Source: Linnemannia hyalina | Lineage: Eukaryota; Mortierellomycota; Mortierellomycetes; Mortierellales; Mortierellaceae | NCBI GenBank assembly: GCA_019671135.1 | Contig: JAHRHY010000026.1 | Location: 496,001-560,000, forward strand | Reading direction: 5' to 3' | Length of the DNA: 64,000 nucleotides | Shown here: in pieces, positions 1 to 64,000 of the stretch | Layout: every line of letters begins with the position of its first letter | Position numbering within the stretch: position 1 is the stretch's first letter | The notes under the pieces: generated by a model | What the model was told of the DNA's origin: nothing | What the model saw: the letters and a program-made list of their open reading frames with translations, nothing else | Database searches by the model: none | Made by a program: the position numbers and the translations under genes

Positions 1-449
1 ATGATCAACCTAACCTTCCCACACGCCAAAATAAAAAAATAAAAGAGCGGGAAAAAAACCAAAAGAACAATGAACTTACCGATGCCGTCGGGGTCATCGA
101 CCATGAACGCACAAAACACATCCTCCGACACCTTCATCCCTTCGAGATGGAGCGACAAAAAGTCATTCGCAATCACCTCCACATTCGCGACAATGTTGAG
201 TTCTAGTGCGTTCTGGGTGAAGGAGAACAGCGTCTCGCGGCTAAGATGTTCAATTGAAAGCGAGGCGTAGTTAAGTATCGTGTTCGCTACTCGCTTGTTT
301 CCAGTGTAAAGAGTACTAGAATGAAAGGGCTACCTCTGAGGGAAAAAGATGTTTTTGACGATGGCGTGGGTACATCCAGCGATGGACTGGGGGAATGTCT
401 TTGGGATGGAGAGGAGCTGAAGCTTCCAGGGTTGCAGCGTGATTGACAT
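1..449 (-). CDS. CASTOR-like ACT-domain protein, N-terminal part (runs off the window)
   Basis: Exon 1 is 449..334 (MSITLQPW...), ending in CCT CAG AG before a GTAGCC donor. The acceptor CTTAG joins it in frame to exon 2 at 240..80, whose donor is GTAAGT. A possible third exon starts at about position 9. The spliced N-terminus contains LLSIPK, a hydrophobic helix ending IFFP, then FSFTQNALELNIV and VEVIANDF. This layout matches the start of animal CASTOR proteins (an LSV strand, an IKLLFLP helix, a FFSLTETPEDYTLMVDEE strand block). CASTOR proteins bind arginine through ACT domains and relieve GATOR2-dependent inhibition of TORC1; a fungal orthologue having that role is inference. The C-terminal ACT repeats lie outside the window. 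A plain ACT-domain regulatory protein is the alternative. Confidence 0.6.
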
Positions 450-1184
450 TGTGTTGATGGTACTCTCTTTTTTATTATTTGTGTTTAGTGCTCGGAAGGA
501 AGGGAATCAAATCAACACTACTCCAGCTCTTTCTTGTATTGCAGGATCGTTATCCTGCCCCTTTTTATTGAAGGCAAGGTAGAGTTGTAGGAAGAGGAGG
601 AAGGAGGAAGAAGAATGATAGAGGAGAGGAGAAGTGAGAGGGAAATGAAGGTCGGGAGAACAAAGAACAGAGATGAAGTGAGATGAAGTGAGAGAGGGAA
701 GGGGAAAGACGGAAAGAAGGAGAAGAAGTGAGGAAGGAAGGGAAAGGGAAAGGTAAAGATAAAAGATAAAGGAAGTTGTTTGTCGTCTGACCTACAGTCG
801 TGAATAAAAAGAGGCAGGTGTTCGTCTCTCTCGTCGTCTGTTCATCATCATCACAATCGTCTGTCTGGCGATAAAGAAAAAAGAACAAAGCAGTTGAACC
901 GTCGGTTTGCTGATTTATGCAATGCATGAGTTGCATATATGCAATAAGGTCAGTTGAATTGTTCGGTAGCATGCTTTTTTTCTTCTAGCACCTAATCAAC
1001 ATTGACATCGTTCTTATCTTTGTTCTTGCCCAGATGGAAACACACGCCTACCCTGTCGAATAAGAGAGCACGTAACATTGGTGGCAAAGAAGAGAAATCA
1101 CACTGTAACAGTGTACGTGAAATTTGGATTAATACGTGTTTGTTTCTTTCAATCAGCAGCCATCAGTCCGCAACACATGCATCA

Positions 1185-1216
<32 letters not shown>

Positions 1217-3543
1217 TCTTTCCTCCTTCAGACTGACAGACAGGCAGATAGAGTGAGTGAGAGAAGGAGAAGGAAGGCCCTGTATGTGTGTGTTGCTTCC
1301 ATATCCCTCCGTTTGCCTCTGCCACTCTGTCTCTCCAGCTCGCCTGCCTTTGTTTTCTTTTTTCTTTTTTTCTTTTCCTTTTTGCACTCCTCCTCCTCTT
1401 CTTCTTCTTCCCTGCCCACGTTTTTTTTCTTCTTTCTTTCTTTGCCCTTCCAACTGATTCGATCCCTTTCATCAGCTCTCCTCCTCCACTCACACTCTTC
1501 ACTCCTGTTCAGATCCTTCTTCTCCTTCACTCCTCTTCCTCCTCTCACTTTCACCTCCACATTCACCATCCACCCACGTCCCTTCCGCCACTCTTCTTAC
1601 AAAAACAACCTCCCTACCCAACAATAACTACACATCCGAGCAAGCTTCCCTTCATTCTCACAGGTAAGCAAGCAACCCTCAGCAACTTCCAACAACAACA
1701 CTCACTTCCCACCTTCACTCCCACCACCAAAAAAAAAGAAGTTCGTTGACCTGTAAATCGCAATTCATTTCGGACGTGAGATCCCTGGAATCCCGACCGT
1801 CACCTCTCACACCTTCCGAAGACTGCGTAAAGAGAAAAAGAACAACAACAACAACCAACGTGTGTATGTGAATAAGCTCACCCCAACACCCACTTGCTCG
1901 ACTCCTTCCCAACACCCATACTCCCATCCACACCCAACATCATACCTTCCGAACTACCTCCACTCACTTTTGGGCTTCTTTTTTGCGACATTCACACTCT
2001 GCTTGCCACCACTTTGGTGTATTGACATGGGGGGACTGAGATATAAGAACAACAACAACAGCGAAGCGAGAGGCATAAACAAGGAAGCAAAAGAGGACTA
2101 ACAGGTGTTGAATCTCATTCGACTGAATCCATTGCTCGTGAAAAGTCTCAAGGAGAAATAACGAACAGCATAACAAAAACTGAAAGCACCAGGAGAAAAA
2201 AAAAAGAGAGCCTTACTATGTTTTCTTTTTTCCTTCAGCTGACTCTTATTGGGATTCACACTCCATCACATCAACAACAGCAACAGCAACAACACAACAA
2301 CACTCATCACAAGAAACGACAGCCACTCGAAACTGCATTCTTCCTTCTCTGTATACCATGGACGCTTCATTCTCCTTGTTTCTCTCGTGTGTGAGCCGAG
2401 TCGAGTCACCTTGTTATTGTTCAGCATGAGTGACCCGCCCTTGCACAACGTACGTCTCTACATCGGCCCCAGTCCAGAGTGCGTATGCTGTATGTATGGT
2501 TGAGTAGCTTGCCAGCCTGGCTGATTGCTCGTCCTCTTATCAGCGTTGAAATAGCTTATCGGGAGGGAGGAAGGACAGTAGAGTGTGTGTGCGTGTGAGG
2601 GAGTTCCTTTTTTTTTATTTTTAGTGTATCTGTAAGGGTGTGGGCAGATGAGAGTCCCGAGTCATGTTTTTAATAATACTCACAACAATGAACGGAAAAA
2701 GGAGGACAAATACTGTCAACACACACTTTTTTCAAGAGAAAAGCGATGGCGTAGAGAGAAGGAAAGACGTAGTCAGTTGAGGACAGTGCAATGAGGCTAG
2801 ACAGACAAGACTTGTTGGCTAACTGACTGACTACCAGTTTGGCGGGAACAAGAGTCAAAGGAGCTGGAAGCGTTGTTTGAAGCCAAGAGTGTAAGGGAGC
2901 AAAATATTCCCACTGCATGGACTCACACCTTTGTCAGTGAGGAGGCAGCAAGGAGCTGCGGCGGGAAAACACAACAGGGAATGAAGGGAACCTTCAACCC
3001 TTCAACCTGGTTACAAGCAGCTGACCGTGGCTTATCCATTCACCCCGCCTTCTCTCACCCTGCCTCGCTCGACTTGCCTTGGCTCGTCTTGGCTGGGGAG
3101 AAGAGTACTCGACCAACAACCTCGCTACTTCAAAACGACTGAGACTAACCCTTCTCCTCCTCCTTCCTTGTCTTCTCTCTTCTTCTTCAACGCCATAACA
3201 GCCAGAGAAAACTAGATCACAGCTGCGCGACTGCACGCCTACTTTTTCTTCCTCTCAGTCCTCATCCTTTCATTTCTCCAACCAACCCCCCACTCGCACT
3301 TCCATCGACTGACTGAATTCACTCGCAACTCACAACCCACCCTTTAACACTCCCACGACAGTACAACAGCACAACTTACACTCACGCGCACACACCAGCA
3401 AAAACCAAGCAGCGCAATCACAAACCAGCTAGTCTAAACCAACAACAACATCTGCCGAGTGAAGCAGGAGCCAGCAACACTTTGACCTGTCAAGTGTAAT
3501 CCGTTTTTTGTTTAATATCTGTTCATTCTCGAGCATTACTACG
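450..3543. other. Long divergent intergenic region with an orphan pyrimidine-rich promoter-like block
   Basis: No convincing coding gene lies here. Contents: a 7-bp inverted repeat at 541-558; GA-rich sequence at 590-780, which is CT-rich on the strand of the gene to the left; a T25 run at 1194-1218; a CT-rich block at about 1290-1600 followed by a CA-rich leader and a consensus donor (CAG/GTAAGCA) near 1662; a matching acceptor (CCTTCAG) near 2239; and a short ATG-initiated frame at 2426 running into GTACGT. The last 400 bases (3140-3540) are again CT-rich then CA-rich and are the probable promoter and leader of the Cti6-like gene. The 1290-2500 segment may be a second, spliced leader or a non-coding transcript. 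Confidence 0.5.
541..558. repeat. Perfect 7-bp inverted repeat with 4-nt spacer
   Basis: GCAGGAT and ATCCTGC flank CGTT. It lies about 100 bp upstream of the CASTOR-like start codon, so it could be a transcription-factor site or a small hairpin in that gene's leader. No function can be assigned from sequence alone. Confidence 0.5.
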
Positions 3544-6316
3544 ATGGGTACGTCTACTCCTTTTGTCTTGTACTCGTACGTATTCCTTTCTCAGAATAAG
3601 TGTGCAAGAGAATACTAATCAACTCTACTTGTGTCCACTTATGAACTAGTAGCACCTCCTCGAAGAAGCGGCCGCTACGGACATACTAAGGGCAGCAAGA
3701 AGAAGGAAGAAGATGACGATGGTGGTCAAACCCGCTGTGTTTGCAACCAACAACGTAAGTATCATTCCCTCCCTTTCCTTTCACACTACCATTAACCCCA
3801 CTCTTTATCACACCCCTACAATTCTTCTCGGCTCACCTTTTCCTTGCAAATCAATTCAACTTACTCCCCTCCTGCTGCTCACAAGTCTGTCGAATGAACT
3901 TTCTGTTTATTCGTCATGGAACAACGACACACTTGTCTGTCTCCTTGATGTCGTCGTTGCTATTTTTTATTCTCATTCAAGGGGGAACAGGGCAAGAGCA
4001 AGACAGAGAGGGGGCCAGAGGAGAGAAAAAGAACAAAAAGAAGGAAAACAAAAGTTCCACAATTGACAATTGGCCAGGACTATGACCTCACCAACACCGC
4101 CTTGCATGCAACCAACTATACAGACCTGACTAACATGTGTTCATTTTCTTCCTTCATTGCATTAGACCATGAGGGCGTAATGATTCAGTGTGAGACATGC
4201 AAGGTGTGGCAGCACTGCCCCTGTGTTGGACTCGGTGACGGAGAAGTGACCCCAGACATGTACTACTGCGACTCATGCCGTCCCGAGAACCATCCATACC
4301 GTGTCCAGAACGGTCAACTGTAAGCTTGTCATAGCACGTTTGTTATTCTGTGTAGCAAGTCCAAACATATCTTTGTGCATATCATTAACCGCTTCCAACT
4401 ACCTTTGTCATGACATATAGGATATCGAATGCAAAGTCAACGGCAAAACCAACAAAGAAGAGGAGTACGATGAACTCAAAGGAGGCATCAATTCCCATGG
4501 ACCTGATGTTGGCGCAGCAAAAGTGGAACGAGGAACACCAGGATGAGATTGAGGATGATCTCCCCCCTCGCGCTGCAGCCAAGAGGCGGAGAAAGACCGA
4601 GAGCAGCACTACCGACATTGACGATGAACACCACCATAACAACAACAACAACAACCAACAGGACTCTAACGATGCTGCCACCGCTGCATCAAACACGACG
4701 ACCAAGAGCAAGAAGAAGGACAGCACTGACGATCGGGACTCTGCGTCGACCTCTCCTTCATCCTCACCAAAGTCTGCATCTTCCAATGGTCGGAATACAA
4801 CCAAAAAGGCATCTGCCAAATCGACATCCAAGGCTCGTTCGCGTTCCAACACACCCAGCAGTAACGATAACCAAGGAGCTGATCCCAGCAATGGATCCCA
4901 CCCCCCCAGCAAGGAATCTTCACCCATAGCTGTATCAAGTACTTCAAACAGTCCCAAGAACAGCCGCCCACATGAAGACTCCACAGCCGATGCCAAGACC
5001 CCGGGCTCATCAGATTCAAGTGTTCCCGCGACCAAGCGCAGGAAAACCGTGAGCAAGTCTGACATGCCATCCAGGTCCGAGTCTCTCGCCGCCGATGAAG
5101 ACGACGATTCCACCAACAAGAACAACTCTGACGCCGAGCATACAGGTACATTTTGCTTCGCTCCGCGCATTACTCTTTGCGCACTGCAATGATACTCTAA
5201 AGCCTTTACTAACCACCGTTTGTTCCGAACTACTTTCTTATAGAAACGACGACGAGGTCGCGAAAGGGAGGCGCTGGGTCGAAGTCTGGCAGCAAGCGGA
5301 ATAGCGGGCATCAAGGCCACGCCGAGTCACGTGATGATTCAGTCGCACCCGTCAGCAGTAGCAACAGCAGCAATGGACACCAACAGGTGCCCTCGGTCTC
5401 TTCTCCTGCGCCATCGACCAAGAAGGGATACTCCAAGCGAAATGGCGATCGTGGAACCAGCACCAGGAGTGGATCCCGCAACTCGACTCCCGCACCAAGT
5501 CATAGCGAGAGCACACCCCAACCAATGGCACCTGCAGCACCTGCAGCGGTGCGATACCCCTCATCCAAGATGACACTCCAGGAGATGGCCAAGCGCGCCA
5601 AGCAGATGTTGGACTACATCTCGCGTGTGCAGGTTGAGCTGGCGGATCACAAGAGCAAGGTCACACCGGTTGCTTCTCCCGAGTGCAGCAGCACGGCTGC
5701 TACGACTCGTCGTCCCACGGCCTCGCCAGGCACTACTCATCGTCCTGTCCACCATGACAACCATGACATTGATAGAGAGATGAGAAGGCTGAATGACGTA
5801 GAGTCGTTTGGTTTCAGATTGCCAAAGCCTGCAGTGTCAACAAGTTCAGGATCTGGTATTCACGGAGACAGCCAGGTTTGCCCGGATCTGTCACGGTCCA
5901 GTATGGACAGCACATCGTCAACGGTGGATGGAATGCCAGAGCCCAGCAGCCCTGTTGATATGAAGGTGCCTACCTCGTCACTGAACGGCAAGGATCTGAA
6001 CATGACGATCAAGGTGATCCCTATGCACGCTCAGGACTCCTCGCTGCTGTTGTCGACGCCACCTCTATCTGTCCACGATCACCAGCACCACAACCAGGGT
6101 CATCACTCCCATCACACCTCTAGAAGTCCCGACTCGGATACGAACCATGAGCCATTGACACCTCCTCACCAGCCCCTGGAAGGTGCATCCGAGGAGCATC
6201 AGGAAGAAGGAGAGTCGGATGAGAAGCAGGCTGGCACTGTCACCAGCATGGACTTGATGGACAAGTTGACTGGCGACCTCATTCGCTTCCAAGAAAAGTT
6301 TGGTGCCTTTACCTGA
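3544..6316 (+). CDS. Cti6-like PHD-finger protein (Rpd3L histone deacetylase subunit type)
   Basis: Five exons: 3544..3547, 3650..3754, 4166..4319, 4421..5145 and 5244..6316, giving 686 residues. A PHD finger spans the exon 2/exon 3 junction: RCVC, then QCETC, WQHCPC and YYCDSC, giving the C4HC3 zinc ligands, followed by RPENHP. This spacing and the following basic, Ser-rich tail resemble yeast Cti6, which reads H3K4 methylation for the Rpd3L deacetylase and relieves Cyc8-Tup1 repression. The middle is low-complexity (poly-Asn, KKRRKT-type basic patches suited to nuclear import). Near residue 440 a conserved helix RAKQMLDYISRVQVELA matches the C-terminal helix seen in fungal Cti6 proteins. 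Exon 1 encodes only ATG plus one base, and the tandem TAGTAG acceptor leaves residue 2 ambiguous. Another PHD reader is possible, but Cti6 fits best. Confidence 0.82.
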
Positions 6317-7802
6317 CTCACTTTTAGCCACCTGGATGTCCGTTTTTGATTTTTCTTTTCTACCAGCACAAACACACATATCCTTTGCACCTATTGCAAC
6401 TCTAGCCTCCTTTTTGTTTTTGTTTTTTTTTTTCATTCAATTGTACTTTTACTTCCTCTCCACTTTTTTTCTTTTCCTTTCGCCGTATATCATCGTTAAT
6501 TCTCTTTTTTTTCCTCTCTTTGTACATCATACTTTCCACTCGCATCTCGCGTTTCAAACATGAAAAGCAAAAAATTCATTAACAAGCCTCATTTTTCGTA
6601 TCAGCTCAATCAAACAAAAAGGACAACGACAATAACAACACGAAAAACAGTCAAAAACACAATAAATCTCAGACATCCCTGTGTATCGAAGTTTAAAAAA
6701 AAAAAAGTCATGCCAACGGTTCCAAATGTCAACAATAGCAAAAAAAACAATAATAACAATAGCAATGGGAGTCATGGGAAGGAAGGGTGGCGAGCGAGAC
6801 GTGCCCTTTGTATTAGAGTTGCGTGAACGAGAAAGAGAGAACGTGAAGTTGAGGGGGAGGGGTGAGGGTGGAGCATGATAAATGGAGTCGACTGCCACAT
6901 GGATGAAACCTTTTTTTTTTTTTTCCTTTTCTGCATTCGTTAGTTGTTGTGTGAACAGTTTCTGAGTTTGAAGGGAGGGTTGATGGGAGATAGAGGTTAT
7001 GATGCCCCAAGAAAAAGGAAAAAAAAAAAAAAAAAAAAAAAAAACAAGTCGTAACGGTAAAGTCAGGAGGTATGGAATGTGAGGGGGATGGATCGAGTGA
7101 AAGGGACAGGGACACCGCCACAAAGCGGTATGCTTTTTATTGTTTTGGTGTTGAGTCCTTTTGGTCAGGGAACTCACTCCTTTGTTTGACGTCCTTTTTT
7201 TCATCTCTGGGTGTCTGTTGTGCGTCATGGCTCTCATATTTTATTTTATTTTACTGTTGTTTTCTTTTTGATGAATGGATGAATGTCAACAAAGTGAAAA
7301 AACTAAAGGGATCCGGGGTCGTTTTGATGGAGAGGGGAATGGTTACAGACGAGGAAGGAAGGAAGAAAAAGAAATTCCCCCATGAAAATTTTCCCTTTTG
7401 TCGACTTGTCCGTCGAGAAGGGGGAATGCATGGACCATGGACTCTAAATTAACCGCTGCTCACGATTTTCATTTCATTTTATTTGTTATTTTTTTCGTGT
7501 GGTCATACCAGATATATGAAAGAATATTGAAAAAAAGGGATGATTGCTTTTTTTATTTGGTGAGTGAAAAAAAAAGAGTGTGAAAATGAGAGGGGGGAAT
7601 GGTATGGGTGAGGTAAGTGGAGTGGAGTAATAGATGATGTAGATGCGTATGTAAATTAGAGAGTAGTGTAGGAACAAGGAATACAAAGGAAAGGGATGAA
7701 GAGTGAGTGAATCCAAGACACCCTCCGCCAAAAAAAAAAAAAAAAAAAAAAAAAAGGGTCTTATCATTTTTACTGTCCATCCCCCCGCATTGAGTCTCAA
7801 CT
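6317..7802. other. Intergenic region between convergent genes
   Basis: No coding gene seen. The region is AT-rich with long homopolymers (A26 at 7019-7044 and A26 at 7730-7755) and T-rich tracts after the Cti6-like stop that could hold its 3' end. Open frames here consist almost wholly of Phe/Lys/Ser low complexity and are not credible proteins. Confidence 0.6.
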
Positions 7803-8574
7803 TTAGACCATAACAAAGACAGAAACAAGAAGAACAACTAGTCCAACAACGCTAGAAGACACTACACGGGTACGAGAAGAAGCACCAGAGGTACCGGGCA
7901 TGGTGACTGTGAGGGCGCCGAAATTGAGGTTGCAGGAGTCGACGAGGTTCTGGGTGCTGAAACGGGTTTGGATCTTTTGGTTCTCTGCTCCGCAGGTGTA
8001 GCAGGGATCTGTTATTTGAGAGTTTGTTTGTTGGTTTGTTGGTTGGTTAGTTGGTTGGTGAGGGAAGTGGAGAGAGGTGGGCAGGTTGGGTGCGAGGATG
8101 ATGCGTGAAGGATGGGTAAGAGATGAGAGGGGGTAGAAAGGGACGACGGGGTTAAGGGCGAAAAGGAGAGACGAGAAAATAAAAGAAATTGTTGATGTCA
8201 GAACGATGGATTCTTTTTTTGTTTCGACGAACGGGGGAGTAACTCTTTTCCTTTCCTTTCCTATCCTTTCCTTTCCTTCCCTCCCACCAACAAAGAACAA
8301 AACAAAAATGAGAGGAGTTACCATAAGCATTGACAATCTTCTGTGTGCAGAGACACTTATCCGTGGTCGCGGTGGTGTTGGACTCAACAGGAAAGTTGAT
8401 GTTGCCGGTGGAGGAGTCGATGGAGACTTTGCAGTCCTGGAGGAGAGAGATCAGAGGCGTGCAGGAAGGCTGGTAGCATGCTAGGGGGGTTTCTTTCGGT
8501 TGTTGCGCGGTTGTGAAGGTCAAAACGGCGAGGAAGAAAAAGAAGAGTGTGAAGAGGGGTGTGGATGAATGCAT
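7803..8574 (-). CDS. Secreted, GPI-anchored cysteine-rich protein
   Basis: Two exons, 8574..8322 and 8008..7803, encode 152 residues. An N-terminal signal peptide (MHSSTPLFTLFFFFLAVLTF, cut near TTA) is followed by a compact domain with eight cysteines (ACYQPSC, QDC, KCLC, PCYTC, DSC), three or more Thr/Asn glycosylation-type sites, and a C-terminal Ser/Gly/Ala-rich omega region before a hydrophobic tail (VVGLVVLLVSVFVMV). This is the build of a GPI-anchored wall or plasma-membrane protein. Eight cysteines recall CFEM domains, but the CFEM spacing is not evident, so I do not name it so. A TATA element lies about 115 bp upstream. The splice joins TAT-G to AT-CCC, giving Tyr-Asp. Confidence 0.8.
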
Positions 8575-8687
8575 TGTTGAGTGTGTGTGTGTGTGTGAAG
8601 AGTGAAGTTGAGAGGAAAGAAGGAGAGTGGAGAGTGTGTGTGAAAGAGAGCGAGAGAGAAGAGAGAGAAAAAAAGAGGCGATCGTGG

Positions 8688-8693
8688 TTTATA
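8688..8693 (-). promoter_or_regulatory. TATA box (TATAAA)
   Basis: TATAAA on the minus strand, about 115 bp before the start codon of the GPI-anchored protein, followed by a CT-rich leader on the same strand (8580-8680). Position and context fit a core promoter. Confidence 0.6.
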
Positions 8694-9262
8694 AATGCTT
8701 CCGGGGAGGGTGCACCTCCTCACTTTTCGAGACGGCATGGGATGGGCATGGACGTGAATAGATTGACAAAATAAATCCGAAACATGTAAGAAAAAACGCG
8801 GACGCTCTTTGTTCACCTCTCGCCCTCTCACATTCACCCAGCAATGCCTCTTTTTCGTCCGCTCAATGGATCGACTTGTGAACAAGTGGCAAGCATGATG
8901 AATGAGACGGAGATGAAAAGAGTGAACGAGAGTTGAACGAAGGGAGAGTGAAAGAGGTAGAGAGAGATGAATAATTCACATTCCGCGCACAGGGCGCATG
9001 AGATGTAAACAATGCACCCGCACCTTGTCTGGGAACAAAAACGACAAACGATAGTTCACATAAGGGATACTGAGGTAACAGAAGGTAAGAAGGATAGGGG
9101 TCCCTGTAATTTTTCTTTTCGTTTGGGTCTGGCTGGCAAAGTGCTCTCAACAGCGACATTGGACCGGGAGCAGAAGCCAAACGGATTGAACGCAACGGTC
9201 AGGGACCAGGGTGATGCGCGTTCATTTCACGAGCCAAGAGGGAAAGAGATGAGGGCGAAAGT

Positions 9263-9287
9263 GAGAGAGAGAGAGAGAGAGAGAGAG
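9263..9287. repeat. (GA)12 microsatellite
   Basis: Uninterrupted GA dinucleotide run read directly from the sequence. It is non-coding. Confidence 0.9.
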
Positions 9288-9820
9288 CAATAGAAAAGAA
9301 GAGATGACCGGGGTGCATGAGGCATATCTTGGTCTTTCGGAAAACGATATCGCATGGTAAACAAGGCTCATTTTGATCCCCGACTTCCCAACAATCAAGG
9401 TTAAGCAACATTCCGCAGAGGAATGGCACACTTGATTGAGACAGCACGAGAAAGAAAACAAGGTTTAGAGATAGAGCGTGGGCTGGGTGGGTTAGATTGC
9501 ATTAATGCAGGGGGGGCAGAGGGGGTAGAGGGGGCAGAGGGAAGGGACAGGAGGAGGAATGGGGGTTTGGTGTTGGTTAACAGTCAACTGTTTTTCTGTT
9601 ATCGTTGCTGTTATTGCTTTTAGCGTGTTCGTCAAACGACAGTGGTGTAGGGCTGTAAATTGAGCAACGGTTGTTTTATTATTATTCTACAGGAATGAGT
9701 AGGGCCATCACGAGAAAAGACAGTGGAAAGAGTTATGTTGGTTTGGGTGTGGGGGTGAGATGATTGCAGAGTGCCTGTTGTGCTCTTTCTGGCACAGACA
9801 AGAATACTCATACAGTCTGC

Positions 9821-10730
9821 TTAGAAGCCAAGGAACTGCAGTCCACTGATAACGACAACCGCAGCGACAGCCATCAATCCACCAGCACTCGCCTTCAAGG
9901 CAGAGCTCTCCTTGTGCGAACTGGCGCCTCCCACAACAACATTCTCCTCCTGCGTGTTTCCACCTCCAACCGAAGCAGCAGGAGCATTGGCAGCCTTAAC
10001 GGGCGCGTGAGCACCAGCAGCAGTGGCAGTGCGATCAGCAAAGGCGGCGGCAGGTTTAGCAGCAGCAGCGGAAGACTTGCGGTGCTTGGCTGAGGAGGAG
10101 ATGATGGCGCCGATACCTCCGGGGTTGATCGTTCCGCCTTCAGGGATGACGGGGCGGAGGGTTCCCGGGTTCCCCTCGGAGTCTGTGATTGTGAACCGTG
10201 TTGCCCATGCCATCCCACTTCCGTCCTTTGTCTGGAACATTAGGAAGTAGACTATTTGAAGATGAGATTCGTGGTTGGTGACGGGTCAGTTGTTAGTTGT
10301 GAGGTTGGTGGGAAGGTAGATGGTGCATGCTTCTCCCTTTGTACCTCATCCATCTCCTCTACCTCTACTACCAAAACGCAAAAAAAAAAAAAAAAAAAAA
10401 AGAGAAAGGCATACTTTGACCGGGAGGGCTGACGTGTGGGACATGGTACTTGACACTCGTCGTCGTGCCTCCATCAACATTTGACGCAATGGTAGCCAAC
10501 TTCTTTTGCTTATCGTCCGCTCCGGTCATGAGGAAGATGTCAAAGATGGGGCTGGAGGAGAGGAGCGGGGCGTGTTTGTCATCGTGCCAGGAGATTGTTA
10601 CGTCTTGTTCAGGTTTCCAGACGGTGTTGCTGATGGGGGTTTTTGGGTAGACGAATGCATCTGAGGGGGTGGGAAGGTGGGAGAGGAGGGTTGCTGTGAG
10701 GGTGAGGAGGAAGGCGATTGTGGACTTCAT
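9821..10730 (-). CDS. Kre9/Knh1-like Ser/Thr-rich GPI-anchored wall protein
   Basis: Exons 10730..10415 and 10251..9821 encode 248 residues. A signal peptide (MKSTIAFLLTLTATLL...) leads into a beta-sandwich-type domain with P-x-SNTVWKPEQDVTISW, FDIFLMTG, KYHVP and VYFLMFQTKDGSGMAWATRFTI, the hallmarks of the fungal Kre9/Knh1 N-terminal family (beta-1,6-glucan synthesis and wall assembly in yeast). The second half is Ala/Ser/Thr-rich and ends in a hydrophobic GPI-type tail (GGLMAVAAVVVISGLQFLGF). The start is set by the signal peptide. The intron has a T22 tract on the coding strand (10380-10401) close to the donor. Multi-copy relatives are common in fungi; the exact enzymatic role is unknown. 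Confidence 0.85.
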
Positions 10731-10837
10731 CTTGGTAGAAAGAATGAGTGGTGGTGAGAGTATGTGTGTGGGGGTAATAAAGTGTAATGAGGGTTGAATA
10801 ATGGAATGAGGCAGAAAAGCGAGGGGTGCGGACGAGG

Positions 10838-10845
10838 TATTTATG
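10838..10845 (-). promoter_or_regulatory. TATA-like element (CATAAATA)
   Basis: It lies about 110 bp upstream of the Kre9/Knh1-like start codon on the same strand. This is a weak match to TATA(A/T)A, supported mainly by position. Confidence 0.4.
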
Positions 10846-11991
10846 ATGGTTGGGTGGTTTGGTGGTTTTGACTAACTAATGCTACTTTTTACTGTTTGCT
10901 GCTTTGTATGCAGCCCAGGTTGAAAGACGTCGTGATGGTGACCAGAGAGGTTCCTAGTACTGGGTAGCTGTCAGAATTGACCTTATCACTCCTCACTGCT
11001 CATTTTTTTGATTGGTTAGTGATACTTTGCCACCAACTCGTCTCCTTCCTCATACATGGTCTTCTTGGCAGAAGACTTACCCTCTCTTTTTCCCGTTTTC
11101 AGTTCAGATTGTTGTTCCATTTTGATTCTACAATGCACTAACATCTAACGAGATTACATGCGACGAAAGTGTAATTTCACACGCCCACCCGTAAACTGGG
11201 GTGTGAAGCTAGCGTTCATGGTAGGTCTTTTGAACTAGCCTGCATGTCTCGTACATTCCTTATCTTGTGAGCAAGTCTTAGCCCAACGGTGTGGTATCGC
11301 AATGCGAATTAACTTTATTTGTACAATATGGGGGTGAGGGGTAAAGGAGGGGGGATGGATTGGAAGGAGACGTTAAAGAAAGACATGGGAAGGATGAGGA
11401 GGAGTGATTCCAAATACTTGTTTTCGCTAGATAGAAGGACATCCACGTATGAGTGTGTGGAGGTGCGGTCGTCTTACGCGTCATGGTGTGTGTCCAGGTG
11501 GACAATTACTGCTCTTCATGGGTTTTTGAATGTCTATGTTTTAACTAGCGTTGGGAAAAAAGAGGCATATCAAGAGAACCGGTTTGAAGTATCATGTGTA
11601 AGATATAGTGGTAGAAGCAGTGATGTTGTTTATTCTCTTGAGATCCAGTTGGTCACGTGTAGGATATAGAAATCGAATGGCCACCATGTCGCAATGATGG
11701 GATTCCCATGCTTTCTTTCCTTTTCGCCTTGTGGTGTCGCTTCAATGGAGTGTGGGAGGGAGAGTGATACTGTGCGGAGGGTGAGAAAGGCGGGTGAGTA
11801 GTGATTGTATAGTTGTGATATGCACTGGTAGTGATATCTTCTCCTGCTACGACGTGGTTCCCTCTCCACTATCGTCCGTTTTGCCACCAGAGTCCTTCTT
11901 TTCGCGCAGGTCAGTCACTCAGAGCGCGACAATGACGATGGATTGAATGAATGGCACCATCATCATCGTCAGCATGATCCTCGGATAAAAA

Positions 11992-12006
11992 GAGATATAT
12001 TATCTC
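11992..12006. promoter_or_regulatory. Palindromic double GATA-type site
   Basis: GAGATA, TAT and TATCTC form a 15-bp palindrome about 280 bp upstream of the ANKRD13-like start. Paired inverted GATA sites are typical binding sites for fungal GATA factors; use here is inferred. Confidence 0.35.
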
Positions 12007-12286
12007 CCGGACAGGACTACGTGATGCTTCATTGCCCCTTGTGACACAGCCTTGCGTCGTCCTCTTCCTACCATCCCCTACGTTGCTGCACGTCTATTTT
12101 TGCTCACGTTCCATCCACCCTGCCTTCTTTCCCTCCTTTTTCCGTTGCTCTCTGCTTTCTTCTTTTTCTCTCTTTTCTTTTCTTCTACTTCTTCTTCTTC
12201 CTTTACTCCTTCCCTCCTTTGACCCCTCTCATCTCACTCCACACCTCACCCTTCTTCCTGTCTTTCCCTCAGGCTCAATCGCAACC

Positions 12287-15200
12287 ATGGCCTCGATCGC
12301 TGTCGACCCGGCTGACCCCATGGCCATCCACAAGCTGGTCTATCTCAACAAGACTCACACCTTGAAGATGTTCCTGGCCCCTTACAAGTCCATCTCTACC
12401 ACTCATCACCACCACCACTCAACAACAAACCCCACCACCACAGCAACAACCAACGGGAATGGAACAGCACTCGAGGCAACTGCACAATCAGGACAGAAGG
12501 AAAAAGAGACAGCAGACCATTACCACCCACACATCAACTCGCTCGACCTCCATCTCCATGCCCCTCTCCATCTCGCAGTCATGCTCCAACGCAAAGAGAT
12601 GGTCCAAATCCTCCTCAACGCCGGTGCAAACCCTCTAGTCCGGTCAGGGTCAGGATGGACCCCTCGACAGGAGGCGACCAGTCTGGGCGACAGAGAGATG
12701 ATCGAGCTTATCACCCGGTACCAGCGAAAGGAGTTTTCGGGGTCCTTCAAGACCAAGGCCATGAACCTTGTCAAGCAGCTCTCTGCCGTACGTTTTTTTT
12801 TTTTTTGTTTTCGTTGCCTTTGCCTTTGACTTTGACTTTGGTTTGCCCGGTTGTTTCTGTGATAACTAACTATCGTCTATCTTTCTTTCTTTTTCGCTCA
12901 CACCGTCCTTCCCCCTCTTTCCTCTTGCTCCACCCCCCTGACATGCGCGCTTGTCTCTGTTCTCAATGCACATGCTCTCCTTGATTTTTTCCATGTCAAT
13001 TCTACTCGGCTCGACCCATCCCTTTCATTCTTGTTTCAACTGTCTGTCTTGCACATCTCTACTGCATCAACAATCTGTTTCAACAAACAATTGTTCAAAT
13101 AACAGGACCTTGACCAGTTTTACTTTCAACTGCAATGGTAGGGGCGCACACTTTGACTGCACACCTCTGCGGCAGTCATGTCATGACAAAGCGCGCGATG
13201 GTGTGCTCATTTTTTTATTCCTTCTCGTCAGCTGCGCCCATGTAAAAACGCAGCAACACCCTAATCATTCCCCCTCTTTCTTTGACTCGATTGCTATTTT
13301 GTATTGTCCTGTCGCCCATCTCTCCTTGCGCTTTTGTCGAATGAATGCGTTGGCACGAATCTATTAGGGAATTCCAGAGCTGGGGTAAGAATAGATACAA
13401 AGAACAACAGCAAATAATCTGACAGCCCACCCTCCTGCTGTTCTTGGTTTGTACTCCATGTCAACAATTACTCACATTATGTTTTCCCATATTATTGAAA
13501 AATGTGAATAGTGCCGTTTGTGAGTGGACTCTGCCCCAAGGATACATACCACATCTGGAAGAAGGGCAACGCTGTCCGCATGGACACTTCTCTGGGTATG
13601 TTGCTGGAAGGATCCTCAGCGCTTGTCGGACAATTTGCGGAGAATTGTTTATCCCCTTGGTGAATGTCACTAACACATCGCATTCTGTATGGCGAATAGT
13701 GGGATTTGAGAACATGAAGTGGATTCGAGGACACATTTCTATCGTCTTTCGCGTCGACCCCGATCATGGTATGTTCGCCTGTTGTAGCTGAAAACGCAGG
13801 AATTCAATCTCCTGTCGATAGAATGCTCAATGACAAAAAGGCACGTTGAGACATCGCTCTCACTAACACCCACTGTTGTTTTGCTCACGATGAATGCACT
13901 AGGTCCAGAGCTGGTGATCATCGACAGAGTGAAAAAGATTACTCAAGTACTGGCAAGATCCTCGGATGACGACGAGGAGGAGGAACACGAGCCCACAGAC
14001 GAGGAGATTCAGAACGAGGTCTCCATCTGCTTCAACTCTAACATTGTACGTCATGCAACTGTACAAATCTTTCTTTGATGCATGAATGTGTCCGTTAGGC
14101 GAGATCTTTATGCAAAGCACATACCGCCCCAGTCAATGCTGCTTGTATATCATCTAATCAAACCATTTCTTGTAACTATTATTAGACGTCGACGAATGTC
14201 CCAACGTCGGCGATCAAGTTCCAGAGAGCAAAGGCAGGGATGTGGGGATATCGTAGCAACAAAGTCGAGAAGGTGGGCGAATTCGAGTGTGCAGTTTGGA
14301 AGATGGATGGAGTCGAGTTCAGAACTCGTGTCAGGACTGAGCATTTGAAGGACGAGCACGGAAAACCAATCGTACCTGCCAAGTCTGGGCGTGGCGGTCG
14401 TGGCGGTCACCATCACCATCATCACCATCATGCACTTGGTCGCGGTGGACATCAGGGAGGACATGCTATCACTGCCGGACATGCGGCTGCTCTGGAGGAG
14501 AAGGATGAAAAGGCAAAGAGACACGGTCGTGGAATGCAGCCACGGAAACCTATTCATCGGCCTCTGTTTGCTCCCTTTTCGGATCCAGATTCGGAGTTGT
14601 CTTCTTCGCCAGAGCAGGGCAGCCAGATGGAACAGTTGGGGGACAGTGTGGGAGCATTGTCGGTCGAGAATACCGATGGCCATGCCAGCAGTCGATCGTT
14701 CACACCCCTAGGTGATGAGATGGCTGTCGTGCCAGTACAGCCGCCCAAGAAGCATGTGCGGAGTACAGGAACCATCTCGGACGATGCATTCTTTGAGACG
14801 GCTCTGGAAGAGGCAGAGTCAGAGATGGCGGAGGAGATGGACGAGAAGCTGGTCTTCCGTCCCTCGTTGCCGTCGCCCCCTCCGACCTCTGTGACGTTTG
14901 AGCAGTATTTTGATGCTACAGTCACTACCGTGGGCGACATGCATTTGGGTCGACCATTGGAGCAGAAAGAGTCCAAGAGGACGTTTGGAGCGACGTTGTG
15001 GATGTACGAGAACCAACATCCTGCTCCTGCTGCTGCAGCCGGAAGATCAACGCCGTCCCTGTTGTCATCGACCGATGAGACGTATCACGGGAATGAGTCG
15101 GTCACATCTGTGGTATCTTCAGGATCGGGAGCAGGAACTACCACACCAGCACCGTCGTTTCCCTTAACGATTGAAAAGATTTTGCCGTTGTTGGAAGTGA

Positions 15201-15439
15201 TTGGGATGGACAACAACCGGTTGGTGGGCAAGTTGAAGGAGTTTTTGGAGTACAAGTTGCCACCGGGGTTCCCGATCCGTGCTAATATTCCAGTATACCC
15301 TTCGCTGTCAGCGGATGTAACTTTTGTGAATTATGATGCGCACAAGGTGATTGAGGATGAGATGTTTGAGGTCCCTGGGGAGGAGCAGGGGTACTCTGAG
15401 GGTTTTGTTATCCGACCTGGCGGTGAGGATGACTCTTAG
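12287..15439 (+). CDS. ANKRD13-family ankyrin repeat / GPCR-chaperone protein
   Basis: Seven exons (12287..12787, 13106..13137, 13368..13384, 13512..13595, 13700..13768, 13903..14045, 14186..15439) give 699 residues. Residues about 100-150 are ankyrin repeats (APLHLAV, MVQILLNAGANPL, GWTPRQEA). The GPCR-chaperone domain (PF11904 type) follows: DLDQFYFQLQW, EFQSWVPFVSGLCPKD, IWKKGNAVRMDTSLVGFENM, WIRGHISIVFR, then a long acidic, His-rich insert and the conserved C-terminus (VRTEHLK, LPLLEVIGM, FPIRANIPVYP). Family members act at the ER or endosome as receptor chaperones or trafficking factors. No ubiquitin-interacting motif is visible, so ANKRD13C is the closer analogy. Exon 3 is a 17-nt microexon encoding the EFQSW segment. 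An in-frame upstream ATG at 12032 is rejected as CT-rich leader. Confidence 0.87.
13368..13384 (+). other. 17-nt microexon of the ANKRD13-like gene
   Basis: It is flanked by CTATTAG and GTAAGA. It supplies the last base of a Trp codon, the codons for E-F-Q-S-W, and the first base of the next Val codon. Skipping it shifts the frame and destroys the conserved W-x5-WVP(L/F)VS block of the family, so it is almost certainly constitutive. Confidence 0.85.
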
Positions 15440-15794
15440 ACCTTTTCTTGGGATAGAGAGTAGAAAATAAAACGTTATTGAATGAGAGTTGGTGGCAACA
15501 GAGAATGAGACGGAGTGTATCACATGATGAATATGTGACTTGGTCCCTGGCCGTCCTGCACTTTGGCTGTCAGTCTGGCAGGACGGTTCCATCATCACTT
15601 TTTTGTCGTTGGCATTTGGGCGTTGTCGTGACACGCGCTACCTTTTTTCATCTTTACAACCTCCTTCACCAACAACCTTCCGACACAACGACAACGCAGG
15701 AAGAACCCATCGATTCACTTTCTCACACACCTCCGCCTCACCCCGACACACAACCCGCTCGCCTCCCTCACGAACTACCAGACAGATAGAGACG
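15440..15794. other. Short intergenic spacer with the SEC3 promoter and leader
   Basis: The ANKRD13-like gene and SEC3 are co-oriented. The right half (15640-15790) is a CT-rich then CA-rich leader typical of this genome. A small inverted repeat around 15540-15590 (CTGGCAGGAC/GTCCTGCA-type) is present; nothing coding is seen. Confidence 0.5.
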
Positions 15795-18700
15795 ATGGCA
15801 GGAAGGGGTACAACGAACTCGATGGCGCCCAAAGCAAAGGACGACCCCGTCCGCCAACAACTCATCCGCGCCCTCTTCTCCGACAGCTCCTGTAAGTCTT
15901 TTGACACCTCTGACTTACCGTACTCCGTGTCTCTTTTGAGACTGAGCAGAATGCAGACAACGACAACGACAATGAACGCGATGGAAGAGGCTTTGCTTAA
16001 CCGTAGGCACCTCAGGAACACCAACAAGACTCACACGGCTCTGACGGACGTTTCTTTTTTATTCTTCTCTTCTCGCCTTGTTAACAGCGAATACTGGGGA
16101 GACAATGTTGACGTATATCAAAATCTATGAGGAAGAAAAGACGTCCAAGGAGATGAAGACCTTTGGTGGGAGCAGTAAGAAGGGTGGAAGTGCGGACCGA
16201 AACAAACTCCTCTCCAAGCCCCGGTACATCTGCATGACTGGTAAGCCCCATCTTATTTTGCAAGGTTGATGTTGCTTTGTTAGAGATGGCCGATTGCCTC
16301 GGAGAACTGGTGTTAAACGGTGCTGTTGATTTGTTGGTTGAAATTATTTAGTCAAGGGGAATGGAAAAGTGCGACTGCACAAGGTCAAGAAGACTTCTGC
16401 AACGTCGTATCATATTGGAAGGACCTGGCATTTGGATGAAATCAAGTCCATCGAGAATGTCGACGTAAGGCTACCTACCGCTACTACTACATTCCCTTTT
16501 CACTCGTTTTGCAAGTTCCACAATGGTATCTGCTGTAGACAAGCGTTACTTACATTTTCCTGTCACTTTTTGTCTCGTGTTTTAGGCAAAGAGATGGAAT
16601 GTGATTATTAACCGCCCTTATGCCTGGGTCTCTGATGATGCTGAGATCAAGAACGATTTCTTGATGATGTTGCTCAAGGTAAGGCGACTTTTACTCTTTC
16701 TGGGTCACTGGCAGTAGTCTTCAGAGATCCAACCGTCGGTTCTTCTGAATGCATTCTAATCTTAATCCCCGCCTTCTATGACATAATTAGGTGCTGAGGA
16801 GCAATTTGAAGAGGTTGCCAGCGCTGATTAACATTGACGAGCCTGCCCTTGCCAGTAAGTTCCACCATTCGATCAGATTTTGGCATGTTGATCGTACCAT
16901 GTGCGCAAGCACGACCTACCACTAATATGCCTCGCCCATAATGATGAAATAGACCAGTTCAATTTGGCGAGGGAGGCGGTGGTGACGTCAAGCACGAGCA
17001 GGAACCACCGTGTAGCACCGGTGCCCGGAAACAATGGAGCAGCCATCGCCAATTCTACAGGATCGTTCGTGCAGGATTTCGACCACCGGCTCTCGATCCA
17101 GACAGAGCGCATGAAGAGAACGGTTCCACCTTCTTCAGGTTCGCTAGGTTCGGGTACGACACCCGGAGCTACAGCCACCGGTGGAGCGAGTAGTCCGCGC
17201 ACTGGATCCAAGTTGATGGAGGACAATGAGCCCCTGGATGAGGTTGCACTGATGAACCTTGAGGAGTTGTTGTATGATATGGAGTTGGCCAACAACGAGG
17301 ATGGTGTCGCACTGGAGACTCGTTTGATGAACGAGCTCGCATCGTTGGAGACTGCGAATGTGTACTCTATTATCGAATCTGACGACAGGATCAAGGATGT
17401 GATGGCGGAGCTTGACAAGGGTATTGAAGAACTCGACGACATGGACAACTGGCTATTCCTCTACCGCCAGGAGCTGGATTCGATGGGCGATGACATTCGA
17501 CAGATTGAATCCCAGAACCGTGGTCTGCAAGTCCAGACTTCTAACCAGGCCAGTCTGCTGAGGGAGCTCGAGAACTTGCTCATCTCAATCACAATCCCGG
17601 ACAGGATAATCGAGACCTTGAAGAAGGAGACTCTGGAACGCGAGAATGGGGTTCGTAAACTGGAGGATGCTGCTGCCGAGGTTCAGGATGTGCTGTTGTC
17701 AAAATATGATGAGGATGTTGCGGGCATGAGTGCTGTTAGGGGAAGGATGGAGTTGTACAATTTCCATTGCTCGAATTTCGCGGGCAGGTTGTCGGACTTC
17801 TTGAGGACAAAGTGTCAGGCCCAGGCGGACCAGTACTTGAATGATCGCCAGCGGACATTAGCCAAGGGGTATGTGGTCATGTTTGGGTATGAGCCCATTG
17901 AGAAGTACTTTATTACTTACCGGGGACTTATTGTTTGGCTTCGCGAGATGGATCCCCGTCGCTTCGCCGACCTTCAAATGGTATGTTTTTTGTTGGCTGA
18001 CAAAAAAACGATAATACTTTACAATTCATTTAATCTGACCGTGATTCTCTTTTCGATATGATGTATTTTAGCTGTTTGTGAATAACATGAACAGGCTGTA
18101 CCGCAAGGAGATCAAGGAGTTTTTCAGCGTGCTCATTACCAACCATGTCGCCAAATTGGAAAAGCCCGACGACTCTGAGTTCGGTAATGTCCCCCATCTT
18201 GGATCACTCCGTGCGCGAGGCGATGTACTGTTGTGTGACGAGTGTGCTAATGCTGTGTTGCTTTCTTCTTATTCTATGTAGTGTTTGGGTCGACATATCA
18301 TGGAGGGTTGATTGCACGTGGAGGAACGGCAATCCGTGAGTCATTGTCGTCGCCTTCAGACTTGACAGGAAGAATCCCATGGCGCAGGAGATCGACACGG
18401 GAGATCCATGACCCCAACGCCAATGGCCGCTTCAACAACGGCACCATGTACGAGTCGTCGCGTAGGATCGACGTTGCTCAGGAGGAAAAGTTGGCAGTGG
18501 ACGAGGCCTTCTCTCAGGCACTGTCGATCATGACCTCTTTGGCTGCCCGTGAACAGAACTACCTTTCAGATCTGTTTACGTTGACCAAGATGATGTCTAT
18601 GCGGATGTTCATCAATGACAAGCCACCTTTCTCGATGCAGGAGTTGGAGACTGTCAGGAAACCTACACTGGATGTCAAGAGTTCCAAGAGGTTGGCTCAG

Positions 18701-19958
18701 CTCATGGGTATCCTCTTTGATGGTCTCAGTGTTGAGCTCAACAACTTTGCCGAGACCGGATACAAGAACGAGAGCGTGTAAGTTTGATAGAAGGGCTCGC
18801 GTTGTTGATTTCTTACGTATAATCCATAACTGACCTTCGACTTTCTTTTGTTTGTTCGTTAGGCAATGTGTGGGTATGTTGATTTCGGTGGAGAGGACAC
18901 AGAAGGAATTTGCCGAGTCCGACCAGGCATTCTTGATCACCATGTTGACTCAGCTGAGGGCCAAGTTGGTTGGTATGTTTGAGAAGTATGTTGAGGAGCA
19001 GTTCAAGTTCATCGAGGAGGCTCGTAACAAGACCAAGCGCAAGGGCGTCCTCCCCTTCATGCGGATATTCCCCGTAAGTCACACCAATACTTTCTCCTAC
19101 GCTAAGTGTACCTGTTGCTCCCTTACATTTGTCAACGGCGCTAACGAGTTTTTTTCTGCTTCCTTTCTGCAACAAAGAGATTTGCTCAAAGGATGGAGGC
19201 GTTGCTGGAGGGTAATGAAGATACGGAGGCGCGTCAATTGATCACGGCGGCATACGACAAGTTAGTGCGCGTGATGTTCGAGTCGACTGAGGCCGTTGCC
19301 AAGGAAACTGTGGACTTTGACGACAAGGAGCAGGGATCGCATGTGGTCAACATTGAGAACATGCACCATTTCTACTCGGAGCTGCGACAGCGTAAAGTCA
19401 CCAACTTGGAGAACTATATGAAGTATGCCAAGGGCTCGTATGAGAGCCATCTTGCGACTTATGTCCGTGGTGTCGTCCGACGTTCTCTTCTCAAGCTCCT
19501 CGTAAGTTTCTTGGTTATATTGGTTATATTGGAGGAGTTGGTCTGTTGCGGTGATATGATGTAGGGATAGGGAGCTGACCTTGTATGTATTTAATTTGCA
19601 ATTGTAGGACTTTTTTGATGGAGTAGAAGGGCTAGTTAAGGCCAAGACCTCAGAAGACGTGGGCTTCCATTTGACATACAACAAACAGGCCCTCAGAAAA
19701 GTCATCTCACAGTACCCAGCCTCGGTGGTCCGAAAAGACCTCCAGCAGTTGTACCGTAAAGTCGAGAAACATTTCTCGTCCGAAGAAGAGGAGGGCCTGC
19801 TGCAAGTTGCATGGAGAGGCATTCAGGAGGAGTTCATTCGACAGCATGAGAGGTTCTCGAGGTTGATTCGCGAGTGCTATCCAGATGCTGGGGTACAGAT
19901 GGAGTTTTCTATGCAGGAGCTGCTGGGGATCTTTTCAGAGATTGCGAAGAGCCATTAA
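15795..19958 (+). CDS. SEC3: Exocyst complex component Sec3
   Basis: Eleven exons: 15795..15891, 16088..16240, 16352..16464, 16586..16678, 16791..16854, 16953..17980, 18072..18183, 18282..18777, 18863..19073, 19178..19501 and 19608..19958. They give 1013 residues. The N-terminus is the Sec3 PH-type domain that binds PI(4,5)P2 and Rho GTPases (YICMTVKGNGKVRLHKVKK, GRTWHLDEIKSIE, KRWNVII). A disordered linker and the long coiled-coil/helical Sec3 region follow (LEELLYDMELANNEDGVALE, MDNWLFLYRQELDSMGDDI), then C-terminal CATCHR-like helical bundles to IFSEIAKSH. Sec3 marks exocytic sites at the plasma membrane, here presumably hyphal tips. The last part of exon 10, intron 10 and exon 11 are duplicated 3.19 kb downstream. 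All splice phases are consistent. Confidence 0.92.
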
Positions 19959-20248
19959 GGAGGGCGAGGAATGAGAGGAGCTTGAAATGGATACGATTGA
20001 TTGGTTGGCGTTTTCTTTTCTTTGATTATAACTTTTACACGTACATATATACATACCCCTGCGCACGATAGAATAAACGAAAAAGAATGTCGCTTGACCC
20101 AAGCTTTGATTGATAATGGCGCTGGTACCTGAGGCGAGTGGAGAAGAGAAGGAAAGGAACATGTAAAGCCTTGCGGTTCAATCGGCGGAGGCGATGTTGA
20201 TGTTCGACAGTCATGTGTGACATGGCCAGTGCCATTGAAGACGTTCTT

Positions 20249-22307
20249 TTATTGAAAGATGGCGGTGGTAGGGTTGAAGTTCAGCTTGTTTTGCATGTCG
20301 AGAGTCACATCAGCGACAGTGTGGCCAGATGAGGTTGAAAAGCTCGAGGTAGTGGATGCCGTACTGGTGATAGTGGAGAAGGATGCGCTGGCGGTGGCGG
20401 CGTCGGACATTGTTTCGTCAACAGGCTCCTTCTTGATGTCGTCGTGCTTGACCCGCTTCCTCCTCCTCCCATGACCCTCTGATGTCTTGTCCCCGTCTTC
20501 TCGACTGCCGCTACTCTCAGATTCCGGTAAAGAACTCGGTACGGTGTCCGCATCCTTCGACAACAACGGACGGGAAGACTTGTCATCGACCTCCTCGAGT
20601 CCTTGCTTATGTTGTGGCGACGTTTGATGGTACGATTGTGATACCTGCTGATGTTGTTGTGCTGGTTTGTTACGCGCATCCTGTATCGACTTTTTGCGGT
20701 GTTCAGACGCCTGCACGTACTTTCGTTGAGACTCGGTGATCGCCTGCTTGTACTTTTGTTGAGACTCCATCGTCGCCTGCCTGCACTTTCGTTGAAACTC
20801 GTGCCACTCATTTTTGTAATTTCGTTGAGACTTGATCCACGCCTTGTCGTACATTCGTTGAAACTCGGTCCACGACTTGTCGTACCTTCGCTGACAGTCA
20901 ATCCACGCCTTCTCGTACCTTCGTTGAGACTCGATTACCACCATGTCGTACTTTCGTTGAAACTCGATCCACGCCTTCTCGTACTTTCGTTGAGACTCGG
21001 CCCACGCCTTGTCGTACCCTCGATTCCAATTGATCCACTCCTTCTCGTACTGTCGTTGGAACTCGATCCACGCATTCTCGTACCTTCGTTGAGCCTCGGT
21101 CATCGACGGCTCGAACTTTTGTTGAGATTCGTCCATCATCTGCTCGTACATTTGTAAATACTCGAACCTCGCTTGCTCGTACCTTCGTTGGTACTCGATC
21201 CTCGCCGGGTTCGTTAACTGTACGGATAGGTATTGGATATGTTCGTGTGTATACTGCGTATGTGCATATTCGCACTGCATATATATGTCATGGCGTCGAT
21301 GCGAGTCACAAGCAAGGGCAGCAACGACCAGCTTGCGTGCTGCTCTCAGGGTATGCAGCGCTATGTCAAGACTGTCCATCCATGGTTTCAGTTGTGATTC
21401 GCTGCGTTCATTACCCTTGGGGGAAGTCTTTGCGGGACGGTTGTGCGACATCGATGTGCAGATCGTCATGGCTGTTGTTGTTGTCGATAATGGTGTTACT
21501 GGGGGGGTCGATGTCGATGCTGATGCTGAAGCCGATGTTAATGTTGATGTTGGTGGTAGAGGACCCACATACAGCTTTGCGAGACGTTCTTCAATCGAAT
21601 TCTCCTGCTCGTAGTCGGATCGACCTCTTTTCTGATTTGTTGGAGTTGCTGGTATTGGTGGTGATGTTGTTTGTGAGTGTCTCGAAGCGGAGGCTTGGTG
21701 TATCTGGACGGCGCCTATACCTTTGACCAATCTGTCCACCGAGTCCGAGGGAACCTTGGTGCCACTTTTACGAGAATCCTGTTGCTTCTCGTCGTCTCGT
21801 CTGTTGGTCCTAGATAGTTAGAAATGAAGGTAAGCAATGTCAGTATCTGCGGCATAGGAGATAACGAAAAATAAAAATAAAAATAAAAATAAAAAAAGCA
21901 ACAGCGGTAACAACGTTATGATCTATAAATAGCTCAAACCTTGGTGACCGCGTGGAAGCTCGAGGGCGAGGTTCTGTCAACTGGGCGGCTGTCAGTGAAC
22001 GATGTTCCGTAGACCGAGTGACAATCACGGAGCGAAGTTCTGCTGACTGAGAAGCATTTTGAGAACAACGTTCGGCAGTCTGAAGGGCGACTTCTTGTTG
22101 TTGAGGAGAGCGAGGCACCTCGACTGCGAGGGAAGCAAACTCAACCAGAGCGGAAGCTACAGCAGAAGTTGATGAAGACGAAGGTATAGTTCGCGAAGTA
22201 GGAGGAGTGGCGTATGCTTTTGTACTCGGGGTGAGGGTTGTGGTGGTGGTTGATATTGATAATCTAGTAATACGGCGGTCGTTGGTGCTGGCTGGTTGTG
22301 CTGCCAT
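20249..22307 (-). CDS. Gene X copy A: unknown protein with 14 tandem 11-residue repeats
   Basis: Exon 1 is 22307..21940 (MAAQPASTNDRRITRL...) and exon 2 is 21809..20249, 642 residues in total. I do not recognise the family. The first about 300 residues are Ser/Thr/Ala-rich with a conserved KRGRSDYEQENSIEERLAK block. Residues about 360-510 are fourteen 11-residue units of the type Y-(E/D)-K-A-W-I-E-F/S-Q-R-K, likely a long charged helix or coiled coil with hendecad period. The C-terminus has a basic patch (GRRRKRVKH) followed by KKEPVDE, suggesting nuclear import and possibly a SUMO-type site, and ends NKLNFNPTTAIFQ. It is convergent with SEC3 (290 bp between stops). The promoter is a GA-rich plus strand block at 22310-22560. 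The intron contains an (AAAAAT)n run. Confidence 0.72.
20720..21181 (-). repeat. Coding minisatellite, 14 x 33 bp (gene X copy A)
   Basis: Fourteen in-frame 33-bp units fill exactly 462 bp. On the plus strand units resemble TACTTTCGTTGAGACTCG plus a variable 15-mer. Units differ from one another by several substitutions, so the array is not freshly amplified. The matching array in copy B has nine units. Confidence 0.9.
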
Positions 22308-22657
22308 TGTGAAGAAGAGATGGGGGGTGTTTTTTTTTTTGCCTGAAGGGAACTGTGAAGTGTAGGTGGACTGTAAGAGGAGAGGTAAAAGGTAGAGGGG
22401 AAGAGATGTGCGGAAGAAAACAGAGAGAAAAGAAAAAGGAAGGAAAGGAAGTAAAGAAAGAGGAGAAAAGGAGTGCAATAGGAGTGTGGGAAGAACCGAG
22501 GCGAAAAGTCGAAAGGGAGCAAAGGAAGACATGGCCCGGTGCATGCACAGGACCATTCAACGGGAAGAAAAAGGAGAAAATTGACTTGCATTGTGACGTG
22601 AGTCATCCCGTGGGGTTTCGAGGGACGGGAAGGGGGAGAGGCAAAGAGGTAAGGTGT

Positions 22658-23152
22658 ATCCGTGGCGCCTTCCGATGTTCTCTTCTCAAGCCCCTCGTAA
22701 GTTTCTTGGTTATATTGGTTATATTGGAGGAGTGGTCTGTTGCGGTGATATGATGTAGGGATAGGGAGCTGACCTTGTATGTATTTAATTTGCAATTGTA
22801 GGACTTTTTTGATGGAGTAGAAGGGTTAGTTAAGGCCAAGACCTCAGAAGACGTGGGCTTCCATTTGACATACAACAAACAGGCCCTCAGAAAAGTCATC
22901 TCACAGTACCCAGCCTCGGTGGTCCGAAAAGACCTCCAGCAGTTGTACCGTAAAGTCGAGAAACATTTCTCGTCCGAAGAAGAGGAGGGCCTGCTGCAAG
23001 TTGCATGGAGAGGCATTCAGGAGGAGTTCATTCGACAGCATGAGAGGTTCTCGAGGTTGATTCGCGAGTGCTATCCAGATGCTGGGGTACAGATGGAGTT
23101 TTCTATGCAGGAGCTGCTGGGGATCTTTTCAGAGATTGCGAAGAGCCATTAA
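22658..23152 (+). pseudogene. SEC3 3'-end fragment (tail of exon 10, intron 10, exon 11)
   Basis: A promoterless duplicate of the SEC3 terminus. The exon 10 tail carries several substitutions, the GTAAGT donor is kept, and exon 11 (22802..23152) encodes the same C-terminal residues as the true gene, ending at TAA. It has no start codon or upstream SEC3 sequence and cannot make a Sec3 protein alone. Its splice acceptor is intact, so a long-range splice from SEC3 exon 10 to this copy would still give an unchanged C-terminus. Confidence 0.88.
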
Positions 23153-23442
23153 GGAGGGCGAGGAATGAGAGGAGCTTGAAATGGATACGATTGATTGGTT
23201 GGCGTTTTCTTTTCTTTGATTATAACTTTTACACGTACATATATACATACCCCTGCGCACGATAGAATAAACGAAAAAGAATGTCGCTTGACCCAAGCTT
23301 TGATTGATAATGGCGCTGGTACCTGAGGCGAGTGGAGAAGAGAAGGAAAGGAACATGTAAAGCCTTGCGGTTCAATCGGCGGAGGCGATGTTGATGTTCG
23401 ACAGTCATGTGTGACATGGTCAGTGCCATTGAAGACGTTCTT

Positions 23443-25287
23443 TTATTGAAAGATGGCGGTGGTAGGGTTGAAGTTCAGCTTGTTTTGCATGTCGAGAGTT
23501 ACATCAGCGACAATGTGGCCAGACGAGGTTGAAAAGCTCGAGGTAGTGGATGCCGTACTGGTGATAGTGGAGAAGGATGCGCTGGCGGTGGCGGCGTCGG
23601 ACATTGTTTCGTCAACAGGCTCCTTCTTGATGTCGTCGTGCTTGACCCGCTTCCTCCTCCTCCCATGATCCTCTGATGTCTTGTCCCCGTCTTCTCGACT
23701 GCCGCTACTCTCAGATTCCGGTAAAGAACTCGGTACGGTGCCCGCATCCTTCGACAACAACGGATAGGAAAACTTGTCAACGAGCTCCTCGAGTCCTTGC
23801 TTATGTTGTGGCAACGTCTGATGGTGCGATTGCGATAACTGTCGATGTTGTTGTGCTGGTTTGTTACGTGCATCCTGTATCGACTTTTTGCGGTGTTCAG
23901 ACGCCTGCTCGTACTTTTGTTGAGATGCGATCATCGGCTGCTCGTACTTTTGTTGAAACTCGATCCACGCGTTCTCGTACTTTCGTCGAGACTCGAGCCA
24001 CTCCTTTTCGTAATTTCGTCGACACTCGCTCCACGCCTTGTCGTACATTTGTTGAGACTCAATCCACGCCTTCTCGCACTTTTGTTGAGACTTGATCCTC
24101 GCATTGTCGTACTTTCGTTGAAACTCGATCCACTCCTTCTCGTCCTCTCGTGAAGACTCCATCCATTCCTTCTCGTACACTCGTCGATACTCGATCCATG
24201 CCTTCTCGTACATTTGTAGATACTCGATCCTCACCGGGCTCGTTGATTGTGTGGATAGGTATTGCATATCTGCGTACTCGTCCTGCGCATGTGCATATCC
24301 GCACCGCATATATGTGTCATGGCGTCGATGCGACCCAAAGAAGAGGGTATCACCGACTAGCATGTATGCTGCTGTCATGTTATGTAGCGCTATGTCAATC
24401 CTCTCCCCATATTCTTTTAGTTGTGATTGTCTGCGTTCGCTACCCTTGCTGGAGGTCTTTGCGGGACGGTTGTGCGACATCGAGGTGCAGGTTGTCGTGG
24501 TTGTTGTTGTTGATAATGGTGTTACTCCAGGGGTCGACGTCGATGCTGATGCTGAAGCCGATGTTAATGTTGATGTTGGTGGTGGACGACCTACGTACAT
24601 CTTTGCGAGACGTTCTTCAATCGAATTCTCCTGCTCATAGTCGGATCGACCTCTTTTCTGATTTGTTGGTGTTGCTGGTACTGGTGGTGATGTTGTCTGT
24701 GAGTGTCTCGAAACAGAAGGTTGGTGTATCTGGACGGCGCCTATACCTTTGACCAATCTGTCCACCGAGTCTGAGGAAACCTTGGTGCCACTTTTATGAG
24801 AATCTTGTTGCTTCTCGTCGTCTCGTCTGTTGGTCCTAGATAGTTAGAAATGAAGGTAAGCAATGTCAATATCTGCGGCATAGGAGATAACGAAAAACAA
24901 AAATAAAGGCAATAGCGGTACAACGTTATGGTCTATAAATAGCTCAAACCTTGGTGACCGCGTGGAAGCTCGAGGGCGAGGTTCTGTCAACTGGGCGGCT
25001 GTCAGTGAACGATGTTCCGCTGACTGAGAAGAATTTTGAGAACAATGTTCGGCGGTCTGAAGGGCGACTTCTTGTTGTTGAGGGGGGTGAGGCACCTCGA
25101 CTGCGAGGGAAGCAAACGCGTCAACCAGAGTGGGAGCTACAGCAGAAGTTGATGAAGATGATGGTATAGTTTGTGAAGAAGGAGGAGTGGCGTATGCTTT
25201 TGTACTCGGGGTGAGGGTTGTGGTGGTGGTTGATATTGATAATCTAGTAATACGGCGGTCGTTGGTGCTGGCTGGTTGTGCTGCCAT
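23443..25287 (-). CDS. Gene X copy B: unknown protein with 9 tandem 11-residue repeats
   Basis: Exon 1 is 25287..24950 and exon 2 is 24835..23443, 576 residues in total, with both splice junctions as in copy A. The ends are almost identical to copy A (MAAQPASTNDRRITRL, KRGRSDYEQENSIEERLAK, KKEPVDE, NKLNFNPTTAIFQ). The segment just before the repeats and the repeat units differ strongly: for example SQLKEYGERIDIALHNM here against SQLKPWMDSLDIALHTL in copy A. Nine repeat units are present. Both copies keep full open frames and splice sites, so both are probably functional. Function is unknown. Confidence 0.72.
23914..24210 (-). repeat. Coding minisatellite, 9 x 33 bp (gene X copy B)
   Basis: Nine in-frame 33-bp units, 297 bp in total. 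It differs from copy A by exactly five units, with the reading frame retained. Confidence 0.9.
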
Positions 25288-26053
25288 TGTGAAGAAGAGA
25301 TGGGGGTGTTTTTTTTTTTGCTTGAAGGGAACTGTGAAGTGTAGGTGGACTGAAAGAGGAGAGAGGTGAAAGGTAGAGGGGAAGAGGTGTGAGATAGGAA
25401 ACAGAGAACAAAGAAAAGAAGAAAATGAATAAAAGAATATAAGGAAGAAAGGAAAGAGGAGAAAAGGAGTGAAATAAGAGTGTGGGACGAAACGAGGCGA
25501 AAAGTCGAAAGGGAGCAAAGGAAGACATGGCCCGGTGCATGCACAGGACCATTCAACGGGAAGAAAAAGGAGAAAATTGACTTGCATTGTGACGTGGGTC
25601 ATCCCGTGGGGTTTCGAGGGAAGGGAGTTTGAAGAAAGGGAGGAGAGAGCTGGCTGAAAGTAACTGCCTTCGAGTTTGACGTTGTGTGTGTGTGATACGG
25701 AGTGAAGGGGAAAGGGCAAAGAGGTAAGGTGTTCCTTTAGGCGCCAGGTGGAGCTGACTATCATTTGAGAGTCGTGATATTAATTGAATTGATTCAGTCA
25801 GAAAGAAAAAAGGGACAGAGGGCTCAACCATATCTAAGGTGGACATGCAACACAACCTGAACCTCAGCATCCGCACCGGCACCTCTTAATAGAAAATGTA
25901 CGATACTGCTACAATCCAACAGTATTCATTTTTTTCATCCCTACGCTAATGAATGCGTGGTTGGGTAAATTTTCTTTGTGTTGAGACTACGTTGTTGACG
26001 GAGATGCTCCGACATCCACGAAGAGGTTTTGCTGCTGGTGCTGCTGCTTCTGG
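25288..26053. other. Gene X copy B promoter and non-coding spacer
   Basis: The left part (25290-25560) is GA-rich on the plus strand, i.e. the CT-rich promoter/leader of gene X copy B. It includes about 100 bp (25625-25725, with a GT microsatellite) missing from copy A. Nothing coding is seen between 25735 and 26053. Confidence 0.5.
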
Positions 26054-27339
26054 CTACCTACTTGGTGGCAAGAAAAAAATCGGTTTTTGCCCAACCAGAC
26101 GGTGTTCAAATCGAAGCTGCTGGTTGTTGATGCGATCCGCCAAGGTCACGAAATCATTCTTCGCGGCTTGGTATCCTTCCTCAATATGCCGCCATGCATA
26201 GGAGTTCTTAACCCTCTTCAGCTCCTTCAAGAAGGCATCAACCTCCTACTTGTACTGCATCCCTTCAACCTTGATACGAAATGTTTGCAACCTCTTGCAC
26301 GCCCATGGACCACCTTCCTTAATGGCCTCAATACTCTTGATATTAAACCTGACAACCAGGACCTCCAGTCTACTGCAAGATCTAGTGACTTTGCTGAACA
26401 ATACCTCAGAGCCGTCATCGCCACCATCTCGTCGACGATCAGAGTACTCCTCGTAGATCGATCCATCCAACACAATGCTGCGTCTCCTGGTGGCAACAGG
26501 AGCGTTTTCAACTCCTCAAACCTCGTCAACTCACAGAACCTAAACCCACACCTCTACAACCGCGGGGGTGATAGGTTGCCAAGCACATATAGATGGCGTC
26601 TTCGCGGGCGTATCCAAACTCGAGCTCCTCCAGGCGTGGGCAGTAGACTGCGATCTGTTTGGGGAGGCCGCAGAGTTGAGTCTCCTTATTCTCGCTCAGA
26701 AAGATGTGCCACATTCTCAGGTTCGGGAAGTGGATGAGGAGTGAGGGGTCGATGGTCTCGCGATCTACAACTTTGCTGAGCTTTAGAACTTGGATACCCC
26801 CAGCTATCAAGCATTTGACGGAGTTGCTCTGAAAATAATCGGTGCTCGAAGAAGAGGAAAAAGTGGATGGAGGCGATGATTTCTCAAAGGACACTTCGCC
26901 CAAACTGGGTTTGACCAAGTTGGGAGAGCGCCGCGGCAGCTCAGAAAACTTTTTGCGAGTAATGCTGCAGGAGAACAAGGACACTTTGGTCAAAAAGTTG
27001 TTGGTGCAGGTGGTGGTAGTAGTAGCAGAAGATGCAGACTGAAAACCCTCTTTTACCAATGCAGAGACCAAATCATCGATACACGGCTCCTTCCTGGGAC
27101 TGAGTCCGCAACTGTCGCTTTCAATGTACAGACTTTTGACAGTCCAAAGATGTATACTCATAAAGTCTCCATATTCTGGTTCAATGGTCATTACTATGGT
27201 TCTAGTAATAAATGTTTGCACTCTCGATCGTCCCGGCGTCAAATAGCTTCAAGAGCTGTACATGCCTGACAGAACACAAACGAACTTTTTTGACAAGACA
27301 TGGATGCCTCTTTAACACTTCGATCGATATGTTCTTAAC
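26054..27339 (-). pseudogene. Degenerate F-box/LRR-like gene
   Basis: Fragments of one protein read in order in shifting frames. 27339..27205 gives VLKRHPCLVKKVRL and HVQLLKLFDAG. 27242..26526 gives TVKSLYIES, LIHFPNLRMWHIFLSENKET and CPRLEELEFGYAREDAIYMC. 26529..26475 gives ELTRFEELKTLLLPPGD. 26473..26054 gives SRLEVLVVRFNIKSIEAIKEGG, an in-frame TAG after GMQYK, then FLKELKRVKNSYAWRHIEEGY to the end. At least three frameshifts and one nonsense codon are present, and the N-terminal F-box is absent. The leucine-rich pattern and the C-terminal block resemble F-box/LRR proteins abundant in Mortierella; family assignment rests on recall. Lying next to the duplication, it suggests a locally unstable region. 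Confidence 0.6.
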
Positions 27340-28224
27340 GATCCCTCACGATTCTACAAAATAAAAGCAGATGGTGAGTCAGAGCGAGCGTGCAATACCA
27401 TACTACCAAGATTTAGAGCCTTATATTAGTCTATGACACTGAGGAGACATCCATTGCGCGGTCTTATCTCTGGGAGATCCCATGCATGCAGCGGCACCTG
27501 CTGCGGTTGTTGTTGTTCAGCATTCATTTCTTTTTTCTTGTTCGTGTGGTTGGATTTTTATTTCGATTTGTAATGCTTGTTATTTGTTAGTTTTTTTGTC
27601 GTTGTTGTTGTGGTGGTAGGATGGACGTGAAAAAGTGTGGAGGACACAAAGAAAGAAAAGGAGTTCACCGAGAGAAGCAAGAACGAGTAGCGAACAACTA
27701 TGTCCGTGATAATAATACAGACTCACTATCCACCTTCTAGTCGCGAATATCACCATTGAAATGACGCATTCATCGCATCAGCAAACAAAATAAAATGCCT
27801 CGCGATGAACCACATCTCGCCGCGTTACACGCCCAAAGAAAAGTAACTGTGCGTCTAGCCCACCTCTTTTGTACGGCGTCTGTTTCATACGTGTCAGGTT
27901 CAAGAAAGAATGGCTCTCTTTCTATAGAGCGGCCTTGACCGAGGATGTATGGGGGTGACTGTGGCCGTGAAAATGGGTTACTGCCGGGCGCTTTCTTGCG
28001 TCAGTTTGGTGAGTGAATGTGCCGGATGGAAGCAATGAGTCTTCATGGTCAGCAGAGACGCGTTCTGCTGTAGTGACAGAAATGAAAATTAAAACCATTA
28101 TCACGTGAAACGTGATTTAGTCCCACCAGCCTCACCTTCTTCACGACTTCTTTTTTGTTATTATCCCTTCTCTCGTCTTTACTCTTCTTTCACTCATTCC
28201 CTCTTACATCACACAACCATAGCA
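27340..28224. other. Intergenic region upstream of RPA3
   Basis: No gene seen. It contains GT/TTG-rich low complexity at 27500-27620. The 120 bp before the RPA3 start is CT-rich and is the likely promoter/leader. Confidence 0.5.
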
Positions 28225-29178
28225 ATGTCTCTGCCAACAACCAAGCGCGTCAACTCGGCCATGCTCCAGAGCTGCATCGGAGAGACTGTTAGATTCGTCG
28301 GAGAGTTCAAATCGGTAGGCCATTCAAACTCACACACATTCAACCACAGGAAACAATCATAAACAAGAGCAACAAGGCGGAATCTACAGCGACTGGGTAG
28401 AGACGAGCATGACAGACCTATGGCCTCCCCTGAGAGAAGCTTGTCTACCTGCTGGACCTTTGTAGCCCAAGAAAACAGGCATCAACTTGCAGCCAACTGG
28501 TTGTCAGGGCTGATTCACAACAACAAACACCAAGAAATTCAGTTGACCCTTTGCCACCAAAATTATCGATCTTCCATAGTCTCATAGGACAGAGACAGGG
28601 TAACATACATTCATCATATTTGTTTTTCTCTCCCTGATCTTTAGCGCCAAGATCCTGCGGCCACTTTCCTTGCCTCGGACAAGGGCTCCGTCACCGTCAT
28701 CATGAACGATGTAAGCAATCCCTCCATTGTTGTTATCATTCCTTCTTTTAATGACATAAACACATCCGAATTCCAATTGCTAATTATTATCTCCTGTTCA
28801 TTTACATCCCTGTGTATGTCATAGACCTCGCAGTACGGAACCAAGTTTGTGGAAGTCATCGGAACTGTCAACCCTGACCGCTCCATCACAGAAATGATCT
28901 CCACCAACTTTGGCAACGACTTTAGTAAGTCATCTATCTCAGTCTTTTCGACTCATCGACCATATTACAGGATCGACATACGTCTAAAGGATGAATGTCT
29001 ATCTAACCGGTTAAGGATGAACGCCTTGCAGGATCGGGACCATTCTGAGATGAGTCTGGGACGCTACGAAGATGAGTAACTAACTAAGGAAACACTGTTT
29101 TCGTTTTCTCCTGTGATAGACATGGAGACGTATGACGCAATGGTCATAAAGTCTCAAAAGTTCCCATCTGTATTTTAA
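28225..29178 (+). CDS. RPA3: Replication protein A small subunit (RPA3/Rpa14)
   Basis: Four exons, 28225..28314, 28645..28710, 28825..28924 and 29120..29178, give 104 residues, the usual size for this family. The sequence follows the RPA3 OB-fold: an N-terminal helix-strand (RVNSAMLQSCIGETVRFVGE), a ...SVTVIMND strand, YGTKFVEVIGTVNPDRSI, and the C-terminal helix start NMETYDAMVIKSQKFPSVF. The protein is the smallest subunit of the heterotrimeric single-stranded DNA binding complex used in replication, repair and recombination; it forms the trimer core. All splice phases agree. The start is the first ATG after a CT-rich leader. Confidence 0.85.
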
Positions 29179-30286
29179 AACCCCACCACACCCAGGACAA
29201 CCAACTACTTACCCATTCACACAAACAACACATTTCAGTTGAAGGAGCGCTTGGACACTACGCAGACTTTTTTGTTGACAGGGCGATAGGAATTGGGACC
29301 CTCAGGAACGAAATCGTCCTTTTTTCAGTATCGTCGCTACTATACAATTCGAACTTACAATAAACAACAGATCTTGCAAACTGAACATCCGCTCGATATT
29401 GCATACCGAGTGACTACAGGGTGCAAGAGGAGCAAGAGTCATTGCAGGATCAGGAAGTGGATTTTCCATGACATAAGGGAAAAAATAGACAGCTCGTAAG
29501 AGCATCAGTAGTGTCTTTGCGCGGTTGGGCAGGGAGTTGCAGGATGACATGTTCGGAGAGAGAGAAGGAGGGAGTGACATTCTGAAATGAACGCACCAAC
29601 GGACAGGGAGTTGGGCTGCGTGATGGAGGGTGTGAGTGTGAGTAACTGTCCTGCCTCTCTCTGAGGAAGTATTTTTATGTTCCATATTCCACAACATCCT
29701 TGTAGGAGACAGACAGACAGAAGGGATACAAGGGACAGGGAGGAAGGTCGACAACAGGGGCATGCTTCTGAGCTGCTAATGAACGGAAAGGAAGGAGTAA
29801 ACGGACAACAAGCAGAGTGAGAAGGTAAATTAACTCAAGGCTCACTTTGTGCCCACGCCCCTTTTTCTCCTCGACTTGCTTCTCCTACGAATGAACAGTT
29901 CGCTTGGACCTCTTTACTTCTTTACTTCCTACATCCAACGCTTACTGCCCCTTCTGCCTATCAAACTTCCCACTTCTTTTTTCTTCCTCTTTTTCTTTTA
30001 CTTCCTCTTCTTCTTCTTCGCTCTTCCTTTCTTCCTCTTTTTTTCCCACTACTTCCTTTCTCTCATTCACCCCGACAAAGACCAAAGAAGAAGAGCACAT
30101 CCTCTCCAGTCCCAACACTCAGAAAGTACGCGCGCGTGCTCTCAAAACATACATACCCTTCCTTTGCTTCTCCCTCTCCACACCATTGTCTCCCTTCTAC
30201 TTTTTTAGTTCCCACGAAACCACATACACTTCCCTTTCCTCTACCTCTGCTGTCCGATCGACACTTCCATTCAAAACAATCAACAA
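29179..30286. other. Intergenic region before the ERGIC-53-like gene
   Basis: The first 100 bases are the RPA3 3' flank; an AG-ending pyrimidine tract near 29240 could be a 3' untranslated intron. From 29840 to 30286 the plus strand is strongly CT-rich, the leader of the next gene. No coding gene seen. Confidence 0.5.
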
Positions 30287-32858
30287 ATGAGGACAACGAC
30301 ATTCCTCCTCCCAGTAGTCTTCCTCTCATCAGCCCTGGCCTGGGGTCGAAACGGAGGCAATGGCAGCGGCAATACAAAGTCGTCTATCAACAACAATAGC
30401 CAGGAATTTGCGTTGCCTGCCGAAAACCGTCGTTATGATTACAAGCAGTCGTTGAAGAAGCCCTTTACTTATAATGGCGTCATGCCCTTCTGGAGCAACC
30501 ACGGCAGTAGGTTCCTTGCTTGTCTGTTGTTTGTTAGAATTGGTTGTATATATGAGACAGGACATAGGAAGGTCTCGCATTCATTATCCATACAGCTTGA
30601 AGAACAATGAATGGCGGGCGGACCAAGAAACTATGATGGAGATACGAAGCGCATAAAAAAGAACTCGTTGACCAAGGCAGCCATATATAGAAGAGCACGC
30701 TTCTTTGCTGAACTCATTGACAAAGGGGAAAGAGGAAGAGAGATACACTAGACAAAAGACGGAAAACCCCCCTTAGAACCCATTGACCCTGAGAAACAAC
30801 TCTAACTCTTTCAACCCCTTCTCTCCTTTCATCCCTTCCCTACACTTTTATTCATTTGTCACCCCGTTCTAACTAACAACAGACAGCTTTGTGGCACCAG
30901 ACTTTGTGAGGTTGTCGCCATCGGTCCCGGGACTCAAGGGCTCAGTCTGGAGACAGACACCAAACGAGTACAAGGAATGGGAGGTCGAGTTTCAGTTCAA
31001 GGCCTTCGGACAGGGTCAAACTGGAGGCAAGGGTCTTGCCTTTTGGTACACTCAGGAACGTGCTATTGAAGGAAACGTTTTTGGTAGCAAGGACCAGTGG
31101 AAGGGACTTGGCGTCTTCATGGACACCGCCGATCCTGCCAACCAGGTGAGTCCAGCTCCTCCTTTGTCTTTTCTGTTCCTTGTAACTATCCTTGCTGCTA
31201 TCAATACTCATCAACCAATTGAACAAGGACAACAAGACTAACATGGTCCCTTTTCCTTCCCTTCGATAGAGAAACAACCCAGTCATATACGGGATAATGA
31301 ATGATGGCACAAAGCCCTTCCCAGCAAACCCAACAGCAAACACCAATAGCTTTGGCGGATGTCTGCGCGACTACAAGAACACCCACATCCCTGTCGTTGT
31401 CCGCGTCTCATTCATCGACGGTGTTCTTAAGGTCTCGGCCGACACCCATTCCAGGGGCAAGAAGATGATGCCCTGTTTTGAACAAAAGGACCTCAACCTC
31501 CCCGTTGGATACCACTTTGGCATCTCTGTAAGTCATTCTTCTCTTGCTATTGTTCATTCGTCTTTGCTTTGTTTCGGATTAGTTATGTTGTTTGTTTGTT
31601 TGTTTGTGCATGCACGGGTAATTATCTGCCCCCTTCTCACAAAAATTTCAGCCAACGAGGGCTTGACACCGCATCGACCGTGTCAACGCTGTCATCCTCT
31701 GCTCCATTCCAGAACACCCTGAGGGCGACCAAAAAACAATAGCGTGGCCTTTATTTGCCTGTGGGTGAGCCTCCTACTAATGTGACACCTCTTATGTTGA
31801 ACTTGACGACAAATAGGCTCAGTCTGCGGACCACGGAAACCCTGATGACCATGATCTGTACGCGTTTGAGGTCTACGAGGTCAACCCTCCCATGAAGGAA
31901 AAGGTACGCCTGTCCTTCTCACTCAGCAACTACTTCATTCAAGAATACGTCCTCTCTCGCTTTCTCAACATTTTGACCAAACGTTTGCACTCCATACATC
32001 AACCTTCTTTCCACCCATGTGCTCACTCGTACTCGAACGCCAATTGACTTGCCTTCTAACCTTATTTTCGCTTTTCATCATCCATGCTGCCACCTTTTTC
32101 CACATATGTCTTCACAATAGGCGCCACTGAGACCACATGAGGCAGAGATGAAGAAGAAGGGCGAGGAGGTTAAGGTCGACCTTGCCGACCAGGCTGCGTT
32201 TGAAGAAGTGCAGAAGATTGTCGAGGAGCAGGAAGCCAAACTCAAGGAAGAAACCGAAGGCACCGGCAACCTCTCTCCCGTAAGTCCATTTCTCACTCTT
32301 TTGTTACTTTGTGCTTTGCTCTTTCTCTTTTGTATGTTGTTAAAATGATGGCTTTGGCTGACAATGTTGGACCTATTCTGCTATGATAAATAGGCACAGG
32401 TGGCGGCGACAGTGGGGGATACGCAGTACAGGATCATCGAATCGCTCAACAGCATCCACAACAAACTCGAGACACTAGGCGCACCAATGCAACCCCCAGA
32501 ATCGTCTGCAAAATCCCTCGAAGACATCAACCACAAGATTAACTCCATGGCGGCTTCCCTGCACGCAATGGAATCGGTTGTCCAGGGACTCGTCGACCAT
32601 ATCATGGCCCAAGGCGGGATTGCATCGGGTCCGGATATTTCTAAAGTGTTGAAGGAGGAGTTGTCGAATTTGAATGCAAAGATGGAGGATATGGATTCAA
32701 GACAGTCGTTCCAGCATCGGTTGACTCAGAATCGGCTTTTGAATTCGACTTCTTGGGTGAGTTATGTGGTTTTCTTGATTCTTGTGCAGGTTGTTGCGGT
32801 TTCTGCATATACTTGGTACAAGAAGCGTTTAGAGATGAACGAGAAAAAGTTCTTGTAA
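30287..32858 (+). CDS. ERGIC-53/Emp47-type L-type lectin cargo receptor
   Basis: Six exons, 30287..30506, 30883..31145, 31270..31527, 31817..31903, 32121..32279 and 32394..32858, give 483 residues. A signal peptide (MRTTTFLLPVVFLSSALAW) precedes an L-type lectin domain (about 45-270) with GGKGLAFWYTQE, GLGVFMDT...RNNPVI (the Asp and Asn expected at the Ca2+/mannose site), and VGYHFGIS...HDLYAFEVYE. A charged coiled-coil stalk follows, then one membrane helix (VSYVVFLILVQVVAVSAYTW) and a cytosolic tail ending KKFL. Such proteins cycle between ER and Golgi and carry glycoproteins forward in COPII vesicles. The KKFL end resembles the KKFF of animal ERGIC-53: a dilysine COPI signal plus hydrophobic exit signal. 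Confidence 0.88.
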
Positions 32859-32874
32859 TAGTGGTAGTTGTTCT

Positions 32875-32906
<32 letters not shown>

Positions 32907-33179
32907 GCTCTTTTACCTCTTTCTCTTGTTGTTGTCCTTTTAGTTGCTTTTTTAGTTGTATGTTTGTTTACCATTTTGTTCATAAAAGAAAAAACTACCA
33001 TTCACATAAGGAATGTTATGTTTGCAGAAAAAAGGTACCATTGGGCTTTTTTTTTTTTAATTGCAAAATGTGTGTTAGTGTACAACAGTGTTTGTGGTGG
33101 TGGGATGATGATACAATATGTGAGGTTGTGTGTGTGGAAAATAGATCAAAGTCGAGCAAAAACTACTGGGTTCAGAGGA
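32859..33179. other. Spacer between convergent genes
   Basis: T-rich tracts (32877-32907 and 33043-33058) follow the lectin stop codon. The opposite gene ends at 33180. Nothing else seen. Confidence 0.6.
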
Positions 33180-33560
33180 TTAATTCCCTCCAGCACGAGC
33201 GAGCTCCTGCTGTGCAAGACGGAGGCGCTCAATCTCCGAGGTCATGCTCATCACACTCGGAGTAGTTGCTGAGGTCGAAGACAAAGACAAAGCGACAGTG
33301 GAGGAAGGATGAAAAGTAGGTGCCATTTGGGCAGCAGCCCCAGCGCGAGCAAGGTCCTGCTGAGCGAGGCGGAGGAGCTCAATCTCCGAGGTCATGCCCG
33401 TCACCCTCGCTGCAGTCGTCGAGGAAGTCGAGGACATGGCGATAGAGGAAGAAGAAAAAAGAGGGGGTGCCACTCTGGTAGCAGAAGCAATAGCCTGCTG
33501 CGCGTGACGAAGTAACTCAATCTCTGAGTTCCTGCTACCGACAGCAGTCGTCGTCATTGT
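33180..33560 (-). repeat. Three degenerate coding repeats (about 138-150 bp)
   Basis: The plus-strand motif CTCAATCTC(C/T)GAG recurs at about 33228, 33378 and 33516, in the same frame each time. It encodes the SEIE-LLR-AQQ helix, with Ser/Thr/Ala-rich linkers of variable length between. Confidence 0.75.
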
Positions 33561-36379
33561 TGACGCCGACAACGGCGACGTCGACGAGGATGTAGATGTG
33601 GAGGGTTCAGGTGTAGAAAGATCCAGCCGCGCTTGATGGATCTGCTCGATATTAGAGCTTCCTTCAATCACAATAGTCGCAGAAGGTGCTGCTACTGCTG
33701 GGGTTGATGATACGGATGATGACGGCGGCAAGCGTTCCAGATAGTTCCTTACCTTCCAGAAGGGCTCCATCTCCTCCGGGATCCTGAGCGGGTTGCTGAT
33801 AAACGGCCACCCACTCTCCTCCGTCGTTGCCGTCGCGGTCGTTGCTGTAGTCATTGTACCACTGTCTGCTGCAGGAGGGAGGAAAGGGCTCCCATCCCTA
33901 TCTGCCGGAGGATGACCCAAAGGGTCATCAATAGCCGAAGCTAATGCGGAAACATGTGTCATGGGGTTGTTGGACGTGGCCGTTCGGATGTAGTACTCTC
34001 CTGGGTCACAATCCCAAATTGGGTAGAACCGTCGCTCAAGGGCTGCAAAAGTAGCCGGGCTCGTCGGGTCTGCTGAATCTCCTGCTCCTGTTCCTTTTGC
34101 TGTTGCTGCTGGTGACATGGATACAGGTGTGGAGGATGACGCCAATGACGAGTCTGGAGAAGAGGCTGCTGCCGTCGCGACAGCCTGCTGGGAATCTTCC
34201 CTCCCCCGCTGCCGCTCTCGCCTGGCTTTCCCCACTCTGACACGAATCATCTCTCGATGCCGCTTTGACAAAAAGGTATCAATCTCTGCCAGACGTTTTG
34301 TCAACTCTGCTCGCTGCAGCTCGCAGCCCATTGAAACTACCTTCTTCTCCAGCCCACTCATCAATGTCCGAAGAATCGTGCACGCTCTGGGGCTCAGAGC
34401 CTGCGCTTTGCTACCGAGGTTCCTGTGAGAAAACATGGATCCCAGGAACTGGTTCACTTCGTAGTATGCCAGTTTATCCCTCGCCAATGCCTCTGAAGCT
34501 TCGTCGACTTGGGTGCTCGCTGTACTTTGGCTCACTGGTGGAGGTGCCGATGACGACAATGCCACCAATGACGAAAAGGCACCTCCTATGACTCGAGATC
34601 CTGAAGACATGGGTGGTGCCGCTGTTGCTGTCGTCGCCGCTCCTGTCGCGCTTGCCGTGCTTGTCGTCGCCAGGGTTGGAGGCTTGGCAGTAGAGGCGGA
34701 AGGGATAGCGCGCAAAAGTGAATGTCCCCGGAGAGCAATTTTGCCATCGGCGTCCAGGTTGCGCAGAATGTTGACATCCTTGCGACTCCTCTCGCTCGAC
34801 CGCAGTCGAGCTTCGTCCATTTCGTTATAGAGACTGGGAACCTGCAGATAGTGCTTGTTCGTGTAGTCGTTCTTCCCGTAGTATGCCACTCGCGCCCGAT
34901 CCAGTACTTGCTTCGATGCCAATTGGAACCCCTAGGAGTGCAAATTTGGAAATACTTGGTGAATTAGTTATTGGTAAAAAATTTCTGTCAGCACAGTATG
35001 CGAGAGCGACAATAATTAAAGCGTATGCTTACCCGACGAAAGTAGAGGTCCATGCGGAGCCGGTGGGCCTCGATGGGCTGTTTCCTGAGCATCCGGATCG
35101 AGTAATCAAGTTTCTCCTGCGAGAACAAATCCTCCACGGCAAAACCGTTCTGAGGTCGGTGCCAAACATCCGGCAAAGGCTGCGAGTGCTGTCCATAATC
35201 CGGCTGAGTTGTGGCTTGCGGCTTTGGCGATGGGTGATTCTCATATGGGAAGGCAGACTGGAGGTAAGGATACTCCAGGGGTGGGACTGGAGCAGGGAAG
35301 CTGTACTTGATCCTGACTCTGTGCTTCTTGGCCTTCTTGTGGCGTTTGCTATTAACGACCTTGTTCGGCGCGGCGCCATCTGCGTTACCGGAAGGCCCTG
35401 GGGTGACTGATTGACTACGACGGTTGTCATCCGAATCTTCGTCATCGTCCGAATCCGATGCGTCGTCCGACTGAGTCTCCTCGTCAGAGTCATGTTCTTG
35501 AGGTTGTTCTGCCTGTATATCCTCTTGACCGTTATTGCTTGGAGATGTTGTTTGTTGTTGTTCCTGGGTGCCCGTTTCTACTGCTGACGTCTTTGCAGTT
35601 GCTGATTTGGTTGTGGAACTTGTGCGTAGGCTGGGGCCACCAGGAAGAGGCTTCATCCTCGCATAATCATCGCTGATCATCTTGTTGAGTTCTTTGGGCG
35701 CTAAAACATCAACCCTCGGTGGTGGCGAAGGGAAATCCCACAGCGAAGTCGAACTGTTGTAGGTAGGATTCCGGTCTTGGAAATAGTCATGCCAAGGACG
35801 TGAGTCCTTGAAGGCGAGCTCATTGCTGGTCTTGAGAAGTTTGAGACCGCTTTCGGGGGGTGGTGGGGGCAGGGAGTTGGTCGGTTTGGGTTTCCGTGGC
35901 TTGTAGGGCCCTCGAGGGCCACGAGCTTTGAACGGTCGACGGGGTTTTTCGTCTGGTGATGTTGGTACTGTTGGTGGTGTTGCTGTTGGTTCAGTGGATG
36001 TGCTGGCCGGGTGGACGACGAGAATTGCGTCTGTGTTGGTGCCGATGCTGGGAAGAACTGATTCGCCGTTGGTTGTGCCCTCGGTTGTGTTGTGGTTGAT
36101 TGTTGCGGTCGCGTTTGTTGTGTCTTGTCCTAGTGATGCATCTGGGACAGGCCGAGGGGTGGCTTTCTTGGCAGAAGAGGCACGCAGCTTCTTGGCAGGT
36201 CGGTTGTCCTGGGCATTAGTAGTGAGATCTTTGTCTGGTGCTGTTACTGTTGTTGAAGACCTTCGTTGTCGTGTTGTTGGTGACATGGGTGGTGTTGTGG
36301 ATGTACTCGTTGTGGGAGCATCACCGGCAGCAGTGTTTGTGGAGGTGGCGGATCCGGCAGCGCGCCTCTTTGGAGGCAT
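33180..36379 (-). CDS. Unknown, probably nuclear protein with C-terminal triple repeat
   Basis: Exon 1 is 36379..35033 and exon 2 is 34931..33180, joined in phase 0, giving 1032 residues. I do not recognise the family. The N-terminus is basic and disordered (MPPKRRAAGS, RPAKKLRASSAKK) with an AT-hook-like basic/Pro/Gly stretch (FKARGPRGPYKPRKPKP). A folded-looking block with aromatic residues follows (RPWHDYFQDRNPTYNSS, WDFPSPPPRVDVLAPKELNK), then a long acidic run (DSDDDEDSDD), and a second conserved-looking block across the intron (LPDVWHRPQNGF, EKLDYSIRMLRKQPIEAHRLRMDLYFRR). The C-terminus carries three degenerate repeats of a helix SEIE(L/R)LR(H/L)AQQ. Basic and acidic tracts suggest a chromatin or transcription role; this is inference. 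Confidence 0.75.
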
Positions 36380-37051
36380 GTCTGGATGGCAAGAAAGATG
36401 AGAGGAGCAGTGTGGGTGTATGAATGTGTTTGTGGGTGTATGTGAGGAGTCCAGGGACGCGTTATTTTGGAGAAGTGGTGTGGGAGGTCAAGGTAGAGGA
36501 GGAAGAAGAACAAAAGCGCAGAGACAAGAGAGTGCTTGGTCTTTTATGTTGTTGCTTGGGTGCACCCCCCATGAAAAAATGCAAACAGGAAGCCAAAAGT
36601 GACTGCTTCTTGGATCTCACTCCTCCCTCTTACTGATAGCCTTATCTGAGGTAGATCGAAACTAGCAACAACGACTCTCTTCCACTCTAGCTGCTGCCAC
36701 GATGGGACACCCTGGTGAAGGGCAATTGCACTGAACAACGTAATCGAGAGAAAATATGACTACAGAAGAGAGGTAGCGAGGCAATTGATCGGAACTAAGT
36801 ACACAAGCCCTTAGGGTGTTAATATTAGATTCTTGTCACCCTTGGAGCACTCCGGAAAAGGGAAAAATGGGAAGAAAATAAATAAACCTTGGCTCTGTAC
36901 AGTTCAGTACTTACCTCTTCTTCTCTCTTCTCTGCATCTTCTTACTCTCCCCCTCCCTACATCCATTCATTCATTCATCACTCCTACAAGGCCACAATAA
37001 CAACGACGTCCAACACAACCAACACCCAAAACACAACAAGCAGGAAAAGCA
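36380..37051. other. Divergent promoter region
   Basis: It separates the 33180-36379 gene (-) and the mitochondrial gene (+). The right 150 bp is CT-rich then CA-rich on the plus strand, and the left 150 bp is GA-rich (CT-rich for the minus gene). No coding gene seen. Confidence 0.55.
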
Positions 37052-38630
37052 ATGAGGATATTCCTGGTGCCACTGTCGCGCAGAGCACACGCGTTGCATT
37101 GCCATTCAACCCTCGCAAAACCATCGACTTCCTACCTCAACAGGGCCACCGTCTTTGCCTCCAAGAAATGGGAAGAACTCGCCCAGGCTAAACCAGATTC
37201 TATGAAACGGAAGCTCTACAGAGCAGGGACGACTATGCTTGAGAAAATTGAGCACCGCGAGACATTCTTCAAGGAGGTCCCCGCCAAGGAAGATGTCACC
37301 ATTACCACCATGGTACGCCTTAGTCACTTTTTGCCTGTTTGTTTTTTTCATGCTATTCCAAACTGAATAACTCTTGGAAGGATGTCTATCTGACTCAAAA
37401 GAAAGGGTTGCGACGAGTCTTGGTGCTGGCGTTCAGTCAATTGATTGAAATGGACTCCGAACGCACTTTATGACAGGATGGAAATCATATATCTGACCGT
37501 GTTTCCACTACCTCTTCGCATAGGTCCCGTTCATGTACCCGTCGTCTTTGAAAGAGGCCCAGGTCCATGCAGAGTTCAAGACACTGGTCGATCAGAGGAT
37601 CCCCTATCATCGCAAGTACATGATCTACTCTGCCATGTTGGTTCCTGTGACTTCACTGTTTATAATTGTACCGCTTGTGCCCAACATTCCCCTCTTTTAC
37701 AACGCCTATCGTCTCTGGAGTCATTGGAAAGGTACGTCTTTTTCTCTTCAGTTTTTTTTTCCTGCACTTGAGGTTCTTGTTGTAAGTGAATGGATATCAT
37801 GGTGATGGGTTGATAATGATCAAAGAAAGAGAGGAAAGGAGGAAGAAAGGAACGACGGAAGGAAAGTGAAGTGAAGTGTAGAAAGAGGCGACGAAGAGAA
37901 AAGGGTAAAAGAAAATTGAATAGAAAAAGAAGATGCTGGTGATGAAGACAAGGAGTAGCGACCCTCTCGTTTCTTGTTGTCATGGTTATTTTGTCTGTTG
38001 CTCACTGGTTTATTCCTTTGACATGCATATCGGACAAGCCAATACGTATCCTATCCTAATACATACTTTACTATCCAAATAACCAAAATAGCGTACAATG
38101 GAGCGAAACATTTGGACGTTTTGATCAAGAACAACTCTATTACGTTTGTTCCGAGTGAAGTACTGGATCTGGGATTGCAACATGATCCGAAATTTGCGGT
38201 GTACTTTACAGGATCGTACCAGTTGTCGAAAAAGAGACGGGCGTTCAAGAAACCAGTCGAACAGGATCCCAACAGCCCGATCATTGCCGAATCCTCTGGA
38301 GAGTTGAGTCAGGACCACAACAGCTTGTTGAAGGATGATGAGAAGAAGGAGTCTTTGGGTGAAGGAGGAAAGGCACCGCCACAGCGGCCGTCGACTCTCT
38401 TGCCCAAAAAGAACGATCCTCTGTCGGTGACGGACCATGTGGCGTATGAGGGGTTCATTACGGATGCCGAGATTGAAAAGATATCGTGGGCGTTTGAGGA
38501 GGCCGTTAGTCTCAAAAGAGAGGTGAAGCGGGCGCGGTATCAGGAGGCGGCCAAGTACGTAAAGGACAACTTGATGAAGGGCGGACCCCCTGGCGACGAT
38601 TCCTCTAGACCCAAGAACAAGGAGACATGA
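37052..38630 (+). CDS. Mitochondrial K+/H+ exchange-related protein
   Basis: Exons 37052..37312, 37524..37731 and 38092..38630 give 335 residues. The protein opens [18 protein letters not shown], which matches the start of the PF10173 family (yeast YDL183C/Mrx19 type), followed by a helix with [20 protein letters not shown], then [49 protein letters not shown] split across the second intron. It carries one or two membrane segments and a charged tail. Yeast members sit in the inner mitochondrial membrane and affect K+/H+ homeostasis; the transport mechanism is not established. The N-terminal Arg/His-rich, acid-poor stretch fits a mitochondrial location. Confidence 0.82.
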
Positions 38631-38878
38631 ACGTGTCTCTTGCTCCCTTTGATAGACAAAATACACAATCGTTAAATGAATGTGAGAATGAGAATGAGTG
38701 TAGGACTGCTTTGTGCTATGTGAGAAGTAAACAACAAGGCAGTCACGAACTCTTTTTTTTCTTTTTTTTTTTTATTAACTGCCAACGGTCTCCAGTTTGT
38801 GTTCTTTGTGCCTCTCTCTCCCACTTTGCCCACCGTACCCTTCGACCATTGCCCTCCCTCGCAGGCACCAACAGCACC

Positions 38879-41064
38879 ATGACATCCATCTACAACTTCA
38901 AGAAGATCACCCCCGTCCCCACCGGCGGTGACTTCCTCGACATCATCCTCTCAAAGACCCAGCGCAAGACTCCCACCGTACATACCTCTTCTTTTCTTTT
39001 TAATTGCAGGAATACTGGAATGCAACCAAGAGGAGCACTTGGAAACATCACTCTCTACTGGCAAGGATCATCCATGGCTAATCTGCAACACAACTGCACT
39101 CTTTTCACACCCTCTTAGGTCATCCATGCGAATTTTGCCATTAGCCGTATCCGCAACTTTTACATGCGCAAGGTCAAGTTCACCCAGGAGAACTTTGACG
39201 AGCGTCTCAAGGGTATCCTCGACGAGTTCCCCAAGCTCGATGTAAGCACTCTTCTTTGCTTATTGGAATTTGCATAGCCAGCTCAATGAGTACGAAGACA
39301 AAGATCATGGCACTAATCGTTATCTACACACTCTTCACGGGACACTTCAACAACTACAAACAACAATACAACAACAAACAGGATATTCATCCGTTCTACG
39401 CAGATTTGATGAACGTGCTTTATGACAAGGACCATTACAAGTTGGCGTTGGGACAAATGAACACGGCTCGCCACTTGATCGACCAGGTCGGAAAGGACTA
39501 TGTCCGCCTGCTCAAGTTTGGTGACTCGCTCTACCGCTGCAAGCAGCTCAAGAAGGCTGCCCTCGGAAGAATGGCCACCATCATGCGCCGCCAGAAGGAC
39601 TCGCTCGCCTACTTGGAGCAAGTCCGCCAGCATTTGGCCCGTCTGCCCTCGATCGACCCCAACACCCGCACCTTGCTCGTTTGCGGCTATCCCAACGTCG
39701 GAAAGTCATCCTTCATGAACAAGATCACCCGCGCCGACGTCGATGTTCAGCCCTATGCCTTCACCACCAAATCGCTCTTTGTCGGACATATGGATTACAA
39801 ATACCTGCGCTGGCAGGTCATCGACACCCCCGGTATCTTGGATCATCCCTTGGAGAACCGCAACACCATCGAGATGCAGTCCATCACTGCCCTCGCCCAT
39901 TTGCGTTGCGCCGTTCTCTACTTTATCGATCTCTCGGAGCGCTGCGGGTACAGCATCAAGGAACAGGTCTCGCTCTTCCACAGCATCAAGCCCCTCTTTG
40001 CCAACAAACCTGTCATGCTCGTCATCAACAAGATTGACGCCATGAAGATTGAAGATATCAGCGCCGAGGACCGTACTCTTTTGGACAACATTGTCGACAA
40101 CGAAGGCGTCGAGATGATGGGCATGTCCTGCTACACCGATGAGGGTGTCATGAACGTCAAGCAGTCTGCCTGCGACCGCCTCTTGCAGGCCCGTGTTGAC
40201 TCAAAGATGAAGGGACACAAGATCAATGACATTCTCAACAAGATCCACTTGACCCAGCCCCAACCCCGTGACGACAACCCCCGTCTGCCCTTCATCCCTA
40301 CTGGAGCCGATAACAAGGCCAAGTACGATCCCAAGGATCCCAACCGTATCAGACTGGAACGCGATTTGGAGGCCGAGCAAGGTGGTGCTGGTGTCTTCAA
40401 CGTCGACCTCAAGAAGAGATACCTGTTGGAGAACCCTGAATGGAAGTACGATGTCATTCCCGAGATCTGGGAGGGCAAGAACGTTGCCGATTTCATCGAC
40501 TCCGATATTCAGGAGCAGTTGGATGAGCTCGAGCGTGAGGAGGAGAGACTCGAGGCTGAGGGATACTACAAGTCGGAGGAGGAAGAGCTCGATTCGGAGG
40601 AGGAGGCATTGGAGGCCACCGCCAACGCCATTACGGAACACACTCGCCTTACCCGCATTGCAGCCCGTCTGAAGACGACCAAGAACCGCCCCATGTTGCC
40701 CAAGACGGCGATCAAGCGCACTGCAGGAGAGATGTCGCAGCACTTGGAGACCCTTGGATTGGATTCTACAGAGGTTCGTGCCCGCAGCCGGGCACCCAAG
40801 CGTGCTCGTTCGGCCAGCCGGGGCGAGTCAATTGCACGGACGGCGTCGATGGCTCGTCCCGAGACGAGTATTGTTCGGGATCGTACGATGTCTGGAGTGC
40901 GCAATGTGAAGCAGAAGATGGAGTCGGAGAAGGTGCGCAAGCTGGCACAGCGTACGCCCAACTTGTTTGCCAAGAGAGGAGAGTCGGACAGAGCTGTGCA
41001 GACCAAGATGCCCAAGCACTTGTTCTCAAACAAGCGCGGCAACGGCAAGACCGACTGGAGGTAA
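38879..41064 (+). CDS. NOG1: Nucleolar GTP-binding protein 1 (Nog1)
   Basis: Exons 38879..38977, 39119..39241 and 39382..41064 give 634 residues, close to the yeast length. The NOG1 N-terminal helical domain ([53 protein letters not shown]) precedes an OBG/HflX-type GTPase: G1 GYPNVGKS at about 176-183, G3 DTPG at about 222, G4 NKID at about 290. The C-terminal half is charged (NOGCT region with [14 protein letters not shown]) and ends in a basic tail. The protein is an essential 60S pre-ribosome assembly factor in the nucleolus, inserting its tail into the polypeptide exit tunnel in yeast. All hallmark motifs are intact. Confidence 0.95.
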
Positions 41065-41609
41065 ATCCTCTCAGTCCTTTTGTCTTTCTCCTCCTTTCTT
41101 TTTCCACCCTTTTTTGTTTTGTCTTTTGCGCCTTTCTTTATTACTCTTATCATTTTACTTCTGCATCGTTCACAATAAACACCATTTCACAATATGCCAA
41201 AGAGAACGAGTGATGAGTTGGAAGACCGGTTTGTGCATGTCATGCCCCTTTTTTCAGGACACAATGACACGCACACAAAACCACACAGTCGCGTCCTTTT
41301 ATTCAGTTGACACGTACCCTCCTCCTCTTTCTCGAACTCATTGAGCCATTCAGAGAGAGAAGCAAATAGACAGACAGACATGCAGACAACAAAGGCTCAC
41401 CTGGTCACAAACACACCACATCTCCCTCTTCTGTCCTTCTGAAAAAATGCTCACACAGAAATAGACACAACGCCTGGCACTTTTTCTTCGCCTCCTTCCT
41501 CGTCTTTTTCTTTTTCTCTCTCTTCTTAATCCATCTCTCCTACTTCATCACACACCCTCTCACCCTCTGCTCATACTTGCAAACCTACCTAAGACCAACG
41601 TTTAATTCA
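41065..41609. other. Intergenic spacer
   Basis: The NOG1 3' flank is T-rich to about 41160 with an AATAAA-like signal (CACAATAAACACC, about 41173). From 41470 to 41605 there is a CT-rich leader for the next gene. No gene seen. Confidence 0.55.
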
Positions 41610-43047
41610 ATGGCTTCAGGGAAACGAAAGGGGGAGGCAATTGTCTCTGAATATTCCCAGGTATCTTGTTCCTTTTGTTACCGTGTTTTGAAGAATCAAT
41701 TCCATGTTCCTTCTTCTTCCTACTCTCTTGGTGGTAGCTCTGTTCAGTCCTTTTTGTCTAAGGCTGCTGAATGCATGTAATGTCACGAGTCCCAAGAGCT
41801 GACTGTCATTCACTTTTTACTTGTTTGGACATGAATGAAATGAATAAGCAGGGGTCAGCAGCGAAACAAGCGCGAATGTCGGTGAGCGGGAAGAATCGAG
41901 GGCCACAGCCTGCAGGCATTGAGACCCCAACGACGACCAAAGCACGGCGGCAGACTCAACGACAAGTAAGTCTGCTTTACTTCTTTCATACAGGGATAAC
42001 TGTAGAAACATAGCACCCCTTAACCATATTGCTCTTGCTTGGACGTAGACAGCATCGAATAGCAGTGAACAGGCTGCGGCGGCCATGAAACACCCGATAA
42101 TGCTGCAACTGGAACAGGCACACACTCGCATCCTACAGGAGACCATGGACTCTGTCAGAAAAGGCGGTAGTCAGATCCAACAGGAATTGACCACCAGTCT
42201 TGCAACACAATCAGAACGCACCTACGAATCCCTCAGGACTACCATTGACCTCTTCAACACCAACAACGCCAACCTGGCATATGCGAATAATGGTAGCTGT
42301 GGCGGTGGCAACAACAACAATAACAATAACAATAACAATAACAATAACAATAACAAGACGACAGCCATACCTTTGACGCAAATATCAGCAGCATCGTCGG
42401 TAGCTATGCACCTAGTCCCGGCTTTGAAGACGGTCGTTGAAGAACATACCGAGGCGGTGACGAGAATTGCGACTGAGTTGAATCAGTGGACGGTGGCGTT
42501 AATGTCGGCTCTGGCCGGGACGTCTTTGTCGAGTGGGAGGACACTGCGTGTCGACAGTCTGGCGACCATCCTTGCCCAGCAACAACAGCAACCACACTCA
42601 ATTTCATCACGAGGATCAGGATCAAAAGGAGCACCACCGTCACCCATCTCCCCCACTTCGGCCAACAATTCACAACAGCAACAACGCCAGTCACAGTTCA
42701 GGTTCGACCGCAAGGCAACAACAATCCGTAGGATGCTAGAAGAATGTCAACGGTACAAAGTTTGCAAGTATCAGGATCGGTACTTGGGCTACGATAAGGC
42801 AACCCAGTTTCATTCTTATCGTGCCGAAGAGCGGTATATCCAGGCTCGGATGGTGGTATTTGAGGAGGTCCGGGTGATTATGGAGACCCGGGGTGAGAAT
42901 CCGAATAATGGTGGAGCAAAAGAGGAGGAGGAGGCGATTGGATGGTTGGAGAGGGAGTTCATGAAGATGGATGGGTCGACGGCCAGGTTCCTTGAGATCC
43001 TGAAAGAACGACAAAAGTTGAGGAAGAGTCAGGTCCGTCGCGTCTAG
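41610..43047 (+). CDS. Unknown protein with Asn tract and predicted coiled regions
   Basis: Exons 41610..41660, 41852..41965 and 42049..43047 give 387 residues. No family recognised. The N-terminus is short and basic (MASGKRKGEA, RRQTQRQ). A helical stretch (MLQLEQAHTRILQETMDSVR, QIQQELTTSLATQSERTYES) precedes a Gly/Asn tract of about 15 Asn encoded by mixed AAC/AAT codons (42311-42355). A second helical segment (LVPALKTVVEEHTEAVTRIA) and a Gln/Ser-rich linker follow. The C-terminal 100 residues look folded (RRMLEECQRYKVCKYQDRYLGYD, AEERYIQARMVVFEEVRVIME, WLEREFMKMDGSTARFLEIL) and end in a basic tail. Basic ends suggest the nucleus, but this is weak inference. Splice phases are all zero. Confidence 0.7.
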
Positions 43048-44357
43048 TCTTTTTTTTCCCTTGTTATTTTCATAGACTAAAAAGGTGTAAAAATATGCAC
43101 GTCGGTCGGGCCAAAGGCTAATTGTTGATTCAGAACGCGTTGGAATGGATGAAAAATTCGAAGAGTCGATCGAGCCCCGTTTCATGTTTGTCCTGTCCAG
43201 GGGTCCAATAGTGCTTACTTTACCCCTGCCATGTTCCATTATGTCAATCCTCTGTGCCTTTCGTCAAGTAGCCAATTCCTTTTGACAAGTCGGAGTCCCT
43301 TTAGATTCCACTGTTTTGTACATGTAGATATCAGTTGTTGTTGCTACAGGTGGTGAATCTTCGAATTGATGAGTCCTGCTAGTTGAGAAGTCCTGTTCGT
43401 AGATGAGTCCTGCTTGTCGATGAATGATCTTTTTTTCGATAATGTAGAGAGAACTATGTTTATCCCTGAAGGAAGTCAAGCGTGGTCTTGTTGTTTTTGA
43501 TGCAAGTAGGCAAAGTGTAATCCTGTGACCGAGGTACGGATCTAGATGTGGTGGTGAGCGTTATGTCGATTCTGCCCTCTTTTTTTTTTTTTACTTGATA
43601 GAATTGTTTCAGCTAGGTGATTAAGATGGTTGTCCTGCATGGTCGTCTTTCTACGATCGGTTCCTGCGGCTCCTATGGTTTCTGTGCGTGTGTATGTGTG
43701 TGGGTCTGTGGGTGCGGGTGTGGACGAATGAGAGAGAAAAAGGGTACGCAGCTCTCGTTTTTATGAGAGGAAAAGATGGAAGGAGGGAAGGCATAGACCG
43801 CACCCTTTTATTTTGGTGCTCCGTTCGACGATGGCAGAGGAAGAAGGAAAAAAGAAAGAAGAGCTTGGTGTAATGTAGATGTGCACAGGAATGATATTAA
43901 AATGACAAAAAGCAAAGGCAATCGACATGGTCGTCCATGCTGAGTGAGTGGGTTAAGAGCATATATACGACAAGAAAGAGAAAAAAGGAAAGTAGTAGTG
44001 GTGATGATTAGCCATGTTACTCCTGGTTACGGGCGAGGAGGCAAGGCAAGAACAAGACAAGTGATAAAACACACCCACTGATCCATCATACCCATGAAAC
44101 AAACAACCTTAATAGTCTCACTCTGGCACCATCACTTATAACGATGAGGACGTTTCCTTCGCCATAGTACAAACAAGCAAACTCTCTTTCTGTCCTCTGT
44201 GCGGTCTCAGCCCTCGTTTGCTTTTTGCTCCGAGGAGTGCGGCCTGGCGAGGAAAGCAAGAAGGAAAAGCAAGGGGCACATGGACTGAAAGTAAGCATGC
44301 ATGGGATGGCATTTGATTTGGCAAGCCAGAGGAGGGCTGAGAGCACACAGAAGAACA

Positions 44358-44400
44358 AGTGGGACAAGTGGGACAAGGGGACAAGTGGGACAAGTGGGAA
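44358..44400. repeat. Short tandem repeat of GGGACAAGT
   Basis: Four to five consecutive 9-10 bp units (GGGACAAGTG with one shorter unit). Non-coding. Confidence 0.8.
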
Positions 44401-44613
44401 GAAAGAGAAGGAGGTAGAGATCGAGAGAAGTAAAAGTACACGCCAGAGGGTACAATACAGTCCATACACCACCTGCGTGTCTTCTTCATTACGACCCCAT
44501 GAGATCAACCATCCTTTCTTCCTTTTCTTTTTCTTACTTCTTGATCTCACCTCGGCTCATCATCCCTCTCACCCCTCACCATCCCTTGCCTTCGAACCAT
44601 TCAAATATACACA

Positions 44614-44621
44614 TATATATA
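44614..44621 (+). promoter_or_regulatory. TATA box (TATATATA) of the NLR-like gene
   Basis: It sits at the end of a CT-rich block and about 1.05 kb before the start codon, with leader introns likely in between. Assignment to this gene is by position and strand only. Confidence 0.4.
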
Positions 44622-45549
44622 CCCCCGGCGACAGTCGTCTTTCTTAAATCTCGGCAATCCCGCCCGACATCACAGCTTGTCAAGACAAGGAGGAAAGAAC
44701 ATCACCATTCATCACCGACACCTCTAGAAAGTATGTCAAGTCAGAGCAGTAATACCTCCTCGCTACAGGCGCGCTGACAGTTGAATCCCCTTCAACATAC
44801 TAATCTTACCTTTTACCCATCCTTGTTCTTATTTTGTCTTCCAACGCCACAACCAGCCCTGGCATTTTTGTTGCTGCAGAGTCAGTGTCAACCTCTAAAC
44901 AACCCTACTTTCCCCTATAGACCTGCCAAAGGAGCTCTCAGCTTCCTACAAGGTATGTCTTTCTGGACCTCGGAGAAAGTAGCGTTTATCTAAAAAGGAG
45001 CAGGCAAAACGTAAACGTTTTAATGGGCAGTACAAAGGTTTAGCAAAGGGGGATTCCCTCCCCCCAGGGCACTGACAATCCTAGCAACTCTTCTCAAATA
45101 GACACTCGCCCGCACGCACAGCCAGACGTTCCCTCCCTGCCAGCGCGAATCAAGGATCGTGTACTTTTTCATCGCCTTTGAGGTGAGCCAAATGGCCTTC
45201 AAAAAGAGAAAAAGGAATAAGAAAATAATGGAAAAAAGAGAAAAAAAAAAGAATGGAAAAGAGAGAAGAGAAAAGAGAGGAAAAGAACAGAAAAACGATA
45301 AAAGGGGGAATAGAAAAGAAAAGTGAAGAAAAGAATAGAGAGAAAAAAGAAAGAACAAACAAAGAACAAAAAAACAAAAGCGACTTCAAGTAAGCAATAA
45401 CCCTAAGACTAACGACATCTACCATTGTACACTCATGTCTGATAGCTCCGTCATCTGAGATCTGTACATATTCTCAGCTCCTTAGCTGAAGAGGTTCTGT
45501 TTTTGCCAGCTCCATCAGGAAACATTGACTGATTTTGGCGCAGTCCAAG

Positions 45550-45657
45550 GTAATAAGCATTCACTCTCTGCTATTTGCCTCGCCTTCTTCGCTCGTCCAA
45601 TTTGTGTTCCTTCCCTTAAACTCACGCCGCTTTTGACCCTTTCTTTTTTGATAATAG
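45550..45657 (+). other. Probable 5' UTR intron (108 bp) of the NLR-like gene
   Basis: The donor is CCAAG/GTAATA and the acceptor GATAATAG, with a pyrimidine tract before the acceptor. It ends 15 bp before the ATG at 45673. There is no ATG in frame upstream, which supports a non-coding leader. Confidence 0.5.
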
Positions 45658-45672
45658 AAACCCAATTTTCTC

Positions 45673-48600
45673 ATGGCGCAGAACAACACTCCGCCTCAAT
45701 CACCCCCTGGCCACAGACCTAAACCTTCGGCCTACTACAATGTGGAGCAGGCGGCCAAGGGCAATTTCACCATGACTGCAATGATAGCTAGGACAATTCA
45801 AGGCCATGTTACAACAGGAGTGACTCCGCCAAACCCTTTGAACACATCCAACCCCAGACCTCACACACCGGGACCTGCACACCATAACACATTTATTCAC
45901 TCACCAGCACACTCTCGACAATCGTCGTCTACACACCAACCAGCACATTCATGTGAGCACCAGCCAGCACATTCCCACCATGCAGCATACACGCGTCAAC
46001 CATCATCATTTGAGCACCAAACAACACCTGCACAGCAGCCACCTTGCAAACCCCAGTCGACCTTCAAACCACAAACGGCGTATACACCTCCATCTCCTAC
46101 TGCATCCCTGTCGTCTACTTCGACTCTATCGCCGACCTCATCCCTATCATCTTTATCCAAACCCGAATCACTTACCACCCCCTCGTCGTCGTCGTCGTCT
46201 AGACCCCTGACTCCAACTCCAAGCGGGAGACAACTCTCCAGGGACAAATCACTGCCCAGCATCCCCATCCCACACGACCAACCACCAAAAACAGATCAAC
46301 TGTACCAGGACATATTTGCAGCAAATGTGTCGAGACCATCACCCGACATTCCAATGCCCGGTATAGGCAGCCGTATCGAGAGCACCTCTCAGCTGGCACT
46401 CTGCAAGAGATTGCTCTTGCAAGCTGGAAACCAGGAGCAACAGCGAAGTCTGACGGATGCACAGCGAAAATGGCTGGGGGAGGTAGTGAAGGAGGACATT
46501 GAGCAGCGACATATACACGAGTTGTCGAGCACAGTCTTGGAGGAGTTCATCAACAACAACATCAAAGACTCAACAGCCATCGCCGAAATTTTGCTCATTG
46601 CACCAACGCTGGACGAGGAACACTACCGTGTGTTGCTGAACGGCTTTATCAAGGCGTTTGAGGAAGCCACACTACAGGATACGTTCCTACTCCAAGGTCT
46701 GATCCAGCTTGTCCAATCAGCGACGGACGGTTGCCTTCACCAAGACGACTTGGTCCGAGTCCTGGCGATCCTGAGGCAGCAACTGGAGAACACGCATATT
46801 CAGTCCAGTGAACACCCCTTCCATCTGACCGTCGCTGTCGCTCGTGTGCTCGATGTCATGGCAGAACGCAAGGTCGAGAATCTAGATCGAGTGACGGAGC
46901 GCGAGCCGCTTTTGAAGATCTTGAATGTGGTCCGGGAGAGCCATGACCCTTACCTCCTGTATCAGGCCTCATATGCCTTCCAAGCATTGCAGTACGTCCC
47001 GGACGAGGAAACCGCCCTTCAAGCCGTTCTGCGTCACACCGGCAACGTCGCGGAGGGAGTCATCAAGGTCTCTGGTGTGGTTAAGATAGATCTTAACAAT
47101 CTCTTTGACGGTCTGACTAAACTCCAAAAGACTGTGAGCGAGACATACGATGCGGTGAAGAGTGGTTTCGAAGGCGTGCGCACCTTGGTCCAGGGTGGGC
47201 GAGGTGTCTTCGACTCTCTCAAACAGGGATTGGGGTCTGGCTTCAAACGTCCTTGGTACCCCGCCCTCCGTGCCGCCGATGTTCTGGTCCGTGGCGGTCG
47301 GCTTTACGATTTCAAGAGCCTTGTTCTGGAAGCGCCATGTCGACACGAGCCCGAGTTTCAATGGGGGATCTCTCAGCTGTTGGGAGAGATCGCAATGGAT
47401 CCTTCATGGGACTACCCTGTGCGCCAGCAGTCAGCCACATTTCTGATCTATTTACTCGAATGCGGCAAAAGATGGACCAAGGATGACAGCGTCAGGCTGT
47501 GGATGTTGACGATCCTCCGCCACCTCAGGGACTCGCCAGACAATATAATCATAGGAGAAGCTCGCGGCAGGTTGAAGGACTTACTCATTGTCAAGGACGA
47601 CGTGCTCTACGACTCTTTTCCACTGGTCGACACTTTGCCTGAATCCACTTCATCACCTCTTCTCGATCGCGTCCAGCCCACTGCAGCCGTCGAGCGTGAC
47701 CTGGCCAACCTGAAACGAATTCAGACAGAGGACTACAATGGAGGGATTTACATCTCACCTAATGCCAAGGCCAACTTGCTGGAAAAGGATCGACTGTCCT
47801 TCCCGTTGATGCCGAAGGTTAGGCGGTTCTTGAAGAGCAAGCAACACGTCTTTTTATTGCTCGGCGACTCGGGAGCCGGCAAGTCAATGTTCAATCGACA
47901 TCTGGAGTATGAGCTATGGGGGAGCTACACGAAGGGCGGCAGGATACCACTGCACATCAACTTGCCCGCCATTGACCGACCCGATCAGGATTTGATCGCC
48001 AAGCAACTCGGTATTCATGGCTTCAAGTACGAACAAATCATGGAGATGAAGCAGAACCGTGAGTTTGCGGTGATTTGCGATGGCTATGACGAGAGCCAAC
48101 TCCAAGCCAACCTGTACGGATCCAACCAGTTCAATCGACCGCTTCAGTGGAAGGTCAAGATGATCATAAGCTGCAGGAGCACCTACCTCAGTCAAGATTA
48201 CCGAGGGCGTTTCGAGCCGGTGTCGTCTGACAAGTATGCCCCTCTCCCTGGCCTCTTTCAGGAAGCTGTCATCGTCCCATTTTCGAGCGACCAGATCACA
48301 GAGTATGTCGGCAAGTTTGTGCACCTCAAGGACACCCGCAATTTGTTCATTGACCAACGAGTATGGGATGTGGAGGAGTACATGGGCAAGCTTCGGAGCA
48401 TTCCCAACATGATGGAGCTGGTCAAAAACCCATTTCTGCTGGTGTTGTCCTTGAAGTCACTCCCATCCGTCTATAACGACTTCCCCGAGGTTACCAAGTT
48501 CAAGGCAACCCGTGTAATGCTCTACGACGGTTTCATCGACCAGTGGATCCAGGTCAACCAGAGACGATTCCAGAGTGTTTTTCACTTGTACTCTTCCGAG

Positions 48601-51600
48601 GTTCAGGCTGAGTACGAGGAACTCGCCAGCGAGGGCTTTGCAGAGGCTGTGAAGAGCTACTCCAAGAATCTGGCGGCACATATCGTCACAAAGAACGGCA
48701 ACAACCCCCTTGTACAATTTGGGAAAAAGGACAAAGGAACCTGGAAGGAGGGATTTTTTGGACGCGACATAAGGAGCAAGATTCTCCGCGAGGCCAGCCC
48801 GGTGACACGTGTAGGCAATCAATATCGGTTTATTCACCGGTCGCTGGTCGAGTATTTTTACTCCCTCGCTGTCAGCGACGAATCCGATCTTGCAGACTCC
48901 AACGCCGAGCCCACCAGTCCTGTCGAGCGTGCCGTTTCCGACTCCACCGTCAACAAAGCCCTGGCGACTTTCGGGGACGATGATAATGTCGACTCTGGAG
49001 TAATATCGCCAGCAAGGGTCTCTTCTCCTGTAGGTGCTCCTTCTCCAACCAGGACGCCACCGCCAACCAGGGCGCCAAGTCCAATCTGTGCTCCATACCC
49101 GGCAAGGACGCCTTCTCCGGTCGATGCCCCAGCTCCAGTCAGCAGCACGGAATTAGCAGACACTCATGCTCGTGTCGACACTCCAGACTCAGTGGAGAGC
49201 TCTTCCAGTCTCCTTTTCGAGGCTCGATCCTTAGCAAGAGCTCCTTCCACAGTCCGAGACTCGGTTCCAAGCAGGCCGACATCACTCCCACCCCAGAGTC
49301 TTTCTCCGACTAGGATCCCTCCTCTCCCAGCTCCAGCCTTGACAGTACTTTCAAGACCACTCAGGAAACTATCTTTGGGTCTGCCCAACCCATCGCTTCA
49401 GAAAGTCCTTGTCAAGGATCCGTCCACCCTTCAATTCTTGGCTGAGCGTGTCCAACAAAACGAAGCCTTGAAACAGCGATTTTTTGCATCCATTGAGCGC
49501 TCAAAGTCGGACTCCAGTGCTGCCGTCGATGCCGCCAATGCCATCACCATCCTAGTCCGAGCGGGAGAGCGGTTCAACGGGTTCGATCTGTCCGGAGCCC
49601 GCATTCCCGGAGCCGATCTGTCTGGAGGAGATTTTGATTCGGTCCAACTGGCAGGAGCAGACTTGACTGGTGCGACGCTCACGAGGGCCTGGTTTAGACA
49701 TGCCAACTTCATGGGCGCCCAGATGAGGGATGTGCAGTTTGGTGAGTGGCCATTTCTCCAGATGAAGGTTGAGGTCAACACTTGTGCCTATTCGCCAGAT
49801 GGCCAGCTGCTTGCCGTTGGGTTTAGCGGAGGCGCCATCACTCTATTCAGCACCGAGACCTGGTTACGAGTGCGTGATCTTGTAGGCCATAACTGGACCG
49901 TCACCTACCTGTCGTTCTCTCCAAACAACGAACAGCTCGTTTCCGCAAGCGAGGACAAGTCGGTCAAGCTATGGAATGTCAAGACGGGTGTCCTCGAAAA
50001 GACGATAGCTGACCAGTCCGAGACGGTCGCATGTGTAGCCTACTCCCCCGACGGCACCCAGGTTGCCGCTGCCAGCCATGACTCTTTTGTCCGCGTGTAC
50101 GATCTTGCCACGGTTAATGTCGTACTGAAGCTAAAAGGACATCTCGGTGCTGTCAAGAGCGTCACGTATTCACCAAGCGGAGATCTCATGGCCACTGCAA
50201 GTTACGATTGGACCGTGCGGTTGTGGGACCCTAAGACAGGACTTCAGACGCATGTTATGTGGGGACACTCGGCATGGGTCACCAGTGTCTCGATCTCCCC
50301 TGTCAATAGCCTTGTTGCCTCGAGTGGACAGGACATGACTGTGCGATTGTGGAACGGTACGAATGGCATGCCTCTCTACATTCTGAAGGGGCACACTGCG
50401 TTTGTCAAGAAGGTCTCCTTTTCTCCAAGCGGTCACCAACTCGCGTCTGCCAGTGGGGACCATACTGTCCGCCTTTGGGATGGCTTGACAGGGACCCCCG
50501 GACCTGTTCTTAGTGGCCATACGAAGTCGGTTGTGACTCTGTCCTATTCCCCCGACAAGGGCAAGGCCCAGATTGCCACAGGAAGCTGGGATTCGACTGT
50601 TCGTCTGTGGGATACCAGTGCCAGCGCCCTTTTGAGCGAGCAGTGTCCATCCATCGGCAGCGTCGAAAATGTGTCTCAGTCGCCGCCCAACGACCTCAAC
50701 CGGACCCTGAACGGAGGCCATTCATCATCATCAAGTTTGGACACGAGACTCGAATTTTCAACCGCGACTGGCATAAACTCGAGCGACCATACATTCAGTT
50801 TCTCGTCGGTGGCATGTTCGTCGGACGGTCAACTGGTCGCCACGTGTAGCATCGATCTGGTCCGTCTTTACAATGCCAACACTGGTGCTTCCACTGCCGA
50901 CCTGCGCGGTCATAGCAACTCTGTTACCAGCATAGCCTTTTCGCACGACAGCATGTACATCGTCTCTGGCAGCTACGACAAAACGGCCCGGATCTGGAAT
51001 GTTCAGACAGGAGAGGGGGGACACACGCTAGGTGGACACACTGATGCTGTTACCTCAGTTGCCTTTTCTCCGACGGGGGCTCATATCGCGACTGGAAGTG
51101 ACGACCGCTCGGTGATGGTGTGGTCCGCCCGAACTGGCAAGGTCTGCTATATCCTTCCTGGCCACGCCGGGGTTGTCAAGACCTTGATCTATTCACCCAA
51201 CAAGCAGCAGATCCACTTGGCCTCTGGAAGCGATGACAACTACATCAAGCTCTGGCATGCACGCGATGGTCGATTTGACCGCGACCTGAGAGGGCATGGC
51301 AACGCTGTCGAGTCGGTATCGTTTACGTGTGACGGCAAGATCCTAGCTTCAGGAAGTCGAGATGGAACCGCGAGAATTTGGGACGTTACTTCTGGCCAGA
51401 CCACACACGAACTGACGGGTGCCACAGGACACAAGAGCGCTGTCACCGCCATTGCCTTTTCTCCCAACAACCTCCGTGTAGCGACTGGAAGCTGGGACAA
51501 GACGGTCAAGATCTGGGATGTGCAAACTGGAGCGTGTCTGGTCACGGTGGAGGAGTTTGTCGGGGAGGTGAACAGCATTGCATGGAAACCTCTGTTCCCA

Positions 51601-51831
51601 ACAGACAATGGCAGTATGTACTTTGTCACTGGATGCGCAGACAAGTCGGTCAGGATGTGGAAGCTGGTGGAGCATAGTGACGGGTCCTGCAAGGTGCAAT
51701 TGTATTGGAGGTCTGCTTTTGATGGATTCATGGTCAAGTTAGCCAATGTCCAGGGGGTTGTTGGGCTAAGCAACAACAATGAGAGGCTGCTGGATCAGAG
51801 AGGTACCATTGGCGAGCCTCGATGGCGCTAG
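45673..51831 (+). CDS. NLR-like STAND protein: helical region - NACHT - pentapeptide - 14 WD40
   Basis: One uninterrupted exon of 2052 residues. Residues 1-200 are Ser/Thr/Pro/His-rich and disordered (HQPAHS-type units). Residues about 200-700 are alpha-helical, probably ARM/HEAT-like. A NACHT-type NTPase follows: Walker A GDSGAGKS at 731-738, Walker B FAVICDGYDES at about 798-807, sensor region MIISCRSTYLS at about 830, and the winged-helix end IHRSLVEYFYSLAV near 1055. A Ser/Pro/Ala linker leads to pentapeptide repeats (FNGFDLSGARIPGADLSGGD..., about 1298-1365) and fourteen WD40 blades (about 1367-1998) in two sets of seven split by a Ser-rich insert near 1650-1700. STAND proteins of this kind oligomerise on ligand sensing and mediate programmed cell death or immunity in animals, plants and fungi (HET-E/NWD types). 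The ligand and effector output here are unknown; no HET, HeLo or other known death domain is visible at the N-terminus. Confidence 0.9.
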   Translation: MAQNNTPPQSPPGHRPKPSAYYNVEQAAKGNFTMTAMIARTIQGHVTTGVTPPNPLNTSNPRPHTPGPAHHNTFIHSPAHSRQSSSTHQPAHSCEHQPAHSHHAAYTRQPSSFEHQTTPAQQPPCKPQSTFKPQTAYTPPSPTASLSSTSTLSPTSSLSSLSKPESLTTPSSSSSSRPLTPTPSGRQLSRDKSLPSIPIPHDQPPKTDQLYQDIFAANVSRPSPDIPMPGIGSRIESTSQLALCKRLLLQAGNQEQQRSLTDAQRKWLGEVVKEDIEQRHIHELSSTVLEEFINNNIKDSTAIAEILLIAPTLDEEHYRVLLNGFIKAFEEATLQDTFLLQGLIQLVQSATDGCLHQDDLVRVLAILRQQLENTHIQSSEHPFHLTVAVARVLDVMAERKVENLDRVTEREPLLKILNVVRESHDPYLLYQASYAFQALQYVPDEETALQAVLRHTGNVAEGVIKVSGVVKIDLNNLFDGLTKLQKTVSETYDAVKSGFEGVRTLVQGGRGVFDSLKQGLGSGFKRPWYPALRAADVLVRGGRLYDFKSLVLEAPCRHEPEFQWGISQLLGEIAMDPSWDYPVRQQSATFLIYLLECGKRWTKDDSVRLWMLTILRHLRDSPDNIIIGEARGRLKDLLIVKDDVLYDSFPLVDTLPESTSSPLLDRVQPTAAVERDLANLKRIQTEDYNGGIYISPNAKANLLEKDRLSFPLMPKVRRFLKSKQHVFLLLGDSGAGKSMFNRHLEYELWGSYTKGGRIPLHINLPAIDRPDQDLIAKQLGIHGFKYEQIMEMKQNREFAVICDGYDESQLQANLYGSNQFNRPLQWKVKMIISCRSTYLSQDYRGRFEPVSSDKYAPLPGLFQEAVIVPFSSDQITEYVGKFVHLKDTRNLFIDQRVWDVEEYMGKLRSIPNMMELVKNPFLLVLSLKSLPSVYNDFPEVTKFKATRVMLYDGFIDQWIQVNQRRFQSVFHLYSSEVQAEYEELASEGFAEAVKSYSKNLAAHIVTKNGNNPLVQFGKKDKGTWKEGFFGRDIRSKILREASPVTRVGNQYRFIHRSLVEYFYSLAVSDESDLADSNAEPTSPVERAVSDSTVNKALATFGDDDNVDSGVISPARVSSPVGAPSPTRTPPPTRAPSPICAPYPARTPSPVDAPAPVSSTELADTHARVDTPDSVESSSSLLFEARSLARAPSTVRDSVPSRPTSLPPQSLSPTRIPPLPAPALTVLSRPLRKLSLGLPNPSLQKVLVKDPSTLQFLAERVQQNEALKQRFFASIERSKSDSSAAVDAANAITILVRAGERFNGFDLSGARIPGADLSGGDFDSVQLAGADLTGATLTRAWFRHANFMGAQMRDVQFGEWPFLQMKVEVNTCAYSPDGQLLAVGFSGGAITLFSTETWLRVRDLVGHNWTVTYLSFSPNNEQLVSASEDKSVKLWNVKTGVLEKTIADQSETVACVAYSPDGTQVAAASHDSFVRVYDLATVNVVLKLKGHLGAVKSVTYSPSGDLMATASYDWTVRLWDPKTGLQTHVMWGHSAWVTSVSISPVNSLVASSGQDMTVRLWNGTNGMPLYILKGHTAFVKKVSFSPSGHQLASASGDHTVRLWDGLTGTPGPVLSGHTKSVVTLSYSPDKGKAQIATGSWDSTVRLWDTSASALLSEQCPSIGSVENVSQSPPNDLNRTLNGGHSSSSSLDTRLEFSTATGINSSDHTFSFSSVACSSDGQLVATCSIDLVRLYNANTGASTADLRGHSNSVTSIAFSHDSMYIVSGSYDKTARIWNVQTGEGGHTLGGHTDAVTSVAFSPTGAHIATGSDDRSVMVWSARTGKVCYILPGHAGVVKTLIYSPNKQQIHLASGSDDNYIKLWHARDGRFDRDLRGHGNAVESVSFTCDGKILASGSRDGTARIWDVTSGQTTHELTGATGHKSAVTAIAFSPNNLRVATGSWDKTVKIWDVQTGACLVTVEEFVGEVNSIAWKPLFPTDNGSMYFVTGCADKSVRMWKLVEHSDGSCKVQLYWRSAFDGFMVKLANVQGVVGLSNNNERLLDQRGTIGEPRWR

Positions 51832-53323
51832 GCGAGCTTGTGGGGGGGCAGAAAGGGTTGTAGGAATGAATCAGATATTTATTATTCTCTTTTTTACTTG
51901 ACCATCGTAACCCGATCGTATGTTTCTGTGTGTGCTGATTATCAGCGGTTGGGTCGAATTTTATTTCTAATGCCATGCAGTTGCCTCTTATCGTTTCGGC
52001 TTACTGTTGTCATTGATGAAATAAGCGAAAGAAATAATAGAGAGCGATAAAATTGAAGGTTGGATCCTGACAACAGCTTTCTTCGTCCCTTGTCTGTACA
52101 ACGGCAGATGAGACAGGAGGAAACAAGAGAGGATATGTGCATGGGAAACGCAAGTGGTCGCGTTTGATTGTCGTTGAATTGTTGTTGGTCTTTAGCTTCT
52201 AGCTTCTTTCTATCCTCTTACTATGCATAAGAATACACACCCATCGCGCAACAGCAGATCAGTTCTTTTGTTTCTTATGTGTCCATTTCAGCACCAAGGC
52301 ATGTTTGTACAACGTAACACTAGTGCACACTCTTTCTCCTTACGATACTTCTTGTACTAGCGGGTCCTATTTTGCGATCATTTGTCGCTGTCCTTCATAT
52401 CGTTAGTAGCCATGAACCCTTGCTTAATCCCCATAGCCAACATACTCTTCTCCATTGTCTTTATCCGTTAACGTTCATTACACGAACGTGGTGCGTTTCT
52501 TATCACCCTTCATAATAAGTAGTTCCGAATTGAGGATGAGCTGCCAAAACGAATGACACAAAATCCATCTCCTGTTTTTGCACACTAAATGAAGAAAAGC
52601 AAAAATAAAACGGGCGGGTGCTATTTTCTCCGTGCTCTCTTTTCTCTTGATTGATCCTGCAAGTAGGCGGATGTGAACAAGAGGATTTTTTTATTGCAGA
52701 GTTGAGAGTGAGCGGCGATGGCATTGTACATTTCATGCTTCACACCTCTAAAAAATACACAACATGCAGCTCATCAAAAATCCATATCAGTTTAGATCGA
52801 TTGATGTGGAGCGCTCTTCTTCGATCGCTCACTCAAATTGCAGACGACGAGAACGCAAGTCAGTAAAAGGGAAGGTTTCGTACATAATTTTATTTCTCTG
52901 GAAACACCACAGAAAAGGCATTTGGAAGTAAAGGGATGCACCTCAAGCAGTTACAGTCCAGTCCGGAACTTGGCTCTGCACAACAATTGCCGCAGCTTTT
53001 CGCAGCTTAAACGGAAGAAAATAAAACTAGATACGAATGAAGGGGATTCTTCCCATCCTCTCCATCATTGACAACCTCCTCCTTCCTAACAAACTCTCCA
53101 ACAACCGCTCGTCAGCAGCGCGTGGGTCCTTGGTCGCTCCAGGGCACCTTACTTCACAATGTGTGGCTAGCGAAGCGCCACACGGACGTCCAATGCCGCG
53201 GAGGAGATCCGACGGAAAAAGGAAAAAAAAAAAAAAAATTATGACAGATATTGATGATTATCGGAATTGGTGGCGTCTCTGAGATCTTATCTGTTTGTAG
53301 AAGTGCCATTACTATCAAATAAC
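51832..53323. other. Intergenic region between the NLR-like gene and tRNA-Val
   Basis: AT-rich. The NLR 3' flank has no obvious second gene. On the minus strand between about 53250 and 52940 there is an open stretch without a start codon (pieces such as RAADERLLESLLGRRRLSMM and, after a TAG, KLRKAAAIVVQSQVPDWTVTA). It may be a decayed exon; I do not assign it. Confidence 0.4.
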
Positions 53324-53397
53324 TGGTTTGTATGGTGTAGTTGGTTATCACGTCTGTCTAACACACAGACGGTCCTCGGTTCAAGTCCGAGTACAAA
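53324..53397 (+). tRNA. tRNA-Val (AAC)
   Basis: 74 bp, no intron. The acceptor stem GTTTGTA pairs with TACAAAC (53390-53396), with discriminator A. The D arm is in TGGTGTAGTTGGTTATCA. The anticodon stem TCTGT/ACAGA encloses loop CTAACAC with anticodon AAC at 53358-53360. The T arm TCGG-TTCAAGT-CCGA contains the B box. No encoded CCA, as expected for a nuclear tRNA gene. A TTTT terminator follows directly. Similar overall to yeast tRNA-Val(AAC). Confidence 0.93.
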
Positions 53398-56300
53398 CAC
53401 TTTTGCGTTTTCTTCATTTTTTGTCGGTGCTGCCTTTTTTAACTAGCTGGCTGCCTGGGGGCGACGCCCAGGGCATTGCCTCTCTTTTTGTGCCTCACTC
53501 TTACGAAGAAGGCCCGTGACAGAGCCAGGTGCTGCTCGCGGGGCCAGCAAAAAGGACAACCTTAAGCCCGGCCTAAGGTTATCATGGTATTTGTGAGCGA
53601 CTAATGTTTCTGACCCAAGTTACTCGGTTAATCATAACCATCTTTCGCCCTCTCCTTTCTTCCACGCGTCTTTTCACTATTTTTCGTCCTTCGCTAATAC
53701 TCTGTTCTTTCGCCTATACTCTGTTCTTTCGCCTATACTTTCTACGACCACGTCAGCGTTTGTTTTGGTCATCCACCAGGATGAATCTTTGTCGATTTCA
53801 TGGCGCTGATGACCCCAAGTCAACGTCAAGTCGCGCTCTTTGTTGACGTCAGATTTCATTTCTCTTTGTTACTCTTGTGATTCTATCTTTTACACTTTCA
53901 GATCCTCGCCTTCTCTTTTTTTTTCATCTTTCTTCTTCCTTTCTCTCGTCGATGAGTTTTTACTTGTTCACTTCCACCCTCTCTTGTTTTCGCCGACCTC
54001 ATGACCTATTCATTGATGAAGACCCGGCCCCTCTCCCACCCGTTAGTGTGCCCAACCCCTATCATCATTCACTTTTCTTTTATTCACACTCCCCCCCCCC
54101 ACTCTTTTCTACTTCGTCGTTGTCGTAGCAAGTAGTGTAACCGGGTAGCAAAAAATGGCACTGAGAGTGAACGCTAGAACAGCATCTTCCCCCTGATGTC
54201 TATTACATCACATTCACTCAAGTCAGTCATTTCTTCTCGCCCTTTCTATCCACCATAAGTTTTGTTATTGTCGCTGGAACAATACACCGAATAAATTTCT
54301 CCTTTGCTTTCTATCACATTCGCCTAGGTTGAGAACCTTTACCGTTCACTCGAAGATCCGTATACATTTTGTCGTCACCAATGATCTAGTTAGGATCACT
54401 CAACCTCGCTCTCCCTCTTTCTCGCGCTTTGCTGGTCTAGTTGTGACTGTGTGGAGCCTCTCGCTGGTGTGCCTGCCTGAGTGCCTGAGTTGCTTTTTTC
54501 CCACATTGACAATTTTTTTTCCCGTTTTTTAACTGATTAGCCGATTAACCAACTGACCAACTGACCAACTGACGACATAACTGATTGACCGATTGGCTGT
54601 CAGTACGAATGCCCTGAAATGCCCTGAAAGAGGTGTGAAATGATAGAACGCGATCCGGCATTTCAAATACATGGGTCGTTTGGGAGCAGGGCGGGCGATT
54701 TACTCACTTCGGTGACGTAATTCTTGCGCCCATTGTCCTGATTTTTCTTCACCCAGCCACGATCGTACTCATGTTATCACCAAAGCAGTTTAATAGACTT
54801 CTTGATGCTGCCATACCTGCGTCCAAAACTCCCTCTCCTGCTTCATTCTCGAGTTGGGGCGGCGTCAACAACAAAGCTTTTGCCGGCGACATGTACACAC
54901 GCGTTTAAAATCCGATTTGGACTCGGGGAAGGACAGAGGAAGAGCCATGAAGGACATGTGGACCAACCGAATACAAGGACCAATTCACCGCGTTTTGGGA
55001 GCCAGCTGTAACAAGTTTATCATTCAGAAGCGCAAGGCTGCTGCCGCCTTGGCCTTGGATGTAAGTCTGCATGCTGACCAGAGTGTTTAATCTGAACGTT
55101 TAAGAATCGTCCTGTTGCCTCTGATTAACTGTTCCTAATCTATGGTTACTTGAAACAGAACAAGATGTCTTTCAGATTGCGCAAGACAGTCCATAGCACC
55201 ATGGCATAAGTCACTGATGAAGTCGCAGGTAAGCTCGTCGCCATCAATGGTAACCAGGATTATTCATTGTATGTATCTAGTGAGTAGTTGAATTCATTAA
55301 GTTAACCCTCTTTTTTATTCGTGGGAATAGCAGCAGGTTAGATCTCTAAATTTTAAGGATCTTTTACACTGTCAATGATTCTCGATATCTTGTCGACGAA
55401 AATGACCAATTGTCCGTTCAACGATTGAGATTGTCATATGCGTCCATAGGTGTAAGATAATGACTTCGCCGTCTTCTGAGTTGTGCATTTACTGTCCATT
55501 CTCCTCACAATGAGCAATGGAGATCATGCTTTGACTATCCTTGCGTCTATCTTTTCTTATCTTAGGTTCTGACGACCGTACTCAAAGGGAGTTGAACCCG
55601 AAAACCCGAAGGACACATCAAAAGAAGTTAGCTGTTCTCACTGGAGGGCTGCATGGACCTACTACCATGTGGGAGCCGCATGCGCTGCGCTACTTTAACC
55701 TCTCCTCATCTGCCCAGAGCCGTGTGCATTTCCTTAATGCGGATAGCACACGGGTCTCATCCTGTCATGCATTGGTGTCCAGCTATCGCTTTGCTTTTCA
55801 TCTCCAGATGGTGAGGACACGACAGAGCTTGAGTTCTTTGGGTGAACGTGACCAGCTCTCTTGACAGTTACTCTCGTGGGTGTTTGTCAAGCAGACCGTC
55901 CGACCCGTCTTTGTGGCTTGATGCGGGTGGTAACCCTCGCCTTGAACCATGAATTCTCGTCTAAGGATGTGTGCAGGGAAGAAGGCTACTGTACATTTGT
56001 ATTCGTAGTCTTGACATCAAGGTAAGTGCCCTCCATTTCACGTTGGCCCATGACCTCATCATGAGGCGTTGACCACCATATGACTGTTCAATCTTTGCGC
56101 ATTTCTTTTCGTGCAAGGGTTGCCGTCAGGCCGTCGACGTGCATGGGTTTTAATGACCGCAGCAGGAGATGTCGTCAAAAACGGGAGGATTTTGTTATTA
56201 TTTTGTGAATTCCATCTGTTTTGAATTTTTTTGCTCTCTGGCGTGATCTTAACCATATTTTCTCCAGTCGATGCAATAGCAGAAAGCCGTGGATCGGTGA

Positions 56301-56912
56301 AAGTGTAACGAGAACGAATAGTCTGCAGCCAGTTTTTGAAGCGTAGAAGAGGACAAGACATAAAAGAAAAGGAAGCGGACTCAGAGAGAAACGCACCACG
56401 CACCTATCCATCGCAGGACTCCACACCGAGTTTTGAACCCGTCAATGAATCTAGTAATGGATAACTAGAGGAAAAAATAAATCTTGAATGATTGTTTGTA
56501 CACAAAGGAAAAAATAACCTTTTTCTGTTAACCATTGGCGAGGGAAAAACTGGAAAGCTTCGATTGTCTAAGGAAAACGTTCATAGTGAAATATGCGTGC
56601 AAAAACCTAAGTGATGACGCCTTGTAGTAATAGTACTAGCCTTTAGAGGGCGCGAGGGAGTTTGACACCCCTCATACGCTTGTCCCTCGGAGGAGTTCTT
56701 GTACTTTGCCTAGTGTTAACCCTGTCAATAGCTTTTTGTAGCCGTTGAACTTGTTGCTTTGACATGAGGGATGAATTCATTGATCATTTTGTACTGTGGC
56801 CGTTACTGGAGAGTCAAAATTTTAGAAAGGAGTCTCGGAGTTGTCTTGCTCGTCATAACCCTTCTACTTGACGGTGTAGAGTTCCCCCCCCCCCCCTTTG
56901 TGTGATGATGAC
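53398..56912. other. Gene-poor decayed segment with short repeats
   Basis: No intact gene seen. Signals: a tandem 19-bp repeat ACTCTGTTCTTTCGCCTAT (about 53699-53736), a CT-rich block (53550-54130) resembling a promoter or an LTR U3-like region, three copies of CAACTGAC at 54549-54573, and duplicated GCCCTGAAA at about 54609-54628. Fragments that may be decayed coding sequence: about 54880-55065 plus a spliced-looking piece at 55160-55209 (RGRAMKDMWTNRIQGPIH, NKFIIQKRKAAAALALD, then NKMSFRLRKTVHSTMA and stop), 55563-55810 (LHGPTTMWEPHALRYFNLSS) and, on the minus strand, 56403-56059 (KNWLQTIRSRYTFTDPRLSA). I recognise none of them. They fit remains of mobile or multi-copy genes. Confidence 0.4.
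53399..53402 (+). terminator. RNA polymerase III terminator (TTTT) of tRNA-Val
   Basis: The first T4 run after the tRNA 3' end, with further T runs (TTTT at 53409, TTTTTT at 53418) as backups. Confidence 0.75.
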
Positions 56913-58795
56913 TCAGTACCTTCTCCACCTCATAGTGTTCGACTTCATGAGAGTGAGCATCGACTGGGTGACGAGCTTCATCTGTTCTGGAGCATAATTG
57001 GGAGCCAAAATGCGGTTCATAGCATCTCGTAGGACATATAAGCCACGAGTGGTGCGACGAATAGCCTTGAATGAACCCTCATAAGGTGGATCAAAAGAGC
57101 CTTCTGATGATTCCTCTTTCACCATGACAAATGGTCCTGGAGGAATGCGATGTGTCTTGTTGAATTTAGCGATCATATTTGTGCACAAAGCCAGAAAAAC
57201 AAGAACTGTCAAATATGTCAAACTGTTCGTCAGTCAAAACATGAGACTCAGCAGATGAAAAATCTGTGATGCCTGCAATTGATCTTCCGAAAAATAAAGA
57301 AAATGGGGTGAAACAGTGCAACAGAGCTACACGAGTGTTCCTTTGGTATTGTACCATCACGAGTGAATGTCCAAGAGAGTTGCTTGTCCCTCAAGATCCT
57401 TCTCTAACGTTTCTTTTAATGACCATACATTCTTTCAGCGACTCCGTTGACTTTTGGATGGTAGGGTGTTGTGAATCGGTGATCTACGTTCATTGAAGAG
57501 ACCATATGATGAAATGAATGATCTCATGAACAACCTCAGTACCACTGTCACTCCAAATGATTTCGGAAAACCAACAGAGCCTTCAGTGCCTTCAAGCCCT
57601 TGTTTAGGTTGATTCCCAGGAGTTTTCTTCGTCTGGATAATTCTTCCATTTGACAAGGTGTTCCGTGTTGACGTCGTCTACACGACGTGCGTCAAGGATA
57701 TACTCCAGCTCGTAGACTGGGTCAGTGTCCAGTTCGTCAAAAACAAGTTTGAGTTGCGAAGGTGTGTAATAACGGCCGAGTAAGTCACCCATGCCACCTT
57801 TCAACACATATGCGCTTCCTCACTACTATGAACGCGCCTTCATATCGAGGGGATTAAGTATCACCCTTGATAGGATCTACCGCCATGACCTTGGAACCAT
57901 CAGGAAACTTGCTGTGCTGAATTGTTCTGTTGAACTTCTCAATCATGATCATCCGAGAGTACCGAGCCTTAGCATCGATGGCGGGAAAAACAACTGTGGC
58001 CATGTATTCGAGTCGTTCTAACAGCTTCTCGTGTGATAATACGTCCCCGTTCGTATCGTCAGTAATTTATGTGGAGCCATTGCTCTTGCGAGCAAAGAAC
58101 AGAGAAAAAGGAGAAGAACCGTGAATAGCAGTGACATTTGAGTTCATCGCAAATTGTGCTTTAGGGACATGGTAATCCCACGACTGCTTATTACCCTTGA
58201 TCTCTTTTCGAATAATGTCTTTATCAGTTTTAACCCTATTTTCTGGGAGTCCATTGTCTCTAGGTTGGTACGGTGTAGTTGTTCGGTAGTCAAATTGGAA
58301 CTGCTCAGCCATGATTGTCATGATGAGGTTCACAAGTTCTCTACCATTATCAGATTGAAGAATACTGGGGAAGCCAACGTCGCAAAAAATCTGATAGAGT
58401 GCGTGTGCAATTGTGCGTGCACCCTTGTTTGGTAGAGCGCGTAGAATAACAAACCGAGTGTACTCTGCCCAAAGTCTATGCGGAATACATTCATCCGATA
58501 TGGTTTACACGCACACCACTGACATCTCATCTTTTCCAAGGGCAAAAATAAATAAATATCTAGCTGTGCATGCGGGATAGAGTCTTTTGGATTTCTTTAT
58601 CCCGTACCTGCAGCACAATTCTATTGTTGAGCACTACTATCCCTTCGATTGATTCTGGAACTTTTATGTTCCAGATTGTTACACGCGTTTCGTTTAGGGT
58701 CAATGTTCCCTTCACATTTACAAAAAATTGGGCAATGAGACCCTTCCCAATGTAAACATGAAAGCGAGGGGGCTTTGGTGAGAGGAACATCATCT
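56913..58795 (-). mobile_element. Degenerate Ty3-type retroelement remnants (integrase and chromodomain)
   Basis: Pieces of pol in several frames on the minus strand. 58793..58560 precedes the integrase zinc region (IVLQVRDKEIQKTLSRMHS). About 58545..58070 is an integrase core with IDFGQ, SILQSDNGRELVN and TPYQPRDNGLPENRVK, carrying D, D and E residues expected of the catalytic triad, but with frame changes between them. About 58030-57604 is the integrase C-terminus (RLEYMATVVFPAIDAKARY) and a chromodomain (YELEYILDARRVDDV, LVKWKNYPDEENSWES). A second, different copy follows at about 57560-56913 (FTTPYHPKVNGVAERMYGH, then RIPPGPFVMVKEESSEGSFD, PPYEGSFKAIRRTTRG, LAPNYAPEQMKLV). Stops and frameshifts make both inactive. 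No LTR pair was identified. Confidence 0.75.
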
Positions 58796-59689
58796 CTTTG
58801 TTTTCCCCACGAACCCATCATTCGCAGCGAATGCCACTTTGAAAATTGCTCTATTAATTCGGATGCTCGACACTCCTGTCGACATGGAGCTCGACGATGT
58901 TGTAGGATCCAAGAAAAAAAAAGATGAGCAGATTCGCTGTTCTCTTCCCCCTTTTGTGCGTTTTAGTGAGGCAAAGAAATAACAAAGGATTTGTCACCTT
59001 GGAGGCTGGAAGTACAACCGTCGTAAAAGAAATATGTACCAAAAAGCCTGACAGTCGAAGGGATAATCTATCCTGCATGATGGCATATTGCGCTAGAAAA
59101 CCGTTGGATGCCTCGTTTACATGTGCGGAGTTATCAACAACCTCTTGGAAAAATAATTCCCGCAACGACACAAAGTTTGCGCCTACATATGCACAAATCA
59201 CAATCACACTAGCGGATCCCCCTAGGAAACCGAACTAGTGTACCTCCCTGGTTACGCCACATTCGACCGTCACGGTCTCCCACACTACGAAACGTGCAGC
59301 AAAGGATCATCGTCAGTCTGGCGCCATCAGCACAAAAAAGTATACCTACAAAAATGCTGCATGATCGAATGGGTTGCAGTTCCGTTCAAAAAACGGTATT
59401 GGCAAGCCCGCCTACCCTTTTCCACACGCAGTTGTAGCACTTCAACCGGACTGCATGCAAGATATGTCAAATATTTGCCCTCGAGTAACGCCGACGCGTA
59501 CATGGACGAAAAAGGTAATCTAAAGCCCATGTATGCCTCTTTTAGCTTAGAGGCTGCCCCGGACATGGCACCATTCATCACCACTTCCGAGCATCGGTGA
59601 ACGTATTCAATCGATTTAATCCGGTCGAAATCAATAACGAGGGAGTGATGTTACGAAGATGTACAGATCCGACCATCGACTTTGATGTG

Positions 59690-59696
59690 TATAAAA
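59690..59696 (+). promoter_or_regulatory. TATA box (TATAAAA)
   Basis: A strong TATA match about 65 bp before the leader-intron donor and 225 bp before the start codon of the small secreted protein, with a short CT-rich stretch after it. Confidence 0.6.
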
Positions 59697-59755
59697 GGAG
59701 TGGCACTTTGCAACTGTTTTGTTCTTCATCCGATCTTCCACTCCCACTCCTCCAA

Positions 59756-59870
59756 GTAAGTCTCACCTCCCCCCTAGCCGCCCTCACAAGATGACCGACG
59801 CAACATGAAATGGCGTATCCAGTGGTTCTAATTTTTTTTCCGTCTTTCAATTGGGAAATAATCCTGACAG
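59756..59870 (+). other. Probable 5' UTR intron (115 bp)
   Basis: The donor is TCCAA/GTAAGT and the acceptor CCTGACAG with a T8 tract upstream. Removing it brings the TATA box to a normal distance from the ATG at 59915 and eliminates the in-frame upstream ATG at 59810, which lies inside the intron. Confidence 0.55.
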
Positions 59871-59914
59871 GACCCGTCCAAGACACCAACCCCCCACCTT
59901 TCTTCTACTTCAAA

Positions 59915-60166
59915 ATGCGTTTCGCTGCCATTGCCGGATTGTTCCTCGTCGTCGCCGCCACCTTCGCTGAGGCTGGTCGCCAGTGCTCCAACGGAGCTCC
60001 CGGATGCAACGCCTGTGTCTGCAACCAGTGGGCCGATACCAAGTCGTGCTGCGGTAACGGTGCATTCAACAACGGCAACGGAAACTGCGAGGGTCTCAAG
60101 CACTCGAGCGTTGACTCCTTCAAGAGCTGCTGCAACGACATCCGCGGGTTTGGACGCTGCTGGTAA
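59915..60166 (+). CDS. Small secreted cysteine-rich protein
   Basis: 83 residues. A clear signal peptide (MRFAAIAGLFLVVAATFAEA, cut after AEA or AG) leads to a mature chain of about 62 residues with ten cysteines, including two CC pairs (SCCGNG and SCCNDI), a CVC unit and a C-terminal GRCW. Even cysteine number and small size suggest a disulfide-knotted extracellular protein, for example a wall-associated, antimicrobial or effector-type peptide; none is proven. The start is chosen because the signal peptide begins there and the upstream in-frame ATG falls in a probable leader intron. The strong TATA box suggests high or inducible expression. Confidence 0.82.
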   Translation: MRFAAIAGLFLVVAATFAEAGRQCSNGAPGCNACVCNQWADTKSCCGNGAFNNGNGNCEGLKHSSVDSFKSCCNDIRGFGRCW

Positions 60167-61375
60167 AAAATCAGCCGCCTGTCACTAGCGATAGACCCCC
60201 GCCGCTGTTAAAATCGATTCCCCTCCTCCCCTGTTCCTAATCGCTCAAGAGTTCTCTGTCCATGGTTTCCCGCGGACGAGCCTTTTTCGACGCGGATTCA
60301 AGAGCGGCATTAGTCCAGATAAAATAAAAAGTGACATCTTTCTTGATGGACTATAAAACGACAGCAAAATATATTTATTTCTCGTCGCAATTCGCGCTCC
60401 CTCCATTCCCCTTACTGCCACCATACACCCCTCTTCCTTCTCTCATCGTTGCTTATGGCCATAGGTCCAAGTCGGTGTCGCTTTAGTTTCTGTTGTCCTC
60501 GTCCTTGTCGTCTTGCACAAGGTGATACCTTTCTACTGTTTGCGAGTTTGTTTGTTGCTTTGCCTTTTTCCCATCACCACTCAAGGCTATTGGTCCAAGT
60601 CGGTGTCTCATTGATCCAAGTCGGTGCTTCATTGGTCCAGATCAGTTCCCGCTGTCGTCATCGTTGTCGCGTGTTGCCCAAGGGTTTTTGGCCTCTTCCT
60701 TTTCTCACCATACAACCCCTCTTCCTTCTCTCATCGTCTCTCCTCCATAGGTCTCGCGCTCATCCCCTCCTCGGTCATAGTCGCCCAAGGTACTTTCTAC
60801 TTTCCGAGTTTGTTTACTGTCTTGCCTTCTTCCCTTCTTCCTTTCTCCCTTCTTCTTTTCTCACAATACCCTAGGGAGGCCTTTCAAGTCCAAGTTATCA
60901 TATGGTGTTTGTTACATCTCTGTAGATCTCGACAATATCCATAGCGACTATGAGATGAAAATGTGTATATGATACCAAGCATGTAAGACAACCATTGTAA
61001 CATTTTTTGTTTAACTATCCTACTAAACACCATGATATTCTTCAAACAACAAAGTCTTCTTATTTTTTGCACACCAATCTCTTGGATGTCTTCATCCACT
61101 ATCAAACTGTACCCCTCACTACAAGATTCAGCAGAGTAGTTCTTGTATGTGATCATCTAAGCACTTGTACTCTCAACTGTATCTTTGTCGTGAAATACAA
61201 GGGAGAGATTACATTTTAAAAAAAATTGTGCTGTCTCCAGCTATTTTATTCTATGTTCTGTTGCCGACTACGAAGAGATATATTAGCTGTGGAAGTCAAC
61301 ACAGCATTTTTTGGGCTTTGGATATTTTTTATATGCTTTTTTATACCCTTTACACATGGAGGGGCCGGAGGGCCT
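60167..61375. other. Intergenic region with a diverged tandem duplication
   Basis: CT-rich from 60380 to 60870, with two diverged copies of a module at about 60418-60585 and 60708-60850 (shared CCCCTCTTCCTTCTCTCATCGT, CCATAGGTC and GAGTTTGTTT...TTGCCTT). Three short GGTCCAAGTCGGTG-like units lie at 60465-60640. No protein gene seen; the block looks like a promoter without an evident gene. 60900-61375 is AT-rich and featureless. Confidence 0.45.
60418..60850. repeat. Diverged direct repeat plus short internal repeats
   Basis: CTCTTCCTTCTCTCATCGT occurs at about 60430 and about 60720. CTTTCTACT...GAGTTTGTTT and TTGCC(T)TT follow each copy about 90 bp later. Between them a GGTCCAAGTCGGTG(T/C)-type unit recurs at about 60466, 60593 and, in variants, to 60640. 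Confidence 0.7.
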
Positions 61376-61561
61376 CTATGGCTTGAGGACTAGGGCGGAA
61401 GTATGGGCAAAGTCGCGACGGTCGGCCTTCAATTCCCGCCCAGAGGGTTTGGCCATGGCAGGGGTGGGTGCGGCGATGGGTAGTATATTGAAGAAGTTGC
61501 AAATACCGGTTTGACGCTCGAGGTCAATACCGGTGAGAAGAGAATCGAATTGGTCTGACAT
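61376..61561 (-). CDS. Possible small unknown protein
   Basis: 61 residues from an ATG at 61561 (MSDQFDSLLTGIDLERQTGI...) to a TAG at 61376. Upstream on the same strand the sequence is CT-rich (plus strand GA-rich, 61565-61790) with a TTTTTTTT tract, as before other genes here. Residue use is not low-complexity. No domain recognised. It may be the first exon of a truncated or repeated gene rather than a complete one. Confidence 0.35.
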   Translation of the reverse strand: MSDQFDSLLTGIDLERQTGICNFFNILPIAAPTPAMAKPSGRELKADRRDFAHTSALVLKP

Positions 61562-62574
61562 AGAAATTAGCGAGGGCGAAAAAAACGGACCGAAAAAAAA
61601 GGGGAGGAGGAAGAGGAGAAAAAGTGCAAGGAAGCAGAGGTGAATCAGGAGGGCAAAAACGATATTACCTTTGCTACCATGTAATAGAAGCAGAGCAAGA
61701 ATGTAGCAGGAGCAGAGCAAGAGTGTAGCAGAGCAGATAGAGACAAGAACGAGAGGAAGGGCAAGAGAGTACTAGGGACAAGAAGGAAAGGCTAGAAACG
61801 GATGATGTTTATTGCACAGACAGAGAGGGTATTTATGTATATGATTTACATGTGGATAGGGGTAAGGAATGAAGGGTTGAGATGCACAGGGGAAAATGAT
61901 GACGGGAAAGAAAAGTGGGTTTATCAATTTGGCGAAGACAGGATCCTTTTAGTGATCCAGTTAAGCCACATTTGATTCTCCGTTCGTCAATTAAAAATGG
62001 TTACTGCTTAATTGCAGCACCTAGCCTCACAGAGCTCCCCGCAAGGTTTTAGCAAAGCGAAGAGCAAAATGAGGGGTGCAAGGGCAGAAAACTAAACCTT
62101 GCAGTTTGCAAACAAGGTAGAAGGGCAAAAACTAACCTTCTTTGAAGAGGGTAGAACGTCTTCAAGCGTAGTGTATATGGGGAAAATTAAACCCATAAGG
62201 GTGACAGAGGCGCAAGATAAAAAATAAAAACTTACAGTGTAGAGGGCAAAAAATCAAACCTCATTGGACTCTCGCGTCCTACACCATAGTCAGACCATGA
62301 TTGGTAGACTCTTGGCACGATCAGTCGACTCATACTACCGATGGACTCATGATACGGTCAATAATTAGTGCACAAACTACGCCTAAGTCATACATACATA
62401 TATTATAAATGCATGTTTTTTTTTGGTCATTCTCCTTTTATGTTTGCAGTGTACGAGCATTCTTGCTAGATAAATACATGCTTTTTTTTAGTGTTTTTGC
62501 ATCTGGCAATACTTTTGAGGCACTAGTCCTGTGGCACAGCTGGCTTCACAAATGAAATACAGTCACCCATGAGG
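61562..62574. other. AT-rich intergenic region with a degenerate 18-bp repeat
   Basis: 61562-61800 is GA-rich on the plus strand (a promoter-like tract for a minus-strand gene). At 62081-62262 four related units of the form AGGGCAAAAACTAAACCTT are spaced 40-65 bp apart. The remainder is AT-rich with no coding signal and should include the 3' end of the gene starting to the right. Confidence 0.45.
62081..62262. repeat. Four degenerate copies of an 18-20 bp unit
   Basis: Units: AGGGCAGAAAACTAAACCTT (62081-62100), AGGGCAAAAACTAACCTT (62122-62139), TGGGGAAAATTAAACCCA (62178-62195) and AGGGCAAAAAATCAAACCTC (62243-62262). Spacing is irregular. The CTAAACC core resembles telomere-like motifs only loosely. 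Confidence 0.65.
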
Positions 62575-64000
62575 TTAGATGCAAGATTTATTGGGTTTGA
62601 AAATGCTCTTCTTCCGCGTGCTGCTTGTGGTGGGGATAGCCGCGGCAGCCTCCAAGGAATCCTCTCTTTCCTCATGAGATGTCATTTTGGCAGCCGAGTT
62701 GCGTCTTTCACTCTCGTCCAAGACGTGTAGGACAAACTCCAGACAGGCCAAAATGCAATGTTGTATACCTGGAGCAAAGGACATAGCCTGCATTGGCACC
62801 ATCATGGACGTCAGCGTCCTCACACGGAATAAGCCTTTGTAATCCATGGCAAAGAACTGCGTTTCGCCATTGTGGGAAGTGGAACCGAACACCGACATGC
62901 CTGAACGCGGGTGTGGAGTTTGGCTGGTAGCCTTTATCTGAGAGACCCACGAGTCACGCAGAGCCCGCCTCGACCTCCATGCATCCTCGTCCTTCTTATC
63001 CTGGGTAGCGCCGTAGATTAGAGCCGATTCGGCGATGTAGATTTGTTGACTGGCATGAAATCCGACGCCATCGGCCTTCCTCGCGCAGTCCTGTCGCTCC
63101 CCTCTCACCTTCATTTGAACCTTACGATCCTTGTTTCCGTTGGTGGCGATTTCCAGCATGAGGGTGGGAATGTCAGCCATCGTAAAAGCTCCTCGGATGA
63201 ACGACCACGTGCAGTCCACAAAGACTTCCCGCTCGTTCAGACTGCTTGGGATTTCCGAGTCAAACTTGAAGTAATGGAAGCTATGAAGAAAAGGTGACGG
63301 GTGGTGAAAATGAGACCTCTCATCTTGCATAAATAAACATTGTCAAGCAAACGGAATAAAAAGTGAAGAACTGCTGGACACTTACTAGGAGAGGAGAACA
63401 CTCTGCATGTACATGACCATGGGAGCGAGTTGGCAATATTTTTTCGTATGATTGAACACCTTGTGTGAAGACACGTGACGAGATTTCCTTGAAGGCTGGC
63501 CATTCGGTGCGAGTCATTTCTCTGCCCCTCCTTGCAGCCTTCAGTGCCTTCAATCCCTTGTTCTGGTTGATAAAGTGAGGAAATGAACCTTTTTTGGAGG
63601 ACAGGGGCGTCAAATCGGCAATCAAGTCGTTTGCGAGCGAAGTAAACACCTCATCGGCCATCGTGCGCTGGTACTCTTTGAAGAGAGCAATATAATCGAC
63701 CCCTTCCTCCTGCCATTCCGTCATCTGGTTCAGTGCTTTGAAATAAGGCTGATCTAAGGTGTTAAAATGAAGAGTCGATATTAGAATACTTCACTTCATT
63801 TGAACCTGTGGTTGTTATCCTACTAAAGAGTGAACTAGCGTTTTTTTTACCATGTGCTTCTTTCGATGACGAAAGGAAAGGATTGGGCATCACACATCCG
63901 GCATGATTGATGGGATGGACTGCGACGACGCTTTGGTGGCAATGTGGATACAGGCTGACTGGATTCTGTAGAACCGTCTGTGCTAAGACCTTGAGACAAG
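62575..64000 (-). CDS. Multi-copy Mortierella-type family protein, C-terminal part (5' end beyond the window)
   Basis: Exons on the minus strand: 64000..63851 (continuing outside), 63753..63386 and 63264..62575. The junctions keep one frame: SSSKEAH/D-QPYFKALNQMTEWQ and AECSPLL/FDSEIPSS. Visible blocks: NQNKGLKALKAARRGREM, TFVDCTW-like FVDCTWSFIRGAF, RKADGVGFHASQQIYIAESA, DSWVSQIKATSQTPHPRSGM, SVFGSTSHNGETQFFAMDYK and GLFRVRTLTSMMVPM. I associate this arrangement (ADG-x-G, RDSWVSQ, FGSTS) with a large uncharacterised gene family in Mortierella genomes, sometimes near crinkler-like genes; function unknown. The LEIATN...ADGVGF...YIAESA segment has acidic residues on strands, as in PD-(D/E)xK folds, but I cannot confirm a nuclease. 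Confidence 0.65.

Follow-up and report, generated by a model that had tools for sequence, protein, structure and literature searches.

A tandem pair of orphan genes in Linnemannia hyalina with near-identical ends and a diverged centre

Introduction

For the human red and green opsin genes, which are tandem paralogs subject to gene conversion, a peak of divergence has been described (Teshima and Innan 2008, as given in PMC3924837). The opsin-type peak resembles the pair of fungal genes reported here, henceforth gene X, in that neighbouring duplicates have homogenised flanks and one highly diverged middle, whereas the peak in gene X spans several hundred bases, includes a repeat array and is under putative selection only. 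Among fungi, the Podospora hnwd genes het-d, het-e and het-r encode STAND proteins with WD repeats that control recognition and are extremely polymorphic (PMC2873952). Like gene X, they are fungal paralogs with a varying repeat array, but gene X matches no NACHT, NB-ARC or WD-repeat domain at the Pfam cut-off, its units are 11-residue helical repeats, and it is known here from the sequence of one L. hyalina strain. The spider MaSp silk genes are also repeat-protein genes that lie in clusters and show signs of intergenic conversion (PMC9779670), but they encode unrelated silk proteins. A literature search by topic, rather than by gene name or accession, returned no paper on gene X; on gene conversion in Linnemannia it returned one paper, which to judge by its title concerns mitochondrial genomes. 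The pair described below fits the known 'peak of divergence' pattern cleanly, in an apparently unstudied gene.

Results

The window, the whole 64,000-nucleotide stretch of Linnemannia hyalina DNA to which all positions refer, contains a tandem duplication of about 3.1 kb in two copies (units A and B), each composed of the 3' end of SEC3 and, on the opposite strand, gene X, a two-exon orphan gene. Copy A (X_A, KI688_007747, 642 residues, the same protein as P0001) occupies 20249-22307 on the reverse strand, with exon 1 at 22307-21940 and, after an intron, exon 2 at 21809-20249. Copy B (X_B, 576 residues) lies on the same strand at 23443-25287, with exon 1 at 25287-24950 and, again after an intron, exon 2 at 24835-23443; its reading frame is open under this two-exon model, and P0006 is a 311-residue piece of it. 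The interval 20249-25287 extends from the X_A stop codon to the X_B start codon. The left end of unit A (19464-19958, forward strand) belongs to the true SEC3 gene, whose 3' end there spans two exons with an intron; Pfam Sec3_C-term matches both exons, and the unit boundary was set by self-BLAST and alignment. Unit B begins with an orphan copy of the SEC3 tail (22657-23152, forward strand) without a SEC3 body ahead of it. A first-pass annotation of this region had counted the SEC3-derived part as a near-identical portion of gene X; the near-identity holds, but the SEC3 tail belongs to a neighbouring gene that converges with gene X and lies outside it.

The same annotation had described the X pair as near-identical at the ends and diverged in the centre, and this contrast is real. 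Alignment of units A and B revealed 100% DNA identity across 593 bp in a row (19633-20225, partner 22827-23419), coding and non-coding DNA included, and the C-terminal 97 residues of X_A (20249-20542, reverse strand), which hold the basic stretch RRRKRVKHDDIKKEP, differ from X_B at only 2/97 positions. Divergence is highest in the pre-repeat block (about residues 256-326 of X_A at 21200-21412, partner in X_B at 24229-24441, both on the reverse strand), with 34 of 72 amino acids (47%) and 52 of 222 nucleotides differing. The adjoining arrays of an 11-residue repeat, 15 units with the consensus IESQRKYEKAW in X_A (20705-21199, reverse strand) and 10 units in X_B (23899-24228, reverse strand), differ at 42/107 amino acids (39%) and 60/314 nucleotides, so an earlier estimate that roughly half of the positions differ fits the pre-repeat block and slightly overstates the divergence of the repeats. 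The remaining parts comprise the N part of exon 2 (29/395 nucleotides, 12/132 amino acids), the intron (5/114 nucleotides), exon 1 (13/335 nucleotides, 9/111 amino acids, with small indels as well) and the C-flank (9/56 amino acids).

Two other readings of the centre were rejected. A compensated frameshift behind the pre-repeat differences conflicts with the ungapped DNA alignment of the block, and dual coding, prompted by an excess of changes at codon position 2 in the repeat units (67/141), conflicts with the presence of at least one stop in each of the five other frames of each array.

Synonymous divergence is likewise uneven, at 0.02-0.03 for the C-terminus against 0.13-0.21 for the centre, the latter based on about 18 synonymous differences; such variation in dS along a gene is not produced by selection on the protein. 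The contrast exceeds chance: when silent sites were permuted, the observed length of the identity run was reached in 0/10000 permutations. These first run-length tests counted the SEC3 part as silent although it is coding in copy A, but with that part wholly omitted the longest run and the run-length statistic were still reached by 0/10000, and within the spacer taken by itself the units differ at 1 of 290 sites. Removal of the first tract left a run-length statistic reached by 9/10000. With tract borders set after inspection of the data, silent differences number 4/798 in the first tract, 17/115 in 20547-21779 and 10/249 in a second tract (21780-22370, reverse strand; start of exon 2, intron, exon 1 and 5' flank) that, judged by silent divergence alone, is probably older or partly homogenised. 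Old divergence survives outside the tracts too, as seen from the extreme left edge (5/34) and the 5' flank (21/126). The 593-bp identical stretch appears as the core of a recently homogenised tract at about 19498-20546.

The N part of exon 2 matches the centre in silent divergence (10/70), though its protein differs little. A lack of conversion alone therefore cannot explain the amino-acid peak; the centre must in addition be under weaker constraint or under selection.

Relatives of gene X (P0002-P0005 and P0007) come from Linnemannia elongata, Mortierella hygrophila and one further source, and on the sequences found here the gene appears limited so far to close relatives in the Mortierellaceae plus that source. 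The 11-residue repeats are common to the relatives, and a C-terminal core, KR.K.D.IK.EP.D, is invariant across a 7-row alignment, as are the core residues of the basic stretch. No second copy of gene X was seen among the protein sequences, as opposed to genomes, of the relatives. We compared M. hygrophila and L. elongata at the protein level. X_A differs from M. hygrophila at 17/97 C-terminal residues, against two between the copies, while the corresponding figures are 19/40 against 34/72 in the pre-repeat block and 47/105 against 42/107 in the repeats, whose alignment is not truly positional. In its centre the pair has thus diverged roughly as much as the two species have. Informative sites unite A and B in 7/7 cases at the C-terminus and in 3/10 in the centre (Fisher p = 0.0098); these sites are few, the comparison of A-B grouping with the relatives covers the C-terminal tract alone among the tracts, and the mixed C-flank (2/5 informative sites) was omitted from the test.

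The mosaic of silent divergence and the grouping of A with B at the C-terminus but not in the centre, both read from the aligned sequences, back the earlier proposal that gene conversion homogenises the ends. Rather than a uniform dS with a centre dN/dS below 1, the outcome that the first-pass annotation had set against its own proposal, we found an uneven dS and a centre dN/dS above 1 by point estimate. We favour, with a probability of about 0.7, a tandem duplication about as old as the M. hygrophila split, with ends homogenised by gene conversion and a centre that was spared. A segment carrying the SEC3 tail and gene X would have given rise to a tandem copy around the time of the split between L. 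hyalina and M. hygrophila, and ectopic gene conversion between the two direct repeats would since have overwritten parts of them, most recently at about 19498-20546 (SEC3 tail, spacer and X C-terminus) and earlier, probably, at about 21780-22370 and 22497-22630. The stretch between, which takes in the X centre as well as the better conserved N part of exon 2, would have escaped overwriting and kept its original divergence, with the centre kept apart either by selection against conversion or by mismatches and length differences that block it. From these patterns we infer conversion as the process, the age of the duplication and the cause of the separation of the centre. An alternative not easily dismissed is that the duplication came after the split, that both centres then evolved at a strongly raised rate and that the C-terminus was converted late. 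Unequal exchange would give the same look as conversion.

As to why the centre differs so strongly in protein, relaxed constraint has a little less than an even chance of being the answer: the central rod would tolerate nearly any helical sequence and evolve at about the neutral rate, with conversion halted by mismatches and length differences. Such relaxation is compatible with duplication plus conversion, as the reason for the strong protein difference in the centre. It fits the pre-repeat block, whose omega is above 1 without significance (p = 0.106), and the number of repeat units, which ranges from about one to fifteen across the family (relatives counted by eye); the annotated M. hygrophila protein also seems, by eye, to cross part of the centre in another frame. 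Against it, omega point estimates in the centre exceed 1 by every method used, and the repeat positions E2 (20/25), Q4 (18/25) and Y7 (21/25) are conserved.

Diversifying selection as the main cause, by which a recent duplication was followed by rods driven apart with conversion playing a minor part, is in our view unlikely but to be taken seriously. Under the GY94 model omega is 1.87 for codons 256-489 (LRT p = 0.027, uncorrected for nine fitted regions and for a region picked after the fact), whereas the N part of exon 2 has a dS of 0.163 against 0.155 in the centre, yet an omega of 0.33. Synonymous and non-synonymous counts differ between the N part and the pre-repeat block (Fisher p = 0.0008, rounded counts), codons with a single change alone give a ratio of 1.52 in the centre, and repeat units compared with their own consensus carry 15.5 synonymous and 125.5 non-synonymous changes (binomial p = 0.008 at kappa 1). 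The unit counts are not independent, however, owing to common ancestry among the units (those of F type tend to alternate with those of S type), and p rises to 0.06 for distinct changes only and to 0.21 for B alone at kappa 1. Each part of the centre taken singly falls short of significance (p = 0.106 and 0.132), the bootstrap of dN minus dS spans zero in both parts, dS itself varies along the gene, and the centre is no faster than the ends when three L. elongata proteins are compared in two pairs. A centre omega of about 1.9 thus hints at diversifying selection, short of proof: selection on the middle, as first proposed, gains a suggestive omega and a non-synonymous excess between units but is not established, with relaxed constraint and repeat turnover still in contention.

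Replacement of the centre of one copy from a third paralog, also proposed at first pass, or by introgression would yield a block of old divergence between young ends, and in the pre-repeat core L. elongata indeed differs more from X_B (24/41) than from X_A (17/41). We nevertheless consider it very improbable. The copies are about equally distant from M. hygrophila in the pre-repeat core (A 15/35, B 17/35); in the repeats the counts are 47/105 for A and 52/95 for B. A further domain of about 90 residues, carried by L. elongata and P0005, is missing from both copies, and the two have in common a segment that L. elongata lacks. Queries of the L. hyalina genome with SEC3-tail DNA, X_A, the L. elongata protein and the X_B centre returned only the two copies, with no third among the best candidates at the protein or DNA level.

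An assembly artefact, for which near-identical tandem tracts are a known hazard, or an unusual mutator (RIP or retroelement-directed mutagenesis) is scarcely credible, given a PacBio assembly (PMC8444964), copies that differ in sequence and outer borders, and centre substitutions mixing transitions with transversions (28/23 and 26/30), a spectrum that led us to reject RIP or any other one-directional mutator.

The repeats have a TRF period of 33 bp, equal to 11-residue units, and single-chain models of low confidence (mean pLDDT 50.5 and 57.4) show a long helix between disordered ends, which covers 359-515 of X_A and, for the L. elongata protein, 314-472; TRF and models together give the 11-residue periodic helix expected of a hendecad coiled-coil protein. 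No Pfam family scored above cut-off in X_A or X_B (best below threshold: MHB at E = 0.1 for X_A, none for X_B), the only match among PDB sequences, to SYCE3 (E = 0.5), is at chance level, and the X_A model had no Foldseek hit at E <= 0.001, with vimentin alone coming up at E = 9.4. By eye, no hydrophobic stretch of the kind expected in the signal peptide of a secreted effector was seen in the N-terminus MAAQPASTNDRR. In the region of the C-terminal basic stretch lie what we take to be NLS- and SUMO-like motifs.

Discussion

As in conversion-type tandem paralogs, silent divergence in the X pair is heterogeneous with long identical tracts, and the C-terminal tract, unlike the peak, places the paralogs nearer to one another than to their orthologs, as judged from few sites. 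Gene X likely encodes a fast-evolving nuclear rod protein with a long hendecad helix, disordered ends and a C-terminal nuclear-localisation and SUMO-like signal, the nuclear role being drawn from motif resemblance and low-confidence models, and the rods of X_A and X_B likely differ in length and surface. The role in recognition, allorecognition or as an effector that the first-pass annotation had suggested found no independent support: no Pfam family scores above cut-off, there are two copies only, and the L. elongata centre is no faster. It is conceivable, if doubtful, that selection keeps the two rods apart since they must not pair with each other; in Mortierellaceae, X_A and X_B would then be nuclear rod proteins that are self-sorting, or else partners, with a specificity set by how long the hendecad array is and by the surface it presents, and conversion through the centre would be deleterious.

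The locus shows clearly, in nature and in an early-diverging fungus, ends that evolve in concert beside centres that evolve independently. It also draws attention to a rod protein that evolves fast and was found here only in Mortierellaceae and one further source. If selection on the centre is true, the pair would be a handle on why the fungus keeps two different rods.

A tandem duplication of a SEC3 tail and gene X

SEC3 (+ strand, with Pfam Sec3_CC and Sec3_C-term matches) ends at 19958 and is followed by gene X, which is oriented convergently on the - strand. Unit A, ~3.1 kb from 19464, comprises the SEC3 tail, a spacer, gene X and the X 5' flank; unit B, its second tandem copy, starts at about 22657 with a SEC3 tail that no SEC3 body precedes. 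The two-exon gene model is open in both gene copies, X_A (20249-22307) and X_B (23443-25287). The 642-aa X_A translation is identical to KI688_007747 (P0001, Linnemannia hyalina), and X_B appeared in protein searches only as a 311-aa piece (P0006), candidates being restricted to lengths near the query's. No third copy was found among the best candidates scored in searches of 51,506,068 bases (50 contigs) of the genome; the strain SCG-10 assembly (PacBio, HGAP4) has 52 contigs and 51,558,230 bp (PMC8444964).

Two other features of the window were observed. An imperfect tandem duplication at 33190-33535 (shift ~150 bp, 71.6% identity) lies within a 580-aa open frame (-). A single 2052-aa open frame at 45673-51831 (+), ~20 kb from gene X and with no evident link to it, has many WD40 matches as well as ARM-like ones; inspection by eye adds a P-loop and pentapeptide-like repeats, and the predicted product is an NLR-like protein.

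A Pfam search of the gene X proteins gave no family above the cut-off. The repeats have a period of 33 bp and the consensus IESQRKYEKAW, with Y7 kept in 21/25 units, E2 in 20/25 and R or Q at position 5 in all 25; the arrays contain stops in all five other frames. Predicted models of X_A (mean pLDDT 50.5) and P0003 of L. elongata (57.4) show one long helix spanning the repeats and low-confidence ends. K574, R575, K577, D579, I581, K582, E584, P585 and D587 are invariant in a seven-row alignment, and this stretch resembles a nuclear-localisation signal followed by a SUMO consensus, both putative.

Silent divergence is uneven along the unit

We compared units A and B at silent sites (non-coding and fourfold), counting by region up to 22630, beyond which poorly aligned sites were dropped, and treating the SEC3 part as silent, though it is coding in copy A. 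Differences numbered 5/34 at the left edge, 4/798 at 19498-20546, 17/115 at 20547-21779, 10/249 at 21780-22370, 21/126 at 22371-22496 and 2/134 at 22497-22630; on the same treatment of SEC3, the total including sites past 22630 was 76/1486. The spacer between SEC3 and X held 1/290. The segment 19959-20546 differed from the centre (3/338 versus 17/115, p = 1.6e-8), with tract borders chosen after the data were seen. Permutations over all silent sites are independent of these borders: with the SEC3 part wholly excluded (53/962), neither the longest run (267) nor the run-length statistic was reached in 10000 permutations. Because silent differences are so uneven, we conclude that an old divergence of ~0.15 survives at the left edge, throughout the middle and in some of the 5' flank, and that the intervening tracts are younger. 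The undisturbed middle is broader than the amino-acid peak and takes in the N part of exon 2, where silent differences reach 10/70, yet protein differences just 12/132.

The C-terminus, not the centre, groups the two copies

Relatives of gene X were found only in L. elongata (P0002-P0004), Mortierella hygrophila (P0007), P0005 and the window itself, in protein searches of which two scored the best ~7990 candidates by shared words. A ~90-residue domain that precedes the repeats in P0002-P0004 and P0005 is missing from X_A, X_B and the M. hygrophila protein as annotated, and its loss therefore probably predates the duplication. In P0007, the short segment GPGEDRVSTN matches what the L. hyalina copies encode in their other frame where the repeats begin; either the annotation is faulty or a frameshift has been compensated.

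At the C-terminus, X_A and X_B differ at 2/97 positions, each differs from M. hygrophila at 17/97, and X_A differs from P0002 at 30/86. In the centre (pre-repeat block and repeats, respectively), X_A differs from X_B at 34/72 and 42/107, from M. hygrophila at 19/40 and 47/105 and from P0002 at 23/53 and 45/79, all within 39%-57%; the distances of X_B are a little larger, at 21/40 and 52/95 to M. hygrophila and 30/53 and 42/73 to P0002. Informative sites over X_A, X_B, M. hygrophila and P0002 favoured X_A+X_B over other groupings by 7 to 0 at the C-terminus, against 2 to 3 in the C-flank, 1 to 3 in the pre-repeat core and 2 to 4 in the repeats (C-terminus versus both centre blocks, C-flank excluded, p = 0.0098). 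Between species the centre differs only modestly more than the C-terminus (X_A-P0002, 0.43-0.57 versus 0.35; X_A-M. hygrophila, 0.45-0.47 versus 0.18). Since this ratio is ~1.2 to 2.6 between species and ~20 between X_A and X_B, much of the contrast within the pair is owed to the ends having become alike.

Possible selection on the centre

Nei-Gojobori estimates between X_A and X_B gave dS 0.067 and dN 0.039 in exon 1, 0.190 and 0.051 in the N part of exon 2, 0.211 and 0.308 in the pre-repeat block, 0.158 and 0.209 in the repeats, 0.118 and 0.080 in the C-flank and 0.030 and 0.009 at the C-terminus. The first-pass annotation had offered diversifying selection on the middle as one of three options. 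In its favour, a codon model gave omega 1.87 for codons 256-489 (p = 0.027, uncorrected, nine regions fitted); against it, bootstrap intervals of dN minus dS included zero in both centre blocks, and repeat-unit changes counted once each comprised 8/18 possible synonymous and 49/71 non-synonymous changes (p = 0.06). The same model, also uncorrected, gave omega 1.90 for the pre-repeat block (p = 0.106), 1.84 for the repeats (p = 0.132), 0.33 for the N part of exon 2 (p = 0.003), 0.56 for all flanks (p = 0.026) and 1.11 for the whole gene (p = 0.55). When only single-change codons were counted, the ratio was 1.52 for the centre, against 0.17 for the N part of exon 2. Against the consensus, the 25 repeat units carried 15.5 synonymous and 125.5 non-synonymous changes, a non-synonymous excess (binomial p = 0.008 at kappa 1, lower as kappa rises) among units that share ancestry; per copy, p was 0.027 for X_A and 0.21 for X_B. 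Codon position 2 was the most variable in the units (20705-21199 and 23899-24228, -), with 67 of 141 changes, an oddity that alternating unit types may explain.

Within L. elongata, the centre was not faster (P0002-P0004, 5/56 and 2/79) than other blocks (19/168, 6/56 and 8/86), and P0002 and P0003, the latter with a C-terminus seemingly annotated in another frame, differed at 0/56 and 0/79 centre positions, which argues against a standing arms race. Non-synonymous change in the centre of gene X is elevated and possibly, though not demonstrably, adaptive.

The divergence peak

Nothing in these results points to the recognition or effector role first envisaged for gene X. The centre may merely have been spared, with conversion blocked by mismatches and length differences in a weakly constrained protein, or it may have been kept apart by selection. 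Selection against conversion produces a divergence peak between duplicates, as a review describes with the red and green opsin genes as its example, and the gene X pair has the same form as the peak described there (PMC3924837).
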